Source: Kordia periserrulae
GTDB lineage: Bacteria > Bacteroidota > Bacteroidia > Flavobacteriales > Flavobacteriaceae
Length of the DNA stretch: 64,000 nucleotides
NCBI RefSeq assembly: GCF_003054265.1
Contig: NZ_QBKT01000007.1
Coordinates: 62,001-126,000 of the forward strand
Direction: 5' to 3'
Under the pieces are notes generated by a model, which saw nothing but the letters and a program-made list of their open reading frames with translations, did no database searches and had not been told where the DNA came from. Position numbers and translations under genes: made by a program. Below, one piece after another: positions 1-64,000 of the stretch. Every line of letters begins with the position of its first letter. The stretch's first letter is position 1.

Positions 1-1
1 G

Positions 2-3000
2 AACACTTTTTTACAAGCGCAAGAAAAACAAGCAACTGCCTCCGACTATATAAATGACGGAAACCATTTGTTATTTTACGGAAAGTATCTCGATGCTACG
101 CAACTGTTTCAAAAAGCATTGAAGATTTCAGAAGAAACGCAAGATTTTTTACACATTGCAGCTTCTTACAATGCGTTAGCTAAAGCTTCTTTTTCGCAAT
201 CACAATTAATGCAATCGTATTCGTATGCACAACAGGCTTTGGTACATAGTGAAAAAGCAAAAGAGGTTGGAAAAAGAGAAAAAGCTACCGCTTTGGAAAA
301 CTTAACTACTATTGAAAGTATTATTGGAAAAACTAAGGATGCTCTTAAAAATGCGTTGGAAGCGTTGGAAATTCGCCAAACATATTTTAAAGATGAAAAA
401 CTTGCGTTGGTGAATTCGTATTTGAATTATGCTATCGCATTACATACCAACCGAAAGTTGCCCGAAGCAATGGAAAACTTGGACATTGCCATTTCTATTA
501 CCGCTGAAAATTCACCTCAACTCACCATTTTACATGCAGATATTATGGAGCTGAAAGGGCAAATTAAGTACGATTTAGGTAAAAACGGTGAGGCGTTGTC
601 GTACTTTGAAAAAACATTGCAATTAGCACAGCAAGTTTATGAAAAAGATCATCCGTATTTTGGAAAGGTGTATAATGAAATGGGATTGATTTATTCTATT
701 AGAGAGGAATTTGGCGAAAGCTTAGAATATTATAAAAAAGCGCTGAGTTTAAGCATTCAAAATTACGGTATAGACAATCACGATGAACAAGTGCGAATTC
801 ATTTTAATATTGGCACAGCATATTTTAATCAAAATTTAATTGAAAAAGCGTTATTTCATACGAAAAAGACCTTAGAGTTAGGCACACACTTTTATGGTGC
901 ATCGCATCCAAAAATGTATTATCCATACAGCCAACTTGGAAATATTTACGGAGACGAACGCGGAATTCCATATCTTGAAAAAGCGCTTGCCATTTGCTTG
1001 AATGCTCCAAAAGTAAATTATGTAATAGTGTCGTACTTGTATGAATATCTTGGACACATCAATTATAGAATAGAGAACTTACAACAAGCGTTGCATTATT
1101 ATCAAAAATCGTTGGAGATTAGAGAGCGAATTTACGGGACACAGAATGCAAGCACCATTAAAACATATAATCATATTGCCAAAATTTACACTGAATTACA
1201 AAATTTTGAGAAAGCTTTGGCGTATAATCAGAAAGCCATTCAAGCCAATCAACTTACACAAATTACAGATACCAATCGTTTTTCTTCAAAAAGTTATGTG
1301 GACACCGATATGCCGCTAGAGAACACAAAAACGAAAGCTGATATTTTACTACATCTTTACGAAAACACGAAAGAAAAAAAGTATTTAGAAGAAAGTATTC
1401 AATATTATACAGATGCGATTTCTTTTATCAAACTAACACGTGCATCAAAGCGCAATTACGCAGATAAAATCAAGTTTTCGGAAACGATTAAGGCGCTGTA
1501 TGCAAAAAATATTTACACCTCTTTAGCGCACTACGAATTGTATAAGGATGATTCTTCTTTAAGAACTGCTTTTACAGCTTCAGAACAAAGCAAAGCGCAT
1601 GTATTGCGATCATTGTTAAAAAATACGGAACAAAAGCGTCAAATGCATCTTCAAGAAGATATTCTAAATTTAGAACAAAGCATCAACGACGAACTTGCTG
1701 TGTTGCAGTCAAAAATTCTTGTTGAATCTACCAAAAAAGAAGCTGATAGCATCCTACTATATACCTTGGAAGGTGCATTTTTTGATCTTTCCAAACGAAA
1801 AGATTCTCTCGAAAAAAGCATTGAACACACGTTGCCAAAGTACTATAAACTCAAATATGAAGATCGTGTAATTACGCTTCAAAATCTTCAAGAAAAATTA
1901 AACGATAAAACCACCTTGTTAGAGTTTTTTAAAAACCACAACATGCTGTATGTATTTATTGTTACTAAGAATACGTTTCGAGTTGAAAAATTGGAAATTG
2001 AAGATTTAGACAATCAAATTAAAGAATTCAATAACGCAATCGTAGAAAAAGACACTAAAAAATTTACTGAACGTTCAGTGCATTTGTACGAACAACTATT
2101 CGCGCCCATTCGAAATTATTTTGTGGGAGATGAGCTTCTTATTATTCCTGATGAATCGCTTTGGCATTTACAATTTGACCTGTTGCTAACCCAAGATTCA
2201 AATACTGATACAGATGCTTATCTTTTGCACGACTACGCGATTAGTTATGCAAATTCTGCGAGCTTATTGTTTGAAAATACTGAAAGTAAGAATGTTGAAA
2301 GCATCCAAAACGATTGTATTGCATTTTCATTTACCAGCAAGGATAGCATTCATGCGGTTTCTTCTGCAATTTCATTATCCGATTTACGAAACTCTCAAAT
2401 AGATTTGCCTGGTACGCGAAAAGAAATTGCTGAGATTTCAAAAATTTTAGAAGGCTCCTATTTTTATGGAACAAAGGCAAATGAAGCAAATTTTAAGGAA
2501 CAAGCCGCAAAGTATAAAATTATTCACTTGGCACTTCACGGCGATATTGACAACCAAAATTCCAATAATTTAAAAATTTATTTTTCTAAAGGAAGCGATG
2601 AAGAAGATGACGCTTTATTTGTACATGAATTGTACAACCTTCACATTCCTGCCAGTTTGGTAGTTTTAAGTGCTTGCAATACAGGAAGCGGAAAAGTCAA
2701 TAAAGCGGAAGGCATTCAAAGTTTGGGAAATGCTTTTCAATACGCAGGCGCGAAAAGCTTGTTGTTGAGTCGATGGGAAATTTCAGATAAAACGACTCCC
2801 GAATTTATGCGCTATTTCTACAAGCATATCAAAGCTGGATTGCCGAAACACAAAGCTTTACAACAAGCAAAGATTGATTTTTTAACACACACAGATTCGT
2901 TTACCAATGCGCCGTTTTATTGGGGAAGTTTTTATGTGCTAGGAGACACGCAACCTATTGTATTGTCATCATTCAATTACACGTACTGGATTATCGGTAT

Positions 3001-3079
3001 TGTTTTGGGTGTTTTATTACTATTAGCGGTTATTTATAGAAAAAGAAAAGCATCTTCAGAATACGATTTAAGACCTTAA
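2..3079 (+). CDS. TPR-CHAT domain protein, exported and membrane anchored (5' end outside window)
   Basis: The frame is open from base 2 with no ATG, so the gene begins before the window. The first visible residues (..FLQAQEKQ) look like the end of a signal peptide. Tetratricopeptide repeats fill roughly the first 400 residues counted from base 68, a helical linker follows, and a CHAT (caspase-like) domain occupies about 620-960. The presumed catalytic pair is visible: His824 in LALHGD and Cys870 in SACNTG. A hydrophobic segment (about 975-993) followed by basic residues forms a C-terminal membrane anchor. If the signal peptide is real, the TPR and CHAT domains lie outside the cytoplasm. CHAT proteins are known or predicted proteases; the substrate here is unknown. 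RiPP precursors follow immediately. Confidence 0.85.
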   Translation, partial: NTFLQAQEKQATASDYINDGNHLLFYGKYLDATQLFQKALKISEETQDFLHIAASYNALAKASFSQSQLMQSYSYAQQALVHSEKAKEVGKREKATALENLTTIESIIGKTKDALKNALEALEIRQTYFKDEKLALVNSYLNYAIALHTNRKLPEAMENLDIAISITAENSPQLTILHADIMELKGQIKYDLGKNGEALSYFEKTLQLAQQVYEKDHPYFGKVYNEMGLIYSIREEFGESLEYYKKALSLSIQNYGIDNHDEQVRIHFNIGTAYFNQNLIEKALFHTKKTLELGTHFYGASHPKMYYPYSQLGNIYGDERGIPYLEKALAICLNAPKVNYVIVSYLYEYLGHINYRIENLQQALHYYQKSLEIRERIYGTQNASTIKTYNHIAKIYTELQNFEKALAYNQKAIQANQLTQITDTNRFSSKSYVDTDMPLENTKTKADILLHLYENTKEKKYLEESIQYYTDAISFIKLTRASKRNYADKIKFSETIKALYAKNIYTSLAHYELYKDDSSLRTAFTASEQSKAHVLRSLLKNTEQKRQMHLQEDILNLEQSINDELAVLQSKILVESTKKEADSILLYTLEGAFFDLSKRKDSLEKSIEHTLPKYYKLKYEDRVITLQNLQEKLNDKTTLLEFFKNHNMLYVFIVTKNTFRVEKLEIEDLDNQIKEFNNAIVEKDTKKFTERSVHLYEQLFAPIRNYFVGDELLIIPDESLWHLQFDLLLTQDSNTDTDAYLLHDYAISYANSASLLFENTESKNVESIQNDCIAFSFTSKDSIHAVSSAISLSDLRNSQIDLPGTRKEIAEISKILEGSYFYGTKANEANFKEQAAKYKIIHLALHGDIDNQNSNNLKIYFSKGSDEEDDALFVHELYNLHIPASLVVLSACNTGSGKVNKAEGIQSLGNAFQYAGAKSLLLSRWEISDKTTPEFMRYFYKHIKAGLPKHKALQQAKIDFLTHTDSFTNAPFYWGSFYVLGDTQPIVLSSFNYTYWIIGIVLGVLLLLAVIYRKRKASSEYDLRP

Positions 3080-3101
3080 AAAAGTAAACTTCATCTTTCT
3101 A

Positions 3102-3190
3102 TTTTCAATAAAAGTGAAAAAATATAGGGTAACAAAATCATTTTTTTTGAACTATACGTTATGGGGGATTCTTGTATAGAGTCGAAAAAT
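3102..3190 (+). repeat. Duplicated upstream block, copy A (precursor 1)
   Basis: About 90 bases, clearly similar by eye to 3450-3537. Both copies share a TTTTCAA start, a GGGTAACAAA core, a run of eight T, then TTGAACTAT and a purine-rich GGG. Copy A ends about 20 bases before the ATG of the first precursor and probably holds its promoter or operator. No clean TAnnTTTG element is present, so an alternative sigma factor or an activator is possible (inference). Confidence 0.6.
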
Positions 3191-3210
3191 AACATACTAA
3201 TTCAAAAATT

Positions 3211-3342
3211 ATGAAAAAAAGAAGTATTGCATCTTTACACTTAAACAAAAAGTCAATTTCTAACTTAAATGTTGAAAAAATAAAAGGAGGAGAAACTTCT
3301 AGTCCAGTATTTTCTAATTGCTGTATATTCAAGAAAGGATAA
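3211..3342 (+). CDS. RiPP (class I lanthipeptide-type) precursor peptide 1, 43 aa
   Basis: A 43-residue peptide opening with MKKRSIASLHLNKKSISNL, the leader pattern of many Bacteroidota class I lanthipeptide-type precursors. The leader ends in a double glycine (K25-G26-G27). The predicted core has three Thr/Ser near its start (T29, S30, S31) and an adjacent Cys pair (C37, C38). It shares its leader with the precursor at 3792, which argues strongly that it is a real gene. A perfect palindromic terminator follows 18 bases after the stop. No LanB/LanC, radical SAM or transporter gene lies in the window, so modification enzymes would have to act in trans. The final product is unknown. Confidence 0.75.
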   Translation: MKKRSIASLHLNKKSISNLNVEKIKGGETSSPVFSNCCIFKKG

Positions 3343-3360
3343 ACCAATGAACTTCTATAA

Positions 3361-3388
3361 AATGCGAACTCGAGTTCGCATTTTTTTT
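3361..3388 (+). terminator. Rho-independent terminator after precursor 1
   Basis: A perfect 22-base palindrome (stem AATGCGAACTC / GAGTTCGCATT) followed by a run of T. Confidence 0.9.
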
Positions 3389-3449
3389 GCTCGTATCTTT
3401 CCAACTATAAATACCTCATAATCAACTACATTTTAATTTTTATTTATTT

Positions 3450-3537
3450 TTTTCAAAAAAAGTAGAAAAATACTGGGTAACAAATCTCTTTTTTTTGAAC
3501 TATTATATAAGGGAATTTTATATTGTATATCGAAATA
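3450..3537 (+). repeat. Duplicated upstream block, copy B
   Basis: Second copy of the block at 3102-3190, with the same order of GGGTAACAAA, T-run, TTGAACTAT and GGGAA. Unlike copy A it is not next to a coding region: the next precursor starts about 255 bases later. It may mark a lost precursor gene or drive a long 5' leader. Confidence 0.6.
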
Positions 3538-3791
3538 TAGAAGCACGATGTTTGTAAGCACGTTTTTACAAGATTTCTTTTATTGTTTCGCTTTATGCAA
3601 AAACTATTTTTCTCTTCTTGAATTCAACATCAAATAAACATTTTATATAAAAAACATTAAAACCGTAACAAAAAGCATCATTACCTATTGAAGTTGATGT
3701 TTTTTTAAACAATATTCTTTCGCGAAGAATAGACGCATTGGTGAGCGTCTTTAAGTGTTCACTTTTTATATTATTTTAGAAATTATACATT
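3538..3791 (+). other. Leader/intergenic region before precursor 2 with hairpins
   Basis: Contains a terminator-like hairpin (about 3671-3706, CATCA / TGATG then T-run) and a GC-richer hairpin at 3731-3750 (AGACGC / GCGTCT followed by TTT). These could attenuate transcription from copy B into the precursor at 3792, or be remnants of a deleted gene. The short open frame at 3548-3637 has no leader motif and was not called. Confidence 0.35.
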
Positions 3792-3980
3792 ATGAAAAAA
3801 AGAAATCTTACATCGTTAAACTTAAACAAAAAATCAATTTCTAACTTCAATACTGACGAATTAGTTGGTGGAACTGGAGTTACAAATATTTACGAATGTC
3901 CTTCTGTATTAGTGAAGCCTCACTGCTTTTCTCGTGAATCATTTATCACAGTTTGCCAGTGCGAAACAGACGCTTGCTAA
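3792..3980 (+). CDS. RiPP (class I lanthipeptide-type) precursor peptide 2, 62 aa
   Basis: Same leader as precursor 1 (MKKRNLTSLNLNKKSISNF), ending in a double glycine at G26-G27. The core is longer and richer in Cys: five Cys (in YEC, PHC, TVC, QC and the final AC) with several Ser and Thr, a composition suited to lanthionine or disulfide crosslinking. A strong terminator at 4004-4033 separates it from the convergent TonB receptor. Leader and GG site are seen directly; the lanthipeptide assignment is by family resemblance and no modifying enzyme is encoded nearby. Confidence 0.8.
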   Translation: MKKRNLTSLNLNKKSISNFNTDELVGGTGVTNIYECPSVLVKPHCFSRESFITVCQCETDAC

Positions 3981-4003
3981 TTAGCGTAAAATTGAATAAA
4001 TAG

Positions 4004-4033
4004 AAAAGGCTACCAAATTGGTAGCCTTTTTTT
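4004..4033 (+). terminator. Terminator between precursor 2 and the TonB receptor
   Basis: Stem GGCTACC / GGTAGCC with loop AAATT, flanked by A-run and T-run, so it can act in both directions for the two convergent genes. Confidence 0.9.
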
Positions 4034-4052
4034 ATGTGTATGTTTTTTACTA

Positions 4053-6896
4053 TTAGTTAATTACCCAAGAAACAAAATATTGAGCTCCAATAGTTCCCAC
4101 TCCTGGTGCGCTTAGGTATTCGTGACCTAAAACGTTTGCTGCACCTAGTTTGAAGGTAGATTTTCCATGACGGTAGTTTACTTGTACATCAAATAAGGAA
4201 CGTGCTGTAACCATTCCGTCAGCAAAAGTAGATTCCCAAAGGAATGCATCGTTCCATCTCCAGTTAACATTGAATCCGAAATTGTCAAACAAATCTGTTT
4301 TTCCGAAAGATGCTTTTACTTTATGCTCTGGCGTGTTGAAGTTTGTTTCAAAGTCAGGATCACTTGCTCTGTCAAAGTCAAGCTTTGCATACGTATAGTT
4401 GATGCTGAAATCAAAATCTCCAAATACTTTTGTTCCCACTTCAATAGCCGCACCATACGAATTGATGTCAGCATTTGAGTTAGAGTACAATTGGAAAGGC
4501 GTAAAGTCACCATTTGCTGCTGCAATTAATGCATTTGGCGTTGGCGCTCCACCTACTGGCGTTAAATCTGTAATATCTGATAAATCTACATTACCATAGT
4601 TAGGAACAATTACGGTTCTGTTTGCAATGAAATCTTTGTATGAGTTGTAGTATGCACTAACATCTACAGAAATATCATCAAACATAATTCCACGATATCC
4701 TACTTCAAAAGCAGCTACTTGTTCTGGCTTTACAAACTCAACATTTGCACGTTGTAACAACGCTGGGTTTGGCGCTCCTGCTGCTGCACTTGCTCCAAAT
4801 GCTTGGAACGATGCCAACGTAAACGAGTTGTTGTATGCGTCGTTTCCTGAAAGTGTAACTGTTCTATCCAAACCAAATGCTTCTAATCCCGCTGGGAAAT
4901 TGTTTGTGATTGGTCTAGTTGTATAACGATCTAAGTTATCTGGAGCCGAACCTACTAAGATTGCATTTCCAACGTCTAAACCGATATATTGGTCTTGCGT
5001 AGTTGGGTTACGGAAACCTGTTTGGAAAGATGCTCTGAAGTTATGTTTTTTAGCTTCGTCTGGTGAATATACTAAAGATACTCTTGGCGAGAAGTTTCCA
5101 TCAAAGTTTTGCGCTTTGTCATAACGGATAGAACCCGTAAACTTCATTTTATCTTCCATGAATTTCTTTTGCACTTGCATGTACACTCCATATTCATCGT
5201 AACGAATTGGTCCGTCAACATCCGTAAAGATAGTTCCTTGCGAGTCTAGCACATATTCACGGAATGATCCTCCAATTTGGATATCAGCTACATCAATTAA
5301 GTGCGAGAAGTTATAGTTTACATCTGCGTGATATAATTTGGTATTGTCAATAAATTTTGAACCTGTTAGCAAATCACCATCTGCAGTTACACTATTTAAC
5401 GCACTTCTAAATTGTGGCGAACCTGGCTCAAAACGGCCTGTGTCTGCTAATCCTCTAGCAAACGCGTGTGCTACGGCAGGGTTACCTGGTGCTACTCCCG
5501 GAATTGCTCCCGTGATTGCTCCTAAGTATCCTGTTGCGTATTCTGTAAACCATTGCTGGTCTGACTTCCATCTTCTGTTGATGTTGATTGCTGTAAAACG
5601 CGTGTCATACGAATCACCTGCCTTTTCAGCAGTTACATATCCTCTGATGAAGAAATTGTTGTTACGGATTTCTAATTTATGCTGTTGCATAAAGAAGTTT
5701 TTGATAGAGTATCTGTTTGCTCCTTGATAAATTGTGTTTCCACGTCCAATCTTAGAGTTCCAAATGATTGTAAAGTCATCTGCAAAAGGCTTGTAGTGCA
5801 TTGCTAAGTCAGCTTTTACACTTTGCGCGTCATAATCCATTAAGTCGCGCTCTTCGTATCCTGTTCTAGAGATGGCTGCTGAACCGAATGTTCCTGCTGG
5901 TGCTCCAGATAGCGCATCAAAATTTAGCGTTGTAGACACCTCATCACCATAAATGTTTAAACCGTTATAGTTAGGGTCTGAAGTTCTATCGCCTGCAATA
6001 GCATCTCCTGTAGCAGCATTGTAGTTTGTGTAATCGGTTGCAAACCATTCTGTACCGTTCAAGAAAGAGAAAGAAGCTTTTACGGCTAATTTATCACTGA
6101 ATGCATGTGCCGCTCTAAATCCAAAGTCTACAAAAATATTATCACCTGCATTGCTTGAAGAAGTCATTCCTGTTTTCGCATACGCGCTAATTCCTTGATG
6201 CTGATACGGATCTTTACTACGCATAAACATGATACCGTTGAAGGCATTCGCTCCATATAATGCAGAAGATGCTCCTGGTAGTAATTCTACTGTAGCTACA
6301 TCTAGTTCAGACATTCCTAATAAGTTTCCTAAGGCGAAGTTTAAGGCTGGAGAAGAGTTGTCCATTCCATCAACCAACTGCATAAATCTTGTGTTGGCAA
6401 ATGTGGCAAAACCTCTAGTGTTTACCGATTTAAACGTTAAACTGTTGGTATTAATATCAACACCTTTTAAATTTTCTAACGCGTCATAGTACGATGGTGC
6501 AGAAGCATTTTTAATGGCCCTAGCGTCCAAACGCTCAACCGTTACTGGCGATTCTCTAATTCTTTCTGGTGTTCTAGAAGCAGAAAGAACGATTTCGTCT
6601 AATTCTGTTCCTTCTTTTAGAACGATAGTAACGTCTTCGTTGTTTTTGGTAATTTCAACAGTAGCGGATTCAAATCCAATGCTACTTGCTGTGATTTTAA
6701 AAGGTGGTTGTTGATTGACAGATAGTTTAAATTTTCCATCAAAGTCAGTACTTGTTCCCGTGGCACTTCCTTCAACAACAATGTTAACACCTGGAATTGG
6801 CATGTTACTGCCATCAACAACTTTTCCGCTGATATTAGTTTGTGCAAATAAGCCCGCACATACCAACATAGCCAAAATTGATAGATAAGCTCTCAT
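4053..6896 (-). CDS. TonB-dependent outer-membrane receptor
   Basis: 947 aa. A signal peptide (about 1-19, MRAYLSILAMLVCAGLFAQ) is followed by a carboxypeptidase-regulatory-like beta-sandwich (20-105, with ISGKVVDG and DFDGKF), then a plug domain (about 115-235, with RGFATFANTRFMQLVDG) and a long beta-barrel. The architecture is that of an energy-coupled transporter for a large or scarce substrate. No SusD-like lipoprotein or glycoside hydrolase lies next to it, so it is not a canonical polysaccharide-utilisation locus, and the substrate cannot be read from the sequence. It lies 79 bases downstream of glmS; a TATATTGT element just upstream suggests its own promoter. Confidence 0.9.
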   Translation of the reverse strand: MRAYLSILAMLVCAGLFAQTNISGKVVDGSNMPIPGVNIVVEGSATGTSTDFDGKFKLSVNQQPPFKITASSIGFESATVEITKNNEDVTIVLKEGTELDEIVLSASRTPERIRESPVTVERLDARAIKNASAPSYYDALENLKGVDINTNSLTFKSVNTRGFATFANTRFMQLVDGMDNSSPALNFALGNLLGMSELDVATVELLPGASSALYGANAFNGIMFMRSKDPYQHQGISAYAKTGMTSSSNAGDNIFVDFGFRAAHAFSDKLAVKASFSFLNGTEWFATDYTNYNAATGDAIAGDRTSDPNYNGLNIYGDEVSTTLNFDALSGAPAGTFGSAAISRTGYEERDLMDYDAQSVKADLAMHYKPFADDFTIIWNSKIGRGNTIYQGANRYSIKNFFMQQHKLEIRNNNFFIRGYVTAEKAGDSYDTRFTAININRRWKSDQQWFTEYATGYLGAITGAIPGVAPGNPAVAHAFARGLADTGRFEPGSPQFRSALNSVTADGDLLTGSKFIDNTKLYHADVNYNFSHLIDVADIQIGGSFREYVLDSQGTIFTDVDGPIRYDEYGVYMQVQKKFMEDKMKFTGSIRYDKAQNFDGNFSPRVSLVYSPDEAKKHNFRASFQTGFRNPTTQDQYIGLDVGNAILVGSAPDNLDRYTTRPITNNFPAGLEAFGLDRTVTLSGNDAYNNSFTLASFQAFGASAAAGAPNPALLQRANVEFVKPEQVAAFEVGYRGIMFDDISVDVSAYYNSYKDFIANRTVIVPNYGNVDLSDITDLTPVGGAPTPNALIAAANGDFTPFQLYSNSNADINSYGAAIEVGTKVFGDFDFSINYTYAKLDFDRASDPDFETNFNTPEHKVKASFGKTDLFDNFGFNVNWRWNDAFLWESTFADGMVTARSLFDVQVNYRHGKSTFKLGAANVLGHEYLSAPGVGTIGAQYFVSWVIN

Positions 6897-6975
6897 AAGT
6901 CTTTTGGTTTAATTATTATGAGAACAATATACGCTTTTTTAGGATATTCTTAACAAAAGAGTTAATTTTTTACTA

Positions 6976-8823
6976 TTATTCTACCGTCACCGATTTTGCG
7001 AGGTTTCTAGGCTGATCTACGTTACAATTTCGCATAACCGCTATATAATATGACAGCAATTGTAAAGGAATTGTTGTTAAAAGTGGCGTAAGTAGCTCTA
7101 AAGTTTCAGGAATTTCAATCACATAGTCCGCAATTTTCTTAATAGAGGTATCGCCCTGCATTACTACGGCAATAATTTTTCCTTTTCGTGATTTTATCTC
7201 TTGAATGTTACTTACTACTTTCTCGTAGTGTCCTTTTCTGGTAGCAATCACTACTACTGGCATTTGCTCATCAATCAGTGCAATTGGTCCGTGCTTCATT
7301 TCTGCCGCTGGATATCCTTCTGCGTGAATGTATGAGATTTCTTTTAGTTTTAGCGCACCTTCCAACGCCACTGGGAAGTTATAACCACGACCTAAATACA
7401 AGAAGTTCGTCGCATCTTTATAGATACTAGATATTGTTTTAACGTGTTCGTCAGATTCTAAAGTTTTTTCAACTTTTGCAGGAATAGCACTCATTTCAGT
7501 TAAGTATCCGTGGAATTCTGACGTTGAGATAGTTCCTTTTTTCTGAGCTAATTTTAACGCAATTAAAGTTAATACCGTTATTTGGGTTGTGAATGCTTTG
7601 GTAGAAGCTACTCCGATTTCTGGACCTGCATGTGTGTACGCACCTGCATTGGTTTCTCTTGAAATGGAAGAACCAACTACATTACAAACTCCAAAGACAA
7701 AAGCACCTTTACTTTTTGCCAGTTTGATGGCTGCTAGTGTGTCTGCCGTTTCTCCAGATTGCGAGATTGCGATTACCACATCTTTTTCTGTGATGATAGG
7801 GTTTCTATATCTGAATTCTGAAGCATATTCTACTTCAACTGGAGTTCTAGTTAGATTTTCAAATACATATTCTGCTACCAAACCTGCGTGCCATGATGTT
7901 CCACAAGCTACAATAAGGATTCTTTGTGCATTTAGGAATTTTTCAATATTATCATCCACACCTGCCATACGGATAATTCCTTCATTTGAAAGCATTCTTC
8001 CTCTAAAGGTATCTAAAATGGCTCTTGGTTGTTCGTAAATTTCTTTCAGCATGAAGTGGTCGTACCCTCCTTTTTCAATTTGCTCTAAATTTAATTGCAA
8101 TTCTTGAACATACGGATCAACGAGAGAGTCGTCTTTGATTTTACGAACTTTTACTTTTTTCCCTCTGCGAACTATTGCCATTTCTTCGTCTTCTAAGTAA
8201 ATAGCATTGTTGGTATATTCAATAAAAGGAGTTGCATCAGAAGCAATAAAAAATTCCTCATCACCAATACCAATGACTAACGGACTTCCTAAACGAGCTA
8301 CGACAATTTCATCAGGTTTGTTTTTGTCAAACACTGCAATTGCATACGCACCTACTACTTGATTGAGGGCAATTTGAACCGCTTTTCCAAGTTTTACATT
8401 TTCGTTTTTCTTTACATCTTCAATCAGGTTTACCAATACTTCAGTATCTGTATCCGATTGAAATGTGTATCCTCTATTGATTAATTCTTGCTTTAATGGC
8501 TCATAATTTTCAATGATTCCATTATGGATGATCACCAATTCACCAGAATTAGAGTAGTGTGGATGTGAGTTTACATCGTTAGGTTCACCATGTGTTGCCC
8601 AGCGTGTATGACCAATTGCTAACGAACCGTCAACTGAAATTTCATTTTTCACACGATCTTCTAAATCGGCAACCTTTCCTTTTGTTTTAGATAGTTTGAT
8701 GTTTTTACCATCATATATTGCTACTCCGGCACTGTCGTAGCCTCTATACTCTAATCTTTTTAAACCTTTTAGTACCACAGGATACGCTTCTCTGTGACCT
8801 ATATAACCTACGATTCCACACAT
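6976..8823 (-). CDS. glmS: Glutamine--fructose-6-phosphate aminotransferase (isomerizing)
   Basis: 615 aa, full length. It makes glucosamine-6-phosphate from fructose-6-phosphate and glutamine, the entry step to UDP-GlcNAc, peptidoglycan and lipid A. The N-terminal glutaminase domain begins MCGIVGYIG, with the nucleophile Cys2. Two SIS sugar-isomerase domains follow (SQSGETADTLAA in the first). The C-terminus NLAKSVTVE is the conserved GlmS ending. It sits 22 bases behind the DUF4270 gene, which suggests co-transcription with that gene and the GT5-like gene. No glmS ribozyme is expected or seen in the short upstream gap. Confidence 0.98.
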   Translation of the reverse strand: MCGIVGYIGHREAYPVVLKGLKRLEYRGYDSAGVAIYDGKNIKLSKTKGKVADLEDRVKNEISVDGSLAIGHTRWATHGEPNDVNSHPHYSNSGELVIIHNGIIENYEPLKQELINRGYTFQSDTDTEVLVNLIEDVKKNENVKLGKAVQIALNQVVGAYAIAVFDKNKPDEIVVARLGSPLVIGIGDEEFFIASDATPFIEYTNNAIYLEDEEMAIVRRGKKVKVRKIKDDSLVDPYVQELQLNLEQIEKGGYDHFMLKEIYEQPRAILDTFRGRMLSNEGIIRMAGVDDNIEKFLNAQRILIVACGTSWHAGLVAEYVFENLTRTPVEVEYASEFRYRNPIITEKDVVIAISQSGETADTLAAIKLAKSKGAFVFGVCNVVGSSISRETNAGAYTHAGPEIGVASTKAFTTQITVLTLIALKLAQKKGTISTSEFHGYLTEMSAIPAKVEKTLESDEHVKTISSIYKDATNFLYLGRGYNFPVALEGALKLKEISYIHAEGYPAAEMKHGPIALIDEQMPVVVIATRKGHYEKVVSNIQEIKSRKGKIIAVVMQGDTSIKKIADYVIEIPETLELLTPLLTTIPLQLLSYYIAVMRNCNVDQPRNLAKSVTVE

Positions 8824-8845
8824 AATTCTTTCTTAGTTATTGATA

Positions 8846-10486
8846 TTAATTGGTTTCTGGTATTGTGTAAAAAATTTCTAACTTTAATCTTTTGTCTTCT
8901 GGAACAGCAGGCGTACTTCCGTACAATACAGTTCCAAACGGATTCATGATAGAAACAATTGGGACAAATTCTTCTTCAGTACTGGCAGTCTCTATTTCTC
9001 CTGTAGCAATCACACGAATATCAGAAGAAGTAACCAATCCGAGTTTGACGTTTGTAGAATCTTTTCGCACCAAGTTATTGATGTGTTCTGTGATTCTGAT
9101 TTTATATCGCAAGGCTTCACCATCATCATCGCGTTCTAAAATGCCACCATGAACTGCTTTTGATAAAGCCGCAGATACTGGATTGACAGATTCGTCAATG
9201 AAATAATCAAATAGTGGCACATTATCGTCCATATTGTATAAGTAAATACGTTGTGGATCAACAGCATCTGCTACTTGTTCGTTGTTATTTACATAAAATA
9301 CCAAATTGGCATCGTTGATTAACCAACCATTTTCTCGTATTTCTTCTAATTGATCTGCCACACCATTTCCGTCAGTATCAGGTCCAAAAAGTTCAATAAT
9401 TGACATGGAACCTTCGCCGCCTTTTAAAAACAAATTATCATTACTTGCCGTCACATCCTGCGTAAATGTAGGCGTATTGAATGTATTTATAATGTTAGCG
9501 GATGATAAGCTTAGGTTAAATGATGATTTTTCCGTTTCAACAGTATCATCAGAACTATCTGTATTTCCCTGTGTGTCCACTTTTTGGTAGTTGTAATTGA
9601 TTTCGATAGTTGCGTTTTGAATATCTAAAACCATCAAGGCTTCTGCGCCTTCGGCAGTGATGTGAATCCCTCTAAACAAATCTTCCGCTCTGAACACATT
9701 GTTGTTTGACAATTTCACACTTCCTTCATTATCGATGATGCGTTGTTGAAAAAAGTCTGTATCTAATGGCACACGAATTCTAGGAGAAAGAGTTTCTTCT
9801 ATAATTGGATCTCCGTTTTCATCTAAGACTGCAGCTCCATTGACATCTGTTTGCTCTACTTCAATTTGTTCAAGATTGATTTCATACGCAGGATTTTCAT
9901 ACAGTGTTTGTCCAACACGCGTAGAAAAATCTTCATTAGAGAAATAAATTTGCGGTTCGCCATCTTCGTCAAAAGCTCTTAAAAAATAGGTGAGTTCTTG
10001 TACTTTTAAATTGAATGGCTGCGTCACATCTCCGAAAATAGAATCAACTTCTACTTCTATTTCACCATCATCATTGAGTGTATTTGTACTAAAGTATGGA
10101 ATATTTAGCCAAACTTCGGTTACGATTTCCATTTCTTCGAAGTCTGTTAAATCTTCATCTTCTTGCTCTTGAGTTTTGTCGCCAAAACGTGGATTTTCAG
10201 TTCCTGCTATCAAACTAGCTTGAATTGTTAATTCTGAAAACGTAGTTCCATATACAGGATCTACATTTTTACCTAGTTGATATACTGGCAATGCATTGCC
10301 TTGTACAGGCCCTAAGCGTTTGTTGTATGCAGTAACTTGTGTGTCTGCAAACAAATTTGTTGAAAAATTATTGTTTTCAATAACTTCGTCTCCAACCGTA
10401 CTAAAATCATCATCGCAAGCTATAAAGCCAAGTACCATTGAAAGCACTACCAAGCCACTTACGAGTGTCTTTTTAAATTTGTTCAT
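8846..10486 (-). CDS. DUF4270 family lipoprotein
   Basis: 546 aa. The signal peptide ends GFIAC with Cys at about residue 24, a plausible lipobox, followed by DDD; acidic residues after the Cys resemble the surface-export signal of Bacteroidota lipoproteins. The body resembles the DUF4270 family, which has no established biochemical role. It lies between the GT5-like gene (18-base gap) and glmS (22-base gap). From memory this neighbourhood is conserved in flavobacteria, hinting at a cell-surface glycan link, but that is inference. Confidence 0.85.
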   Translation of the reverse strand: MNKFKKTLVSGLVVLSMVLGFIACDDDFSTVGDEVIENNNFSTNLFADTQVTAYNKRLGPVQGNALPVYQLGKNVDPVYGTTFSELTIQASLIAGTENPRFGDKTQEQEDEDLTDFEEMEIVTEVWLNIPYFSTNTLNDDGEIEVEVDSIFGDVTQPFNLKVQELTYFLRAFDEDGEPQIYFSNEDFSTRVGQTLYENPAYEINLEQIEVEQTDVNGAAVLDENGDPIIEETLSPRIRVPLDTDFFQQRIIDNEGSVKLSNNNVFRAEDLFRGIHITAEGAEALMVLDIQNATIEINYNYQKVDTQGNTDSSDDTVETEKSSFNLSLSSANIINTFNTPTFTQDVTASNDNLFLKGGEGSMSIIELFGPDTDGNGVADQLEEIRENGWLINDANLVFYVNNNEQVADAVDPQRIYLYNMDDNVPLFDYFIDESVNPVSAALSKAVHGGILERDDDGEALRYKIRITEHINNLVRKDSTNVKLGLVTSSDIRVIATGEIETASTEEEFVPIVSIMNPFGTVLYGSTPAVPEDKRLKLEIFYTIPETN

Positions 10487-10504
10487 GAGTGTAATCTGTT
10501 AACC

Positions 10505-11314
10505 TTAATTTAAAACTTTTGTATTATAGAAATCTGTGTATGCATCTGCAAATTCTTCGCTGTTTTTATATTCAAGAACTGGCTTATCAAGCCCAGTGAG
10601 ATATTCTTGAACATCCGCAGGAATTTCTTCAGACGCAATAACTATGGCATCAGAATGATCCACAGCAACTTTGAGAAGGTTAGAGTAGTTTGGCTCGGCT
10701 AGTATTTCTACTGGACCATCACCAATATTATCGAATTTGATTTTGTTTAGCATTTCTTTGTCTAAAGTTCCTTCAAATTCTTGTTTGTACACTGAAGTAA
10801 CAATTTTACTATCAGTAAACAATGGTTCGTCTTTGTAATATTTACGTAAGTATAAAGGCAATAAAGAAGCCATCCAACCGTGAACGTGAATGATATCTGG
10901 TGCCCAATTTAGTTTTTTTACAGTTTCAATAACGCCTTTGGCAAAGAAAATAGCACGCTCATCATTGTCTGGAAACAAATTTCCGTCTTCATCAGTAAAT
11001 GTCGCTTTGCGCTTAAAGTATTCTTCATTGTCAATAAAATATACTTGTATTCTTTCTTTTGGGATGGAAGCTACTTTAATAATCAATGGCATATCCATAT
11101 CATTAATTACTAAATTCATTCCTGATAAACGAATTACTTCATGCAATTGGTGCCTTCTCTCATTAATATTTCCAAAACGCGGCATAAATATCCTAATTTG
11201 TCCACCTTTACTGTTGACCATTTTAGGAGCTTCGAACGACATGGATGAAATTTCCGTTTCTGGCAAATATGGTACAACTTCAGATGAAACGTATAAGACT
11301 CTTTTATTATTCAT
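10505..11314 (-). CDS. Short GT5 (glycogen/starch synthase N-terminal) domain protein
   Basis: 269 aa, matching only the N-terminal Rossmann half of glycogen synthases (usual length about 470-500 aa). The start VLYVSSEVVPYLPETEISS corresponds to the GlgA SEVAPFAKTGGL region, but the ADP-glucose-binding KTGGL is absent. The conserved IHVHGWMASLLPLYL segment is present. With no KTGGL and no C-terminal half it is unlikely to be a working glycogen synthase; a binding or regulatory role is more likely (inference). First gene of the minus-strand set with the DUF4270 gene and glmS, divergent from panC, with a TAATTTTG element at 11353-11360. Confidence 0.8.
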   Translation of the reverse strand: MNNKRVLYVSSEVVPYLPETEISSMSFEAPKMVNSKGGQIRIFMPRFGNINERRHQLHEVIRLSGMNLVINDMDMPLIIKVASIPKERIQVYFIDNEEYFKRKATFTDEDGNLFPDNDERAIFFAKGVIETVKKLNWAPDIIHVHGWMASLLPLYLRKYYKDEPLFTDSKIVTSVYKQEFEGTLDKEMLNKIKFDNIGDGPVEILAEPNYSNLLKVAVDHSDAIVIASEEIPADVQEYLTGLDKPVLEYKNSEEFADAYTDFYNTKVLN

Positions 11315-11352
11315 AAAAATACTTTTCCTTTAATAATTCGGTGTAAAACATG

Positions 11353-11360
11353 CAAAATTA
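11353..11360 (-). promoter_or_regulatory. Promoter -7 element of the GT5/DUF4270/glmS operon
   Basis: TAATTTTG on the minus strand matches the Bacteroidota TAnnTTTG element and lies about 40 bases before the ATG of the GT5-like gene. Confidence 0.55.
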
Positions 11361-11390
11361 CAAAAATTATGCAGATTAACAGTAATATAT

Positions 11391-11398
11391 TAAGTTTG
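11391..11398 (+). promoter_or_regulatory. Promoter -7 element of panC
   Basis: TAAGTTTG matches TAnnTTTG and lies 21 bases before the ATG at 11420. It rules out the upstream in-frame ATG at 11369, which would not be transcribed from it. Confidence 0.6.
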
Positions 11399-11419
11399 CA
11401 CGCTGTTAATTTTTTCCAA

Positions 11420-12268
11420 ATGACTATATTTTACACACAGAACACACTAAAAAACTTTGTTGAAGCGCAAAAATCAGCCAAAAAAACGATTGGCTTTGTC
11501 CCAACTATGGGCGCATTACACGAAGGGCACTTGTCTTTGGTACGAAACGCTATGACTGATACTGATATTGTATGTGTAAGTGTTTTTGTGAATCCGACAC
11601 AGTTTGACAATGCTACCGATTTGAAAAAATATCCGCGCACACTTGATGCCGACGTAGCACTTTTAAAAACCTTAGGAGGAAATATTTTTGTATACGCACC
11701 AAGTGTAGAAGATATTTATGATACTGATGTGCATGCCGAAAAATTTAGTTTTGACGGATTGGAATTTGAAATGGAAGGAAAATTTAGAACAGGACATTTT
11801 GATGGAGTTGGTACTATTGTAAAACGCTTGTTTGAAATTGTAACGCCAAATAAAGCCTATTTTGGAGAAAAAGACTTTCAGCAACTTATGATTATCAAGA
11901 AGCTGGTTTCTAAGTACAAATTACCTGTACAAATTGTAGGTTGCGACATTCATAGAGAAGCTTCTGGCTTGGCAATGAGTTCTCGAAATCAACGCTTGTC
12001 CAAAGAAGCACGAAAAGAGAGTGCTTTTATTTACAAAACACTTTTAGAAGCCAAGAAAAAGTTTGGCACAAAAAGTGCTATGCAAGTGAAGGAATGGGTT
12101 CAAAAACAGTTCAATAAGCATCCGTTACTAACGTTAGAATATGTTGAAATTGCCAATATCAAAAACTTGAAAACTGTCAAACGCAAATCTAAAAACCAAA
12201 CGTATCGCATCTTCATTGCAGCTTTTATTGAAAACATTCGACTAATAGACAATTTAGCATTGAATTAA
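11420..12268 (+). CDS. panC: Pantothenate synthetase (pantoate--beta-alanine ligase)
   Basis: 282 aa from the chosen ATG. It joins pantoate and beta-alanine with ATP to make pantothenate, in the CoA pathway. The nucleotidyl-transferase signature PTMGALHEGHLSLV (HxGH) is near residues 27-40, EGKFRTGHFDGV binds pantoate, and SSRNQRLS is the KMSKS-like loop. The frame is open from an ATG at 11369, but family proteins begin near MTIFYTQ and a TAAGTTTG promoter lies between the two ATGs. panD follows 27 bases downstream and supplies beta-alanine. Confidence 0.96.
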   Translation: MTIFYTQNTLKNFVEAQKSAKKTIGFVPTMGALHEGHLSLVRNAMTDTDIVCVSVFVNPTQFDNATDLKKYPRTLDADVALLKTLGGNIFVYAPSVEDIYDTDVHAEKFSFDGLEFEMEGKFRTGHFDGVGTIVKRLFEIVTPNKAYFGEKDFQQLMIIKKLVSKYKLPVQIVGCDIHREASGLAMSSRNQRLSKEARKESAFIYKTLLEAKKKFGTKSAMQVKEWVQKQFNKHPLLTLEYVEIANIKNLKTVKRKSKNQTYRIFIAAFIENIRLIDNLALN

Positions 12269-12283
12269 CAACTTTAAAATTAG

Positions 12284-12291
12284 TAACTTTG
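12284..12291 (+). promoter_or_regulatory. Promoter -7 element of panD
   Basis: TAACTTTG fits TAnnTTTG and ends only four bases before the panD ATG (12296). If used, transcription would begin at or next to the start codon, giving a leaderless or nearly leaderless mRNA. Confidence 0.5.
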
Positions 12292-12295
12292 CCCC

Positions 12296-12646
12296 ATGCA
12301 AGTACACGTAGTAAAATCAAAAATACATAGAGTAAAAGTCACAGGAGCTGATTTAAACTATATTGGAAGCATCACCATTGATGAAGACCTTATGGACGCT
12401 GCAAATATCATTCAAGGAGAAAAGGTTCAAATTGTAAACAATAACAATGGCGAACGACTTGAAACGTATGCTATTCCAGGCCCTAGAGGAAGTGGAGAAA
12501 TTACCCTAAATGGCGCTGCAGCGCGAAAAGTAGCCAAAGGAGACGTATTAATTTTAATCACGTACGCGATGATGGACATTGAAGAGGCAAAAAAGTTTAA
12601 ACCTGCATTGGTATTCCCTAACGAAGCCGACAACACACTTACCTAA
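12296..12646 (+). CDS. panD: Aspartate 1-decarboxylase precursor
   Basis: 116 aa. A pyruvoyl enzyme that makes beta-alanine from aspartate for pantothenate synthesis. The self-cleavage site is visible as Gly24-Ser25 in NYIGSITID; Ser25 becomes the pyruvoyl group. The N-terminus [20 protein letters not shown] matches the family, so the start is secure. It lies behind panC and may have its own promoter at 12284-12291. The stop codon is followed directly by the TTG start of the next gene. Confidence 0.96.
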
Positions 12647-13609
12647 TTGAAAATCAAAACATCTAAAATATTAAAATTTCTACTCCCATTGACTTTGGGA
12701 GTTTTTTTAGTTTGGTACTCTTTGTCCAAAACACCGCTAGAAAAACTGATTGAATATTTTAAACAGGCAGACTATACTTGGGTTATTTTAGGTGTTTTTT
12801 GTGGAATTTTAAGTCATTTATCACGTGCGTATCGTTGGCAATACATGTTACAACCAATGGGCTACAAACCCAAATATGCAAACAATGTGATGGCGGTTTT
12901 TGTGGCGTATTTGGCAAACTTAGGAATTCCCCGCTCAGGAGAAGCCTTGCGCGCACTGACGTTGACCAACTATGAAGATGTTCCGTTTGAAAAAGGTTTT
13001 GGAACTATTGTTGCCGAACGCATTGCCGATCTCATTATCATGTTTATCGTAATTGGAATTACATTATATCTTCAATTTGATTTCATTTGGGATTTGCTCA
13101 CTAAAAATCTCAACCCTACAAAACTTATCTTGCTCTTTGCTGTGATGATTCTTGGCGGAATTGGCTTGATTATTTTTATAAAAAAAGCAAAAAAAGGAAT
13201 CGCACTCAAAATAAAAAACTTCATTCTCGGTATCTACGAAGGTGCCACAAGCATTTTACGAATGAAGAATAAGTGGGGATTTATTTTGCACACACTCTTT
13301 ATTTGGGCAATGTATCTTTTAATGTTTTACCTCACCATTTTTTCGGTAGAAGAATTACATGGAAAAGTTCCGCTAGGTGCCATGTTGATTGCCTTTATTG
13401 CAGGAAGTTTTAGCATTGCTGCAAGTAATGGCGGTATTGGTTTTTATCCAGTTGCCGTTGCGGGCGCATTCTCTTTATTCAACTTGCCAGAAGATCCAAG
13501 CATGGCTTTCGGCTGGATTATGTGGGCATCGCAAACATTGATGATTGTAATTCTTGGCGGATTGTCTTTTCTGTACCTTCCTATTTTTAATCGCGAAAAA
13601 AATCTTTAA
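12647..13609 (+). CDS. Flippase-like / LPG-synthase-type integral membrane protein
   Basis: 320 aa with about eight hydrophobic helices. It resembles the lysylphosphatidylglycerol synthase transmembrane (YbhN, UPF0104) family, members of which act as lipid flippases or lack a known substrate. The catalytic C-terminal domain of MprF is absent. The start is a TTG immediately after the panD stop, giving MKIKTSKILKFLLPLTLGV, so translation is probably coupled to panD. Substrate unknown. Confidence 0.8.
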   Translation: MKIKTSKILKFLLPLTLGVFLVWYSLSKTPLEKLIEYFKQADYTWVILGVFCGILSHLSRAYRWQYMLQPMGYKPKYANNVMAVFVAYLANLGIPRSGEALRALTLTNYEDVPFEKGFGTIVAERIADLIIMFIVIGITLYLQFDFIWDLLTKNLNPTKLILLFAVMILGGIGLIIFIKKAKKGIALKIKNFILGIYEGATSILRMKNKWGFILHTLFIWAMYLLMFYLTIFSVEELHGKVPLGAMLIAFIAGSFSIAASNGGIGFYPVAVAGAFSLFNLPEDPSMAFGWIMWASQTLMIVILGGLSFLYLPIFNREKNL

Positions 13610-13638
13610 CTTGTACGCTAAATTAACCTATCTACCTC

Positions 13639-14787
13639 ATGAAAAACTATCTCATGCTACTCGTTGCGTTTCTAAGTTTTGCAACGGTGCAATCGCAAAC
13701 TACTGTTGAAAAAATAAAATCGGAAAAACTAAACGAAACCCGCGATATTCAATTATACATTCCAGAAGGCTATTCAGAAGATAAAGTATATCCCATTATT
13801 GTAGTGTTGGATGCGCATTATTTATTTGAAAGTGTTGTTGCCAATACGCGTTATTACAGCTATTGGGACGAAATGCCCGAATGTATTGTGGTAGGCATAA
13901 ATCAATACGAAAAAGAAAATCGCGCTAAAGAAGTTGCCTTTAATGACGCTAGTGGTTTGCCTGAAAAGAAAAGTGCTGACTTTTTTGAATTTATCGGAAT
14001 GGAATTGATTCCTTTTGTGGAAAAAAATTACAAAACCGCCAACTTCAAAATGATTATCGGACATGATGATACTGCCAATTTTGCGAATTATTACCTATTT
14101 AAAGAAGCACCACTGTTTGATGCGTACATCAATCTAAGTCCCTATTTTGCTCCAAAAATGGAAGATCGGATTGTAACACGATTGGAAGAGTTTGAAACCA
14201 AAAAATTCTACTATCTAGCAACAGCTGACGAAGACACTAGAAAAGAAGCGCAACGCGTGCGAGCGTTAAATGAATCGCTAAGTGCCTTAAAAAATGAAAA
14301 CATCTTTTATTATTATGACGATTTTACAGAAGCCAATCACAATTCGTTAGCGGTTCAAGCAATTCCAAGAGCCATGAGTAAAATATTTACCATGTATCGT
14401 CCTATCAGCGTTAAAGAATACAAGGAAAAAATAGTCACTCTCCAAACTTCACCGTATCTCTATTTGATAGACAAATACAAAACGATTGAAGAGCTTTTCG
14501 GTTTTGAAAAACGTGTTACGGTCAACGATTTTATGGCGATTTATGCTGCTGTTAGAAAAAATAAAAAAGATGAAGATTTAGAGCTGTTAGCCAAACTAGG
14601 TAAAAAAGAATATCCCGATACTGCGTTATTTCACTTTTTTATGGGCGAATTTTATGAAAAAACAGGAAAGCCTAAAAAAGCATTGCGCATGTATCAAAAT
14701 GGTTTTAGCATGAATCCGATTGACTTTATCACAAAAGATTTAATGCTCGACAAAGCAGACAAACTCAAACAAGATTTCGGCTGGTAA
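13639..14787 (+). CDS. Putative esterase-fold protein lacking the catalytic serine
   Basis: 382 aa with a Sec signal peptide (about 1-19, ending VQSQ). Residues 20-260 follow the putative-esterase alpha/beta-hydrolase fold (RDIQLYIPEGY, YPIIVVLDAHYLF). The nucleophile elbow, normally GHSxGG, reads G141-H142-D143-D144-T-A, so Ser is replaced by Asp; a histidine in ANHNSL is retained. The C-terminal 100 residues are helical and TPR-like (MGEFYEKTGKPKKALRMY). It lies between the flippase-like gene and radA (one-base gap). A non-hydrolytic, binding role is likely; hydrolysis with a different nucleophile is not excluded. Confidence 0.75.
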   Translation: MKNYLMLLVAFLSFATVQSQTTVEKIKSEKLNETRDIQLYIPEGYSEDKVYPIIVVLDAHYLFESVVANTRYYSYWDEMPECIVVGINQYEKENRAKEVAFNDASGLPEKKSADFFEFIGMELIPFVEKNYKTANFKMIIGHDDTANFANYYLFKEAPLFDAYINLSPYFAPKMEDRIVTRLEEFETKKFYYLATADEDTRKEAQRVRALNESLSALKNENIFYYYDDFTEANHNSLAVQAIPRAMSKIFTMYRPISVKEYKEKIVTLQTSPYLYLIDKYKTIEELFGFEKRVTVNDFMAIYAAVRKNKKDEDLELLAKLGKKEYPDTALFHFFMGEFYEKTGKPKKALRMYQNGFSMNPIDFITKDLMLDKADKLKQDFGW

Positions 14788-14788
14788 T

Positions 14789-16147
14789 ATGGCAAAAGTA
14801 AAAACGACTTTTTTCTGTCAAAACTGTGGTACGCAGTACGCAAAATGGCAAGGACAATGTTCTTCGTGCAAACAATGGAATACCATTGTAGAAGAAGTCA
14901 TTCAAAAAGAAGTAAAAGCCAATTGGCAACAACAAGAAAAAGGACGTACACGTGTTGCAAAACCTACATTGATACACGAAATAAGCTCCGCAACAGAAAA
15001 ACGCTTGCCCACTTCCGACCAAGAATTGGATAGAGTTTTGGGTGGTGGAATTGTTCCTGGCTCATTGATTTTACTAGGTGGCGAACCTGGTATTGGAAAA
15101 AGTACCTTGTTGCTTCAAATTTCGTTAAAATTACCCTATAAAACCTTGTATGTTTCGGGCGAGGAAAGTCAAAAACAAATCAAAATGCGCGCGGAACGCA
15201 TTAGTCAAAAAAACGCCAATTGTTTTGTACTGACAGAAACGAAAACACAAAATATCTTCAAGCAAATTTCAGAAGTCAAGCCAGACATTGTCGTGATTGA
15301 TTCCATCCAAACCTTGCACTCTGACTATATAGAATCGTCTGCAGGAAGCATTTCGCAAATTCGTGAATGCACTACGGAATTGATCAAATTTGCCAAAGAA
15401 AGTGGCATTCCTGTATTTTTAATTGGTCACATTACCAAAGATGGAAACATTGCAGGACCAAAGATTTTAGAACATATGGTAGACACGGTTTTACAGTTTG
15501 AAGGCGACCGAAATCACGTGTATCGTATTCTGCGTTCGCTGAAAAATCGCTTTGGTTCTACGTCTGAATTGGGCATTTACGAAATGTTATCCGATGGTTT
15601 GCGCGAAGTGCACAATCCGTCTGAAATCTTAATTTCCAAAAACGCCGATGAACTCAGCGGAACAGCCATTGCAGCAACGCTAGAAGGTGCACGACCGTTA
15701 ATGATAGAAATTCAAGCCTTAGTCAGCACTGCTGTGTACGGAACACCGCAGCGAAGCACTACAGGTTACAATGCAAAACGTTTGAATATGTTGTTGGCAG
15801 TGTTGGAAAAACGCGCAGGGTTTAAATTGGCAGCAAAAGACGTCTTTTTAAACATTACAGGCGGTATTAGCATTGACGACCCTGCCATTGACTTGGCAGT
15901 GATTGCAGCAATTTTGTCTAGCAATGAAGATGAAGAAATTTCAAAAACGAATTGTTTTGCTGCAGAAATTGGATTGGCAGGAGAAATTCGTCCCGTCAAC
16001 AGAATTGATCAACGTATTTTAGAAGCTGAAAAGTTAGGGTTTACTACTTTTTTCGCGTCCAAACACAATAAAATTTCTTTAAAAAATCCCAAAATCAAAA
16101 TCGTGTTGATTTCACGAATTGAAGAATTGGTTTCAGCGTTGTTTTAG
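14789..16147 (+). CDS. radA: DNA repair protein RadA (branch-migration ATPase)
   Basis: 452 aa, normal length. It processes recombination intermediates together with RecA. The N-terminal zinc finger CQNCGTQYAKWQGQCSSC, Walker A GGEPGIGKST, the RadA-specific KNRFGSTSE motif and a C-terminal Lon-like domain (TGGISIDDPAIDLAV) are all present. The ATG follows one base after the upstream stop, indicating one transcript with the esterase-like gene. Confidence 0.97.
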   Translation: MAKVKTTFFCQNCGTQYAKWQGQCSSCKQWNTIVEEVIQKEVKANWQQQEKGRTRVAKPTLIHEISSATEKRLPTSDQELDRVLGGGIVPGSLILLGGEPGIGKSTLLLQISLKLPYKTLYVSGEESQKQIKMRAERISQKNANCFVLTETKTQNIFKQISEVKPDIVVIDSIQTLHSDYIESSAGSISQIRECTTELIKFAKESGIPVFLIGHITKDGNIAGPKILEHMVDTVLQFEGDRNHVYRILRSLKNRFGSTSELGIYEMLSDGLREVHNPSEILISKNADELSGTAIAATLEGARPLMIEIQALVSTAVYGTPQRSTTGYNAKRLNMLLAVLEKRAGFKLAAKDVFLNITGGISIDDPAIDLAVIAAILSSNEDEEISKTNCFAAEIGLAGEIRPVNRIDQRILEAEKLGFTTFFASKHNKISLKNPKIKIVLISRIEELVSALF

Positions 16148-16359
16148 GAATTGAATGATTTAAGAATTTAAAAAACACGTCTACAACCGTCTATTCAAGT
16201 AGTTTTTCGCAATGGAATGACGAAAACGAGAATAGCTTTGAAATCCTAGCTGTTCTCGACACAAAACTCTTTCAGAATTTCACGAACTGACGCTTAGCAA
16301 AAGTCTATATTCCAAAAGCGTAAGCAATCTAGATCCTAGTAGCGAAGCGATCTAAGAAA

Positions 16360-17394
16360 CTACGACGCCGGATTCGGAATTTCGTTATGAATTTCGTTAA
16401 TCGCATCTAAAATTTCTTGTGACAACTCCACATCAATACTGGCAATGTTTTCTTTGAGTTGCTCCATTTTGGTTGCTCCAATGATATTTCCGGTAACAAA
16501 TGGTTGCTGATTAACAAATGCTAAGGACATTTGCGCCAAGCTCAGTCCATGCTTTTTTGCTAATTCTGCATACTTTTCGGTCGCTTTGGTTGCTTCTGCA
16601 CTGCTGTAACGTGCAAATCTTGGGAATAAGGTCAAACGTGCATCTTTAGGAGATTTTCCGCCTAAATATTTTCCAGATAACACACCAAATGCCATGGGCG
16701 AATAGGCTAACAAACCAACGCCTTCATGCATCGCAATTTCGGATAAACCTGAATCGAAACCTCTACACAATAACGAATACGCATTTTGAATCGTGACCAT
16801 ACGTGGCGCGCCTTTTTTAGCTTCTTCCAAATAACGCATGGTTCCCCAAGGTGTTTCATTGGAAATTCCTACTTGGCGAATTTTCCCTTCTTTGATTAAT
16901 TCGTCAAGCGTTGCTAAAATTTCGTGGAAATTGTATTCCCAAGCATCGTTCGGATTGTGTTGATAAATACGCTGCCCAAAGGTATTTGTGGTACGTTCTG
17001 GCCAATGCAATTGATATAAATCTATATAATCGGTTTGCAATCGCTTCAAGCTGTTTTCCACCGCATCTTTGATGGCCGATGGAGCAAAGCCATTGGTTCT
17101 GATATGTGCTGTGTAGTCGCCCGGACCTGCAATTTTAGTTGCCAACACCACTTTATCACGATTTCCTGTTTTTTTAAACCACGTTCCGATGATTCGTTCC
17201 GTTTCTGCGTAGGTTTCTGCGGTTGCAGGTACAGGATACAATTCGGCAGTATCAAAAAAGTTCACACCTTTTTCCAATGCGTAATCCATTTGCTCATGAC
17301 CTTCGGCTTCGGTATTTTGATTTCCCCAAGTCATGGTTCCTAAGCAAATTTTACTGACTTCAATATCGGTGTGTGGAATTTTAGAGTATTTCAT
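16360..17394 (-). CDS. Tas-type NADP(H)-dependent aldo-keto reductase
   Basis: 344 aa from the chosen ATG. It closely follows E. coli Tas in pattern: MKYSKIPHTDIEVSKICLGT at the start, NFFDTAELYPVPA with the catalytic Asp and Tyr, VVLATKIAGPG with the Lys, and YQLHWPER with the His. The substrate is unknown. The frame continues 65 codons upstream, but that extension reads a low-complexity Lys/Thr stretch and a dispersed palindrome (the CHIERSRD segment), so it is not coding. Confidence 0.92.
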   Translation of the reverse strand: MKYSKIPHTDIEVSKICLGTMTWGNQNTEAEGHEQMDYALEKGVNFFDTAELYPVPATAETYAETERIIGTWFKKTGNRDKVVLATKIAGPGDYTAHIRTNGFAPSAIKDAVENSLKRLQTDYIDLYQLHWPERTTNTFGQRIYQHNPNDAWEYNFHEILATLDELIKEGKIRQVGISNETPWGTMRYLEEAKKGAPRMVTIQNAYSLLCRGFDSGLSEIAMHEGVGLLAYSPMAFGVLSGKYLGGKSPKDARLTLFPRFARYSSAEATKATEKYAELAKKHGLSLAQMSLAFVNQQPFVTGNIIGATKMEQLKENIASIDVELSQEILDAINEIHNEIPNPAS

Positions 17395-17497
17395 AGTATG
17401 TTTTTTTTCTTTTTCGGTTTTTTTATTTGTTTTCTTTTTTGTTTGATGTCGCATTAAGGATGGAGCGGTTTGTTTGAGCTCTTTGTGAGATGCTGTA

Positions 17498-17520
17498 TCT
17501 CGACTGCGCTCGATATGACA
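17498..17520. repeat. Dispersed repeat family 2 (CTCGACTGCGCTCGA), copy 1
   Basis: Contains TCTCGACTGCGCTCGATATGACA, close to copies at 18531, 26881 and 34912. Lies between the aldo-keto reductase and exonuclease III genes. Probably a REP-like non-autonomous element. Confidence 0.6.
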
Positions 17521-17676
17521 ATCAAATGATAATCTCACAAAAGCGAGTAGCGAGAGCCTGACCTCCGATTTGTCGGAGGGAATGCCCAAACCTTATGGAC
17601 TATTATTTCATAATTTTTTTACTTTAGATTCCTGCCTTACTGAATCTAGTTCAGCACAAGTCACAGAAATGACAAA

Positions 17677-18438
17677 TCATATATTGACCTCAACCAAAAT
17701 CGGGCAATGGTCAGAGTGCTTGGCTTCTGGCAAAATAGTAGCTCTTGTGATGTTATCTTTTAATGCTTCACCAACCATATTGTAATCAATTCGCCAGCCT
17801 TTGTTGTTGGCACGTGCATTGGCACGGTAACTCCACCAACTGTAATGATGCGGTTCTTTGTTTAAGTGACGAAACGAATCGATAAATCCGCTATCAATAA
17901 AACTTCCAATCCATTCGCGTTCTTCGGGTAAAAATCCTGAAACACCTTTCATTTTCGGATTGTGTATGTCAATTTCTTGATGACAAATATTGTAATCGCC
18001 ACAAACGACCAAGTTTGGAATTTCTTTGCGCAGATTGGTCAGATATTCCTTGATTTCGTCCATGTACTGAAACTTAAAACTCAGTCGATCATCATTGGTT
18101 CCTGAGGGCAAATACATGCTCATGATGGAAATGTTATCATAATCGACACGCAAGTTACGACCTTCAAAATCCATCGTTTCAATTCCGGTTCCATATGCTA
18201 CATGATTGGGTTTTTCTTTGCAGAGAATTGCCACGCCGCTATACCCTTTTTTTTCAGCACTAAACCAATAGTGATAGGGATAACCTGCTTGTTCAAAAGC
18301 TTCTAAATCGAGTTGTTCTTTGTGTGCTTTTGTTTCTTGGATGCAAAGTACGTCGGGATTTGCTTGTTGTAGCCATTCGAGAAATCCTTTTTTGATGGCA
18401 GCACGAATTCCGTTTACGTTATAGGATATTATTTTCAT
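17677..18438 (-). CDS. xth: Exodeoxyribonuclease III
   Basis: 253 aa. An AP endonuclease and 3'-5' exonuclease of base-excision repair. Family motifs are clear: MKIISYNVNGIRAA at the start, CIQETKA (metal-binding Glu), CGDYNI, and KHSDHCPI at the end (catalytic Asp-His). It stands alone on the minus strand between two dispersed-repeat copies. Confidence 0.96.
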   Translation of the reverse strand: MKIISYNVNGIRAAIKKGFLEWLQQANPDVLCIQETKAHKEQLDLEAFEQAGYPYHYWFSAEKKGYSGVAILCKEKPNHVAYGTGIETMDFEGRNLRVDYDNISIMSMYLPSGTNDDRLSFKFQYMDEIKEYLTNLRKEIPNLVVCGDYNICHQEIDIHNPKMKGVSGFLPEEREWIGSFIDSGFIDSFRHLNKEPHHYSWWSYRANARANNKGWRIDYNMVGEALKDNITRATILPEAKHSDHCPILVEVNI

Positions 18439-18530
18439 GTATATTTTTGTAGTGAAATGTCAAACGAGCATTATCAGAAATAACGAATGCAGTTTATGAG
18501 ATTCCATTGAAATTTTAGTTTCTAGAATAT

Positions 18531-18554
18531 TCTCAACTGCGCTCGAACTGACAT
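18531..18554. repeat. Dispersed repeat family 2, copy 2
   Basis: TCTCAACTGCGCTCGAACTGACA, one or two changes from the copy at 17498. Intergenic between the acyltransferase and exonuclease III genes. Confidence 0.55.
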
Positions 18555-18616
18555 ATATTTAATTTTAAGATTTCTAGTTTTTTTGATTTCCTGTCTAAAA
18601 CTCCACCTTACATGTT

Positions 18617-20431
18617 TTACTCTTCTTCGTTGCTATTAAGCCTACGTTCGAGTTCGGCTTGAAATTCTTCCATGACAGGTTTTACGGTACTTTCTGGCAA
18701 ATCAGCAATGCGAATGTACATTAAACCATCCACCGAATTGTTAAATAGCGGATCTACATTAAACGCTACGACTTTGGCATTTTGCTTTACGTATTTTTTG
18801 ATTAATACAGGCAAGCGCAAACTTCCTGGTTCGAGTTCGTCAATGATTTTATCAAATTTGTTTAAATCTGCTTCCGTTTCGTCAAAAATAAAGTCCTTAT
18901 CCGCATCTTTTAGCTTGACTTTGAATTCTTTTTTCGGGTGAATGTATTGTGCAACATACGGATCGTAATAATGCGATTTCATGAACTCAATCATCAACGA
19001 TTTGGAAAAGTTTGAAAATTGGTTACTGATACTCACACCACCAATTAAATATTTGTGTTCAGGATAACGCAGTGTTGTATGCACAATTCCTTTCCACAAT
19101 AGGAATAATGGCATTGGTTTTTGCTGATATTCTTTGATGATGAATGCTCTTCCCATTTCAATGGATTCGCTCATCATTTTGTGCAATTCTGGTTCAAATC
19201 GGAATAAATCTTGCAAATAGAAACCATCTATTCCATATTTTGCATAAATGTGGTGTCCTAAGCCCATTCGGTACGCACCTACTACACATTTTGCGTCGCT
19301 ATCCCACAAAAACATGTGATGATAGTAATAATCAAACGTATCTAAATCGATGGCTTTGTTGGTTCCTTCCCCAATTTCGCGGAAGGTAATCTCGCGTAAG
19401 CGCCCTAATTCGCGCAAAATATTAGGGATTTGAGAAGCTTCTGCTAAAAATACTTGATAGTTTTTACTCGTAAGTAAATGATGTTTTTTGGATAAATTGG
19501 CAACTTCTTCCTGCAATAAGTTTTGCGAAACTGGCGTAACAATCTCCTTTGGTGACTTCGGAATTTTTAACGATGTTGGCACTTTGCTTACTTTGCTCAA
19601 CAGATTTTGCTTTTCATACGTGTTGGACAACATGTATGTTTTTTTACGTAAAAATTCGGTGAAATCTGCCAAACTTTCGTGTTCATCTTGTGCTTTTACG
19701 GAAATTGGTTTCCCGATACGCACTTTGATGACTCTATTTTTTTGCGTTAACAATTCAGAAGGCAATTTTGCCGTTCTAAATGTGTCGCTGATTCGCGATA
19801 AACGATAAAAGATACGACTGTTTTTTGCGTGAAAGTAAATTGGAACCACAGGAACTTTGGCCTTTTGCACCAATTTCATCGCAGCTTCTTCCCAAGGCTT
19901 GTCTACAATTAAACGTCCGTCTTTATAGGTTGACACTTCTCCTGCAGGGAAAATTCCTAAAGGTTTTCCTTCGCGCAAGTGTGTAATAGATTGTTTAAAA
20001 CCTGCAATGCTCGACTTCGCTTCTTTGTGATCTTCAAAAGGATTCACAGGCATTACATACGGTTTTAACGGATCAATTCTGTGCAATAAGAAATTGGCAA
20101 TGATTTTATAATCTGGGCGTTGCTCAATCATGAGTTTTAGCAACAAAATACCGTCAATTCCACCTAAAGGATGATTGGAAATAGTGATGTACGCTCCGTC
20201 GCTGGGAAGACGTTTTAAATCTTCCTCAGGAATTTCAAACTTAATTTGAAATTCGTCCAACAATGCATTTAGAAATTCAAGATCATCTAAATGTTTGTGC
20301 TTGTCATAAATTTTATTCAAATCAGAGATACGCAAAACTTTCATCAAAATCCAACCTATAAAGGTGCCGATGAAACCGTATTTATCTAATTTGATCGCTT
20401 TTGCAACTTCTTTTGCAGTTACCAATCCCAT
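18617..20431 (-). CDS. Two-domain acyltransferase: PlsC-like plus OlsB/hemolysin-like N-acyltransferase
   Basis: 604 aa. The N-terminal part (about 60-270) is a lysophospholipid acyltransferase: ISNHPLGGIDG carries the HX4D-type site and GIFPAGEVSTY is the second block. The C-terminal part (about 315-560) is a GNAT-like acyl-ACP N-acyltransferase of the OlsB type (REITFREIGEGTNKAIDLD, VGAYRMGLG, DLFRFEP). A fusion of O- and N-acyltransferase domains is known as OlsF in some bacteria, including flavobacteria, and makes ornithine lipids; glycine lipids are an alternative product. The head group here is inferred, not shown. Confidence 0.8.
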   Translation of the reverse strand: MGLVTAKEVAKAIKLDKYGFIGTFIGWILMKVLRISDLNKIYDKHKHLDDLEFLNALLDEFQIKFEIPEEDLKRLPSDGAYITISNHPLGGIDGILLLKLMIEQRPDYKIIANFLLHRIDPLKPYVMPVNPFEDHKEAKSSIAGFKQSITHLREGKPLGIFPAGEVSTYKDGRLIVDKPWEEAAMKLVQKAKVPVVPIYFHAKNSRIFYRLSRISDTFRTAKLPSELLTQKNRVIKVRIGKPISVKAQDEHESLADFTEFLRKKTYMLSNTYEKQNLLSKVSKVPTSLKIPKSPKEIVTPVSQNLLQEEVANLSKKHHLLTSKNYQVFLAEASQIPNILRELGRLREITFREIGEGTNKAIDLDTFDYYYHHMFLWDSDAKCVVGAYRMGLGHHIYAKYGIDGFYLQDLFRFEPELHKMMSESIEMGRAFIIKEYQQKPMPLFLLWKGIVHTTLRYPEHKYLIGGVSISNQFSNFSKSLMIEFMKSHYYDPYVAQYIHPKKEFKVKLKDADKDFIFDETEADLNKFDKIIDELEPGSLRLPVLIKKYVKQNAKVVAFNVDPLFNNSVDGLMYIRIADLPESTVKPVMEEFQAELERRLNSNEEE

Positions 20432-20486
20432 ATACTTACTTTAACGCGAGTTACAAATATAGGAAAACAACCTTAATTTGAACCAT

Positions 20487-21737
20487 TTATTTCACAACTA
20501 GCTGAATCGTTTGGTCAGCGCGCTGTTCTAACAAAATTTCTTTGCCTTTTTGCAAACCTTCAATCGCCGCTTCCGTAAAGTGTCGGATAGTGTATAGCGA
20601 CACATTTTCATGATGTGTGACTTTGAATTTTGAGCGTAAAATTTTGAGTAATTTTTCCAAATTGTTAAACTTATTGTCGACACATACCGAAAAACTAATG
20701 GCTGAATTTTGAATAACGTCTACTTTCATTTTAGAATCGTGCAACAGTTTGAAGATTTCGCTAATGTTATTTTCTACGATAAAAGAGAAATCTAAGGACG
20801 ACAACGAAATCAATACTTGATTCTTTTTAACAATAAAACACGGCACATTTGGCGTAATTCCTGCTCCTTTTTTGACGGCAGTTCCAGCGGCTTTTGGATT
20901 TAAAAACGATTTTACATACAACGGAATTTCTTTTCGTTGCAAGGGTTGTAATGTTTTCGGGTGAATGACAGACGCGCCATAAAATGCCAACTCAATCGCT
21001 TCTCGATAGGAAATGTGATGTAATAATTGTGCGTTTTCAAAATAACGCGGATCGGCATTTAGTACGCCAGGAACATCTTTCCAAATGGTGACACTTTCTG
21101 CATTTAAACAATAGGCAAAAATGGCCGCTGTATAGTCAGAGCCTTCTCGTCCGAGCGTTGTGGTAAAATTATTCGGGTCACTTCCTATAAATCCTTGTGT
21201 AATATTTAGTTTGCTGCGATTGACGTTTTGTTTGATATTTTCCTGTGTCAATTCCCAATCGACTTTTGCATCGCGGTAATTGGTGTCGGTTTTTATCATT
21301 TCGCGTGTGTCGAGCCAGGTATTTTCAATAGAAACGTCATTTAAATACGCACTGACTATGGTGGTAGAAATCAATTCTCCAAATGACACTAATTGGTCGT
21401 ACACATAATTGTAATCTGGTGATTTGTTACGTCCTAAAAAGCCCTGCATTTCTTCAAAAAACTGCTTGACTTTTCCAAAAATTGGGTGACTCTCGTTGGG
21501 AAATAAGTCCAACAAAATTTCATTGTGATATTTCGCAATTTCTTGAATCGACGCTTGCAATTCGTTGTTTTTTTCAAAGTAGTTTTTGATGACAACTTCA
21601 ATAGCGTTCGTCGTTTTTCCCATCGCAGAAATCACAATTAACGTATTGTCATACCCTACTTGCTGCAATACATTTACTAGGTTTTTTACACCATTGGCAT
21701 CTTTTACAGACGCTCCACCAAATTTGAATATTTTCAT
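20487..21737 (-). CDS. Aspartate kinase
   Basis: 416 aa, monofunctional. It phosphorylates aspartate, the first step to lysine, threonine and methionine. The start MKIFKFGGASVKDANGV is the KFGG(T/A)SV signature, TTLGREGSDYTAA is the second conserved block, and the C-terminal 130 residues form ACT-type regulatory domains (LDFSFIVENNISEIF). No homoserine dehydrogenase is fused to it. Feedback control by lysine or threonine is likely through the ACT part but cannot be assigned. Confidence 0.93.
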   Translation of the reverse strand: MKIFKFGGASVKDANGVKNLVNVLQQVGYDNTLIVISAMGKTTNAIEVVIKNYFEKNNELQASIQEIAKYHNEILLDLFPNESHPIFGKVKQFFEEMQGFLGRNKSPDYNYVYDQLVSFGELISTTIVSAYLNDVSIENTWLDTREMIKTDTNYRDAKVDWELTQENIKQNVNRSKLNITQGFIGSDPNNFTTTLGREGSDYTAAIFAYCLNAESVTIWKDVPGVLNADPRYFENAQLLHHISYREAIELAFYGASVIHPKTLQPLQRKEIPLYVKSFLNPKAAGTAVKKGAGITPNVPCFIVKKNQVLISLSSLDFSFIVENNISEIFKLLHDSKMKVDVIQNSAISFSVCVDNKFNNLEKLLKILRSKFKVTHHENVSLYTIRHFTEAAIEGLQKGKEILLEQRADQTIQLVVK

Positions 21738-21749
21738 AACAAAATTTTA

Positions 21750-21782
21750 TTTTGTTGTTCCCGCGCAGGCGGGAATCTATTA
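21750..21782. repeat. Dispersed repeat family 1, copy 1
   Basis: TTCCCGC-GCAG-GCGGGAA hairpin preceded by TTGTTG and followed by TCTATTAC. A GC-rich variant of the palindromes at 21841, 26971 and 39717. Confidence 0.65.
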
Positions 21783-21840
21783 CTTTTGAAACTTTACTAA
21801 TATCAAGTTTCTACTCCGCCAATACCTTTTTCGCTGCAAA

Positions 21841-21869
21841 ATGGATTCCTGCCTTCGCAGGAATGACAT
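21841..21869. repeat. Dispersed repeat family 1, copy 2 (inverted)
   Basis: ATGGATTCCTGC-CTTC-GCAGGAATGACA, inverted relative to the copies at 26971 and 39717. Sits about 90 bases from copy 1 in the gap between aspartate kinase and the GNAT gene. Confidence 0.7.
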
Positions 21870-21912
21870 TAGATATATCTCAATAATAAAATCTAAAATC
21901 TTACCAAGCAGC

Positions 21913-22395
21913 TCATTTCCTACTTAGCAAATACTTCTCAATTCCTGCTTCATCCAACTGCACTACATGCCAATCGCGCATGACATTGGCTCCGATGTGT
22001 TCGTAAAATTCTATCGCAGGCGTGTTCCAGTCCAACACTTCCCAACCAATTCGTTTCACGCCTAATTCCTTTCCAAACTTAATGACTTCGGTCAGCAATG
22101 CACCACCAATTCCTTTGCCGCGTGCTTTTTCGCTCACAATTAAATCTTCCAAATGCAATACTTCACCTTTCCAAGTAGAATAACGCATGTACACCAATGC
22201 AATACCGAGCACTTCTTCGGTTGTTTCTGCTACAAAACAATGAAATTTTGGTTGTGCACCAAAACCATCTTTTTGCAAATCTTCTGGTGTAATGATGACG
22301 GCATCTGCTTCTTTTTCAAAAATTGCCAATTCGTTAATCAATCTAAAAATAGCATCAACATCGGTTGCAACGGCTTTTCGGATGGTAAAGTTCAT
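21913..22395 (-). CDS. GNAT family N-acetyltransferase (diamine acetyltransferase-like)
   Basis: 160 aa from the chosen ATG ([17 protein letters not shown]). The acetyl-CoA-binding motif reads [11 protein letters not shown], and the pattern [28 protein letters not shown] resembles the spermidine/thialysine acetyltransferase subgroup. The open frame begins ten codons earlier, but the family start is here. Divergent from fbp. Substrate unproven. Confidence 0.85.
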
Positions 22396-22508
22396 ACGTG
22401 TCAAATATTTACACAAAGGTAACAAGGCAAATATTATATTTTTTACGAAAACGTTATAGTTTTACAAAATTATCGATATTTGTGATTTCAGAAACAACCC
22501 AGAGCAAC

Positions 22509-23513
22509 ATGGCCAAAAAAAATCAAACTTTAGGAGAATTTATTATTGAAAACCAAGCTGAATTCAAATATTCTTCTGGAGAACTTTCCCGATTGATCAA
22601 TTCTATCCGACTCGCCGCAAAGGTGGTAAATCACGAAGTAAATAAAGCAGGATTGGTAGATATTATCGGAGCTGCTGGCGATACTAATATTCAAGGAGAA
22701 GACCAGCAAAAGCTTGATGTGTACGCCAATGAAAAGTTTATTCAAACCTTGAGCAATCGTAATATTGTGTGCGGAATTGGCTCTGAAGAGAACGATGATT
22801 TTATCGCGATTAATAGTTTGGACGAGAACAATCAAAATAAATATGTGGTGCTGATTGATCCGCTTGATGGTTCTTCTAATATTGATGTAAATGTTTCTGT
22901 GGGAACTATTTTTTCGGTCTACCGAAGAGTAACGCCCGTTGGAACACCTGTTACGATTGACGATTTCCTACAAGAAGGAAACAAGCAAGTTGCTGCAGGT
23001 TATGTGATTTACGGAACGTCAACGATGCTCGTGTACACTACAGGTCATGGCGTAAATGGTTTTACCTTAAATCCTGCTATTGGAACGTTTTATTTATCGC
23101 ATCCCAGCATGCAATTTCCAGAAACAGGAAATATTTATTCCATTAACGAAGGGAATTATGCACATTTCCCGCAAGGTGTAAAAAGTTATATCAAATATTG
23201 CCAGGAAGAAAAAGAAGATCGTCCGTACACGTCGCGTTATATTGGCTCGTTGGTCTCTGATTTCCATAGAAATTTGATTAAAGGCGGCATTTATATTTAT
23301 CCACAAACTTCTAAAGCTCCTAATGGTAAATTGCGTTTGTTGTACGAATGCAATCCGATGGCATTTTTAGCAGAGCAAGCAAACGGATTGGCTTCTGACG
23401 GTTTTCAACGTATTCTAGACATTCAACCAACGGAGTTGCATCAACGTGTTCCTATCTTTTGTGGCAGCCGCAAAATGGTAGAAAAAGCAGAAGAGTTTAT
23501 GAAGAACTCGTAG
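22509..23513 (+). CDS. fbp: Fructose-1,6-bisphosphatase, class I
   Basis: 334 aa from the chosen ATG ([16 protein letters not shown]), the normal class I length. Gluconeogenic enzyme. Metal site [19 protein letters not shown], the [11 protein letters not shown] segment and the catalytic-lysine region [18 protein letters not shown] are all present. An in-frame TTG at 22398 lies too far upstream and would overlap the divergent gene's start region. Confidence 0.96.
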
Positions 23514-23541
23514 GAAAGGTATTCACTTTGCCAAAAATTAC

Positions 23542-23549
23542 TACATTTG
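23542..23549 (+). promoter_or_regulatory. Promoter -7 element of the GTPase/kinase operon
   Basis: TACATTTG matches TAnnTTTG and lies 31 bases before the ATG at 23581, the first gene of the four-gene operon. Confidence 0.5.
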
Positions 23550-23580
23550 TGTTTACTGGAGAACACTAAATAACTTCTAC

Positions 23581-23949
23581 ATGACTACAAAAGGTGAAAA
23601 TACCAACGATACTGGTGAAATAAATCCTAGCATGACCGATCCGTCTACTAAGATTGAGGCGATTAAGAATTTAATTTTTGGAGAAAATATTCAAGCCTAC
23701 AATTCTGAGTTTGACAATATCAAAAATGATATTCTTGCCAAAAAACAAGCACTTGAAAATTTGATTGAAGAAGTGCGTTCAGAATTGATTCAAAATATTG
23801 ATAATTTGAGCACTGACTTAAATATTCGCATTACTGAATTGGAATCGAATATGGAAAATAAGTTAGATAATTTGGACGAAAAGAAAGTCGATCGTAGACA
23901 ATTAGGGCAGTTACTCATCAACCTTGGTGAGAAGATTGGGAAAGAATAA
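23581..23949 (+). CDS. Small coiled-coil protein of the Rab-like GTPase operon
   Basis: 122 aa, no named family recognised. The first 35 residues after a polar start resemble the N-terminus of the next protein: IEAIKNLIFGENIQAY here against LTLLKDLLLTDDRAYA there, so the two share a short module. Residues about 45-105 form a heptad-rich coiled coil (Leu/Ile with Glu/Lys/Asp). The tail DRRQLGQLLINLGEKIGKE is amphipathic. No signal peptide or membrane segment, so cytosolic. It leads the operon and may be an adaptor or oligomerisation partner of the 278-residue protein (inference). Confidence 0.75.
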   Translation: MTTKGENTNDTGEINPSMTDPSTKIEAIKNLIFGENIQAYNSEFDNIKNDILAKKQALENLIEEVRSELIQNIDNLSTDLNIRITELESNMENKLDNLDEKKVDRRQLGQLLINLGEKIGKE

Positions 23950-23976
23950 CCCACAACATATTCCTTATGTGTATTT

Positions 23977-24813
23977 ATGACGGAAGCTGATAAATTAACG
24001 TTATTAAAAGATTTATTACTCACGGACGATCGTGCGTATGCGGAATCTATACACAAAAAAATCAAAGCACTTGAAGAAGTTATCAACGAGCAAAAAAAGC
24101 TTTCCAACAAAGTCGATCCTATTATTGACGAACGATTGGAAGCGTTTATTGAAGAAATTCCCGAAACGCTCGGTCCAACTATCACTGAAGCGTTAGCGGA
24201 GCAGATTAAAAATTCCAAAGACCAAGTAGTGGAAGCCTTGTATCCCATTATGGGAAAGATGATTAAAAAGTACATTTCGCAGGAAATCAACTTGCTTACG
24301 GAGCGCATCAACAAGCAATTGGAAGATAGTTTTTCTGCCAAAAGCTGGAAACGAAAATTCAGATCGTGGTTTGGTGGCGTTCGTGAAGAAGAGTTGCTAC
24401 TGAGTCAGTTATCCTCTATTTCACAAGTAGAACAAGTGCTGGTTGTGGAAAAAAATTCTGGCGTGCTTATTGGACAATATGCCAAAACGGAAACGATTGA
24501 TAAAGATATGGTTTCAGGAATGTTAACTGCAATTAAAAGTTTTGTAGAAGATGCCTTTCAAGGAAAAAGTCAAAACTTAGAATTGATTGAGTACGAATTG
24601 TATCATATTCATATTCAAAGTTTTGTATCTTATTACGTAGCCGTTGTCATTTCTGGAGAATATAATCTTATCTTTAAGAACAAAATCCAAGATATAATCT
24701 TTAATTTTACCGATAACTTTTTGAACTTATTTAGCGATTTAAGCAACATAAAAGAAGAAGACATTACTAACGAATTAGAATTCTACTTTAGTACGAATGA
24801 AGAAAGCCTCTAA
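23977..24813 (+). CDS. GTPase-partner protein (coiled coil plus roadblock/longin-like C-terminal domain)
   Basis: 278 aa. The N-terminal 130 residues are helical (LLKDLLLTDDRAYAE, then a coiled coil) with ALYPIMGKMIKKYI and SWKRKFRSWFGG in the middle. From memory these, together with VEQVLVVEKNSGVLIG and DMVSGMLTAIKSFVEDAF, match a soluble domain that in cyanobacteria is fused to OmpA. The C-terminal 130 residues have the alternating strand-helix pattern of a roadblock/longin domain; that fold call is inference. Roadblock proteins such as MglB regulate small GTPases, and the next gene, overlapping by 17 bases, encodes one. Not itself an outer-membrane protein. Confidence 0.75.
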   Translation: MTEADKLTLLKDLLLTDDRAYAESIHKKIKALEEVINEQKKLSNKVDPIIDERLEAFIEEIPETLGPTITEALAEQIKNSKDQVVEALYPIMGKMIKKYISQEINLLTERINKQLEDSFSAKSWKRKFRSWFGGVREEELLLSQLSSISQVEQVLVVEKNSGVLIGQYAKTETIDKDMVSGMLTAIKSFVEDAFQGKSQNLELIEYELYHIHIQSFVSYYVAVVISGEYNLIFKNKIQDIIFNFTDNFLNLFSDLSNIKEEDITNELEFYFSTNEESL

Positions 24814-25291
24814 AAAAATAATCCTACTTGGTCACTTTGGTGTCGGGAAATCTTCCTTGATACGACAGTTTGTTGAAAATACGTTTACAACAGACTACAA
24901 AGTTACTATTGGAGTTCATATCCTTAAAAAAGAAGTGAAAATTTCGCCCGAAGAAACCATTTCACTGATTATTTGGGATTTGGAAGGATACGACGACATT
25001 AGAAAAACCAGAGCCTCCTACCTACTAGGCACACATGGTTTTATTTATGTGTTTGACGTAACGCGCCCCGCAACCTTCGAAAATCTGAAAGACGACATAA
25101 CCTACCTAACCAACCAATACGCCAATACACCACTAAAAATTGTGGGGAATAAAGCAGACTTGGTTACCAAAACGTATTTAAAAGAAAACAACGACATGTT
25201 TGCTGTGGCGCCTGACTTTTTTACAAGTGCAAAAACAGGTGATAAAGTAGACGATATGTTCATCGCCCTTGCTAAAGAACTTGTGAAATAA
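24797..25291 (+). CDS. Rab/Ras-like small GTPase
   Basis: 164 aa, a single G domain. G1 is GHFGVGKSS (residues 12-20), the switch I Thr lies in DYKVTIGVH, G3 is WDLEGYD, G4 is NKAD and G5 is TSAKTG. The order and the WDxxG form are those of the Rab/Ras branch rather than translational GTPases. The residue after the G3 glycine, Gln61 in Ras, is Tyr, so intrinsic hydrolysis may be weak. There is no C-terminal Cys for prenylation and no membrane helix. Its start overlaps the preceding gene by 17 bases and the kinase gene follows after two bases, so the three are translationally linked. Confidence 0.9.
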   Translation: MKKASKKIILLGHFGVGKSSLIRQFVENTFTTDYKVTIGVHILKKEVKISPEETISLIIWDLEGYDDIRKTRASYLLGTHGFIYVFDVTRPATFENLKDDITYLTNQYANTPLKIVGNKADLVTKTYLKENNDMFAVAPDFFTSAKTGDKVDDMFIALAKELVK

Positions 25292-25293
25292 TT

Positions 25294-26832
25294 ATGATGT
25301 TAGAAACCTACAGAGGAACTTATTTTCATCCCAGAACACAATTTATAACTATAGATACATCAGGAAATGTCCTTGAAAGTGATGATGTGCTTTTCCCCGT
25401 TAAAAAAGGAGAAGATATCAGTAATATCAGTGCTTTTTTTGAAGGTCTTTCTACGTATTTTGAAGCGGAAGAAGACAACGATATCAAATTTACCTGTGTG
25501 CATCTGGAAGATCAAAACAAACACGAATATACCTGCGATATTGAGTTTAAAACTTTTGCAGATGCTGCCAAACCAACGTTGATTATTATTCACGATTTTT
25601 CCGACCATTACAAATACTATCAAGAAGTTGCACAAAGTAGAAATGAATCGGTCATCAACTCGCAAATTTTAGAGTTAAAGAACAAATATCTTAAAGAAAA
25701 AGAAGATTTTAAAAATACCTTTATCGCGAATTTTAGTCACGAATTGCGCAATCCGTTAACTGGTGTAACAGCTTTTTGTTCGGTATTGCAAAAAACGGAC
25801 ATGACGCTAGAGCAGCAAGATTATGTAGAAGTCATCAAATCGTCCGCAGACCATTTAAAAAATATGATTGGTGATATTTTGGAAGTGTCCAAAATTGAAG
25901 TCGGGAAATTAATGCTCAACGAAGAACTCTTCAACTTTCATGAACTCATTGAAATGCTGGAGTTTACCTATAGCGTAAAAGCCAAGCAGAAAAGCTTAGA
26001 ATTTGAAGTCGATTTTGACAAAAAAATTCCAAAATATATTGAAGCTGATAAAACACGCATCAAACAAATATTGGAAAACCTGATTGAAAATGCGCTGAAA
26101 TTTACTACCTCTGGAAAAGTTACGTTTGCTATGCATGCTAACCAAAAAAGAGCGCGCAAAGTCAACATAGACATTAGCATCAAAGACACAGGAATTGGAA
26201 TTCCAGCTGACAAACTTGAGGTGATTTTCCACAGCTTTACCCAACTCAACAATTCGCAAAAGTTTAAAGGTACTGGACTTGGTTTGTCAATTGTAAAAGG
26301 ATTGGTAGAATTGATGGAAGGAAAAATTTCAGTAGAAAGTGAGGAAGGAAAAGGAACAGCTTTCAAAATCAATATGAATCTGAAATATCCTATCAATCAA
26401 GAACAGACATCTTTAGATAAAAAATCAGAAATTGAAAAGAAAAACTTTCTATCCAAAGAAAAATACAGCATCCTACTAGCGGAAGATTCCGAATTGGCAC
26501 AAATGGCAGTTTTGAAAATTTTAGCACAAGAAGGAAATTTCTTTTTAGACATCATTACCAATGGCGAAGATGTGATTGAAAGCGTGATTCACAACGAATA
26601 CGACTTAATTTTGATGGACATCCGCATGCCAGGAACACACGGCGATGAACTTACCAAAATGATTCGCTCGTTGCCTGTAGAAAACTGCAAAACCATTCCA
26701 ATTTTGGCGTTGACCGCAAATTTGTATGATACCGACAAAAAACGCTATAAAAAAATGGGCATGACCGACATCATCGAAAAACCATTTGACGAAAGTACCT
26801 TGTTGAAAAAAGTGTACAAGCATTTGAAATAA
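25294..26832 (+). CDS. Soluble hybrid histidine kinase (PAS-like sensor, kinase, receiver)
   Basis: 512 aa with no membrane segment. Residues 1-110 look like a PAS-type sensor (TYRGTYFHPRTQFITIDTSGN). A short coiled coil leads to HisKA with the phosphoacceptor His149 in NFSHELRNPLTG, then the HATPase domain with N-box ENLIENALKFT and GTGLGLSIVKG. The C-terminal receiver (about 390-512) has acidic residues in LLAEDSEL and the phosphoacceptor Asp442 in LILMDIRMPG. It is the last gene of the GTPase operon, suggesting that GTPase state and phosphorelay are coupled. No DNA-binding output is encoded nearby. Confidence 0.9.
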   Translation: MMLETYRGTYFHPRTQFITIDTSGNVLESDDVLFPVKKGEDISNISAFFEGLSTYFEAEEDNDIKFTCVHLEDQNKHEYTCDIEFKTFADAAKPTLIIIHDFSDHYKYYQEVAQSRNESVINSQILELKNKYLKEKEDFKNTFIANFSHELRNPLTGVTAFCSVLQKTDMTLEQQDYVEVIKSSADHLKNMIGDILEVSKIEVGKLMLNEELFNFHELIEMLEFTYSVKAKQKSLEFEVDFDKKIPKYIEADKTRIKQILENLIENALKFTTSGKVTFAMHANQKRARKVNIDISIKDTGIGIPADKLEVIFHSFTQLNNSQKFKGTGLGLSIVKGLVELMEGKISVESEEGKGTAFKINMNLKYPINQEQTSLDKKSEIEKKNFLSKEKYSILLAEDSELAQMAVLKILAQEGNFFLDIITNGEDVIESVIHNEYDLILMDIRMPGTHGDELTKMIRSLPVENCKTIPILALTANLYDTDKKRYKKMGMTDIIEKPFDESTLLKKVYKHLK

Positions 26833-26880
26833 GCTTTTGAAATTGAAATTGAATCTGAACTCGAATTTGAAGTTCATCTC

Positions 26881-26901
26881 TTGAGCTGCGCTCGATGTGA
26901 T
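26881..26901. repeat. Dispersed repeat family 2, copy 3
   Basis: TTGAGCTGCGCTCGATGTGAT, a diverged copy of the element at 17498, in the gap after the kinase gene. Confidence 0.45.
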
Positions 26902-26970
26902 ATTTTTAATGTACGATTGACGATTTTAGATGGCTGATTTTTAAACTCTGAGTACTTTCTTAGTTTCACA

Positions 26971-26999
26971 TGTCATTCCTGCGTAGGCAGGAATCCATT
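26971..26999. repeat. Dispersed repeat family 1, copy 3
   Basis: TGTCATTCCTGC-GTAG-GCAGGAATCCATT. The hairpin is almost identical to the copy at 39717. Confidence 0.75.
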
Positions 27000-27059
27000 A
27001 GTTGCTCTTTAAGTAAAATGACATCATTTCTATAATCTTATCTCATAAACTTATAAACA

Positions 27060-27088
27060 AAAAAACCGAGCAAATTGCTCGGTTTTTC
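27060..27088 (-). terminator. Terminator after the TerB gene
   Basis: Stem ACCGAGCAA / TTGCTCGGT flanked by A- and T-runs, 20 bases past the minus-strand stop; symmetrical enough to work in both directions. Confidence 0.85.
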
Positions 27089-27107
27089 ACATATATATCG
27101 CTAAAAA

Positions 27108-27539
27108 CTAACGATTCATATTTCTAATTTCATCTTTAAAATCTTCGCTATCAACACCTTTCCCAACTAGCATTAATGCTTTATGTACGATGTACGCGAC
27201 ATTTTCAGGAGAAAATCCTAATCCGATTCCCAAACGCTCTAACATTACCGTTTGTTTTGGTCCTAATTCGTGGTCTGCATATACCATTCGAGCCAAATCA
27301 TACAAACGTTCCAAACGTTCACTGTACATGGTTGGTGGATTAATTGGATGCGATTTATAATCTTTCAAAATCGCTTTATAATCGCTTTCCGAGATATCCA
27401 AATTACTTGCCATTCTATCTAAAAAAGCTTTTTCTTCGTCTGTTATAACGCCGTCACTCATTGCTACGCGAACAATGGCTGCAAAGTGGTCTTGATTTCT
27501 TTCGCGAAATCCACTTGAATATAAATCTGATATAGACAT
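27108..27539 (-). CDS. TerB family protein
   Basis: 143 aa, all-helical. It resembles the TerB/tellurite-resistance fold: ERNQDHFAAIVRVAMSDGVI with TDEEKAFL, an acidic metal-binding-like turn. No terACDZ genes accompany it, so tellurite resistance should not be assumed. The role is unknown; related stand-alone TerB proteins are widespread in Bacteroidota. Its promoter region diverges from mfd. Confidence 0.8.
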   Translation of the reverse strand: MSISDLYSSGFRERNQDHFAAIVRVAMSDGVITDEEKAFLDRMASNLDISESDYKAILKDYKSHPINPPTMYSERLERLYDLARMVYADHELGPKQTVMLERLGIGLGFSPENVAYIVHKALMLVGKGVDSEDFKDEIRNMNR

Positions 27540-27558
27540 TTCTTAATATTTTGTCCTG

Positions 27559-27566
27559 CAAATATA
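27559..27566 (-). promoter_or_regulatory. Promoter -7 element of the TerB gene
   Basis: TATATTTG on the minus strand, a perfect TAnnTTTG, 20 bases before the ATG. Confidence 0.6.
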
Positions 27567-27630
27567 ATTATTCTGCTGTCTTTTTAAACAAAATTTTCGT
27601 GTGATTTTCTAGGGATTCTTTGGAGTTCAG

Positions 27631-27638
27631 TATATTTG
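27631..27638 (+). promoter_or_regulatory. Promoter -7 element of mfd
   Basis: TATATTTG, a perfect match. It lies inside the long open frame that begins at TTG 27620 and so rules out that start; the GTG at 27659 is about 15 bases beyond the expected transcription start. Confidence 0.65.
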
Positions 27639-27658
27639 CAACTAAATTTTTTACTACC

Positions 27659-30600
27659 GTGAGTATATCCAAAATCTCGCAGCATTTTTCACAATCTCCC
27701 GAACTCGGGAAATTGCGGGAAGCTATTGGCAAAAATCAAGAAAAAATACACCTTAAAGGCTTAACAGGTTCAAGTGTTTCCTTTGTCATTTCAGAAACCT
27801 TCAAGCAAAGTGACTTACCTTTTTTGCTAATTTTAGATGATAAAGAAGAAGCTGCCTATCATTTGAACGATTTAGAACATTTGCTGAATGATAAAGACGT
27901 GCTTTTTTATCCGGGAAGCTATCGCCGTCCGTATCAAATTGAGGAAACCGACAATGCCAATGTATTGCTTCGCGCAGAAGTGCTGAACCGAATCAATTCG
28001 CGAAAAAAACCATCGTTGATTGTCACCTATCCTGATGCATTGTTTGAAAAAGTGGTGACGCGAAAAGAACTGGAAAAAAACACCCTTAAAATCTCGCTCA
28101 ACGATAAATTATCGATTGATTTTGTCAACGAAACTCTATTTGAATATAACTTTCATCGCGTAGATTTTGTCACAGAACCTGGCGAATTTTCAGTGCGTGG
28201 TGGCATTGTAGATGTGTATTCCTTTTCCAATGACGAACCGTACCGAATTGAGTTTTTTGGCGATGAAGTAGACAGCATTCGTACGTTTGATGTGGAAACG
28301 CAACTCTCTACCGAAAAGGTAAAAAAGATTAGCATCATTCCAAATGTGGAAAATAAAGCCTTGCAGGAATCGCGAGAAAGTTTTTTAAAATACATTCCAG
28401 GCAAAACAATTGTCTTAGCGAAAAATACCGAGTTGCTCTTGTCGCGAATTGATAAATTATTTAAAAAAGCTACAGACGCTTTCGCGGAATTATCCGAAGA
28501 CATCAAACACAATACGCCAGAAGAATTATTCTGTACAAAAAACCTGTTGCAACAGCAATTTGCAGACTATACAATGGTTGAATTGACCGGAAATCCGTTG
28601 TTAAAAGCTGATACGTTTATCAATTTTAATACGACACCACAACCGTCATTCAATCGTCAATTTGATTTATTGATTGAAAATTTAGATGAAAATCGCGAAA
28701 AAGGCTATATCAATTACATCACATGTACCAGCGAACAACAAGCTAAACGTTTTGACGATATTTTTAAAGATGTGGGACAAAAAGTGCATTATGAAACTGT
28801 CGTACTTCCACTCTATCAAGGTTTTGTAGATCACCAACAAAAAATCGTTTGCTACACCGATCATCAAATTTTTGAGCGTTATCACAAGTTTCACTTGAAA
28901 AATGGCTATGCCAAAAAACAAGCCATCACGCTGAAAGAATTGACCAATTTAGAAGTGGGCGATTATGTCACGCATATTGATCATGGAATTGGAAAATTTG
29001 GCGGTTTAAAAAAGATTGACGTAGAAGGCAAAAAGCAAGAAGCTATCAAACTGATTTACGGCGAGCGCGATATTTTATACCTCAGTATTCATTCGCTACA
29101 TAAAATTTCAAAATACAACGGAAAAGACGGAAAACCACCAAAAATATACAAACTTGGTTCTGGAGCTTGGAAAAAATTAAAGCAAAAAACCAAGGCACGC
29201 GTGAAGCATATTGCGTACAATTTAATTGAATTATACGCCAAACGACGCATGCAAAAAGGAATTCAATACGGTCCTGACACGTACATGCAACACGAGTTGG
29301 AAGCATCGTTTATTTATGAAGATACGCCCGATCAATCGAAAGCGACACAAGATGTCAAAGCCGATATGGAAAGCGAACGCCCAATGGACAGATTGGTTTG
29401 TGGCGATGTTGGTTTTGGAAAAACGGAAGTCGCCATCCGAGCTGCGTTTAAAGCGGTAGACAACGGAAAACAAGTGGCGGTATTAGTGCCAACTACTATT
29501 TTGGCATTTCAACATTTTAAAACCTTTAGCGAGCGTTTGGAAGATATGCCAGTAACGATTAATTATTTGAACCGTTTCCGAAGTGCCAAACAACGCAATG
29601 AAGTACTGAAAGGACTCGAAAAAGGAAGCGTAGATATCGTTATTGGTACGCATCAATTGGTGAACAAAGCTGTAAAATTTAAAGATTTAGGTTTGTTAAT
29701 TGTTGATGAAGAACAAAAGTTTGGCGTGGCTGTAAAAGACAAACTCAAAACCATCAAAGAAAATGTAGATACGCTTACGTTGACAGCAACACCAATTCCG
29801 CGAACGCTCCAATTCAGTTTGATGGCAGCGCGCGATTTGTCTGTAATTACCACGCCGCCACCAAACCGCTATCCGATTGAATCGCATGTAATTCGTTTTC
29901 AAGAGGAAACCATTCGTGATGCGGTGAGTTATGAAATTCAGCGCGGTGGACAAGTGTTTTTTATTCACAACCGTATTGAAAATATCAAAGAAGTCGCGGG
30001 AATGATTCAACGTTTGGTGCCAGATGCCAAAATTGGAATCGGTCACGGACAAATGGACGGAAAGAAACTCGAAAAACTCATGTTGTCGTTTATGAATGGA
30101 GAGTTTGACGTGTTGGTTTCTACCACCATTATTGAAAGCGGTTTGGATGTACCAAACGCCAATACCATTTTTATCAACAACGCCAATAATTTTGGACTGA
30201 GCGATTTACACCAAATGCGCGGTCGTGTAGGGCGAAGCAATAAGAAAGCTTTTTGCTATTTCATTACGCCGCCAGATTCAGTCATGACACAAGATGCGCG
30301 CAAACGTATCAATGCATTGGTGCAATTTTCTGCGTTGGGAAGCGGATTTAATATTGCGATGAAAGATTTGGAAATTCGTGGCGCAGGCGATTTGCTCGGT
30401 GGCGAACAAAGCGGATTTATCAATGAAATTGGTTTTGATACCTATCAAAAAATCTTGAACGAAACCATTGAAGAGCTAAAAGAAAATGAGTTTAAGGAAT
30501 TGTATGAATCGCAAGAAAGCAAGAAAGATAAGGTGTTTTTAAAAGAAACACAGATTGATAGCGATTTTGAATTGTTGTTCCCTGATGCGTACATCAACAC

Positions 30601-31000
30601 GGTTACAGAGCGTTTGGTATTGTACAACAAACTCAGCGATTTGAAAACGGAAGAAGAATTACAAACTTTTGAAGAAGAGCTGATTGACAGATTCGGTCCG
30701 TTGCCAAAACCTGCCGTTGCGTTGTTAGATTCCGTTCGTATCAAATGGATTGCCACACGATTTGGCTTGGAGAAAATCATCATGAAAAAAGGCAAAATGG
30801 TGTGTTATTTTATTTCTGATCAGCAATCAGCATTCTACCAAAGCGAAAACTTTACCAGAGTCTTGCAATTTGTGCAACAAAACCCACATATTTGTAAAAT
30901 GAAAGAAAAGCAAACACGTAATGGCTTGCGCTTATTGCTTACTTTTGAAAAAATCACCTCAGCAAAAAAGGCACTACAAGCATTGGAAAAAATAGTGTAA
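27659..31000 (+). CDS. mfd: Transcription-repair coupling factor
   Basis: 1113 aa from the GTG at 27659. A DNA translocase that removes stalled RNA polymerase and recruits UvrA. Domains in order: UvrB-like N-terminus, RNA-polymerase-interacting domain (GDYVTHIDHGIGKFGGL), helicase domains with Walker A GDVGFGKTEVA, the DEEQ box and LTATPIPRTLQ, the QMRGRVGRS motif, and a C-terminal TRCF domain. The GTG start is preferred because a TATATTTG promoter lies between it and the earlier TTG. Confidence 0.96.
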   Translation: MSISKISQHFSQSPELGKLREAIGKNQEKIHLKGLTGSSVSFVISETFKQSDLPFLLILDDKEEAAYHLNDLEHLLNDKDVLFYPGSYRRPYQIEETDNANVLLRAEVLNRINSRKKPSLIVTYPDALFEKVVTRKELEKNTLKISLNDKLSIDFVNETLFEYNFHRVDFVTEPGEFSVRGGIVDVYSFSNDEPYRIEFFGDEVDSIRTFDVETQLSTEKVKKISIIPNVENKALQESRESFLKYIPGKTIVLAKNTELLLSRIDKLFKKATDAFAELSEDIKHNTPEELFCTKNLLQQQFADYTMVELTGNPLLKADTFINFNTTPQPSFNRQFDLLIENLDENREKGYINYITCTSEQQAKRFDDIFKDVGQKVHYETVVLPLYQGFVDHQQKIVCYTDHQIFERYHKFHLKNGYAKKQAITLKELTNLEVGDYVTHIDHGIGKFGGLKKIDVEGKKQEAIKLIYGERDILYLSIHSLHKISKYNGKDGKPPKIYKLGSGAWKKLKQKTKARVKHIAYNLIELYAKRRMQKGIQYGPDTYMQHELEASFIYEDTPDQSKATQDVKADMESERPMDRLVCGDVGFGKTEVAIRAAFKAVDNGKQVAVLVPTTILAFQHFKTFSERLEDMPVTINYLNRFRSAKQRNEVLKGLEKGSVDIVIGTHQLVNKAVKFKDLGLLIVDEEQKFGVAVKDKLKTIKENVDTLTLTATPIPRTLQFSLMAARDLSVITTPPPNRYPIESHVIRFQEETIRDAVSYEIQRGGQVFFIHNRIENIKEVAGMIQRLVPDAKIGIGHGQMDGKKLEKLMLSFMNGEFDVLVSTTIIESGLDVPNANTIFINNANNFGLSDLHQMRGRVGRSNKKAFCYFITPPDSVMTQDARKRINALVQFSALGSGFNIAMKDLEIRGAGDLLGGEQSGFINEIGFDTYQKILNETIEELKENEFKELYESQESKKDKVFLKETQIDSDFELLFPDAYINTVTERLVLYNKLSDLKTEEELQTFEEELIDRFGPLPKPAVALLDSVRIKWIATRFGLEKIIMKKGKMVCYFISDQQSAFYQSENFTRVLQFVQQNPHICKMKEKQTRNGLRLLLTFEKITSAKKALQALEKIV

Positions 31001-31045
31001 TTTGCTTTGGCTTACTTTTTGAATAGACACAGAAAAAAGAACATT

Positions 31046-32371
31046 ATGATTAAAAAAATACTTTGTTTTCTCTTCTTAATTCCGCTGTGCTTGCAGGCAC
31101 AACAAACCATGACAGGCACGTTTGCTCCTGCCGAAAATTTTAAGTGGTTTATTATATACAAGCTGAAAACCACGCGTCAAGAATATGTTGCCAATGGTAA
31201 AATTACCGAAGGAAAGTTGAACTATACTTTTGAAGCTTCTGCCGAAAAAGGCATGTATCGTTTGGTGTATGGTTTGCCACAAGAAGAGAAAAATTTTGAT
31301 TTTATCTACAGTGGTGAAGAAGACATTGTATTTAATTTTTCAGACGAACAACTCGATTTTACCGCTTCTAAAGAGAACCAATTACACACGTCCTATTTTG
31401 CTAATATAAACGAAGCCAAGCGCATGATTAATTCGTATTATCAAAGTGGCGATACGAATAAAGAATCGTTTTTAGAAATTTTTAAATCTATCAACACGCT
31501 GCAAGAAACCTTTGAAAAAGAAGCTAAAGGAACTATTGCGTACAACTTTATCAAAGCGAGTCGCACCTACATTCCAACGAGTTATGAAACGCCGCAAACG
31601 ATGGTTTCCAATATTAAAAAGCACTATTTTGACGCTGTAGATTTTACCAATCCTGTACTGCAAAACTCTGATTTTATTGCTGAAAAAGTATCTAATTATG
31701 TGTTTACAGCATTGCCAATGAAAGAGTTTACAGGAGCAGAATTGGTTGCTGAATACAAAAAGAATATCGCTACGGTTGTTGAAAAAATGCAGGCCGTTCC
31801 TGCAGATTATAAAAAAACGTTATTGTACGTATTATGGGAGCAAATGGTGATGGTTGAAAATCAAGAAATTGCAATTCATATTGGAAACACCTATTTAAAA
31901 CCAATTGCCAAACAACTCAACGACGATGTACTTGTAGAAAAAGTGAATGTTTACGAACGATTGGCTATTGGACAAAAAGCACCTGAAATCTCGTGGACAA
32001 AAGACAATAAAACACACAAATTAAGCGAGTTAGATTCCGCAGAAAATTACATTATCGTGTTTTGGAGTAGCGGATGTTCACATTGTTTGATGGAAATGCC
32101 AAAGCTCAAAACCTTTGTCAATTCTAAAGAAAAAGGAACCATCAAAGTAATTGCTATTGGTTTGGAAGACGAACGCGAAAATTGGGCAAATGAAAGCTCG
32201 TTTTATCCAGAATTCATTCACATTTTAGGATTGGACAAGTGGGACAATGAAATTGGAAACTTGTACGATGTTACAGCAACACCGACATTTTTTGTGCTTG
32301 ATAAAGACAAACGCATCATTGCAAAACCGTATGGTGTAAAAGAATTGAAGGAGTTTTACACTAAAAAGTAA
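31046..32371 (+). CDS. TlpA-like thiol:disulfide oxidoreductase, exported
   Basis: 441 aa from the ATG at 31046. Signal peptide about 1-21 (KKILCFLFLIPLCLQAQ). Residues 22-300 form a DUF4369-like or uncharacterised N-terminal region, followed by an AhpC/TSA-Redoxin thioredoxin fold (about 310-441) with the redox site CSHC in SSGCSHCLMEMPK and the cis-Pro in VTATPTFFV. Periplasmic, probably reducing or exchanging disulfides in an envelope protein. A strong terminator follows the stop directly. Confidence 0.88.
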   Translation: MIKKILCFLFLIPLCLQAQQTMTGTFAPAENFKWFIIYKLKTTRQEYVANGKITEGKLNYTFEASAEKGMYRLVYGLPQEEKNFDFIYSGEEDIVFNFSDEQLDFTASKENQLHTSYFANINEAKRMINSYYQSGDTNKESFLEIFKSINTLQETFEKEAKGTIAYNFIKASRTYIPTSYETPQTMVSNIKKHYFDAVDFTNPVLQNSDFIAEKVSNYVFTALPMKEFTGAELVAEYKKNIATVVEKMQAVPADYKKTLLYVLWEQMVMVENQEIAIHIGNTYLKPIAKQLNDDVLVEKVNVYERLAIGQKAPEISWTKDNKTHKLSELDSAENYIIVFWSSGCSHCLMEMPKLKTFVNSKEKGTIKVIAIGLEDERENWANESSFYPEFIHILGLDKWDNEIGNLYDVTATPTFFVLDKDKRIIAKPYGVKELKEFYTKK

Positions 32372-32377
32372 AAAATA

Positions 32378-32412
32378 AAATCCCGCTCTGATAAGGAGCG
32401 GGATTTCTCGTA
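32378..32412 (+). terminator. Terminator after the TlpA-like gene
   Basis: Eleven-base stem AAATCCCGCTC / GAGCGGGATTT with a seven-base loop. Confidence 0.9.
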
Positions 32413-32872
32413 AAACTAAAATTACGCAAAGAAGTTTTAATTTCAATATCTGATACATCTAATTTTCATAAAGAAATTGCCCTAAGATGTATCTGCCTAC
32501 TAAACAGAAATTGTCAATTCTTCCACGCAAACTTTTATATATAAATAATATACTGTCCAAAACAGTATCTTAATGTATACAAGAACATGCAGCGCATAAA
32601 ATGCCTGTACAAATTTGTAATATCAAATGTAATTGTCTTCTAAAATGATTCTCTTAAAGAATCTATGAAAAGGTGGTCGTTAGGGGTAACGTATGTGTAG
32701 AAATACACTTCTATATTATGCTTAAAATTGCGGCTAAACTATTTCAACTAAGAAACAAAATACGAAATTATAGTTCTACAAAACAAACTTCCGAATTAAA
32801 ATTGAAGCAAAACAGCGTAAAAACACCTGTTTTTTCATTAATTATAATCTCCTGTGAGATTTTAATTTGATT
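32413..32872 (+). other. Long gene-poor region with possible RiPP-leader remnants
   Basis: About 460 bases without a convincing gene. It holds two inverted repeats (32452-32493, arms GATACATCT / AGATGTATC; 32550-32568, ATACTGT / ACAGTAT). A frame from 32413 reads KLKLRKEVLISISD, resembling Bacteroidota RiPP leaders, but it has no start codon. A 65-codon frame at 32673-32870 contains SELKLKQNSVKT. These could be decayed precursor genes or chance in AT-rich DNA. Confidence 0.25.
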
Positions 32873-32875
32873 TGC

Positions 32876-33535
32876 TTAAAGCGATTTCAAGTTTTTAATG
32901 ACCGTAAATGCTTTATCAACTTGCTCGTCGTTGACCAAAATGGTAAATTCGTTGGTTGTTGAAATGACTTCGTAAATGTTGACACCTTCCCAAGAAAGTC
33001 GCTGAAAAATAAAGTAATAAATGCCAGGTACATTCACATTGTCTTTTGGCAGTTTGACTGTGATAGAGGATAAATTTTCTTGTTTTTCGAGTAAAATTTC
33101 ATTCTTAAAGGCAGACGCAACCAATTCAGCAACCTCACTACTCACCACAATATTTGATTCGTTGACGCCACGCGAAGAAGTATAAAAAACGGTGTTCAAT
33201 CCTTCTATTTCCGACATGAAATTCGCTTGAGCTTTTAACAAAGTTTCAGAAACTTTAAATGTATAATCATTTAAGGAAGAACGCACGGTAATTTCCCCAA
33301 TATTGCGCACAAATTTCAAAACGCGATGCGTTACACGAAATTCCAATTCTGATGACAATCGTTTTAACGCCATCACAATAGCACCATTTTTCACTTCTTT
33401 TCCCAATTGATGCTCTATTTCAGGCTTAATTAATCGTGATAATGACGTTAAATTAATGATTCCTTGCGACAAAGCACTTGACAAAAAAGGCTTGGTTTTG
33501 ATGTACTCTTCTACAATAGATGAAATGGTTTTCAT
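32876..33535 (-). CDS. ACT-domain protein of unknown function
   Basis: 219 aa. Residues 1-75 look like a small helical domain (IVEEYIKTKPFLSSALSQG, then LSRLIKPEIEHQLGKEVK). The C-terminal half has ACT-like repeats similar to the regulatory part of aspartate kinases (SSITVKLPKDNVNVPGIYYF, VNIYEVISTTNEFTILVND). No catalytic kinase domain is present. It may sense an amino acid, but no ligand or target can be named. Monocistronic on the minus strand. Confidence 0.7.
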   Translation of the reverse strand: MKTISSIVEEYIKTKPFLSSALSQGIINLTSLSRLIKPEIEHQLGKEVKNGAIVMALKRLSSELEFRVTHRVLKFVRNIGEITVRSSLNDYTFKVSETLLKAQANFMSEIEGLNTVFYTSSRGVNESNIVVSSEVAELVASAFKNEILLEKQENLSSITVKLPKDNVNVPGIYYFIFQRLSWEGVNIYEVISTTNEFTILVNDEQVDKAFTVIKNLKSL

Positions 33536-33619
33536 GAACGCTCATATTTAAAAACTTCGCAAAAGTACAAACAGAAAATATTTTTTCAAAACAAATTGTT
33601 ATAATTGTAACACAGATTT

Positions 33620-33979
33620 TTAAAAATGATAAAAAGCGTCTTTTATGTGATTTAATGACATATTTCCGTTTTGCGCTAAAATGGCAATAACATCAAAACG
33701 TACTTCAACATCCAAATCGTTTTCAGTAATATAAAAATCGACCGCTTTTACCAACAATTGAATCTTCTTTTTACTCACAAATTCTTCAGGATTCCCAAAA
33801 TCGGCAGAAGTTCTCGTTTTTACTTCCACAACGGCAAGAATGTTTGCTTTTTGTGCAATAATATCAACTTCCGCTTTTTGAAATCGGTAATTCGTTTCCA
33901 AAACGGTATAGCCATTTTTGGTAAGATGCGAAACCGCCAATTTTTCGCCTTCAATGCCCAATTCGTTGTGTGTTGCCAT
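33620..33979 (-). CDS. YraN family (UPF0102) protein
   Basis: 119 aa, typical length. It has the restriction-endonuclease-like core of YraN: GEKLAVSHLTKNGYTVLETN, then AEVDIIAQ and VVEVKTR (Asp and Glu-x-Lys of a PD-(D/E)xK-like site). Biochemical role not established. Divergent from the methyltransferase gene at 34059. Confidence 0.9.
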   Translation of the reverse strand: MATHNELGIEGEKLAVSHLTKNGYTVLETNYRFQKAEVDIIAQKANILAVVEVKTRTSADFGNPEEFVSKKKIQLLVKAVDFYITENDLDVEVRFDVIAILAQNGNMSLNHIKDAFYHF

Positions 33980-34058
33980 GTAGTTGCTTGTAAAATTTCA
34001 CATAAAATACGTATCTTAAATTTACAAATCAACCAAAAACACCTAAAATTTACTACAA

Positions 34059-34847
34059 ATGAATGCCAAGTACGACGCTATTGGAAAAGGTTACAACGAT
34101 ACGCGAACAGCAGATCCGTATTTGCTTGAACGCTTGCACTATCACTTGAATCCAATCCACAAAGGTTGGTACTTAGACATTGGTTGCGGCACAGGAAATT
34201 ACACGTCCAAACTACATACGAAAGAAGCAAATTTCATTGGCGTTGATCCGTCTCAAAAAATGCTTGAAAAGGCGCAAAATTCCCATCCAGATATTGTGTG
34301 GAAATTAGGAACTGCAGAAAACATTCCACTAGAAAACAACAGTATGGAAGGTGTAATTGGAACCTTAACCTTACATCATTGGAGTGATTTAGAAAAAGGA
34401 TTTTCCGAACTATTTCGCGTGATGAAAAATTATACGAATGTGGTGTTTTTCACGGCAACTCCTGAACAAATGAAAGGCTATTGGCTCAATCATTATTTTC
34501 CAAAAATGATGGAAGCATCTATTGTACAAATGCCGTCGCTAGAGAAAATCACCCAAGCCATGAGTACTGCTGGATTTCCCGATGTGTATTTGGAAAGATA
34601 CTTTATTCAACCCGATTTGAAAGATCACTTTTTATATGTGGGCAAACACGACGCTCGTAAATATTTAGATGCTTCTATTCGCAATGGAATTTCCTCTTTT
34701 TCGCACTTAGCGCATCAAGAAGAAGTACAAAAAGGCTTGAAAATGCTGGAAAAAGACATCGCTTCTGGAGCAATTGACAACATCATCAAAAGTTACGAAA
34801 ACCACAAAGGCGATTATCTATTTTTGTTGAGTCAAAAGGAAGTGTGA
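34059..34847 (+). CDS. Class I SAM-dependent methyltransferase
   Basis: 262 aa. The SAM-binding motif YLDIGCGTGNYTSKL is near residues 36-50, followed by the acidic second strand (IGVDPSQKMLEKAQ) and post-motif GTLTLHHWSDLEKGF, all typical of the Methyltransf_11/25 group. The C-terminal helical half is substrate-specific and gives no clue to the target. Confidence 0.85.
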   Translation: MNAKYDAIGKGYNDTRTADPYLLERLHYHLNPIHKGWYLDIGCGTGNYTSKLHTKEANFIGVDPSQKMLEKAQNSHPDIVWKLGTAENIPLENNSMEGVIGTLTLHHWSDLEKGFSELFRVMKNYTNVVFFTATPEQMKGYWLNHYFPKMMEASIVQMPSLEKITQAMSTAGFPDVYLERYFIQPDLKDHFLYVGKHDARKYLDASIRNGISSFSHLAHQEEVQKGLKMLEKDIASGAIDNIIKSYENHKGDYLFLLSQKEV

Positions 34848-34911
34848 TTTTAACTTGGGTTCGATATAAGAAATTTCTATTTTTCACTTAAATCACTTGT
34901 AAACAAACACA

Positions 34912-34935
34912 TGTCAGGTCGAGCGCAGTCGAGAA
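34912..34935. repeat. Dispersed repeat family 2, copy 4, overlapping a gene end
   Basis: ATGTCAGGTCGAGCGCAGTCGAGA. This copy lies across the stop codon of the LD-carboxypeptidase gene and supplies its final residues (SRLRST and stop). Confidence 0.65.
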
Positions 34936-35831
34936 CACTTCGAAAAACTCAATTGCACCTCAGAATCAACTTCCAACGTGACTTTTCTCCCAAAAATCAA
35001 CGCACGATTGTCGTCCAAATGTCCCGCAGGAAAGTTAAAACAAATTGGAAAATTGTATTCGGAAGTAATATCTAAAATAATTTCATGCGCGTTTTTTCCA
35101 AACGGAATGGTATTATCGTGCATATCGGTCATGCCGCCAACAATCAATCCTGCTAAATTGTCAAAATAACCGTTGCGTTTCAAGTTCATCAACATTCGGT
35201 CAACATGATACAAATACTCGTCTAAATCTTCTAAAAACAGCACTTTTCCGTTCGTATGCAAACTTAAATTAGAGCCCAACATGCTGTACAACATGCTCAA
35301 ATTTCCACCAATCAATTCGCCCGAAGCAACTCCTTTTTTATTATAAGTTACTGCTGGAATCGTATAGTGTAGGCTTTCGCCAAAAAGTACATTGCGCAAA
35401 CTTTCCAACGACGCTTCACTATTTTTTGGAACATTAATTGGCATGGTAGCGTGCAGACTTTCAAAACGCAATTGCTGTGCTTTGCTGTGCAACACGGTTA
35501 CATCTGAATAACCAATAATCCATTTAGGTTGTTGTACAAACCTTGAAAAATCTATGCTATCAATCATACGAATCGTTCCATAACCGCCACGCGCGCACCA
35601 TATAGCGTCAATGGTATCATCGTCCAAAAACTGTTGAAAATTTTCAATTCGCGCCGCATCATCTCCTGCAAACTGATGTGCTTCAAGATCAATCGTAGTG
35701 CCAAGCACTACTTTCAAATCCCAACTGTGCAGCAGCTCAATCGCAGCTTCAACTTCAGGAATCGAAATCTTTCGCGCAGTAGACAAAATACCTACAGTGG
35801 CCCCTTTGTGAAGTGGTTTTGGTGGTTTCAT
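34914..35831 (-). CDS. LD-carboxypeptidase (peptidase S66)
   Basis: 305 aa. It cleaves the terminal D-Ala from murein tetrapeptides during wall recycling. WCARGGYGTIRM and IIGYSDVTVLH (the Ser of GYSD is the likely nucleophile), the Glu of LEDLDEYLYHVDRM and the His of FPAGH complete the Ser-Glu-His triad. There is no signal peptide, so it acts in the cytosol. The last residues KCSRLRST are encoded by a dispersed repeat and are probably not ancestral. Confidence 0.9.
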   Translation of the reverse strand: MKPPKPLHKGATVGILSTARKISIPEVEAAIELLHSWDLKVVLGTTIDLEAHQFAGDDAARIENFQQFLDDDTIDAIWCARGGYGTIRMIDSIDFSRFVQQPKWIIGYSDVTVLHSKAQQLRFESLHATMPINVPKNSEASLESLRNVLFGESLHYTIPAVTYNKKGVASGELIGGNLSMLYSMLGSNLSLHTNGKVLFLEDLDEYLYHVDRMLMNLKRNGYFDNLAGLIVGGMTDMHDNTIPFGKNAHEIILDITSEYNFPICFNFPAGHLDDNRALIFGRKVTLEVDSEVQLSFSKCSRLRST

Positions 35832-35982
35832 AACTTAAAAATAATAGAAAAAATACAGTATTTCATTTTCAAGAAAAACAAAATTCATTTTTAGACGAGT
35901 TGCAAAAATCATCGTTTTGGTGAATTTAGAAATCAATAACTATTCTACATATAATTAATATCTAATTAAATCCTATCTTTAT

Positions 35983-36139
35983 ATCTTTTAATTTTTATTC
36001 TATAATCCATTACTAGATCTTTAATTTTATTCTATAATCCATTACTAGATCTTTAATTTTATTCTATAATCCATTACTAGATCTTTAATTTTATTCTATA
36101 ATCCATTACTAGGTCTTTAATTTTATTACTAATCCTTTA
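35983..36139 (+). repeat. 32-bp tandem repeat (about four copies) upstream of metG
   Basis: ATTACTAG recurs at 36009, 36041, 36073 and 36105, exactly 32 bases apart. Copies 2-4 are almost identical, copy 1 has two extra T, and a degenerate fifth follows. The unit runs ATCTTTAATTTTATTC, TATAATCC, ATTACTAG. There are no variable spacers, so it is not CRISPR. The rest of the 35832-36306 gap is AT-rich with no gene apart from the metG promoter. Confidence 0.9.
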
Positions 36140-36221
36140 ATTTAATCTCTAATATCATTTAGATTTTAATTAAATCTTTATTATTCTAATCTATTTCGAT
36201 ATTAAATCGTATCATAATTCC

Positions 36222-36229
36222 TATTTTTG
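36222..36229 (+). promoter_or_regulatory. Promoter -7 element of metG
   Basis: TATTTTTG matches TAnnTTTG. Transcription would start near 36235, leaving about 70 bases of leader before the ATG at 36307. Confidence 0.55.
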
Positions 36230-36306
36230 CATCTTTATCATTGAGGTTTCCCGTAACAAATATATATTACGGAAAACCACATTTTATTGAATTGAAAATA
36301 TACAAA

Positions 36307-38355
36307 ATGAGTCAACACCCACAACGATATACCATTACCGCCGCATTGCCATATACCAACGGACCTATTCATATTGGTCATTTGGCTGGCGTGTATGTTC
36401 CTGCTGATATTTATGCACGTTATTTACGATTAACAGGCAACGATGTTGCATTTATGTGCGGAAGTGACGAACACGGTGTTGCCATTCCGATGCGTGCCAA
36501 AAAAGAAGGTGTATCGCCGCAAGATATTATTGACAAATACCATACAATCATTAAAAAATCGTTTGAAGATTTTGGAATTTCTTTTGATAATTATTCGCGT
36601 ACGTCTGCGGAAATTCATCATAAAACAGCCTCCGATTTCTTTAAAAAACTATACGAAGCAGGCGAATTTGTAGAAGAAGTAACTGAGCAATTGTACGACG
36701 AAGAAGCCAATCAGTTTTTGGCAGATCGTTTTGTGATTGGAACCTGTCCAAAATGTAACTACGAAGAAGCGTATGGCGATCAATGTGAAAACTGTGGTAC
36801 TTCTTTGAGCGGAACTGAATTAATCAATCCGAAATCGGCCATTACAGGAAATACGCCTACACTAAAACAAACCAAACACTGGTTTTTACCTTTAGACAAA
36901 TACAGTGATTTCTTGAACGAATGGATTGTAGAAGGACATAAAAATGATTGGAAACCAAATGTGTACGGACAAGTAAAATCGTGGATTGACGACGGTTTGC
37001 GTCCACGTGCCGTAACGCGCGATTTGGATTGGGGAATTCCCGTGCCAGTAGAAGGCGCCGAAGGAAAAGTACTCTATGTGTGGTTTGATGCGCCAATTGG
37101 ATACATTTCAGCTACGAAAGAATGGGCAGCACGCGAAGGAAAAGATTGGGAACCGTATTGGAAAGACGAAAACACCAAATTGGTTCACTTTATCGGGAAA
37201 GACAATATCGTATTTCACTGCATCATTTTCCCGTCGATGTTAAAAGCGCATGGCGATTTTATTTTGCCAGACAATGTGCCTGCAAACGAATTTTTAAACT
37301 TAGAAGGCAACAAACTTTCTACTTCCAAAAATTGGGCAGTTTGGCTGCACGAATATTTGCAAGATTTCCCTGAAAAGGAAGATGTGCTGCGCTATGCGTT
37401 AACCGCGAATGCACCAGAAACAAAAGACAATGATTTTACGTGGAAAGATTTCCAAACGCGCAACAATAGCGAATTGGTAGCAATTTTAGGAAACTTTATC
37501 AATCGCGTGGTGGTTTTGACGCATAAATACTATGACGGCGTGGTTCCAGAATACACAGGAAACTACGAAGAATTGGAGCAAGTGAAGCATTTTCCAAGTG
37601 TGATTGGAAGTTCCATTGAACGTTATCGTTTCCGTGAGGCGAGTCAGGAATTGATGAATTTGGCACGACTCGGAAACCAGTTTTTACAGGCGAATGAACC
37701 ATGGAAAAAAATCAAAGAAGACCCTGAAACTGTCAAAGGCATCATGTATGTAGCGTTGCAAATTGCGGCTGCAATTGCGGTATTGTCAGAACCATTTTTA
37801 CCATTTACGGCTAAGAAATTAAAGAATATTCTAGCGCTTGAAGGAAATTTGAGCTGGAATGATATTTCAACCAAAGACATTTTAATTCCAGAAGGTCATA
37901 CCATCAACAAAGCTGAATTATTATTTGCAAAAATTGACGACAAAGAAATTCAGGCACAATTAGACAAACTAGAAGCGACCAAAAAAGCCAACGAAGCGGC
38001 AAATAAACAACCTGCACCGCAAAAAGAAACGGCAACATTTGAAGATTTCACCAAACTAGACTTACGCGTAGGAACCATCATTGAAGCTGAAAAAGTTCGT
38101 AAAACGAAGAAGCTGTTAAAACTATTAGTTGATACAGGTTTGGACAAGCGCACTATTGTTTCTGGAATTGCAGAAAGCTTTTCGCCAGAAGAAATCATTG
38201 GTAAAAAAGTAACGGTTTTAGCCAACTTAGCACCAAGAATGATTGCCAAAGTAGAAAGTCAAGGAATGATTTTAATGACTGAATCGCCAGACGGAAAACT
38301 CGTATTCGTAAATCCAGATGAAGACGATGTGATGAATGGAGAAACGATTAATTAA
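36307..38355 (+). CDS. metG: Methionine--tRNA ligase
   Basis: 682 aa from the ATG at 36307 ([16 protein letters not shown]). HIGH box PIHIGHLAG, a zinc-binding insert with CPKC and CENC, the KMSKS-equivalent KLSTSKNW, and a C-terminal tRNA-binding (Arc1p/EMAP-like) domain from about 575 ([17 protein letters not shown]). Full-length dimeric form. The open frame starts at a TTG 66 bases earlier, but that extension has no family similarity. Confidence 0.97.
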
Positions 38356-38363
38356 CAGCTAAA

Positions 38364-38996
38364 ATGAATTTATCGAACTCCGAAGACCATTGGAACAATG
38401 TCTACGAATCTAAAGAAGATACACAATTGGGTTGGTTTGAAGAACATCCCAAAATGACACTAGATTTAATAGCCAAAACTTCTCTATCAAAAGATGCAAA
38501 AATTTTAAATGTTGGTGCCGGAACCACGACACTAATAGATGCGCTTTTGGAGAAAAACTACACCTCTTTATTGGCTTCGGACATCAGTGAAGTTGCAATG
38601 CAAAAGTTACAACAGCGCATTTCTAAAAAATATGCATACAATTTGGAATGTATTGTAGATGACTTAACCAATCCTATACAGCTCAATGCGCTCTCAAATA
38701 TAGACCTTTGGATTGATAGAGCTGTATTGCATTTCTTTTTAAAGGAGGAAGAGCAAGCAAGTTATTTTGATTTAATTAAAAAAATTATCCGTCCGAAAGG
38801 CTATGTATTGATTGCTGTTTTCTCATTAAACGGTGCGGAAAAATGTAGCGGATTACCACTATTTAGATACAATACAGAAATGTTATCTAAACGTTTAGGA
38901 AGCGGCTTTTCGCTAATTGAAAGTTTTAATTATGTATATACGAATCCTTTTGGCGGTGAACGTCCTTATGTGTATGCGCTATTTCAAAAAAACTAG
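38364..38996 (+). CDS. Class I SAM-dependent methyltransferase (type 12-like)
   Basis: 210 aa, eight bases after metG and probably co-transcribed. It opens with DHWNNVYESKEDTQLGWFEE, characteristic of a small-molecule methyltransferase group, with a SAM loop in KILNVGAGTTTLIDALL and DLWIDRAVLHFF after motif II. The substrate is unknown; thiol or metalloid methylation in relatives is only suggestive. Confidence 0.82.
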   Translation: MNLSNSEDHWNNVYESKEDTQLGWFEEHPKMTLDLIAKTSLSKDAKILNVGAGTTTLIDALLEKNYTSLLASDISEVAMQKLQQRISKKYAYNLECIVDDLTNPIQLNALSNIDLWIDRAVLHFFLKEEEQASYFDLIKKIIRPKGYVLIAVFSLNGAEKCSGLPLFRYNTEMLSKRLGSGFSLIESFNYVYTNPFGGERPYVYALFQKN

Positions 38997-39124
38997 CTAT
39001 TGTGTTAATCCCTTTAGTTAGAATAAATTAAAATTATCATTCCCGTAATTAAAACTCACGCTTTATCCGTATTTTTACATAGAAGTTGTTTATACTTCAT
39101 AACTAATAAAAAAAGAAAAACGCT

Positions 39125-39640
39125 ATGTTATCACAAAATATGGAAAGCGCACTCAATGCGCAAATACGAATAGAAGCTGAATCTTCACAAGTATATTTAG
39201 CTATGGCAAGTTTTGCCGAAGTACAAGGTTTTGAAGGAGTCGCATCATTTATGTATTCGCATTCTGATGAAGAACGCATGCACATGTTAAAACTCATCAA
39301 ATATGTAAACGAACGCGGCGGACATGCAACGATTTCTGACCTAAACGAGCCGCCAAAAGAATTTGGTTCGTTCCGTGAAATGTTTAAAAAGCTCTTTGAA
39401 CACGAAGTAAAAGTTTCTAAAAGCATCAACGATTTGGTGCACATTAGTTTGCAAGAGCAAGATTATGCTACGCACAACTTTTTACAATGGTATGTAGCTG
39501 AGCAAATTGAAGAAGAAGCGCTAGCACGCACCATTCTTGACAAAATCAACTTGATTGGCGACGACAAAGGTGGATTGTACTTGTTTGACAGAGATGTTCA
39601 AGCGATTACCGTGCAAGCCTCTACAAATATTACGGAGTAA
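39125..39640 (+). CDS. Ferritin (non-heme, bacterial FtnA type)
   Basis: 171 aa, four-helix ferritin. Iron ligands are visible in IEAESSQVYLAMASF, SHSDEERMHMLK and YVAEQIEEEALA. It stores iron and limits Fenton chemistry. Monocistronic, with a terminator at 39667-39700. Confidence 0.95.
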   Translation: MLSQNMESALNAQIRIEAESSQVYLAMASFAEVQGFEGVASFMYSHSDEERMHMLKLIKYVNERGGHATISDLNEPPKEFGSFREMFKKLFEHEVKVSKSINDLVHISLQEQDYATHNFLQWYVAEQIEEEALARTILDKINLIGDDKGGLYLFDRDVQAITVQASTNITE

Positions 39641-39666
39641 TTATAACACAAACTAGCTCAAAACAC

Positions 39667-39700
39667 GAAAAGTGATTGGAAATATTTCAGTCACTTTTTT
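39667..39700 (+). terminator. Terminator after ferritin
   Basis: Stem AAAAGTGA / TCACTTTT followed by a long T-run. Confidence 0.85.
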
Positions 39701-39716
39701 TTATTGTTGCATTTTG

Positions 39717-39782
39717 TCATTCCTGCGTAGGCAGGAATCCATTTTGCTTCAAAACAGATTCCGCATCAAGTGCGGAATGACA
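39717..39782. repeat. Dispersed repeat family 1, copies 4 and 5 in tandem
   Basis: Two palindromes 40 bases apart: ATTCCTGC-GTAG-GCAGGAAT (39719-39737) and ATTCCGCA-TCAAG-TGCGGAAT (39759-39778), joined by CCATTTTGCTTCAAAACAG. The 39641-40005 gap otherwise holds only the ferritin terminator and low-complexity GAAGCGAAGCG-like remnants; no gene is seen in it. Confidence 0.75.
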
Positions 39783-40005
39783 AGAATTTCAAATGAAGAG
39801 TCAAGAATCAAGAGCCAAGACAAATAGACAAAAGTGAAGCATAACTTTTCAATGTATTAATGTAAAATATACCAATACTATCATCCAAAATAAAAACTCA
39901 ACTGCCAATATACCAACAGGCGAAGCCGATACTAAAGCGAAGCGTGACTAACATTCCAAAAGCGAAGCGCGTCTAAAAAAAACCTTGAATAATGAGCAAA
40001 GCGAA

Positions 40006-41550
40006 TTAACGAAGTAACAACTTCGCCTTCGCATGAATAATTTCCGCCACAGGCTTGTTCTCTATCTTACTTTCCAACCACGACAAAATATCTAAATACA
40101 AAAACGCTCTGCGCTCGTACGGATCGTCTTCAAACGGTTTTAATTTAGCGTGTAAAGCTTCAAACGCTTTCTTTACTTGATGCGGATAAATAGTCCCCAA
40201 ACCTCGTAAAAACTTGATAAACTCCTTCTGAACTTCGTGCAAATCGTCCATCTTTAGCAAATACTTGTACGTGCTTTTTAATTGTGTTTCTAAATGATAA
40301 TCCAAGCCCAATTCGTAATGCGCTACCAAATTCAAAATTCGCGAAAAGCACAACAAATCTTCTCGCACTTTCAACGACTTGTTACGAATGATTTTCTGTA
40401 AATAGGCAATACAATTTCGATTATCGCCTGCGCCAAAATACAAGGACGCGATTTTATAGTAAAAAATCATCACGTGATGTTCGTCAATTCGGTTTTCAAA
40501 CAAGGCAATACGGGTATTTACTTCGTCCACCAAATACAAACCTTCGCTAAACGTTCCTGTCAAAAAATGATAATTCAGCTTGTTCATATACACATACAAA
40601 AAACTCAACACTTGTGTATTATCGTTTTGTGGCACCAATTCGCTTTCAATATCATGTTCCAATTGCTGCAATACTTCTTTAAATTTTACCTCGTGTTTGA
40701 TGTAAAACAGCGATTCCAACAAATAGTGATTTCCTTTCAAGTAAAAAACAGGATGAATCTCCTTCATTTTCGGAGTTTGATTGAACAATTCAACCCATTT
40801 GGAAGAATACTTATAACTCGATAAAAAATCTTGCGTCAAAAAGCTATACCACAAATGCGCTTTGTAAAACCATAACTTTTCACGAAATCCCAATTCGTTC
40901 AAATCAACCGCTGGCAAACGCTCGTTAAAATACGACGTGACTTCATTAAAATCTTCTTCATTCTTTACATAGCCAACTTTCAACAACAATCCATACAATT
41001 CTAGCGACAAATTCGATAATTTACTCGCCAACGCGTTTTGCTCACTCAGCATTTTCGCTTCCGCAGAAAGTTCATCGGCGCGACTCGACATGCTTCGGGT
41101 AATATACTGAGTTTCAATAATTTTCTCCAGCTCCACAATTTCGTAGGCAACATTTTTTTCTTCGTGTTCTAACGCAAGAATTTTGGCTTTATCGAGCAAC
41201 TTCAAACTCTGCGTGTATAAGCCTTTATTGTACAAAATAGTAGCGTAATCGAGTTGTTCTCTAATGGTAATTCGGATGTTGTGTTGTGCGGGATTTAAGC
41301 GTAAACTCTTTAAAATCTGCTTGTATAAATTGGCTTTTAAATTGGACAACTGCCGTTTGGTCACGATTTTCTTCTTTAAAATCGCTTCCTCATCGTAAGT
41401 TTGACTCTTTTCTAAAAAGGTAAACAATGCCAAAAATTTTGAATTCACATTGCCTTCAAATCGCCCCACATACAACTTAAACTGTCGTTTTTCAGATTTT
41501 GACAACGATTTAATCAATACAAATAAAGATTCCTTTTGCGAGTTTGACAT
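40006..41550 (-). CDS. Large helical protein, unknown function (Bacteroidota-specific)
   Basis: 514 aa, entirely helical in appearance with TPR-like antiparallel pairs (ATILYNKGLYTQSLKLLDKAKILALE; FYYKIASLYFGAGDNRNCIAYL). The N-terminus SLSKSEKRQFKLYVGRF is a recurring opening of uncharacterised Bacteroidota proteins (from memory). There is no signal peptide, membrane segment or catalytic motif. Monocistronic and divergent from leuA. A scaffold or regulatory role is likely but not established. Confidence 0.7.
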   Translation of the reverse strand: MSNSQKESLFVLIKSLSKSEKRQFKLYVGRFEGNVNSKFLALFTFLEKSQTYDEEAILKKKIVTKRQLSNLKANLYKQILKSLRLNPAQHNIRITIREQLDYATILYNKGLYTQSLKLLDKAKILALEHEEKNVAYEIVELEKIIETQYITRSMSSRADELSAEAKMLSEQNALASKLSNLSLELYGLLLKVGYVKNEEDFNEVTSYFNERLPAVDLNELGFREKLWFYKAHLWYSFLTQDFLSSYKYSSKWVELFNQTPKMKEIHPVFYLKGNHYLLESLFYIKHEVKFKEVLQQLEHDIESELVPQNDNTQVLSFLYVYMNKLNYHFLTGTFSEGLYLVDEVNTRIALFENRIDEHHVMIFYYKIASLYFGAGDNRNCIAYLQKIIRNKSLKVREDLLCFSRILNLVAHYELGLDYHLETQLKSTYKYLLKMDDLHEVQKEFIKFLRGLGTIYPHQVKKAFEALHAKLKPFEDDPYERRAFLYLDILSWLESKIENKPVAEIIHAKAKLLLR

Positions 41551-41708
41551 TGTAAAAAATTATTATTTAAGCAGCTTATTATCAATTTATTACATTGAAA
41601 ACAAATACAGTTAGCACTGTAAAAAACAACGCTTCACCATTCGTTTTGGGAAATACAAAGTATACATTCGTATGATTAAAAAGAAATAAACACTCAAATT
41701 TTTAATAT

Positions 41709-42881
41709 ATGAGTTCAAATCGAGTCTATATTTTTGATACGACGTTGCGAGACGGAGAACAAGTACCAGGTTGCAAACTTAACACAGAAGAAAAGTTAAT
41801 GATTGCTGCCAAATTAGACATTTTAGGCGTAGATGTGATTGAAGCAGGATTTCCTGTGTCAAGTCCGGGCGATTTCCAATCGGTAGAAGCGATTGCGAAA
41901 CTAGTAAAAAACGCTACCGTTTGCGGATTGACCAGAGCAGTACAAAACGATATAAAAGTAGCGGCAGAAGCACTGAAATATGCAAAACGTCCACGAATCC
42001 ACACAGGAATCGGAACGTCTGAATCGCACATGAAATACAAATTTAAAGCAACGCCAGAGCAAATTATTGAACGCGCAGTTGCAGCCGTAAAATATGCAAA
42101 ATCGTTTGTAGAAGATGTGGAATTTTATGCAGAAGATGCAGGACGAAGCGACAATAAATTTTTAGCACGCGTGTGCGAAGCAGTCATCAAAGCTGGCGCA
42201 ACGGTGTTGAATATTCCAGATACAACAGGCTATTGCTTGCCAGAAGAATACGGACAGAAAATAAAATACTTAAAAGAAAACGTTGCAGGAATTGACAATG
42301 CGATTCTTTCGTGTCATTGTCATAACGACTTAGGATTAGCAACAGCAAACTCTATTGCTGGCGTGATGAACGGAGCGCGACAAATAGAGTGTACCATCAA
42401 CGGAATTGGCGAACGTGCCGGAAACACCTCGTTGGAAGAAGTAACGATGATTCTAAAGCAACATCCGTATTTAGACCTAAATACCAACATCAATTCCAAA
42501 ATGTTGACAGAAATGAGTCAATTGGTGTCTGAAACGATGGGAATGCCTGTGCAACCCAACAAAGCAATTGTGGGAACCAATGCGTTTGCACACAGTTCAG
42601 GAATCCACCAAGATGGTGTCATCAAAAATAGAGAAACCTACGAAATTATGGATCCGAAAGATGTGGGCGCAGAAACTTCTTCGATTGTATTAACGGCAAG
42701 AAGCGGACGTGCAGCGTTAGCGTACAGAGCTAAAAATGTTGGGTACAATCTCACCAAACGTGAATTGGATTCCGTATACAGCGATTTTCTAAATTTTGCT
42801 GACAAACACAAAGAAGTAACTGATACTGATATTCATCACATCATAAAAATGAGCACTACTGCAAAACGTATGTATGCGTAA
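41709..42881 (+). CDS. leuA: 2-isopropylmalate synthase, short form
   Basis: 390 aa. It condenses 2-ketoisovalerate with acetyl-CoA in the first committed step of leucine synthesis. [13 protein letters not shown] and the metal-binding [13 protein letters not shown] are present. The chain stops after the TIM barrel and a short linker; classical LeuA has a further 120-150 residues forming the leucine-binding regulatory domain, which are missing. Homocitrate or citramalate synthase are alternatives by motif, but leuC, leuD and leuB follow directly, supporting LeuA. Confidence 0.9.
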
Positions 42882-42901
42882 CCGCAGCAAAACTAAAAAA
42901 G

Positions 42902-44293
42902 ATGAAAAAGACCTTATTTGATAAAGTGTGGGACACGCATGTGGTGGATAGCATCCCTGACGGACCACAAATTTTATATATAGACAAACACTTAATTCAT
43001 GAAGTAACGAGTCCGCAAGCGTTTAATGAATTAAAAAAACGAAACATTCCTGTTTTCAGACCACAGCAAATTGTCGCAACTGCTGACCACAATACACCAA
43101 CGGAGAATCAGCATTTGCCAGTAAAAGATGAATTGTCGCGAAACCAACTACAACAACTTCAACAAAACTGCGACGAACACAATATTGAACTCTATGCACT
43201 TGGTCATCAATACAACGGAATTGTACACGTAATGGCTCCCGAATTAGGCATCACGCAACCCGGAATGACACTTGTTTGTGGCGATAGTCATACCTCAACA
43301 CACGGTGCTTTTGGCGCAATTGCTTTCGGAATTGGAACGAGTCAAGTAGCACAAGTATTTGCGAGTCAATCACTGCTTTTAACAAAGCCGAAAAAGATGC
43401 GCATCACGGTAAACGGAAGTTTGCAAAAAAACGTATTGCCAAAAGATGTCATTCTCTACATTATTTCCCAATTGGGAACGGATAGCGGTACGGAGCATTT
43501 TATTGAATTTGCAGGCGATGTGTTTGAAAACATGTCCATGGAAGGACGCATGACGGTTTGTAATATGAGCATTGAAATGGGCGCACGCGGTGGTATGATT
43601 GCACCAGATGAAACCACTTTCAATTATATCAAAGGACGAAAATTTGCGCCAAAAGGAACGGATTTTGATACCAAAGTTGCCTATTGGAAAACGCTACAAT
43701 CGGACGCTGGTGCGGAATTTGACAAAGAGTACTTTTTTGACGCGGCAGACATTTCACCAATGATTACGTTTGGAACAAATCCGGGCATGGGAATTTCACT
43801 AAACGAACACATTCCATCGAAAAATGATGCCAATCTTGAAAAATCATTGCAATACATGAACTTTGAAAAAGGTGCTTCTTTGATTGGACAAAAAGTAAAC
43901 TATGTCTTTATCGGAAGTTGTACCAATTCACGTATTGAAGATTTTAGAGTGGCGGCAAATTATGTAAAAGGCAAACAAAAAGCACCAAACATCAATGCTT
44001 GGTTGGTGCCAGGTTCGCAACTAGTCGTAAAACAAATTGAAGAAGAAGGATTGGACAAAATCTTTGAAGCAGCAGGTTTCAAGCTACGTCAACCAGGCTG
44101 CTCTGCATGTTTAGCAATGAACGATGATAAAATTCCTGACGGCGAATACTGTGTTTCTACATCCAACAGAAACTTTGAAGGTCGCCAAGGACAAGGTTCG
44201 CGTACGCTATTGGCAAGTCCGTTAGTAGCTGCCGCAACTGCGATTGCAGGAAAAATTGTCGATGTCAATGTTCCAATCTTAGAAGAAGTTTAG
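42902..44293 (+). CDS. leuC: 3-isopropylmalate dehydratase large subunit
   Basis: 463 aa. Aconitase-family subunit carrying the 4Fe-4S cluster, isomerising 2- to 3-isopropylmalate. [12 protein letters not shown] at the start, [14 protein letters not shown] in the middle, and the cluster cysteines in [12 protein letters not shown] and [10 protein letters not shown] are all seen. It works with LeuD, whose ATG is two bases past this stop. Confidence 0.97.
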
Positions 44294-44295
44294 TT

Positions 44296-44880
44296 ATGAG
44301 TACATTCAACACATTCAAATCAACGGCATATCCATTGCCAGTAGAAAATATAGATACGGATCAAATCATTCCGGCACGTTTTTTAAAAGCGACGAACCGC
44401 GAAGGTTTTGGCGAAAACTTATTTAGAGATTGGCGTTTTCGCAAAGACGGAAGCGTGAATTCAGAATTTGTCTTAAATCAAGAAAAATACAGTGGTTCTA
44501 TTTTGGTGGCAGGACATAATTTTGGTTGCGGATCGAGTCGTGAGCATGCGGCTTGGGCATTGAAAGATTTTGGTTTCAACGTCATTGTTTCTAGTTTTTT
44601 TGCTGATATTTTTAAAGGAAATGCCTTGAACAATCATGTATTACCAATTCAAGTTTCTCCTGAATTTTTAACGAAACTTTTACAATCCATTCAAAAAAAT
44701 CCAAACACACAAATTGAAGTCAATTTAGAAGCACAAACCATTGCTTTTGAAGATGAAAAGGCTTCTTTCGAAATTAATTCATACAAAAAAATGTGCTTGC
44801 AAAAAGGATACGACGACATTGACTTTTTGGTCAGTAACTTATCCAAAATTGAAGCATTTGAACAACAACATATATACTAG
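44296..44880 (+). CDS. leuD: 3-isopropylmalate dehydratase small subunit
   Basis: 194 aa, the swivel-domain partner of Leu[16 protein letters not shown] and [17 protein letters not shown] are the substrate-binding signatures. It is packed between leuC (two-base gap) and leuB (nine-base gap). Confidence 0.97.
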
Positions 44881-44889
44881 AAATTAGCT

Positions 44890-46005
44890 ATGAACTTACA
44901 CATTGCAGTCCTTTCTGGCGATGGAATTGGTCCCGAAGTTACGGAGCAATCTATAAAAATATTAACTGCGATTGCAGAGAAATTCCAACATACATTTACG
45001 TTTGAAAACGCACTCGTAGGTGCGATTGCTATTGACGAAACTGAAAATCCGTTGCCACAAAAAACATTAGACTTATGTTTGGAAGCGGATGCGGTTTTAT
45101 TTGGCGCGATTGGCGATCCGAAATATGATAACAATCCCGAAGCAAAAGTACGTCCCGAGCAAGGATTGTTGGCATTGCGCAAATCGTTGGGATTGTTTGC
45201 CAACATTCGTCCCGTAAAAGCGTATGATACTTTATTGGACAAATCGCCACTCAAAAAAGATATCATTAAAAATACAGACATTGCTATTTATCGTGAGTTG
45301 ACAGGCGGAATTTATTTTGGAGAAAAAACGCTGAGCGACGATGGAACTTCCGCTTCCGATTTGTGTTCGTACAGTAAAGAAGAAATTGAGCGTGTGGCGC
45401 ATTTGGCATTCAAAGCGGCACAAACAAGACGCAAAAAACTCACCTTAGTAGACAAAGCCAACGTACTAGAAACTTCACGCTTGTGGCGAAAAGTAGTAAC
45501 CGCGATGGCTTCACAATATCCAGACGTTACACTCGACTTTTTATTTGTAGATAACGCTGCCATGCAAATGGTACTCAATCCAAGCCAATTTGACGTGATT
45601 TTGACGGAAAATATGTTTGGCGACATTATTTCGGACGAAGCTAGTGTCATTGGCGGCTCCATTGGATTGTTGGCTTCAGCATCGGTTGGGGAAAAATACG
45701 CGCTTTTTGAACCTATTCATGGTTCATATCCACAAGCGACAGGGAAAGGCATTGCCAATCCGATTGCTTCTATCCTATCGGCAGCGATGTTGCTCGATCA
45801 TTTTGGATTAGCAGAAGAAGCAGAAACAGTTCGCGAAGCGGTAGAACGCGCTATTGATTTGGAGATTTGTACGCCTGACTTGAATGCAAACGGAGGATAT
45901 TCCACCCAAAACGTAGGAACATTTATTGAAGAATTTATTGAAAATGTAGATGCCTTGCACATCAACTCGGGCAATATTCGAGTTGGACAATCTACTATTA
46001 TTTAG
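44890..46005 (+). CDS. leuB: 3-isopropylmalate dehydrogenase
   Basis: 371 aa. NAD-dependent oxidative decarboxylation of 3-isopropylmalate to 2-ketoisocaproate. IAVLSGDGIGPEV at the start and the signature NMFGDIISDEASVIGGSIG are present, along with EPIHGSYPQATGKG. Last gene of leuACDB, closed by a strong terminator. Confidence 0.97.
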   Translation: MNLHIAVLSGDGIGPEVTEQSIKILTAIAEKFQHTFTFENALVGAIAIDETENPLPQKTLDLCLEADAVLFGAIGDPKYDNNPEAKVRPEQGLLALRKSLGLFANIRPVKAYDTLLDKSPLKKDIIKNTDIAIYRELTGGIYFGEKTLSDDGTSASDLCSYSKEEIERVAHLAFKAAQTRRKKLTLVDKANVLETSRLWRKVVTAMASQYPDVTLDFLFVDNAAMQMVLNPSQFDVILTENMFGDIISDEASVIGGSIGLLASASVGEKYALFEPIHGSYPQATGKGIANPIASILSAAMLLDHFGLAEEAETVREAVERAIDLEICTPDLNANGGYSTQNVGTFIEEFIENVDALHINSGNIRVGQSTII

Positions 46006-46020
46006 TGTTTTAGAGTGCTT

Positions 46021-46056
46021 ACATTCCCTTTCGCTGCATACGAAAGGGAATGTTTT
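46021..46056 (+). terminator. Terminator of the leuACDB operon
   Basis: Thirteen-base stem ACATTCCCTTTCG / CGAAAGGGAATGT with a short T-run, 15 bases past leuB. Confidence 0.9.
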
Positions 46057-46091
46057 CTAGTAAACTTTTATCAAAGTGAAAAAAGATTTTC

Positions 46092-46099
46092 TATTTTTG
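46092..46099 (+). promoter_or_regulatory. Promoter -7 element of the toxin-antitoxin pair
   Basis: TATTTTTG matches TAnnTTTG, 19 bases before the antitoxin ATG at 46119. Confidence 0.55.
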
Positions 46100-46118
46100 T
46101 GTAAATAAAAGATTGATA

Positions 46119-46337
46119 ATGAATATTCAAGCAGAAAAAATAGCGTTATTAAAGTTATTGTTAGATACTAACGACCCTGAGATTATTCAATCAATCAAAA
46201 AAGTCTTTGAAAAAGAAGAATCCTCTATTTGGGATACTTTAACTAACGAGGAGAAGGAAGAAATAGAGCTAGGAATTGCTAATGTAGAAAATGGGAATGT
46301 TGTCGATTATGAATCATTTATAGCAAAATATAGGTAA
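46119..46337 (+). CDS. Antitoxin component of a type II toxin-antitoxin pair
   Basis: 72 aa from the ATG at 46119. An acidic, helical protein (MNIQAEKIALLKLLLDTND, then WDTLTNEEKEEIELGIANVENG and DYESFIAKYR), the usual form of Bacteroidota antitoxins paired with ParE/RelE toxins. It would bind the toxin and probably its own promoter. Its stop overlaps the toxin start by one base. Confidence 0.8.
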   Translation: MNIQAEKIALLKLLLDTNDPEIIQSIKKVFEKEESSIWDTLTNEEKEEIELGIANVENGNVVDYESFIAKYR

Positions 46338-46642
46338 TGAGTAGAGAAGTAAGAATCTCTGAAAATGCCGAAGAAAAACTTAAAGATCTCCTTAATTATC
46401 TAATCGAGAATTGGTCAGAAAAAGTGCAATCAAATTTTATAAAAAAACTTGATTCATCTATAAACTTCATTCGCTCTAATCCATTGATGTTTACAGAAAT
46501 AAAAAAGAATACAAAAATCCATAGGTGTGTAGTCACAAAACAAACAACCTTGTTTTATAAATTTGACGCAAAAGCAATTTATATTATAGCTTTTTTTGAC
46601 ACAAGACAACACCCTTTGAAATTAAGAAAAAGTCTCAAATAG
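46337..46642 (+). CDS. RelE/ParE family toxin
   Basis: 101 aa. The N-terminus VRISENAEEKLKDLLNYLIE and the core FIRSNPLMFTEI and IIAFFDTRQHPLKL follow the RelE/ParE fold, closer to ParE. No experimental target is known; ParE members inhibit gyrase and RelE members cleave mRNA. Overlaps the antitoxin by one base (TAATGA junction). The pair lies between the leu operon and the serine gene and has an accessory look. Confidence 0.85.
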   Translation: MSREVRISENAEEKLKDLLNYLIENWSEKVQSNFIKKLDSSINFIRSNPLMFTEIKKNTKIHRCVVTKQTTLFYKFDAKAIYIIAFFDTRQHPLKLRKSLK

Positions 46643-46776
46643 CAAATTAACTTTTAATCTTGAACTTAAATACTATTCTTATCAACAAAAGTATCAGAAT
46701 TGTTAATGGAATCCACTGTTTTTCATAGCAATTATAGAATGATTTTAATTATTTTTGACAATTACTAAATGACGAC

Positions 46777-48669
46777 ATGGAAACGATTCAGAAAAACTAT
46801 ATTTTCGATTTTGATAGCACGCTGACAAGTGTAGAAGCCTTGGATGTTTTGGCAGAGATTACGTTGGCAAATAATCCTAAAAAAGAGGCGATTATTGATG
46901 AAATTCAAGAAATTACAAATTTGGGAATTGACGGTGAAATTTCGTTTACAGAATCGTTGGAGCGACGCATCAAATTATTAAACGCGCACCAATCAAATTT
47001 GGAGGAATTGATTTCGAAATTACGCTTGCAAGTATCTTCTTCTATTGAACGAAATAAAGAGTTTTTTGAAAAGTTTTCAGAAGCTATTTATGTGGTTTCT
47101 TGCGGATTTAAAGAGTTTATTGATCCAATTGTGGAAGCGTATAATATTCCTGCCAATCGTGTGTATGCCAATACGTTTGTGTTTGATGATGAAGGCTATA
47201 TTGTTGGGTTTGATGCAGAAAATGTACTTTCACAACACAACGGAAAAATTCAGTGTATTAAAGACATGAATTTGGAAGGCGAAATTCAAGTCATCGGTGA
47301 TGGCTACAGTGATTATGTAGCACGTGAAGCTGGTGTGGCAGATAAATTTTTCGCGTTTACGGAAAATGTTGCACGTGAAAAAGCTGTGACCAAAGCAGAC
47401 CACGTGACGCCAAATTTGGATGAGTTTCTGTTTGTAAATAAATTACCGAGAAACATTTCATATCCAAAAAATAGAATTAAAATTCTTTTACTAGAAAATA
47501 TTCACTCCGACGCGTTTGACCGTTTGGCAGACGATGGTTTTAGTGTGGAAATGCTCTCGCACAGTCTTTCTGAAGAGGATTTAATCGAAAAAGTAAAAGA
47601 CATTCATGTATTGGGAATTCGTTCCAAAACACAAGTCACACCAAAAGTCATTGCTGCAGCTAAAAAATTATTGGTAGTTGGCGCATTTTGCATTGGCACC
47701 AAGCAAATTGACCTAGAAACCTGCAAAGAACACGGAATTGTGGTGTTTAACGCGCCGTACAGCAATACGCGTTCGGTAGTAGAGTTAGCAATTGGAGAAA
47801 TCATCATGCTCATGCGAAGCGTGTTTCCAAGAAGTACCGAATTGCACAACGGACAGTGGAATAAAACCGCGAAAGGCTCACGAGAAGTACGTGGAAAAAA
47901 CTTGGGAATTGTCGGGTATGGAAATATCGGAAAGCAATTGTCAGTGTTAGCCGAAGCGATGGGAATGAAAGTGTATTATCATGATATTGAAGACAAACTC
48001 GCGCTTGGAAACGCCCAAAAATGCAATTCGTTAAAAGAGTTATTGGCGATTTCTGACGTGGTTTCATTACACGTAGATGACAATGCCGCAAACAAAAACT
48101 TCTTTGGCGCAGCACAATTCGCACAAATGAAAGATGGTGCGTTGTTAGTCAATCTGGCAAGAGGTTTTGTGGTAGATATTGAAGCCTTAAAAGCGGCACT
48201 AGAAAGCGGGAAAATTGCAGGTGCTGCGGTAGATGTATATCCTGTGGAGCCTAGAGCTAACGGAGCGTTTGAAACTCCGCTGAAAGGATTAGACAACGTA
48301 ATTTTGACGCCGCATGTGGGCGGAAGTACCGAAGAAGCACAACGCGATATTGCCGATTTCGTTCCGAACAAAATCATGGCATATATCAACTCAGGAAATA
48401 CGGTGGATGCTGTCAATTTTCCGAATATTCGCTTGCCGCGACAAACCAATGCACATCGTTTCTTGCACATTCACAAAAACGTGCCTGGAATCATGGCGAA
48501 AGTCAACAAAGTACTGGCAAAATACGAATTGAACGTTACGGGACAATATTTATCAACCGATAGTAAAGTAGGTTATGTAATTGTAGATGTAGATAAAGAA
48601 TACAATAAAAAAGTAACTTCCGCTTTAAAAAATATTGAAAACACGATTAAGTTTAGAGTTTTATATTAA
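46777..48669 (+). CDS. serA: Fusion of phosphoserine-phosphatase-like HAD domain and 3-phosphoglycerate dehydrogenase
   Basis: 630 aa. Residues 1-220 form an HAD phosphatase of the SerB type: catalytic FDFDSTLTS with Asp11 and Asp13, and IGDGYSDYVAREAG as the metal-binding motif. Residues about 228-550 are phosphoglycerate dehydrogenase: NAD-binding GIVGYGNIGKQLS, LVNLARGFVVD with the Arg, and LTPHVGGSTEEAQ with the catalytic His. Residues 555-630 form a C-terminal ACT domain (HKNVPGIMAKVNKVLAKY). The protein could run the first and last steps of serine synthesis; the transaminase SerC is not in the window. Confidence 0.93.
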   Translation: METIQKNYIFDFDSTLTSVEALDVLAEITLANNPKKEAIIDEIQEITNLGIDGEISFTESLERRIKLLNAHQSNLEELISKLRLQVSSSIERNKEFFEKFSEAIYVVSCGFKEFIDPIVEAYNIPANRVYANTFVFDDEGYIVGFDAENVLSQHNGKIQCIKDMNLEGEIQVIGDGYSDYVAREAGVADKFFAFTENVAREKAVTKADHVTPNLDEFLFVNKLPRNISYPKNRIKILLLENIHSDAFDRLADDGFSVEMLSHSLSEEDLIEKVKDIHVLGIRSKTQVTPKVIAAAKKLLVVGAFCIGTKQIDLETCKEHGIVVFNAPYSNTRSVVELAIGEIIMLMRSVFPRSTELHNGQWNKTAKGSREVRGKNLGIVGYGNIGKQLSVLAEAMGMKVYYHDIEDKLALGNAQKCNSLKELLAISDVVSLHVDDNAANKNFFGAAQFAQMKDGALLVNLARGFVVDIEALKAALESGKIAGAAVDVYPVEPRANGAFETPLKGLDNVILTPHVGGSTEEAQRDIADFVPNKIMAYINSGNTVDAVNFPNIRLPRQTNAHRFLHIHKNVPGIMAKVNKVLAKYELNVTGQYLSTDSKVGYVIVDVDKEYNKKVTSALKNIENTIKFRVLY

Positions 48670-48716
48670 ACATCTTTTTATTGTAAATTTATAGATGTAT
48701 CATTGATATAACTAAA

Positions 48717-48748
48717 AAAAGCTATCTTCAATAAGATAGCTTTTGTTT
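48717..48748. terminator. Bidirectional terminator between serA fusion and small GG peptide
   Basis: Stem AAAAGCTATCTT / AAGATAGCTTTT with loop CAAT, A-run before and T-run after; serves the plus-strand serine gene and the minus-strand peptide gene. Confidence 0.9.
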
Positions 48749-48755
48749 TTTAGCG

Positions 48756-48890
48756 TTAATCTCCTTCGTTCTCTTGATCATCATCTAGCCAAGGATTGTA
48801 ACCGCCTTTAATTTCATGTAATTCTTGAGTACTCACTTCTTTAAGCAAAGTGGTTTGTAAAGTGCTGTTTTTGTGTTCCATACTGTTCAT
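48756..48890 (-). CDS. Small double-glycine leader peptide, 44 aa (bacteriocin/RiPP-like)
   Basis: 44 aa. The first 30 residues end in ELHEIKGG, a double-glycine leader of the kind cut by peptidase-containing ABC transporters. The 14-residue remainder (YNPWLDDDQENEGD) is very acidic and has no Cys, unlike the LNKKSIS precursors near 3200-3980. A terminator lies just past the stop. The combination of GG leader, terminator and isolated position supports a real gene. Function is unknown: a signalling peptide, a bacteriocin-like or a modified peptide are options. An internal Met4 is an alternative start. Confidence 0.65.
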   Translation of the reverse strand: MNSMEHKNSTLQTTLLKEVSTQELHEIKGGYNPWLDDDQENEGD

Positions 48891-49036
48891 TTTTAATTAA
48901 TTGATATCATAAAGAAACTAAAAAAACCGTTTTAAATAAAAAATAGTTCACTCTTTTTATCCGTTAGATAGCTTTTTTAACATAATGTAAACATTTGCAG
49001 TTGAAATTTATATGTGGTAAAGTTAACTTTTGAAAC

Positions 49037-49783
49037 TTGATATCTAAGGTAAGCATCGTATCTTTACAAAGTAATAGCAACACGAGGCAATTTTACAAAC
49101 TCCTCGAAATTAAAAAAACACTCTTGAAAGCACCAGAAAACGATACATTTTACTACTCGCCATTTGAAGAACGACTCAACGTGATTTCGCATGCTATTGG
49201 CGTAATTTTAGGAATTGTGGCATTGGTGTTTTTGGTGATTCATGCGTCACAAAACGGTTCTGCTTCACATGTTGTCAGCTTTAGTATTTATGGCACAAGT
49301 ATTATTGTATTGTATTTAGCTTCTACTTTATATCATTTGGCAAAAAAACCCAAAGCTCGGAAACAGTTACGAATTTTTGATCACGCTGCAATTTATGTAT
49401 TAATCGCTGGAACATACACACCTTTCACCTTAGTTACGATAGAAGGTGCAATGGGCTGGACAGTTTTTGGACTTGTGTGGGGATTTGCCTTGGTAGGCAT
49501 CATATTAAAACTCTTCTATACAGGACGATTTGATAAGCTTTCTACAGCAATGTACGTGTGTATGGGCTGGATGATTGTCATTGCCATGAAACCATTAATT
49601 GATAATCTTTCAAGTGATGGTTTATTTTGGTTATTTGCGGGCGGCGTTGCCTACACCATTGGTGCGGTATTGTACAGTATTCAAAAATTACCTTTGAATC
49701 ATGCAATTTTTCATCTCTTTGTGTTGCTGGGAAGCATATTTCACTTTGTGAGTGTGTATTTGTATGTGTTGCCAACTGCTTAA
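49037..49783 (+). CDS. Hemolysin III / PAQR family membrane protein (TrhA-type)
   Basis: 248 aa as drawn, with seven hydrophobic helices. Conserved family residues are visible in ERLNVISHAIGVILG, TLYHLAKKP, FDHAAIYVLIAGTYTPF and HLFVLLGSIFHF (metal-binding His). Bacterial members affect membrane fluidity or lipid homeostasis; the hemolysin name is historical. The start is uncertain: the first codon is a TTG and the conserved part begins about 37 residues in, so a TTG at 49124 is a good alternative. Confidence 0.85.
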   Translation: MISKVSIVSLQSNSNTRQFYKLLEIKKTLLKAPENDTFYYSPFEERLNVISHAIGVILGIVALVFLVIHASQNGSASHVVSFSIYGTSIIVLYLASTLYHLAKKPKARKQLRIFDHAAIYVLIAGTYTPFTLVTIEGAMGWTVFGLVWGFALVGIILKLFYTGRFDKLSTAMYVCMGWMIVIAMKPLIDNLSSDGLFWLFAGGVAYTIGAVLYSIQKLPLNHAIFHLFVLLGSIFHFVSVYLYVLPTA

Positions 49784-49795
49784 TTGGATTCTTTA

Positions 49796-50203
49796 ATGAA
49801 GCAACTCCTCTATGCCAAAATTCTCGTTATATTCTTCCATGCATTTATAGTTATTGTAGGCGGACATGGATATGGCATTATGGGAATGTTGGATATTCTT
49901 TTTCCTATGTATCTCCTTACGGGAGAATTGCAATTTAATTACGATACTATTCTAATTTTTATAGCTGTGCTCTGCTCGTTTTTTGGAAAAATACTGCTTC
50001 TTTCAAGTATATTCTTCAAGCATACCTCAAAAACACAACGGCGTACCATTGTTGGAGTTTTATTATTGTTAGTATCGTATATAAATGTTGTTTTGGTAAG
50101 TGAGGAAGACATCAAGATTTTATCAATACTCTCGGGAATTCCTTTTTTGTTTTTGATGGTGCAAATTTTTTATTTGGTATTTCTATCAAAAACTTCCAAG
50201 TAA
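49796..50203 (+). CDS. Small membrane protein, unknown function
   Basis: 135 aa from the ATG at 49796, 12 bases after the PAQR gene. Four hydrophobic segments (AKILVIFFHAFIVIVGG; DTILIFIAVLCSFFGKILLL; TIVGVLLLLVSYINVVLV; ILSGIPFLFLMVQIFYLVFL). No family recognised. Probably co-transcribed with the PAQR gene. Confidence 0.65.
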   Translation: MKQLLYAKILVIFFHAFIVIVGGHGYGIMGMLDILFPMYLLTGELQFNYDTILIFIAVLCSFFGKILLLSSIFFKHTSKTQRRTIVGVLLLLVSYINVVLVSEEDIKILSILSGIPFLFLMVQIFYLVFLSKTSK

Positions 50204-50235
50204 ACATTTTCTTTTTTTGTGATAGTTATATGGTT

Positions 50236-50529
50236 GAAGGACTTTTTACGCTGCAAGATACTTTTGCAACTGTCCGAAAGCTTGTTGCATGTCTGCAGGA
50301 ACATTTCAAACGCGTTGGAAAGCTTGTTACACGTCTGCAGGAACATTTCAAACGCGTTGGAAAGCTTGTTGCACGTCTGCAGGAACGTTTCCAATGCGTC
50401 GGAAAGCTTCTCGCACGTCTGCAGGAACGTTTCCAAACTTCCCGAAACCCTGTTGCAGGTCTGCGAGACGCTTTTGTAAGTTCCCGAAAGCTTGTCGCAT
50501 TGCTGCGAGAAGGTTTCGGGAAGCTTTTT
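50236..50529 (+). repeat. 42-bp tandem repeat, about seven copies, readable in several frames
   Basis: AAGCTT recurs at 50278, 50320, 50362, 50404 and 50488 (diverged at 50446), exactly 42 bases apart, with a weaker copy before and a shortened one after. The unit is richer in GC than its surroundings and holds three palindromic hexamers: AAGCTT, CTGCAG and, in some copies, ACGCGT. As 42 is divisible by three and the unit lacks stops, long frames run through it on both strands. The plus frame 50230-50640 gives a 14-residue repeat RLQEHFKRVGKLVA; the minus frame 50170-50436 gives ALETFLQTCNKLSN. Neither was called as a gene. Confidence 0.9.
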
Positions 50530-50700
50530 ATTGCGAATTTCTCAAAATCGATTGTTTTAGGGTATACTGTAGAGCTCCTAATCTTGTTGTTTTACAGGAA
50601 ATCGCATTGTGTATATGTTGGTTTTGTTTTACATTTATAGAAATAATAGGAGGTTTTTAATGTTAAGTCCTGTTATAGCATACGTTAGCTAACATAGAAT

Positions 50701-51135
50701 ATGGAATTTCAATTAGCCAATTTTAAAGGAAAGGTTGACGAGGTTATCGGCAAACAGATTAGCTATCTTAAAGTCCTGGGAGAAAATAAGGAAGCATGTT
50801 TTATCCCAATAATTTTTTGGTTGAAGACCGCAGACAATAAATGCCACCGATTCTTTATTGATGCTTGGATGCTACATTGGGCGGAATACTCTATAACTGA
50901 AATGGAAGAATTGATTGATGAAGATTTAGAAGAACATGATTCATTTGTTGTGCATGACTTGATGTCGAGTTTTGATTTAAAAGATAAAATGATTGACAAT
51001 GTTGAAATGAATTACATTAAACTATCTGAACAACTAGTTGGAAAACTCCTAATTGAAATTGCCAACAAAGGAACTATCGAGATTTTAGATTATGGAGACA
51101 AAAAAGAACAAGAATTGAAAATAAAAATTGGCTAA
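50701..51135 (+). CDS. Hypothetical protein, possible gene-cassette content
   Basis: 144 aa, no family recognised. Soluble, mixed alpha/beta, acidic middle (EMEELIDEDLEEHD). It starts 16 bases after a GTTAGCTAAC palindrome and its stop codon lies inside the attC-like hairpin at 51133-51196, so the gene is framed like a mobile cassette. Very AT-rich compared with the repeat just upstream. Function unknown. Confidence 0.6.
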   Translation: MEFQLANFKGKVDEVIGKQISYLKVLGENKEACFIPIIFWLKTADNKCHRFFIDAWMLHWAEYSITEMEELIDEDLEEHDSFVVHDLMSSFDLKDKMIDNVEMNYIKLSEQLVGKLLIEIANKGTIEILDYGDKKEQELKIKIG

Positions 51136-51196
51136 CAAGGTGTAATTATCCATGTCTTACGACCGCTTCGCCATGGTAATTAAACGAATTGTTGAC
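51133..51196 (+). other. attC-like imperfect inverted repeat
   Basis: Outer arms CTAACAA (51133-51138) and TTGTTGAC (51189-51196) pair through AACAA/TTGTT. Inner arms TAATTATCCATG (51143-51154) and CATGGTAATTA (51172-51182) pair with one extra unpaired T. A 17-base loop lies between. AAC...GTT outer sites, an internal loop and an extrahelical base are features of integron attC sites. The 3' consensus GTTRRRY is not met exactly (GTTGACA). No integrase is in the window. Confidence 0.4.
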
Positions 51197-51206
51197 AATA
51201 ATCTGA

Positions 51207-51488
51207 ATGAGCAAAGAACAAATCAAAAAAGAGTTTCATGAAAATTTCATAGAATTAAGAAAAATACTTAACTCTTGGGAATTAATTCCTAATGCACCAA
51301 AAGATGAATTTGATGGACTTAATCATCAAATATTGAGCAATCTTTACAAAGGTGCTGACTTGGAAAAAATAATTCGTGTTTTGGAAAGTGAATTATCTAT
51401 TACCTATGGACTTTATATCGATGAGTTTGAAGCTGATGAAATTGCATCTGAAATAATCGAATGGTGGAATTTTAAAACTTGCAAATAG
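51207..51488 (+). CDS. Hypothetical protein resembling DUF1871
   Basis: 93 aa, starting 11 bases after the attC-like hairpin. The pattern LRKILNSWELIPNAPKDEFD followed by helices resembles DUF1871-type small proteins, which have no known function. No signal or membrane segment. Assignment is from memory and tentative. Confidence 0.6.
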   Translation: MSKEQIKKEFHENFIELRKILNSWELIPNAPKDEFDGLNHQILSNLYKGADLEKIIRVLESELSITYGLYIDEFEADEIASEIIEWWNFKTCK

Positions 51489-51494
51489 AATTTA

Positions 51495-52121
51495 ATGATT
51501 ATTAATTCAGAATCTAAAATAAATATCCCTACCATAAAACCCACCAAAACATACCTGCAAGGAAAATCGGTTTTTGTTGTATCGCTGATGGTGATTGTTA
51601 TAACGGCGCTGACTGTGTATTTTTCAGGAGTCCATTACAATCGTAGCATCACGACTAACTTTTATATTTCATTAGGAATTATTGCCGTAGCACTTTTCGT
51701 GTTTTTGAGTTACGGACTCTACAAAGGCATCGAAATTGAGGATGATTATCCTACCCTAAAAGGATTCGATTTTAAAAAAAGCATCAAAGAAAAATTTTCT
51801 TCGGGCGATTTTGTTTCGGGTGCTGGAGATGTGTCAGGTGACGGAATTAGTGGCATTATCTTTTCACTTGTGCTGTGGATTGTTTTTTCAATAGTCCTAA
51901 CCTTTCTTTTGATTGTGCTACAAACTGTCGTTTGGTTTTCCATTTTATTAATATTAGCCATGTTGTATTGGGTGTTTTTTAGAGCGATGCGTTTGGTATT
52001 TTCCAAAGGTGCAGAAACTATTCGCAATGTCCAGAAGTCTATTATCTATGCCTTTGTTTATACAACTTTATATATTGGTTGGCTGTTTGGAATTGTATAT
52101 TTGACAACACTTTTTAAATAA
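51495..52121 (+). CDS. Membrane protein, unknown function
   Basis: 208 aa with two N-terminal helices (about 25-45 and 58-78), a Gly/Ser/Asp-rich cytosolic or periplasmic loop (FSSGDFVSGAGDVSGDG) and two or three C-terminal helices. No family recognised. Six bases after the preceding gene and eight before the VOC gene, so the three may form one transcript. Confidence 0.65.
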   Translation: MIINSESKINIPTIKPTKTYLQGKSVFVVSLMVIVITALTVYFSGVHYNRSITTNFYISLGIIAVALFVFLSYGLYKGIEIEDDYPTLKGFDFKKSIKEKFSSGDFVSGAGDVSGDGISGIIFSLVLWIVFSIVLTFLLIVLQTVVWFSILLILAMLYWVFFRAMRLVFSKGAETIRNVQKSIIYAFVYTTLYIGWLFGIVYLTTLFK

Positions 52122-52129
52122 ATTATCAC

Positions 52130-52552
52130 ATGCAACCACGCATAACTATCATCGGATTAGGCGTAGAAAATCTAAAAGCCGCTACAACCTTTTACCAAGA
52201 AAAATTTGGCTGGAAATTAACGCCTTCCAGCAACGAACATATTTCCTTTTTTCAGTTAAATGGTGTGCTACTTTCGCTATATCCGCGAGAAAAATTAGCA
52301 GAAGATGCAAACGTAACTCATGAAGGAACTGGATTTAAAGGCTTTACACTCGCATACAACACACGCTCCAAAGAAGAAGTTGATGAAATTTTTGCCGATT
52401 TAACTCAAAAAAATGTGAAAATCATCAAACAACCTGAACAGGTATTTTGGGGTGGTTATAGCGGTTATGTTGCCGATTTGGATGATAATTTATGGGAAAT
52501 CGCTTATAATCCTTTTATGGAATTGGATGCAGAAGGAAATGTGATAAAATAA
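52130..52552 (+). CDS. VOC (glyoxalase/bleomycin-resistance) superfamily protein
   Basis: 140 aa. Two beta-alpha-beta-beta-beta modules: ITIIGLGVENLKAATTFYQE opens the first, and GGYSGYVADLDDNLWEIAYN closes the second with the usual Glu metal ligand. Substrate unknown; members include dioxygenases, isomerases and binding proteins. It is back to back with the M23 gene, whose stop codon starts one base later. Confidence 0.85.
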   Translation: MQPRITIIGLGVENLKAATTFYQEKFGWKLTPSSNEHISFFQLNGVLLSLYPREKLAEDANVTHEGTGFKGFTLAYNTRSKEEVDEIFADLTQKNVKIIKQPEQVFWGGYSGYVADLDDNLWEIAYNPFMELDAEGNVIK

Positions 52553-53236
52553 TTACAACCGCAACAACAAATTCGGATCTGGACAATTTTCTTGATAAAA
52601 CACTACATCTTTTTGCGAAGCTACACCCGGATAATCACCTGAATACTGTTGTATGTCTTTGATGATTTGAAAGTGTAAATGCGGTGCGTAATCTCCGTTA
52701 ATACTTGCATCACCTAAGGTTGCGATTTGTTCACCTTTTCTGAAAACGTCTCCAATTTGTAGGTTTTCGATAGAAGCCAAACTCAAATGACCGTATAAGG
52801 TGTAAAATTCAACTGTATTGATTATATGCTTTAAAATAATGGTCGGACCGTAATCGCCAAAATTGGTGTTGTTTTGAAAACTATGTACTTCACCTTCAAG
52901 CGGAGCATAAATGGGCGTTTCAGCAGCAATCCACAAATCCAATCCTAAGTGAATATTACGTTCGGTTTCAGGGTTTTGCTGATTGAAATAATCGCTTCTG
53001 TTGTAAATACCACGTTTTTCCAAATAACCGCCGTACGCTACTTTTCCTTCATTCATCGCAATGTGACGATTAATATACTCGCCTAATTTGGAAGCTGAAG
53101 ACACATCCACTTCTTTCAAAGCTGCATTCGTCACCGATAAATCCAACGGAACATACGCAGACTTTGGAATGTTTCTGTCTAACACAGACAACGATTTGTT
53201 TCCTAAATCTGTTAACAATTGCTGAAAAGAGGTCAT
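52553..53236 (-). CDS. M23 (LytM-type) metallopeptidase without signal peptide
   Basis: 227 aa. The zinc site is complete: HLGLD (His and Asp ligands), TLYGHLS and HLHFQ. This fold cleaves peptidoglycan cross-bridges. No signal peptide is visible at the start (MTSFQQLLTDLGNKSLSVLD), which is unusual for a wall enzyme. It could be exported by another route or act on a cytosolic peptide. Confidence 0.85.
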   Translation of the reverse strand: MTSFQQLLTDLGNKSLSVLDRNIPKSAYVPLDLSVTNAALKEVDVSSASKLGEYINRHIAMNEGKVAYGGYLEKRGIYNRSDYFNQQNPETERNIHLGLDLWIAAETPIYAPLEGEVHSFQNNTNFGDYGPTIILKHIINTVEFYTLYGHLSLASIENLQIGDVFRKGEQIATLGDASINGDYAPHLHFQIIKDIQQYSGDYPGVASQKDVVFYQENCPDPNLLLRL

Positions 53237-53353
53237 TTTTACGAGATTTTATTTCAAAAATACAGCATTTCTACCCAAAAAAGAAAGTCTAAATTCCTAA
53301 CTCCAGAATCTTGATTCTTGAATCCCGCCTCCTGAATCTTGATTCAAAAAAAC

Positions 53354-55372
53354 CTACCAATTCATCTCCGCCATTTGCGCTCTTGCCTTTTCTTGTGAAT
53401 GGATGCTCTTTTCATCCGTAGGAACGTACTTATTTTTCTGTTTCGCGTCAATAATTCTGGCTTTTACCGAATCGTTTAATTGCCATTCGACAAATGTTCG
53501 CAGTTGTTGGTGCATGTCTTTGTCTAAAATTGGCGTAATGACTTCAATACGATGGTCTAAATTTCGCGTCATCCAATCGGCAGAACCAATGAATAGTTTT
53601 TCGTTGCCACCATTGGCAAAAATATACACACGCGCATGCTCTAAAAACTGTCCCAACACACTTTTGACACGAATGTGTTCACTTTGCCCTTCAATACCAG
53701 GCACCAAACAGCAAATTCCACGAATCACTAAGTCAATTTGCACGCCTGCGTTGTTGGCTTCGTACAGCGCTTCAATCATACGTTTGTCTTGCAAACTGTT
53801 CAATTTTAATGTGATATACGCTTCTTTTCCAGCTTTCGCATTTTTTATTTCTTCGTCTACTAATGCTAAAAAAGTACTTCGTGTGGTAAATGGAGAAATC
53901 AATAGTTTTTTTGTTTTTGGAATGATGATTTCACGCTCCAATACTTGAAATACTTGCGCCAATTCGGACGTGATTTTTTCACGCTTGGTCATCAAGCAGA
54001 AATCTGTATAAACGGTAGCTGTTTTTTCGTTAAAATTTCCCGTGCCAATATAGCCGTAATGCACCGATTGATTGTTTTCCAAACGCTCAATACAAAGCAC
54101 TTTGGAATGCACTTTAATGCCTGGATAACTGTAGATGACTTTTGCACCGTTTTCTTCTAAAATCTTTCCCCATTTGATGTTATTTTGCTCGTCAAAACGC
54201 GCTTTGGTTTCCATAAAAACCGTGACTTCTTTACCATTTTTCGTTGCTTCAATCAACGCATTGGTCACACGTGATTCTTTCGCAATGCGGTACAAGGTAA
54301 TTTTAACCTTAGTCACCTGATCATCTGCGGCAGCTTCTTCCAGCAATTCCGACACATGCTCGTACGATTCATACGGAAAATAGAGCAATCGGTCTTTGTC
54401 AGTAATAGCTTCAAACATGCTATCATACGCAAGCAATGCTTTGTTGCGCGCTGGCGCTATTTCTGGCAATGTCAACTCTTTACCTGTCGGATTTGGAAAG
54501 CCAAAAAAGTCTTTAAAATTATGATACATGCCGCCCAAAACAACATCCGTATCGTTGACGTTCAATTCATCTTTTAATTCATCCAGCAAATCGTCGGAAG
54601 CCGCTTTGTCAATCAACATGCGTGTCACTTGTCCTGTAATGCGATTGCTGAGTGAATTTTTAATTTTTTCTAGCAAATTACCTGAATATTCGTTTTCAAT
54701 ATACAATTCGGCATCACGGGAAACTTTGAGCGAATGAAAAGTCGTATCAGGATATATTTCTGTAAAATGATGTTTTAAAATATCGTCTACAAACGTAATG
54801 TAATGCAAGTCATTTTCCGCAGGAAACACCACAAATCGTCCCGCATCCACAGGCACTTTAAACACTACTAATTCCCCGTTGTGAAGCGCTGCCAAATAGG
54901 ATTTTTCATTCTCAATAAAAAGTTCTTCGCGATTTTCAGTATTGATTTGAAGTGTCAAATTTGACGCTAAATTTTCTTCAAAATAGGTTTTAGCAAATTG
55001 TTGCTGACTTTCTGAAAACTGTGTATAATTTAGCAACAAAACACCTTCTTTCTCTAGTTCGGGAATGATGTTTTCTCTAAAAATACGACCAAATTCTTCT
55101 TGTTGCGAATGGACTTCTTTTTTGATTTTTCGAAGTAATTTATTTGGCTTTGTGATTAATTTTTTACGTAAGTTTTTCTCCAAGGTTTTGATTTGACGAA
55201 TGGCAGACACGCGCACTTTAAAAAATTCGTCCAAATTGGAAGAAAATATTGCCAAAAACTTGATGCGTTCGTACAACGGATTTCGCGTATCGGCAGCTTC
55301 TTGCAACACGCGATGATTGAAACGCAACCACGATAGATCTCTATTGTAAAATTTGGTTGAAGTCAAGGACAT
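53354..55372 (-). CDS. ppk1: Polyphosphate kinase 1
   Basis: 672 aa, full length. It makes polyphosphate reversibly from ATP. The N-terminus FYNRDLSWLRFNHRVLQEA, the catalytic-His segment GIKVHSKVLCIERL, and YGYIGTGNFNEKTATVYTDF are hallmark sequences. Divergent from hemN. No exopolyphosphatase gene is adjacent in the window. Confidence 0.96.
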   Translation of the reverse strand: MSLTSTKFYNRDLSWLRFNHRVLQEAADTRNPLYERIKFLAIFSSNLDEFFKVRVSAIRQIKTLEKNLRKKLITKPNKLLRKIKKEVHSQQEEFGRIFRENIIPELEKEGVLLLNYTQFSESQQQFAKTYFEENLASNLTLQINTENREELFIENEKSYLAALHNGELVVFKVPVDAGRFVVFPAENDLHYITFVDDILKHHFTEIYPDTTFHSLKVSRDAELYIENEYSGNLLEKIKNSLSNRITGQVTRMLIDKAASDDLLDELKDELNVNDTDVVLGGMYHNFKDFFGFPNPTGKELTLPEIAPARNKALLAYDSMFEAITDKDRLLYFPYESYEHVSELLEEAAADDQVTKVKITLYRIAKESRVTNALIEATKNGKEVTVFMETKARFDEQNNIKWGKILEENGAKVIYSYPGIKVHSKVLCIERLENNQSVHYGYIGTGNFNEKTATVYTDFCLMTKREKITSELAQVFQVLEREIIIPKTKKLLISPFTTRSTFLALVDEEIKNAKAGKEAYITLKLNSLQDKRMIEALYEANNAGVQIDLVIRGICCLVPGIEGQSEHIRVKSVLGQFLEHARVYIFANGGNEKLFIGSADWMTRNLDHRIEVITPILDKDMHQQLRTFVEWQLNDSVKARIIDAKQKNKYVPTDEKSIHSQEKARAQMAEMNW

Positions 55373-55520
55373 TCTTAGACGTTTTGGTGTAAATTAAAAA
55401 GCGAAAATAGCTATTATTTTGCGCATTGAACATATTTTTAAAACAGGCTTAACAATATGGTAATAAACCATTTGAAAAATTTCAAGAATTGTCTTTGAAA
55501 CAGCTCAAAAATCTTTAAAC

Positions 55521-55534
55521 ATGACATAAATCAT
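55521..55534 (+). promoter_or_regulatory. FNR/CRP-family operator upstream of hemN
   Basis: ATGACATAAATCAT fits the FNR-type pattern TTGATNNNNATCAA with symmetric ATGA/TCAT ends. Its centre is 29.5 bases before the first base of the TACTTTTG -7 element, i.e. about -41.5 from the expected transcription start, the class II activator position. The spacing matches that of the site at 60151 exactly. Confidence 0.65.
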
Positions 55535-55556
55535 ATATTGCCTGCTGCTAGATACC

Positions 55557-55564
55557 TACTTTTG
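55557..55564 (+). promoter_or_regulatory. Promoter -7 element of hemN
   Basis: TACTTTTG matches TAnnTTTG, 19 bases before the ATG at 55583. It rules out the open frame's earlier start at 55538. Confidence 0.65.
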
Positions 55565-55582
55565 AACTATAACAAAATAGGT

Positions 55583-56944
55583 ATGTGCAATTTAGTAAAC
55601 AAATATAATGTAGCAGGACCACGCTATACAAGTTATCCCACAGTTCCGTATTGGAATATGGAAACGTTTTCCGTGAATCATTGGAAAGATTCCGTTCAAA
55701 AATCATTCAACGAAAGTAACAACACCGAAGGCATTAGTTTGTACATCCATTTGCCTTTTTGCGAGAGTTTATGCACGTTTTGCGGATGCAATAAACGCAT
55801 TACCAAACGTCATGAAGTAGAGAAACCCTATATTAAAACCTTGTTGAAAGAATGGGCGTTGTATTGTGAATTGTTTGGCGCGAAACCAACGATTAAAGAA
55901 ATTCATTTAGGCGGCGGTACACCTACGTTTTTTTCACCAGAAAATCTACAACTACTGATGGAAGGCATTTTATGTCACGCCAACATAGCTGAAGGACATG
56001 AATTTAGCTTTGAAGGACATCCCAATAATACCACAGAAGCGCACTTGCAAACATTGTACAATCTCGGATTTAGACGCGTGTGTTTTGGTGTCCAAGATTA
56101 TAACGAAACCGTTCAAAAAGCAATTCACAGAGTACAACCTTTTGAAAATGTACAACGCGTTACCGAACTCGCAAAAACCATTGGTTATACGTCTGTGGGA
56201 CATGATATTATTTTTGGATTGCCGTTTCAAACCACAGCACATGTGCAAGAAACTATTGCTAAAACAACACTTTTAAAACCAGATAGAATTGCGTTTTATA
56301 GTTACGCACACGTTCCGTGGATTAAAGGAAATGGGCAACGCGGATATAAAAACGAAGATTTGCCAACAGCAGAGGAAAAAACAGCACAGTACAATTTGGG
56401 AAAACAATTGTTGCAAGAAGCTGATTATACCGATATCGGAATGGATCATTTTGCGTTGGCAACTGATGCTTTGTACACGTCTATGATTGAACATCGTTTG
56501 CATCGAAATTTTATGGGCTACACAGCTCAAAAAACACAACTCATGATTGGTTTGGGCGTATCTTCTATTGGCGATAGTTGGTATGGATTTGCGCAGAATG
56601 TGAAGAATTTAGAAACCTATCATCATTTGGTGAATGAAGGCATGCTTCCACTCGGAAAAGGACATATTTTAAGTGAAGAAGATTTGGTAGTTCGCAAGCA
56701 TATTCTTAACTTAATGTGTAACTTTAAAACTTCATGGACGGCAGAAACGACACAAATACCTGAATTGGCAAACATTGCTGAAAAATTAGCCGAATTTGAA
56801 CGTGACGAACTAATTCAACTAAAAAATAATACCCTTAGCATTACCAAAAAAGGAAAGCCATTTGTGCGCAATATTTGCATGGCGTTTGATGTATTATTGC
56901 AACGAAAAAAGCCAGAAACACAATTGTTTTCCATGACTATTTAA
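55583..56944 (+). CDS. hemN: Oxygen-independent coproporphyrinogen III dehydrogenase
   Basis: 453 aa from the ATG at 55583, the normal HemN length. A radical SAM enzyme of heme synthesis used when oxygen is scarce. The 4Fe-4S motif is LPFCESLCTFCGC, and the N-terminus has the true-HemN signature GPRYTSYPTVPYW, which separates it from HemW. The FNR-like site at 55521 fits a low-oxygen role. The universal stress gene follows after 19 bases. Confidence 0.95.
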   Translation: MCNLVNKYNVAGPRYTSYPTVPYWNMETFSVNHWKDSVQKSFNESNNTEGISLYIHLPFCESLCTFCGCNKRITKRHEVEKPYIKTLLKEWALYCELFGAKPTIKEIHLGGGTPTFFSPENLQLLMEGILCHANIAEGHEFSFEGHPNNTTEAHLQTLYNLGFRRVCFGVQDYNETVQKAIHRVQPFENVQRVTELAKTIGYTSVGHDIIFGLPFQTTAHVQETIAKTTLLKPDRIAFYSYAHVPWIKGNGQRGYKNEDLPTAEEKTAQYNLGKQLLQEADYTDIGMDHFALATDALYTSMIEHRLHRNFMGYTAQKTQLMIGLGVSSIGDSWYGFAQNVKNLETYHHLVNEGMLPLGKGHILSEEDLVVRKHILNLMCNFKTSWTAETTQIPELANIAEKLAEFERDELIQLKNNTLSITKKGKPFVRNICMAFDVLLQRKKPETQLFSMTI

Positions 56945-56963
56945 CTCTTAAACTTCTAAAATT

Positions 56964-57800
56964 ATGATACAAAAAATTATTGTTCCGATAGATTTTTCAA
57001 AACATTCTGAATATGCCCTCGAAGCTGCGGCAACCTTAGCACAAAAACACAATGCAGAAATTTTAGCCTTGCACATGTTAGAATTGTCCAACGCGCTTAT
57101 TTCAGAAACGGATAATTCCAAACAAGCAGAAGCAGTGTTCTACTTGAAATTGGCAGAGCAAAAGTTTATGGATTTCTTGGACAAACCTTTTTTAAAAGAC
57201 GTAAAAGTCACGCCAATTGTCAAGCATTTTAAAGTATTTAAAGAAGTAAACGAGGTGGCAGAAGAACACAATGCAGATTTGATTGTGATGGGCTCACACG
57301 GAACTAGCGGATTTAAAGAATTATTCGTAGGATCAAACACGGAAAAGGTGGTACGTTATGCCGAAATTCCTGTGTTGGTGATAAAACATCATCCAATTTT
57401 GACCGATTTTGAAAAAGTAGTTTTCGCGTGCGATTTTTCTCGTGAAGCTATCAAACCATATATTAACGCGTCGCATTTATTCAAATCGCTTGGCGCGAAA
57501 TTACACTTGGTATACGTCAATTTACCAGGCACAGGATTTAGCAGTTCTACCGAAATGGAAACCAAAGTAAGTGACTTTTTAAAGACCGCTGACGGAAATT
57601 TAGACAATTTAGAAAATGTGTATTACGTCAACGATTATTCCATTGAGCAAGGTGTCTTAAACTTCGCCAACAACAAAGGAGCCGATTTAATTGCGGTAGC
57701 TACGCACGGACGTAAAGGCTTAGCACATTTCTTTGAAGGAAGTATTTCGGAAGACATTGCCAATCATTCCGCATTGCCTGTGATGACATTTAAAATATAG
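56964..57800 (+). CDS. Universal stress protein, tandem UspA domains
   Basis: 278 aa with two UspA domains: residues 1-142 (IVPIDFSKHSEYALEAAATL ... GSHGTSGFKELFVGSNTEKV, ending PVLVIK) and 148-278 (VVFACDFSREAIKP ... VATHGRKGLAHFFEGSIS). The GSHGTSGFKELFVGS loop is the ATP-binding type. Co-transcribed with hemN, so probably induced under low oxygen. A terminator at 57833-57868 closes the operon. Confidence 0.93.
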   Translation: MIQKIIVPIDFSKHSEYALEAAATLAQKHNAEILALHMLELSNALISETDNSKQAEAVFYLKLAEQKFMDFLDKPFLKDVKVTPIVKHFKVFKEVNEVAEEHNADLIVMGSHGTSGFKELFVGSNTEKVVRYAEIPVLVIKHHPILTDFEKVVFACDFSREAIKPYINASHLFKSLGAKLHLVYVNLPGTGFSSSTEMETKVSDFLKTADGNLDNLENVYYVNDYSIEQGVLNFANNKGADLIAVATHGRKGLAHFFEGSISEDIANHSALPVMTFKI

Positions 57801-57832
57801 CTGATTTTTGAAGAAAATTATGTAGTAATCGT

Positions 57833-57868
57833 AAAGCAGAAAATCTTTTAAGGTTTCCTGCTTTTTTT
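57833..57868 (+). terminator. Terminator of the hemN-usp operon
   Basis: Stem AAAGCAG / CTGCTTT with an A/T-rich inner part, ending in a T-run. Confidence 0.75.
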
Positions 57869-57996
57869 GTGTCAAAATTTACAGCAACTATTTTCCAATC
57901 TCCCAACACTTAATCACTTCATAATAGGGTATTTACACCTATTGTCATTCCTTATACTATCTACTATATTTACAATGATGTCAAAAACGGAAAACA

Positions 57997-58764
57997 ATGA
58001 AAAATATAAGAGTTAGAAAAAGTGTTTACAAATTAACCGATAAAGAAATCCTTGCGATACGAACTGCTTTTGATGAAATTTATGAAGACTCACTACAAGA
58101 ATATGTTGCATTTTCAGATATACTTGTCAACTACGGGCATGCTACCGCAAATGATATGGATTTTTTAACTTGGAACAGAGCCTTTTTTTTAAGCTTCGAA
58201 AAGTTTTTACTCACCAAGAATCCAAACTTGTTTCTACCGTATTGGAATTACACTAGTGCCAAAGCCATTAGCGAAGGATTGCCAAAGTTATTTTCAGAAC
58301 CTACTTATTTTATTAATGATGGAAAAGAGGAAAAAGCAAACCCTTTATATTGTGGTGAAACTACGCAAAAACTTCGCACATACAGAACAAATAATAACGC
58401 AGACACCACACTATTAGCCACCGCAAGAAAACGATCAAAAATAGCCTTTGAAGCTACTAATTATGTAGACTTCAATAAACTTATTTGGACAATGGATGCT
58501 ACCGCACACGTATGGATTGGTGGGACCATGACAGCTTTATCTGCTGCCACTGTTGATCCGTTATTTTGGTTTGTTCATTGTAATCTTGATCGATGTTGGT
58601 GGAAATTTCAGAAAAACAAAGAGGTCAACGATACAATTCCAGCATCAGTTTTGATGGCACCATTGACACCTTTTACAAATAACAATAAAGAGCAACTCTT
58701 TGGCAAAGATGTCATCCATACAAGAGCGTTAGGGTATACATATCCAAGTAAAAAACAAAAATAG
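57997..58764 (+). CDS. Tyrosinase-like protein with missing copper ligands
   Basis: 255 aa. The fold signatures of type-3 copper tyrosinases are recognisable: FLTWNRAFFLSFEKFL (CuA region), YWNYT, AHVWIGGTM and VDPLFWFVHCNLDRCWW (CuB region). Several ligands are changed: the WHR His is Asn60, the first His of the CuB HxxxH is Asp167 (His171 kept), and the usual HH pair is Val193-His194. There is no signal peptide. A binuclear copper site looks impossible, so this is probably a pseudoenzyme. It starts after a TATATTTA element at 57965-57972 and is convergent with the stress protein gene. Confidence 0.8.
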   Translation: MKNIRVRKSVYKLTDKEILAIRTAFDEIYEDSLQEYVAFSDILVNYGHATANDMDFLTWNRAFFLSFEKFLLTKNPNLFLPYWNYTSAKAISEGLPKLFSEPTYFINDGKEEKANPLYCGETTQKLRTYRTNNNADTTLLATARKRSKIAFEATNYVDFNKLIWTMDATAHVWIGGTMTALSAATVDPLFWFVHCNLDRCWWKFQKNKEVNDTIPASVLMAPLTPFTNNNKEQLFGKDVIHTRALGYTYPSKKQK

Positions 58765-58806
58765 CCTACACAGCCGAAAGCATTTTTACAGATTCATTAA
58801 AATTCT

Positions 58807-59631
58807 TCAAGGATGCACCACAAACAAAGGTCGCTTTAAGGTCTTGCTAATTGCGGTTGTGGAAGAATGCTTGAATAAACGCTCAAAGACGGATTCTTTC
58901 TGTACAATCAATCCTATCATGTCGATTTCGTGCATTTGTACATACGTAGCTTTTACATAATCTAGCGGAACGTTTTCAACAACGTGATAGGTATAATCAA
59001 CGTCTTTACAGTGTTTCATTAAAAACGATTCGTCATAACGATTGCCCGAAAATCCTTTTTCATACACACGAACAACATGCGCGTGCATGGTGCGATGTTT
59101 GGCAACTGCCAGCAGTTTTTGAAAAGCATCACTTTCTATATCATCTTTCGCATCTAGCGGAATTAAAATGTGTTTTGGACGGTGAAATTTCACGTCTTCC
59201 GGAATGACCAATGTATTGCAATTGATTCTTCGAATGATACTGAGTGTGTGACTTCCAAAGAGAATTTCAGCAGCATTAGAAACACCATTAAAACCCGCTA
59301 TGAGCAAGTCAATACTTTTTTCTTCAATAACTTTATGTGTCGCGTCAATAAAGCTATTGTAATCTAAAATAACTTCAAAAGTATGGTGTTCGTACGCCGA
59401 GCTTTCCAATTCATCTTGCAGTTTTTGCAAACGTTCTTTTTCTGCTTTTAGCACACTTTCATATACATTAGCAGTGGCGGAAGACATTAAATCATCGAGT
59501 GTAAAACTTCCCGATTTGTGTATGTGCATCACATAAAAACAACAAGCTTGATCTTTTAGAAAGTTGGTAGCATATTGTATCGCATTGCGCGAACATGTTG
59601 AGAAATCGGTTAACACTAAGATATTTTTCAT
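58807..59631 (-). CDS. Universal stress protein, tandem domain, second copy
   Basis: 274 aa with two Usp-type domains (ILVLTDFSTCSRNAIQYATN at the start; HILIPLDAKDDIESDA opening the second half). The first domain has GFNGVSNAAEILFGSHTLSI in place of the usual G-2x-G-9x-G(S/T) loop; the second is more diverged and lacks a clear loop, so ATP binding may be limited to one domain. It follows the CBS gene by 44 bases on the minus strand and likely shares its FNR-like promoter. Confidence 0.88.
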   Translation of the reverse strand: MKNILVLTDFSTCSRNAIQYATNFLKDQACCFYVMHIHKSGSFTLDDLMSSATANVYESVLKAEKERLQKLQDELESSAYEHHTFEVILDYNSFIDATHKVIEEKSIDLLIAGFNGVSNAAEILFGSHTLSIIRRINCNTLVIPEDVKFHRPKHILIPLDAKDDIESDAFQKLLAVAKHRTMHAHVVRVYEKGFSGNRYDESFLMKHCKDVDYTYHVVENVPLDYVKATYVQMHEIDMIGLIVQKESVFERLFKHSSTTAISKTLKRPLFVVHP

Positions 59632-59675
59632 CTGGTACAGCTTTTTAATGCCTTCCGCTACTGCGTCAGTAATTT

Positions 59676-60095
59676 TTAAAATTGATCCAAAAGATAATTA
59701 ATTAAATCGGTAGTTGTCAAAATTCCGACTAATTTTCCATCGTCTACTACAGGCAACGCGTGAAATTCTTTTTGTGCTAAAATTTCCGCTGCTTCTTTAA
59801 TGGTTGTATACGAATTGACACTTACCAAGTTTTTTGCCATGACTTGCTCAATAGTAAACATATTGTACACAATGGTTTCTACAGATTCTTCGTCTTCAAA
59901 AGCGGCATCGGCAAAACTGATACGAAGTAAATCGGTGTAACTCAACATTCCCTTAATTTCATCGCCGCTCACTACAGGAATGTGACGAATGTTATTCGCT
60001 TTAAACAAACGCTCTGCAGTTTCTAAATTGTCTGTATGATTTAACGTAATGACATTAGTCGTCATAATTGTCGATACTGGTGTTCTTTTTTTCAT
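59676..60095 (-). CDS. CBS-domain pair protein
   Basis: 139 aa from the ATG of MKKRTPVSTIMTTNVI. Two CBS domains only (MTTNVITLNHTDNLETAERL; MAKNLVSVNSYTTIKEAAEI), a module that senses adenine nucleotides. A longer open frame to 60164 begins inside the FNR-like palindrome and is rejected. Divergent from the CBS-containing ligase gene and first in line with the universal stress gene. Confidence 0.88.
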   Translation of the reverse strand: MKKRTPVSTIMTTNVITLNHTDNLETAERLFKANNIRHIPVVSGDEIKGMLSYTDLLRISFADAAFEDEESVETIVYNMFTIEQVMAKNLVSVNSYTTIKEAAEILAQKEFHALPVVDDGKLVGILTTTDLINYLLDQF

Positions 60096-60120
60096 CTTAT
60101 TTGTGTTTAAAATTCTATCA

Positions 60121-60128
60121 TAAAGGTA
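60121..60128 (-). promoter_or_regulatory. Promoter -7 element of the CBS/usp operon
   Basis: TACCTTTA on the minus strand (one change from TAnnTTTG). Its first base (60128) lies 29.5 bases from the centre of the FNR-like palindrome, the same spacing as at hemN. Confidence 0.5.
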
Positions 60129-60150
60129 GCCACAAAGTGAACAAACGACT

Positions 60151-60164
60151 ATGATATTTATCAT
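60151..60164. promoter_or_regulatory. FNR/CRP-family operator shared by two divergent promoters
   Basis: ATGATATTTATCAT is a perfect palindrome at its arms (ATGAT / ATCAT) and fits TTGATNNNNATCAA apart from the outer bases. It is centred 29.5 bases from the -7 element on each side (60128 on minus, 60187 on plus). The same arrangement occurs before hemN. Confidence 0.7.
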
Positions 60165-60186
60165 ATTACAAGCTAAAATATAATGG

Positions 60187-60194
60187 TATTTTTA
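60187..60194 (+). promoter_or_regulatory. Promoter -7 element of the ligase gene
   Basis: TATTTTTA (one change from TAnnTTTG), 29.5 bases from the FNR-like centre and 22 bases before the ATG at 60217. Confidence 0.5.
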
Positions 60195-60216
60195 AGCTAT
60201 CAACACCTTATAAATT

Positions 60217-62082
60217 ATGGGATCACAATTAGTTAAAGCAATTGATTCAGACGAATTGCAGAAGGAATTTACCAAACAATTATTGTACGATATCGAAGCC
60301 TTGTCTACCATGATTGAAAATGACGATTTTGAACAAGGAATTCAACGTATTGGTGCCGAACAAGAAGTGTGTATTGTAGACGATTTTTACAGACCTTCGT
60401 TTAACGCCTTGGAAATTTTACAAGAAATTGACGATGCACATTTTACAACAGAATTAGGGTTGTTCAACATAGAAGCCAATTTGGATCCTATTGTTTTAAA
60501 CGACAATTGCTTTTCGCAACTTGAACACGATTTAACTTCCTTGATGGCGAAAGCACAAAAAGCAGCAGCAAAAATCAAAAATAACAAAATTGTCCTCGCA
60601 GGCATTTTACCAACGTTTAACCGGAGTGATTTGGTGTTTGAAAACATGACGCCACACAAACGCTATAAAACGCTGAATGATATTTTAAAAAGAATTAAAG
60701 GAAACGACTTTAAACTGCAAATTAGAGGTGTTGACGAACTTATTTTGCATCATGAATCTATTTTATTTGAAGCGTGTAACACAAGCTTTCAAGTGCATTT
60801 ACAAATTGGTTTAAATGAAATTATTGACAAATATAACTGGTCGCAAGCCATTGCCGGACCTATCTTATCTGCCATGACGAATGCGCCTATGTTGTTGGGA
60901 AAAGAATTGTGGAGCGAAACACGCATCGCACTTTTTCAACAGAGTATTGACTTGCGAAATACATCGCACTTATTGCGAGAACAAAAACCGCGAGTTTCCT
61001 TTGGAAATGACTGGGCACGAAATTCTATTTTAGAACTCTTTACAGACGACATTACACGTTATAAAGCATTGGTTACAACCGAATTTGAAGGAAACTCTAT
61101 GGACGATTTGGCAAACGGCATCAAACCGAAATTGAAAGCGCTTAATTTACACAACGGAACTTTATACAAATGGAATAGAGTCTGTTACGGTGTGGCTAAA
61201 AACGTAGCGCATTTACGAATTGAAAATCGTTACATTCCCGCAGGTCCAAGTATCAAAGACGAAATTGCCAATGCACTATTTTGGGTAGGTGTAATGCAAG
61301 GAATGCCAAACGACTGCAAGAATATTTGGGAAAAAATGGATTTTAAAGATGCACGCGGCAACTTTATCAAAGCAGCTCGTACAGGAATTGACACGTACTT
61401 TAATTGGTTTGGTGAAGGAATTTCTGCAAAAGAATTGATTCTAACAAAATTGATTACGATGGCAAAAGAAGGATTGAAAAAATCGAACGTAAGTGATGCT
61501 GATAGCGATTATTATTTGAATATTATTGCTGAACGCATCCAAAAAAATACGACAGGAAGCAAGTGGCAAGTCCGCAGTTCAAGAAAATTAAAAGAAGAAG
61601 TTTCTTCTGAAGAAGCAAACATTTTACTAACACATCATCTATATAAAAATCAACAAAAAAACATCCCTGTCCACGAGTGGGAATTGGCGTCAACGCTTTG
61701 CGAAGAAGAAATTTATTCGCGCAACAAAGTGTATAAAGTGATGACGAAAGAAGTATATGTTGTTAATGAAAATGATTTGATGTTATTGATTGAAAAAATT
61801 ATGCAGTGGAAAAATATTCATCACATTCCGGTTGTTAATGCTGATAATAAAATTGTCGGTATTGTGTCTAGCAATAATTTGGATAAAAAGCTGTCGCAAG
61901 ATGCTTTTGTAAAAGATGTGATGCAATCGAATATTGTTACAGGAACTCCTGAAATGACCATTGCAGAAGCAGAAGAACTCATGTCATTACATACTATTGC
62001 GTGTTTGCCTATTTTAGACAATGATTATTTAGTGGGAATTTTCACAAAGAATGATCTTTTAAAAATTCAGAAGAACAATTAA
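60217..62082 (+). CDS. GCS2-type glutamate--cysteine ligase-like protein with C-terminal CBS pair
   Basis: 621 aa. Residues about 20-490 follow the GCS2 carboxylate-amine ligase family (IGAEQEVCIVDDF near 46, ELGLFNIEANLDPIVL, ENRYIPAGPSIKDE), which joins an amino group to a glutamate-type carboxylate using ATP. Residues about 505-620 are two CBS domains (VMTKEVYVVNENDLMLLIEK; VMQSNIVTGTPEMTIAEAEE), suggesting control by adenine nucleotides. Whether it makes gamma-glutamylcysteine or another amide is not known. Co-transcribed with the zinc amidase gene 21 bases downstream. Confidence 0.85.
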   Translation: MGSQLVKAIDSDELQKEFTKQLLYDIEALSTMIENDDFEQGIQRIGAEQEVCIVDDFYRPSFNALEILQEIDDAHFTTELGLFNIEANLDPIVLNDNCFSQLEHDLTSLMAKAQKAAAKIKNNKIVLAGILPTFNRSDLVFENMTPHKRYKTLNDILKRIKGNDFKLQIRGVDELILHHESILFEACNTSFQVHLQIGLNEIIDKYNWSQAIAGPILSAMTNAPMLLGKELWSETRIALFQQSIDLRNTSHLLREQKPRVSFGNDWARNSILELFTDDITRYKALVTTEFEGNSMDDLANGIKPKLKALNLHNGTLYKWNRVCYGVAKNVAHLRIENRYIPAGPSIKDEIANALFWVGVMQGMPNDCKNIWEKMDFKDARGNFIKAARTGIDTYFNWFGEGISAKELILTKLITMAKEGLKKSNVSDADSDYYLNIIAERIQKNTTGSKWQVRSSRKLKEEVSSEEANILLTHHLYKNQQKNIPVHEWELASTLCEEEIYSRNKVYKVMTKEVYVVNENDLMLLIEKIMQWKNIHHIPVVNADNKIVGIVSSNNLDKKLSQDAFVKDVMQSNIVTGTPEMTIAEAEELMSLHTIACLPILDNDYLVGIFTKNDLLKIQKNN

Positions 62083-62103
62083 TTCAACTTTGGAACTAGA
62101 AAC

Positions 62104-63237
62104 ATGCAAGATGCTTTTTTAGAGTTAGATCGTATTATTTACAAACAAATCAATCTGGAAGCTACTACAACCTTGATTTTTATTGGCGGCATTCACGGTA
62201 ATGAACCTGCGGGAATTCTTGGTTTGCATCGCGTTATTGAAACGATTCGCAATCACGACTTAACATTGCAAGGAAACTTTTATGTCTTAGCGGGAAATTT
62301 GAATGCGATTCAAAAAAATATTCGGTATGAAAACACGGACCTCAACCGATTGTGGACGCATGAAAATATTCAAAAAATAACTACTAAAACTACGTTCAAT
62401 TCGCAAGAAGAAAAAGAATTAGCAGAATTATATCAGTGTATTAACAACATTTTAAACACACATTCAGGAACATTTATTTTTATAGATTTACATACAACCT
62501 CATCAAAAACGATTCCTTTTGTCACGATTAGCGATTCGTTAAAAAACAGAAAATTTGTGTCCAATTTTCAATTGCCCATCATTTTAGGAATTGAAGAATA
62601 CCTTGACGGACCTTTATTGACCTACATCAACGAATTTGGTCACATCGCTTTAGGATTCGAAGCAGGACAACACGAAGATTCTGAAGCCATAAAAAATTGC
62701 GAAAGCTTTATTTGGCAAGTACTCATCACTGCCAAAGCAGTATCTAAAAATGCAGTAGCGCAATTGAACCTAAGCTTGAATGGCTTTCAAAAATTAGACA
62801 CGAATGCTAATTTTTACGAAATCAGTTATCGTTATCAATTGGACAAAGAGGAAAATTTTACCATGAAACCTGGCTTTGTCAATTTTGATACGATTCAAAA
62901 ATCAGAAGTATTGGCAATTAGCAATGAAAAAGCTGTAAAAGCGAGTGTTAGCGGAAAAATATTTATGCCTTTATATCAAAAAAAAGGCGATGATGGTTTT
63001 TTTATTATTACTAAAATTTCAATGTTTTGGCTGAAACTTTCTAGCAGTATTCGAAAATTGCGATTACACCATATTTTACGAATGTTACCTGGCGTGCGAC
63101 AAGATAAATTAAATAGCAACGCCTTATTCGTCAATCCTAAAATTGCTGCTTTTTTAACAACAAAGATTTTCCATTTGTTTGGCTATCGAAAAAAAGTACT
63201 CAAAGCGAATCAATGGTATTTTATCAAAAGAGATTAG
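62104..63237 (+). CDS. Succinylglutamate desuccinylase/aspartoacylase family zinc amidohydrolase
   Basis: 377 aa. Zinc ligands are seen in FIGGIHGNEPAGILG (HxxE) and FIDLHTTSS (the third His), with GFEAGQHEDSEA carrying the general-base Glu. This M14-like family removes acyl groups from amino acids or small amides. The C-terminal 90 residues are extra and partly basic. Paired with the upstream CBS-ligase, so the two could make and break the same amide (inference). Its end overlaps the convergent TauE/SafE gene by four bases. Confidence 0.82.
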   Translation: MQDAFLELDRIIYKQINLEATTTLIFIGGIHGNEPAGILGLHRVIETIRNHDLTLQGNFYVLAGNLNAIQKNIRYENTDLNRLWTHENIQKITTKTTFNSQEEKELAELYQCINNILNTHSGTFIFIDLHTTSSKTIPFVTISDSLKNRKFVSNFQLPIILGIEEYLDGPLLTYINEFGHIALGFEAGQHEDSEAIKNCESFIWQVLITAKAVSKNAVAQLNLSLNGFQKLDTNANFYEISYRYQLDKEENFTMKPGFVNFDTIQKSEVLAISNEKAVKASVSGKIFMPLYQKKGDDGFFIITKISMFWLKLSSSIRKLRLHHILRMLPGVRQDKLNSNALFVNPKIAAFLTTKIFHLFGYRKKVLKANQWYFIKRD

Positions 63238-63935
63238 TGACAATTCATCGTATTGGTCACCATGCCTGCGTTGGGTTTTGGAGAAATGTACGGAATGCCC
63301 AAACCTAAGCCGCGAAGAATAAATAACATTCCAATAATGACCACAAATACAGGAATTGCTTTCTGAATGCGACGTTTGATAGAAGTATTCAAGAATTTTC
63401 CAATGTAGATTGCGGTTGTCATTAGCGGAATGGTTCCCAAGCCAAAAAAGAGCATGTAGATACTTCCTTGCCACATACTTCCTGTAGCCACAGCACCAAA
63501 AACCGCCATGTAGACCAATCCGCAAGGTAAAAAACCGTTTAAAAATCCGATGGTAAAAAAGGTATCTAAGGTTTTCTTTTTAAACTGTTTTCCCAAACTC
63601 GATTTCACGTTAGAGATGAGTCTATATATAGGTTTTGAAAAGTTGTACTTATTAAAAGTTTTGTACGGAATGAGAATCACCACAATCATCAAAATACCAA
63701 TGGCAATGGACAGTCGTTGTTGCATCCCGAAGATGTACAGACTTTTTCCGAGCAGTCCAAAAATGAATCCAATCGTTGCATACGACAGCAAGCGACCTGC
63801 GTGATACAGCAAAATTTGCGCTACTTTTTTATAGGTATTTGAGCGATCAACAGGCAACATAAAAGCAATAGGACCGCACATTCCCACACAGTGAAAACTT
63901 CCTAATAACCCTAATATAAAACCTGCGTATAACAT
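63234..63935 (-). CDS. Sulfite exporter TauE/SafE (DsbD-like) family membrane protein
   Basis: 233 aa with about six membrane helices. The N-terminus GLLGSFHCVGMCGPIAF has the CxxxC motif of the cytochrome-maturation TauE/SafE branch often found beside cbb3 oxidase and its copper-handling genes. GFLNGFLPCGLVYMAV is the second conserved block. A role in cbb3 oxidase assembly is inferred from family and from the low-oxygen neighbours; any cco genes would lie past the right edge. Confidence 0.85.
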   Translation of the reverse strand: MLYAGFILGLLGSFHCVGMCGPIAFMLPVDRSNTYKKVAQILLYHAGRLLSYATIGFIFGLLGKSLYIFGMQQRLSIAIGILMIVVILIPYKTFNKYNFSKPIYRLISNVKSSLGKQFKKKTLDTFFTIGFLNGFLPCGLVYMAVFGAVATGSMWQGSIYMLFFGLGTIPLMTTAIYIGKFLNTSIKRRIQKAIPVFVVIIGMLFILRGLGLGIPYISPKPNAGMVTNTMNCH

Positions 63936-63954
63936 CTTTTAATTACTTTCTTTT

Positions 63955-63992
63955 TGTCATTGTCATTCCACACTTGATGCGGAATCTACTTT
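63955..63992. repeat. Dispersed repeat family 1, diverged copy
   Basis: TGTCATTGTCATTCCACA-CTTGATG-CGGAATCTAC, resembling the second palindrome at 39759-39778. At the right edge of the window. Confidence 0.5.
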
Positions 63993-64000
63993 AAACTTAT

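What the first reader, a model, noticed from the sequence alone, without database searches (positions are those of the whole stretch)
23581..26832. Four-gene Rab-like GTPase / roadblock-like partner / hybrid kinase operon
Seen: overlapping or near-abutting genes for two related coiled-coil proteins, a single-domain Rab/Ras-type GTPase with all five G motifs, and a soluble PAS-like hybrid histidine kinase. Known: small Ras-like GTPases in bacteria (MglA and relatives) are usually controlled by roadblock proteins. Inference: the 278-residue protein's C-terminal domain is a roadblock/longin-type regulator, and the operon couples GTPase state to a phosphorelay. No membrane segments are present, so the whole module would be cytosolic. 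It looks like a complete and little-described switch.
Basis: partly seen in the sequence, partly recalled or inferred. Interest (0 to 1): 0.75.

Follow-up and report, generated by a model that had tools for sequence, protein, structure and literature searches.

The report
Bacterial Rab-like GTPase with longin-like partner
A marine bacterium carries a four-gene signalling unit, of a kind described in 2014 but not tested there, that pairs a Rab-like molecular switch with a partner predicted to share the fold of proteins that handle Rab switches in our own cells, and wires both to a sensor kinase.

The parts
23581..23949 (+). 122-aa coiled-coil protein with N-terminal IKNLIFGEN motif
   Evidence: no Pfam match above cut-off
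23977..24813 (+). 278-aa protein: N-terminal LKDLLLTDD motif, helical middle part, C-terminal roadblock/longin-like domain
24385..24798 (+). roadblock/longin-like domain, about residues 137-274 of the 278-aa protein
   Evidence: AlphaFold2 model of residues 117-278, pLDDT 75.5; Foldseek; VIA-align; hhalign with shuffled controls
24797..25291 (+). 164-aa Rab-like GTPase (Rup type)
   Evidence: Pfam Ras E 4e-32; best solved relatives Rab1 and Ypt1
24836..24838 (+). codon for F14 in GHFGVGKS, the Ras Gly12 position
   Evidence: Phe in 97 of 103 GTPases tallied
24974..24991 (+). G3 motif WDLEGY, without the catalytic Gln
   Evidence: Gln absent in 95 of 103, Glu at the Ras Ala59 position in 92 of 103
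25294..26832 (+). 512-aa soluble hybrid histidine kinase (N-domain, HisKA, HATPase_c, receiver)
   Evidence: His149 in 11 of 11, receiver Asp442 in 10 of 11, Lys496 in 11 of 11 aligned relatives
25294..25668 (+). kinase N-domain, about residues 1-125, shared with other output enzymes
25633..25635 (+). codon for the invariant Gln, Q114
   Evidence: 21 of 21; only invariant column of 18 rows; 112 of 113 hits in the loci

Best explanation
This is a Group 1 Rup system: a small-GTPase switch that controls a swappable signalling enzyme. Two sub-modules can be told apart. One is the coiled-coil protein plus the 278-aa protein; they share an N-terminal helix motif and may assemble with each other, and the 278-aa protein presents a roadblock/longin-like domain, a fold that often binds small GTPases and sets their nucleotide state. 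The other is the GTPase plus the output enzyme, here a hybrid histidine kinase whose N-domain reads the GTPase. Proposed cycle: the longin-like protein (in other lineages tied to the cell envelope by a membrane helix and an OmpA domain, here free in the cytosol) recruits the GTPase and promotes GTP loading; the GTP-bound GTPase docks on the kinase N-domain and changes the kinase's activity; the GTPase, which lacks its own catalytic Gln, is switched off with help from the N-domain, whose invariant Gln may enter the active site. Shown from sequence: gene set, order, GTPase motif changes, invariant Gln, swapped outputs. Predicted: the roadblock/longin fold. Inferred and untested: complex formation, exchange, Gln in trans, direction of signalling, phosphotransfer target.
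Against: No complex was modelled and nothing was assayed. The 8 GTPases that do have the G3 Gln keep the N-domain Gln too, so the two are not simply complementary. 11 of 80 loci have two kinases for one GTPase, so the ratio is not fixed. Co-variation is as high with the kinase core (0.75) as with the N-domain (0.70), so it does not single out the N-domain. Three of 12 distant loci have coiled-coil and longin-OmpA genes but no such GTPase within the stretch read. Pfam longin models give only weak hits (best E 0.012), and the best PDB profile hit was an unrelated YopH domain, E 0.15.
Confidence: 0.55

Rival explanations
1. Conservon-like direction: the kinase is the input and the GTPase is the output. 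The kinase senses a signal and acts on the longin-GTPase pair, and the GTP-bound GTPase then acts on an unlinked target, as posited for actinobacterial conservons.
For: Same classes of parts as conservons (histidine kinase, roadblock protein, GTPase, further protein; PMC13343842 abstract), and the 2014 paper posits that there the GTPase is the output (section 18). In the longin-OmpA relatives the envelope-anchored protein could be a target site as well as a sensor (inference).
Against: The fourth gene varies in its enzyme (kinase, adenylate cyclase, sigma-54 activator) behind a constant N-domain, which looks like an output; here the kinase carries its own receiver, while the conservon lacks a response regulator.
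Confidence: 0.2
2. The longin-like domain is a structural dimerisation or envelope-positioning part and not a GTPase regulator; the GTPase is handled by the kinase N-domain alone or by unlinked proteins.
For: Its most conserved stretch, SGMLTAIKSFVEDAF, is the central helix, a region named as the dimer interface of roadblock proteins (PMC10933270, passages); the same paper says some longin proteins have no role in GTPase regulation. Three distant loci keep the protein without such a GTPase in the stretch read. Distances co-vary less between GTPase and longin domain than between GTPase and kinase.
Against: Gene linkage to the GTPase in 80 of 80 close loci, overlapping it in 66, and in 9 of 12 distant ones.
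Confidence: 0.15
3. The GTPase hardly hydrolyses GTP and works as a constitutive GTP-bound scaffold, controlled by its amount or by GTP level and not by a GAP.
For: Phe at the Ras Gly12 position (97 of 103), Glu at Ala59 (92 of 103) and no Gln61 (95 of 103); from general knowledge such changes impair hydrolysis in Ras.
Against: The invariant Gln in the N-domain fits a catalytic residue supplied in trans, as the 2014 paper speculated; the switch I Thr and G3 Asp and Gly are kept.
Confidence: 0.1

Closest known systems
Group 1 Rup small-GTPase systems (Wuichet and Sogaard-Andersen 2014, PMC4316618; section 18 read whole, further passages seen)
   Same: Four gene classes, GTPase without the G3 Gln, output enzyme with one invariant Gln in its N-domain, kinase as one of the named outputs
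   Different: Here the 278-aa protein lacks the membrane helix and OmpA domain that the paper calls frequent; the domain is now assigned to roadblock/longin; adenylate cyclase and sigma-54 activator outputs in relatives are not named in the parts I read
MglA/MglB
   Same: Small GTPase whose gene neighbours a protein of the roadblock/longin superfamily
   Different: The GTPase keeps the G3 Asp that the 2014 paper says MglA lacks; the partner has no Robl_LC7 match and a longin-type topology in the model
Actinobacterial conservons / AGPS (PMC13343842, abstract; PMC4316618)
   Same: Operon of histidine kinase, roadblock-superfamily protein, small GTPase and a further protein
   Different: Different GTPase family (MglA type there), hybrid kinase with receiver here, coiled-coil proteins instead of CvnC; the 2014 paper itself calls Rup systems analogous
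Eukaryotic longin platforms of Rab and Arf GTPases (Mon1-Ccz1, TRAPP, CPLANE, BLOC-3, adaptor sigma and COPI subunits)
   Same: Predicted fold of the domain and linkage to a Rab-like GTPase
   Different: No sequence match to a longin Pfam model above cut-off; bacterial host; the sequence match to roadblock includes a first helix that longins lack

Membership tests
Group 1 Rup system | Single-domain Ras-type GTPase (150-240 aa) with the G3 Asp kept and no G3 Gln | tested here: met
   164 aa, WDLEGY; 95 of 103 relatives lack the Gln
Group 1 Rup system | Adjacent gene for a coiled-coil cytoplasmic protein | tested here: met
   80 of 80 loci. Coiled coil itself was judged from sequence, not by a dedicated predictor
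Group 1 Rup system | Adjacent protein with a conserved domain, often followed by a membrane helix and OmpA | tested here: met
   Same family in 12 of 12 distant loci with OmpA match; the tail is absent here
Group 1 Rup system | Output enzyme with an invariant Gln in its N-terminal region | tested here: met
   Q114; 21 of 21, only invariant column of 18 rows. That it is the same Gln as in the paper's figure 4A could not be checked, as figures are not held
Group 1 Rup system | Place of the GTPase in the Rup Group 1 clade of the 2014 tree | not tested
   No tree was built; the Mesorhizobium, Rhizobium and Nostoc plasmid GTPases match at 37-38% identity
MglA/MglB | GTPase G3 motif without the Asp | tested here: not met
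   G3 is WDLEG; the 2014 paper says the Asp is conserved in GTPases other than MglA (passage)
Roadblock/LC7 (Pfam PF03259) | Match to the Robl_LC7 model | tested here: not met
   No match for the 278-aa protein; none in the own genome or 39 other relatives
Roadblock/longin superfamily | Profile similarity above chance to Roadblock/LC7 domains | tested here: met
   hhalign 34.1, E 3.6e-5, probability 71.5, 84 columns; 100 shuffles at most 20.6
Longin domain | Longin fold: b-b-a-b-b-b-a-a | tested here: met
Longin domain | Match to a longin Pfam model | tested here: not met
   Best: Fuz_longin_1 E 0.012 in 2 of 20 members, Sybindin E 0.022 in 2 of 58, below cut-off
Longin domain | Binds a small GTPase or a SNARE | not testable with these tools
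   Needs complex modelling or assay
Conservon / AGPS | MglA-type GTPase with MglB-type roadblock protein | tested here: not met
   See the MglA/MglB and PF03259 rows

The most novel reading that the evidence does not exclude
Bacteria have their own Rab-longin switches. The conserved domain of Group 1 Rup systems is a bacterial longin domain that still carries the roadblock-type first helix in front and the longin-type extra helix behind, which is what an intermediate of the proposed roadblock-to-longin circular permutation would look like. The Rab-longin partnership that runs membrane traffic in eukaryotes would then have a bacterial counterpart, or source, in which a longin protein set in the cell envelope controls a Rab-like GTPase that reads out through an enzyme carrying the catalytic glutamine.
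Probability: 0.25. Interest if true: 0.9.

Novelty: new member of a known kind. Interest (0 to 1): 0.6.

Why it matters
[quoted passage not shown] If the unnamed domain beside them is a roadblock/longin platform, the family gets a testable regulator, and the origin of the Rab-longin pairing, in the papers seen here discussed for Asgard archaea, becomes testable in bacteria such as Kordia, Nostoc and Mesorhizobium relatives. It would also explain how one control unit can serve kinases, adenylate cyclases and sigma-54 activators.

Tried and rejected
Rejected: chance gene neighbours (order kept in 80 of 80 loci). Rejected: MglA/MglB membership (G3 Asp kept; no PF03259 match). Rejected as parts of the unit: fbp upstream and the TerB-like gene downstream. 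They are found in 48 and 45 of 80 loci and not in L035, L037, L038 and L039, so this looks like an ancestral site and not a functional link.

Led nowhere: Pfam and NCBIfam on the 122- and 278-aa proteins; Pfam on the kinase N-domain; PDB profile search with the N-domain, best hit RagA's C-terminal domain at E 0.48, too weak to use; hhalign of the N-domain with PAS_9 domains of the own genome (score 15.7, E 0.085, 25 columns) and with roadblock (12.9), which leaves its fold open; hhalign between longin-like domain and N-domain. PDB profile search with the longin-like domain: YopH E 0.15, an archaeal-type roadblock protein 0.25, BET5 0.85, none significant. The first structure model, 11 sequences, was poor (pLDDT 55.9). 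MglB chains are in the Foldseek list (rank 21, E 1.9e-3) but not among the 50 VIA-align rows; that absence shows nothing. The distance comparison separates two sub-modules but does not single out the N-domain. Paper searches: 'Rup GTPase' and 'Rup family' gave only the 2014 paper; searches gave none; one search gave nothing relevant. Levine 2013 (PMC3747258) is not held, and subscription journals are mostly missing, so an earlier mention of bacterial longins in print cannot be excluded.

Full report
What is there. Four same-strand genes at 23581-26832 encode a 122-aa coiled-coil protein, a 278-aa protein, a 164-aa Ras-type GTPase and a 512-aa hybrid histidine kinase. The GTPase gene overlaps the end of the 278-aa gene by 17 bases and the kinase starts 2 bases after the GTPase stop. 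The host is a Kordia species: all ten same-genus genomes searched carry the 278-aa protein and the GTPase, and the closest named records are Kordia. The GTPase's best solved relatives are Rab1 and Ypt1.

Conservation. The 278-aa protein and the GTPase are found in the same 16 of 60 relatives, the own genome counted. In the 15 others the order is coiled-coil, 278-aa, GTPase, kinase. The first three genes are in order in 80 of 80, and the kinase follows in 78; the other two are contigs that end about 1.2 kb after the GTPase gene. These 80 were picked by likeness to the 278-aa protein, so they are close relatives and not independent samples. Among 296 genomes drawn from the phylum, 13 have a match, the own genome counted. 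Twelve loci from 11 of these genomes, all outside the order, were read: nine have such a GTPase in the stretch and three, all from one family, do not. In 12 of 12 the counterpart of the 278-aa protein is 589-636 aa long, has a hydrophobic segment (19-residue mean 1.88 or more) behind the shared domain, and matches Pfam OmpA, in L153 just under the cut-off. Plasmid proteins of Mesorhizobium and Nostoc have the same make-up. In the 80 close loci the protein is 267-290 aa, and only 1 of 80 exceeds a hydropathy of 1.6 (1.69).

What kind of system it is. Wuichet and Sogaard-Andersen 2014 (PMC4316618; section 18 read whole, other passages seen) describe Group 1 Rup GTPases: no Gln in G3; adjacent genes for a coiled-coil protein and for a protein with a conserved unnamed domain, often followed by a membrane helix and OmpA; and an output enzyme, typically a kinase or a diguanylate cyclase/phosphodiesterase, with an N-terminal invariant Gln. 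Each of these that I tested is met. Gln is absent from G3 in 95 of 103 GTPases (104 collected, one fragment dropped; some Kordia loci are in the set twice). In the output proteins one Gln is the only invariant residue of the N-domain: 21 of 21 in a set that I chose to be diverse and that includes adenylate cyclase and sigma-54-activator outputs, the only invariant column of an 18-row alignment, and 112 of 113 N-domain hits in the loci, duplicates included, the exception being a 127-aa fragment. In the window it is Q114. So the finding is a member of a described family; the 2014 paper says that no Rup protein had been characterised experimentally (passage). I found no later paper on it.

New point 2: the GTPase. 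The position of Ras Gly12 is Phe in 97 of 103, and that of Ala59 is Glu in 92 of 103. From general knowledge, changes at 12, 59 and 61 impair GAP-driven hydrolysis in Ras, and Rap GTPases, which also lack Gln61, use a residue supplied by their GAP. This fits the 2014 suggestion that the Gln comes in trans. Against a simple exchange, the 8 GTPases that have Gln61 keep the N-domain Gln as well.

New point 3: the kinase N-domain is a module of its own. It stands in front of different output enzymes. In 7 of 80 loci it is found without a kinase (L090, L113, L117, L120, L124, L126, L127), and in 5 of these (L090, L113, L117, L120, L126) a second GTPase gene is present; in L113 the first GTPase and the free N-domain are fragments. 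Eleven other loci have two kinases and one GTPase, so the ratio is not fixed. With the species signal removed by way of fbp, in the 46 loci that had all five genes, GTPase distances co-vary with the kinase parts at 0.70-0.75, with the N-terminal part of the 278-aa protein at 0.56 and with the longin-like domain at 0.44. In 4 of the 9 distant loci that have the GTPase, the longin gene and the GTPase stand on opposite strands. Both point to two sub-modules.

Mechanism. The simplest reading is that the longin-like protein, perhaps with the coiled-coil partner, loads or holds the GTPase, that the GTPase in one nucleotide state docks on the N-domain and gates the enzyme behind it, and that the N-domain Gln may end the signal. 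The envelope anchor in other lineages suggests that the longin protein reports there on the cell envelope; in the window and the 80 close loci the anchor is gone, so the input must be cytosolic or come through other partners. Binding, exchange, hydrolysis and direction are inference. The kinase's His, receiver Asp and receiver Lys are in place, but no Hpt or DNA-binding domain was found in the four proteins.

Compared with the known. A 2012 paper argues that longin domains derive from roadblock domains and that the two are circularly permuted relative to each other (PMC3521125, passages). A 2024 paper says that longin has lost roadblock's first helix and placed an extra last helix at the same location, and that in one Asgard archaeon GTPase genes are generally not in operons with roadblock or longin genes (PMC10933270, passages). 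A bacterial operon that joins a Rab-like GTPase to a longin-like protein bears on both points.

Limits. The structure is a prediction of a single chain. No complex, no tree of the GTPases and no function was tested. Counts over loci include close relatives. Confidence was set at 0.55 because identity and fold are well supported and the mechanism is not.

Noticed in passing
L149, L150, L152 (three genomes of one Bacteroidota family): Coiled-coil and longin-OmpA genes side by side, but no GTPase of this kind in the 18 kb read. Either the pair works without it or the GTPase is elsewhere in the genome.
   Followed up: no
L090, L113, L117, L120, L124, L126, L127: Free-standing copies of the kinase N-domain without a kinase, in five of these loci with a second GTPase gene.
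   Followed up: partly
L079, L082, L089, L093, L094, L096, L097, L099, L102, L115, L118: Two tandem hybrid kinases of this type behind one GTPase.
   Followed up: no
L161:9342-10412, L163:9343-10413, L144:4905-6656: The output enzyme is an adenylate/guanylate cyclase on Mesorhizobium and Rhizobium plasmids and a sigma-54 activator in L144, each with the same N-domain Gln.
   Followed up: partly
window 25294-25668 (kinase N-domain): The best PDB profile hit of the N-domain alignment is RagA's C-terminal domain, E 0.48; too weak to use, but its fold is open and it might also be roadblock-like.
   Followed up: partly
window 20487-23513 and 27108-27539: Aspartokinase, GNAT, fbp and TerB-like genes flank the unit in 43-48 of 80 loci: an ancestral, vertically kept chromosomal site.
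   Followed up: partly
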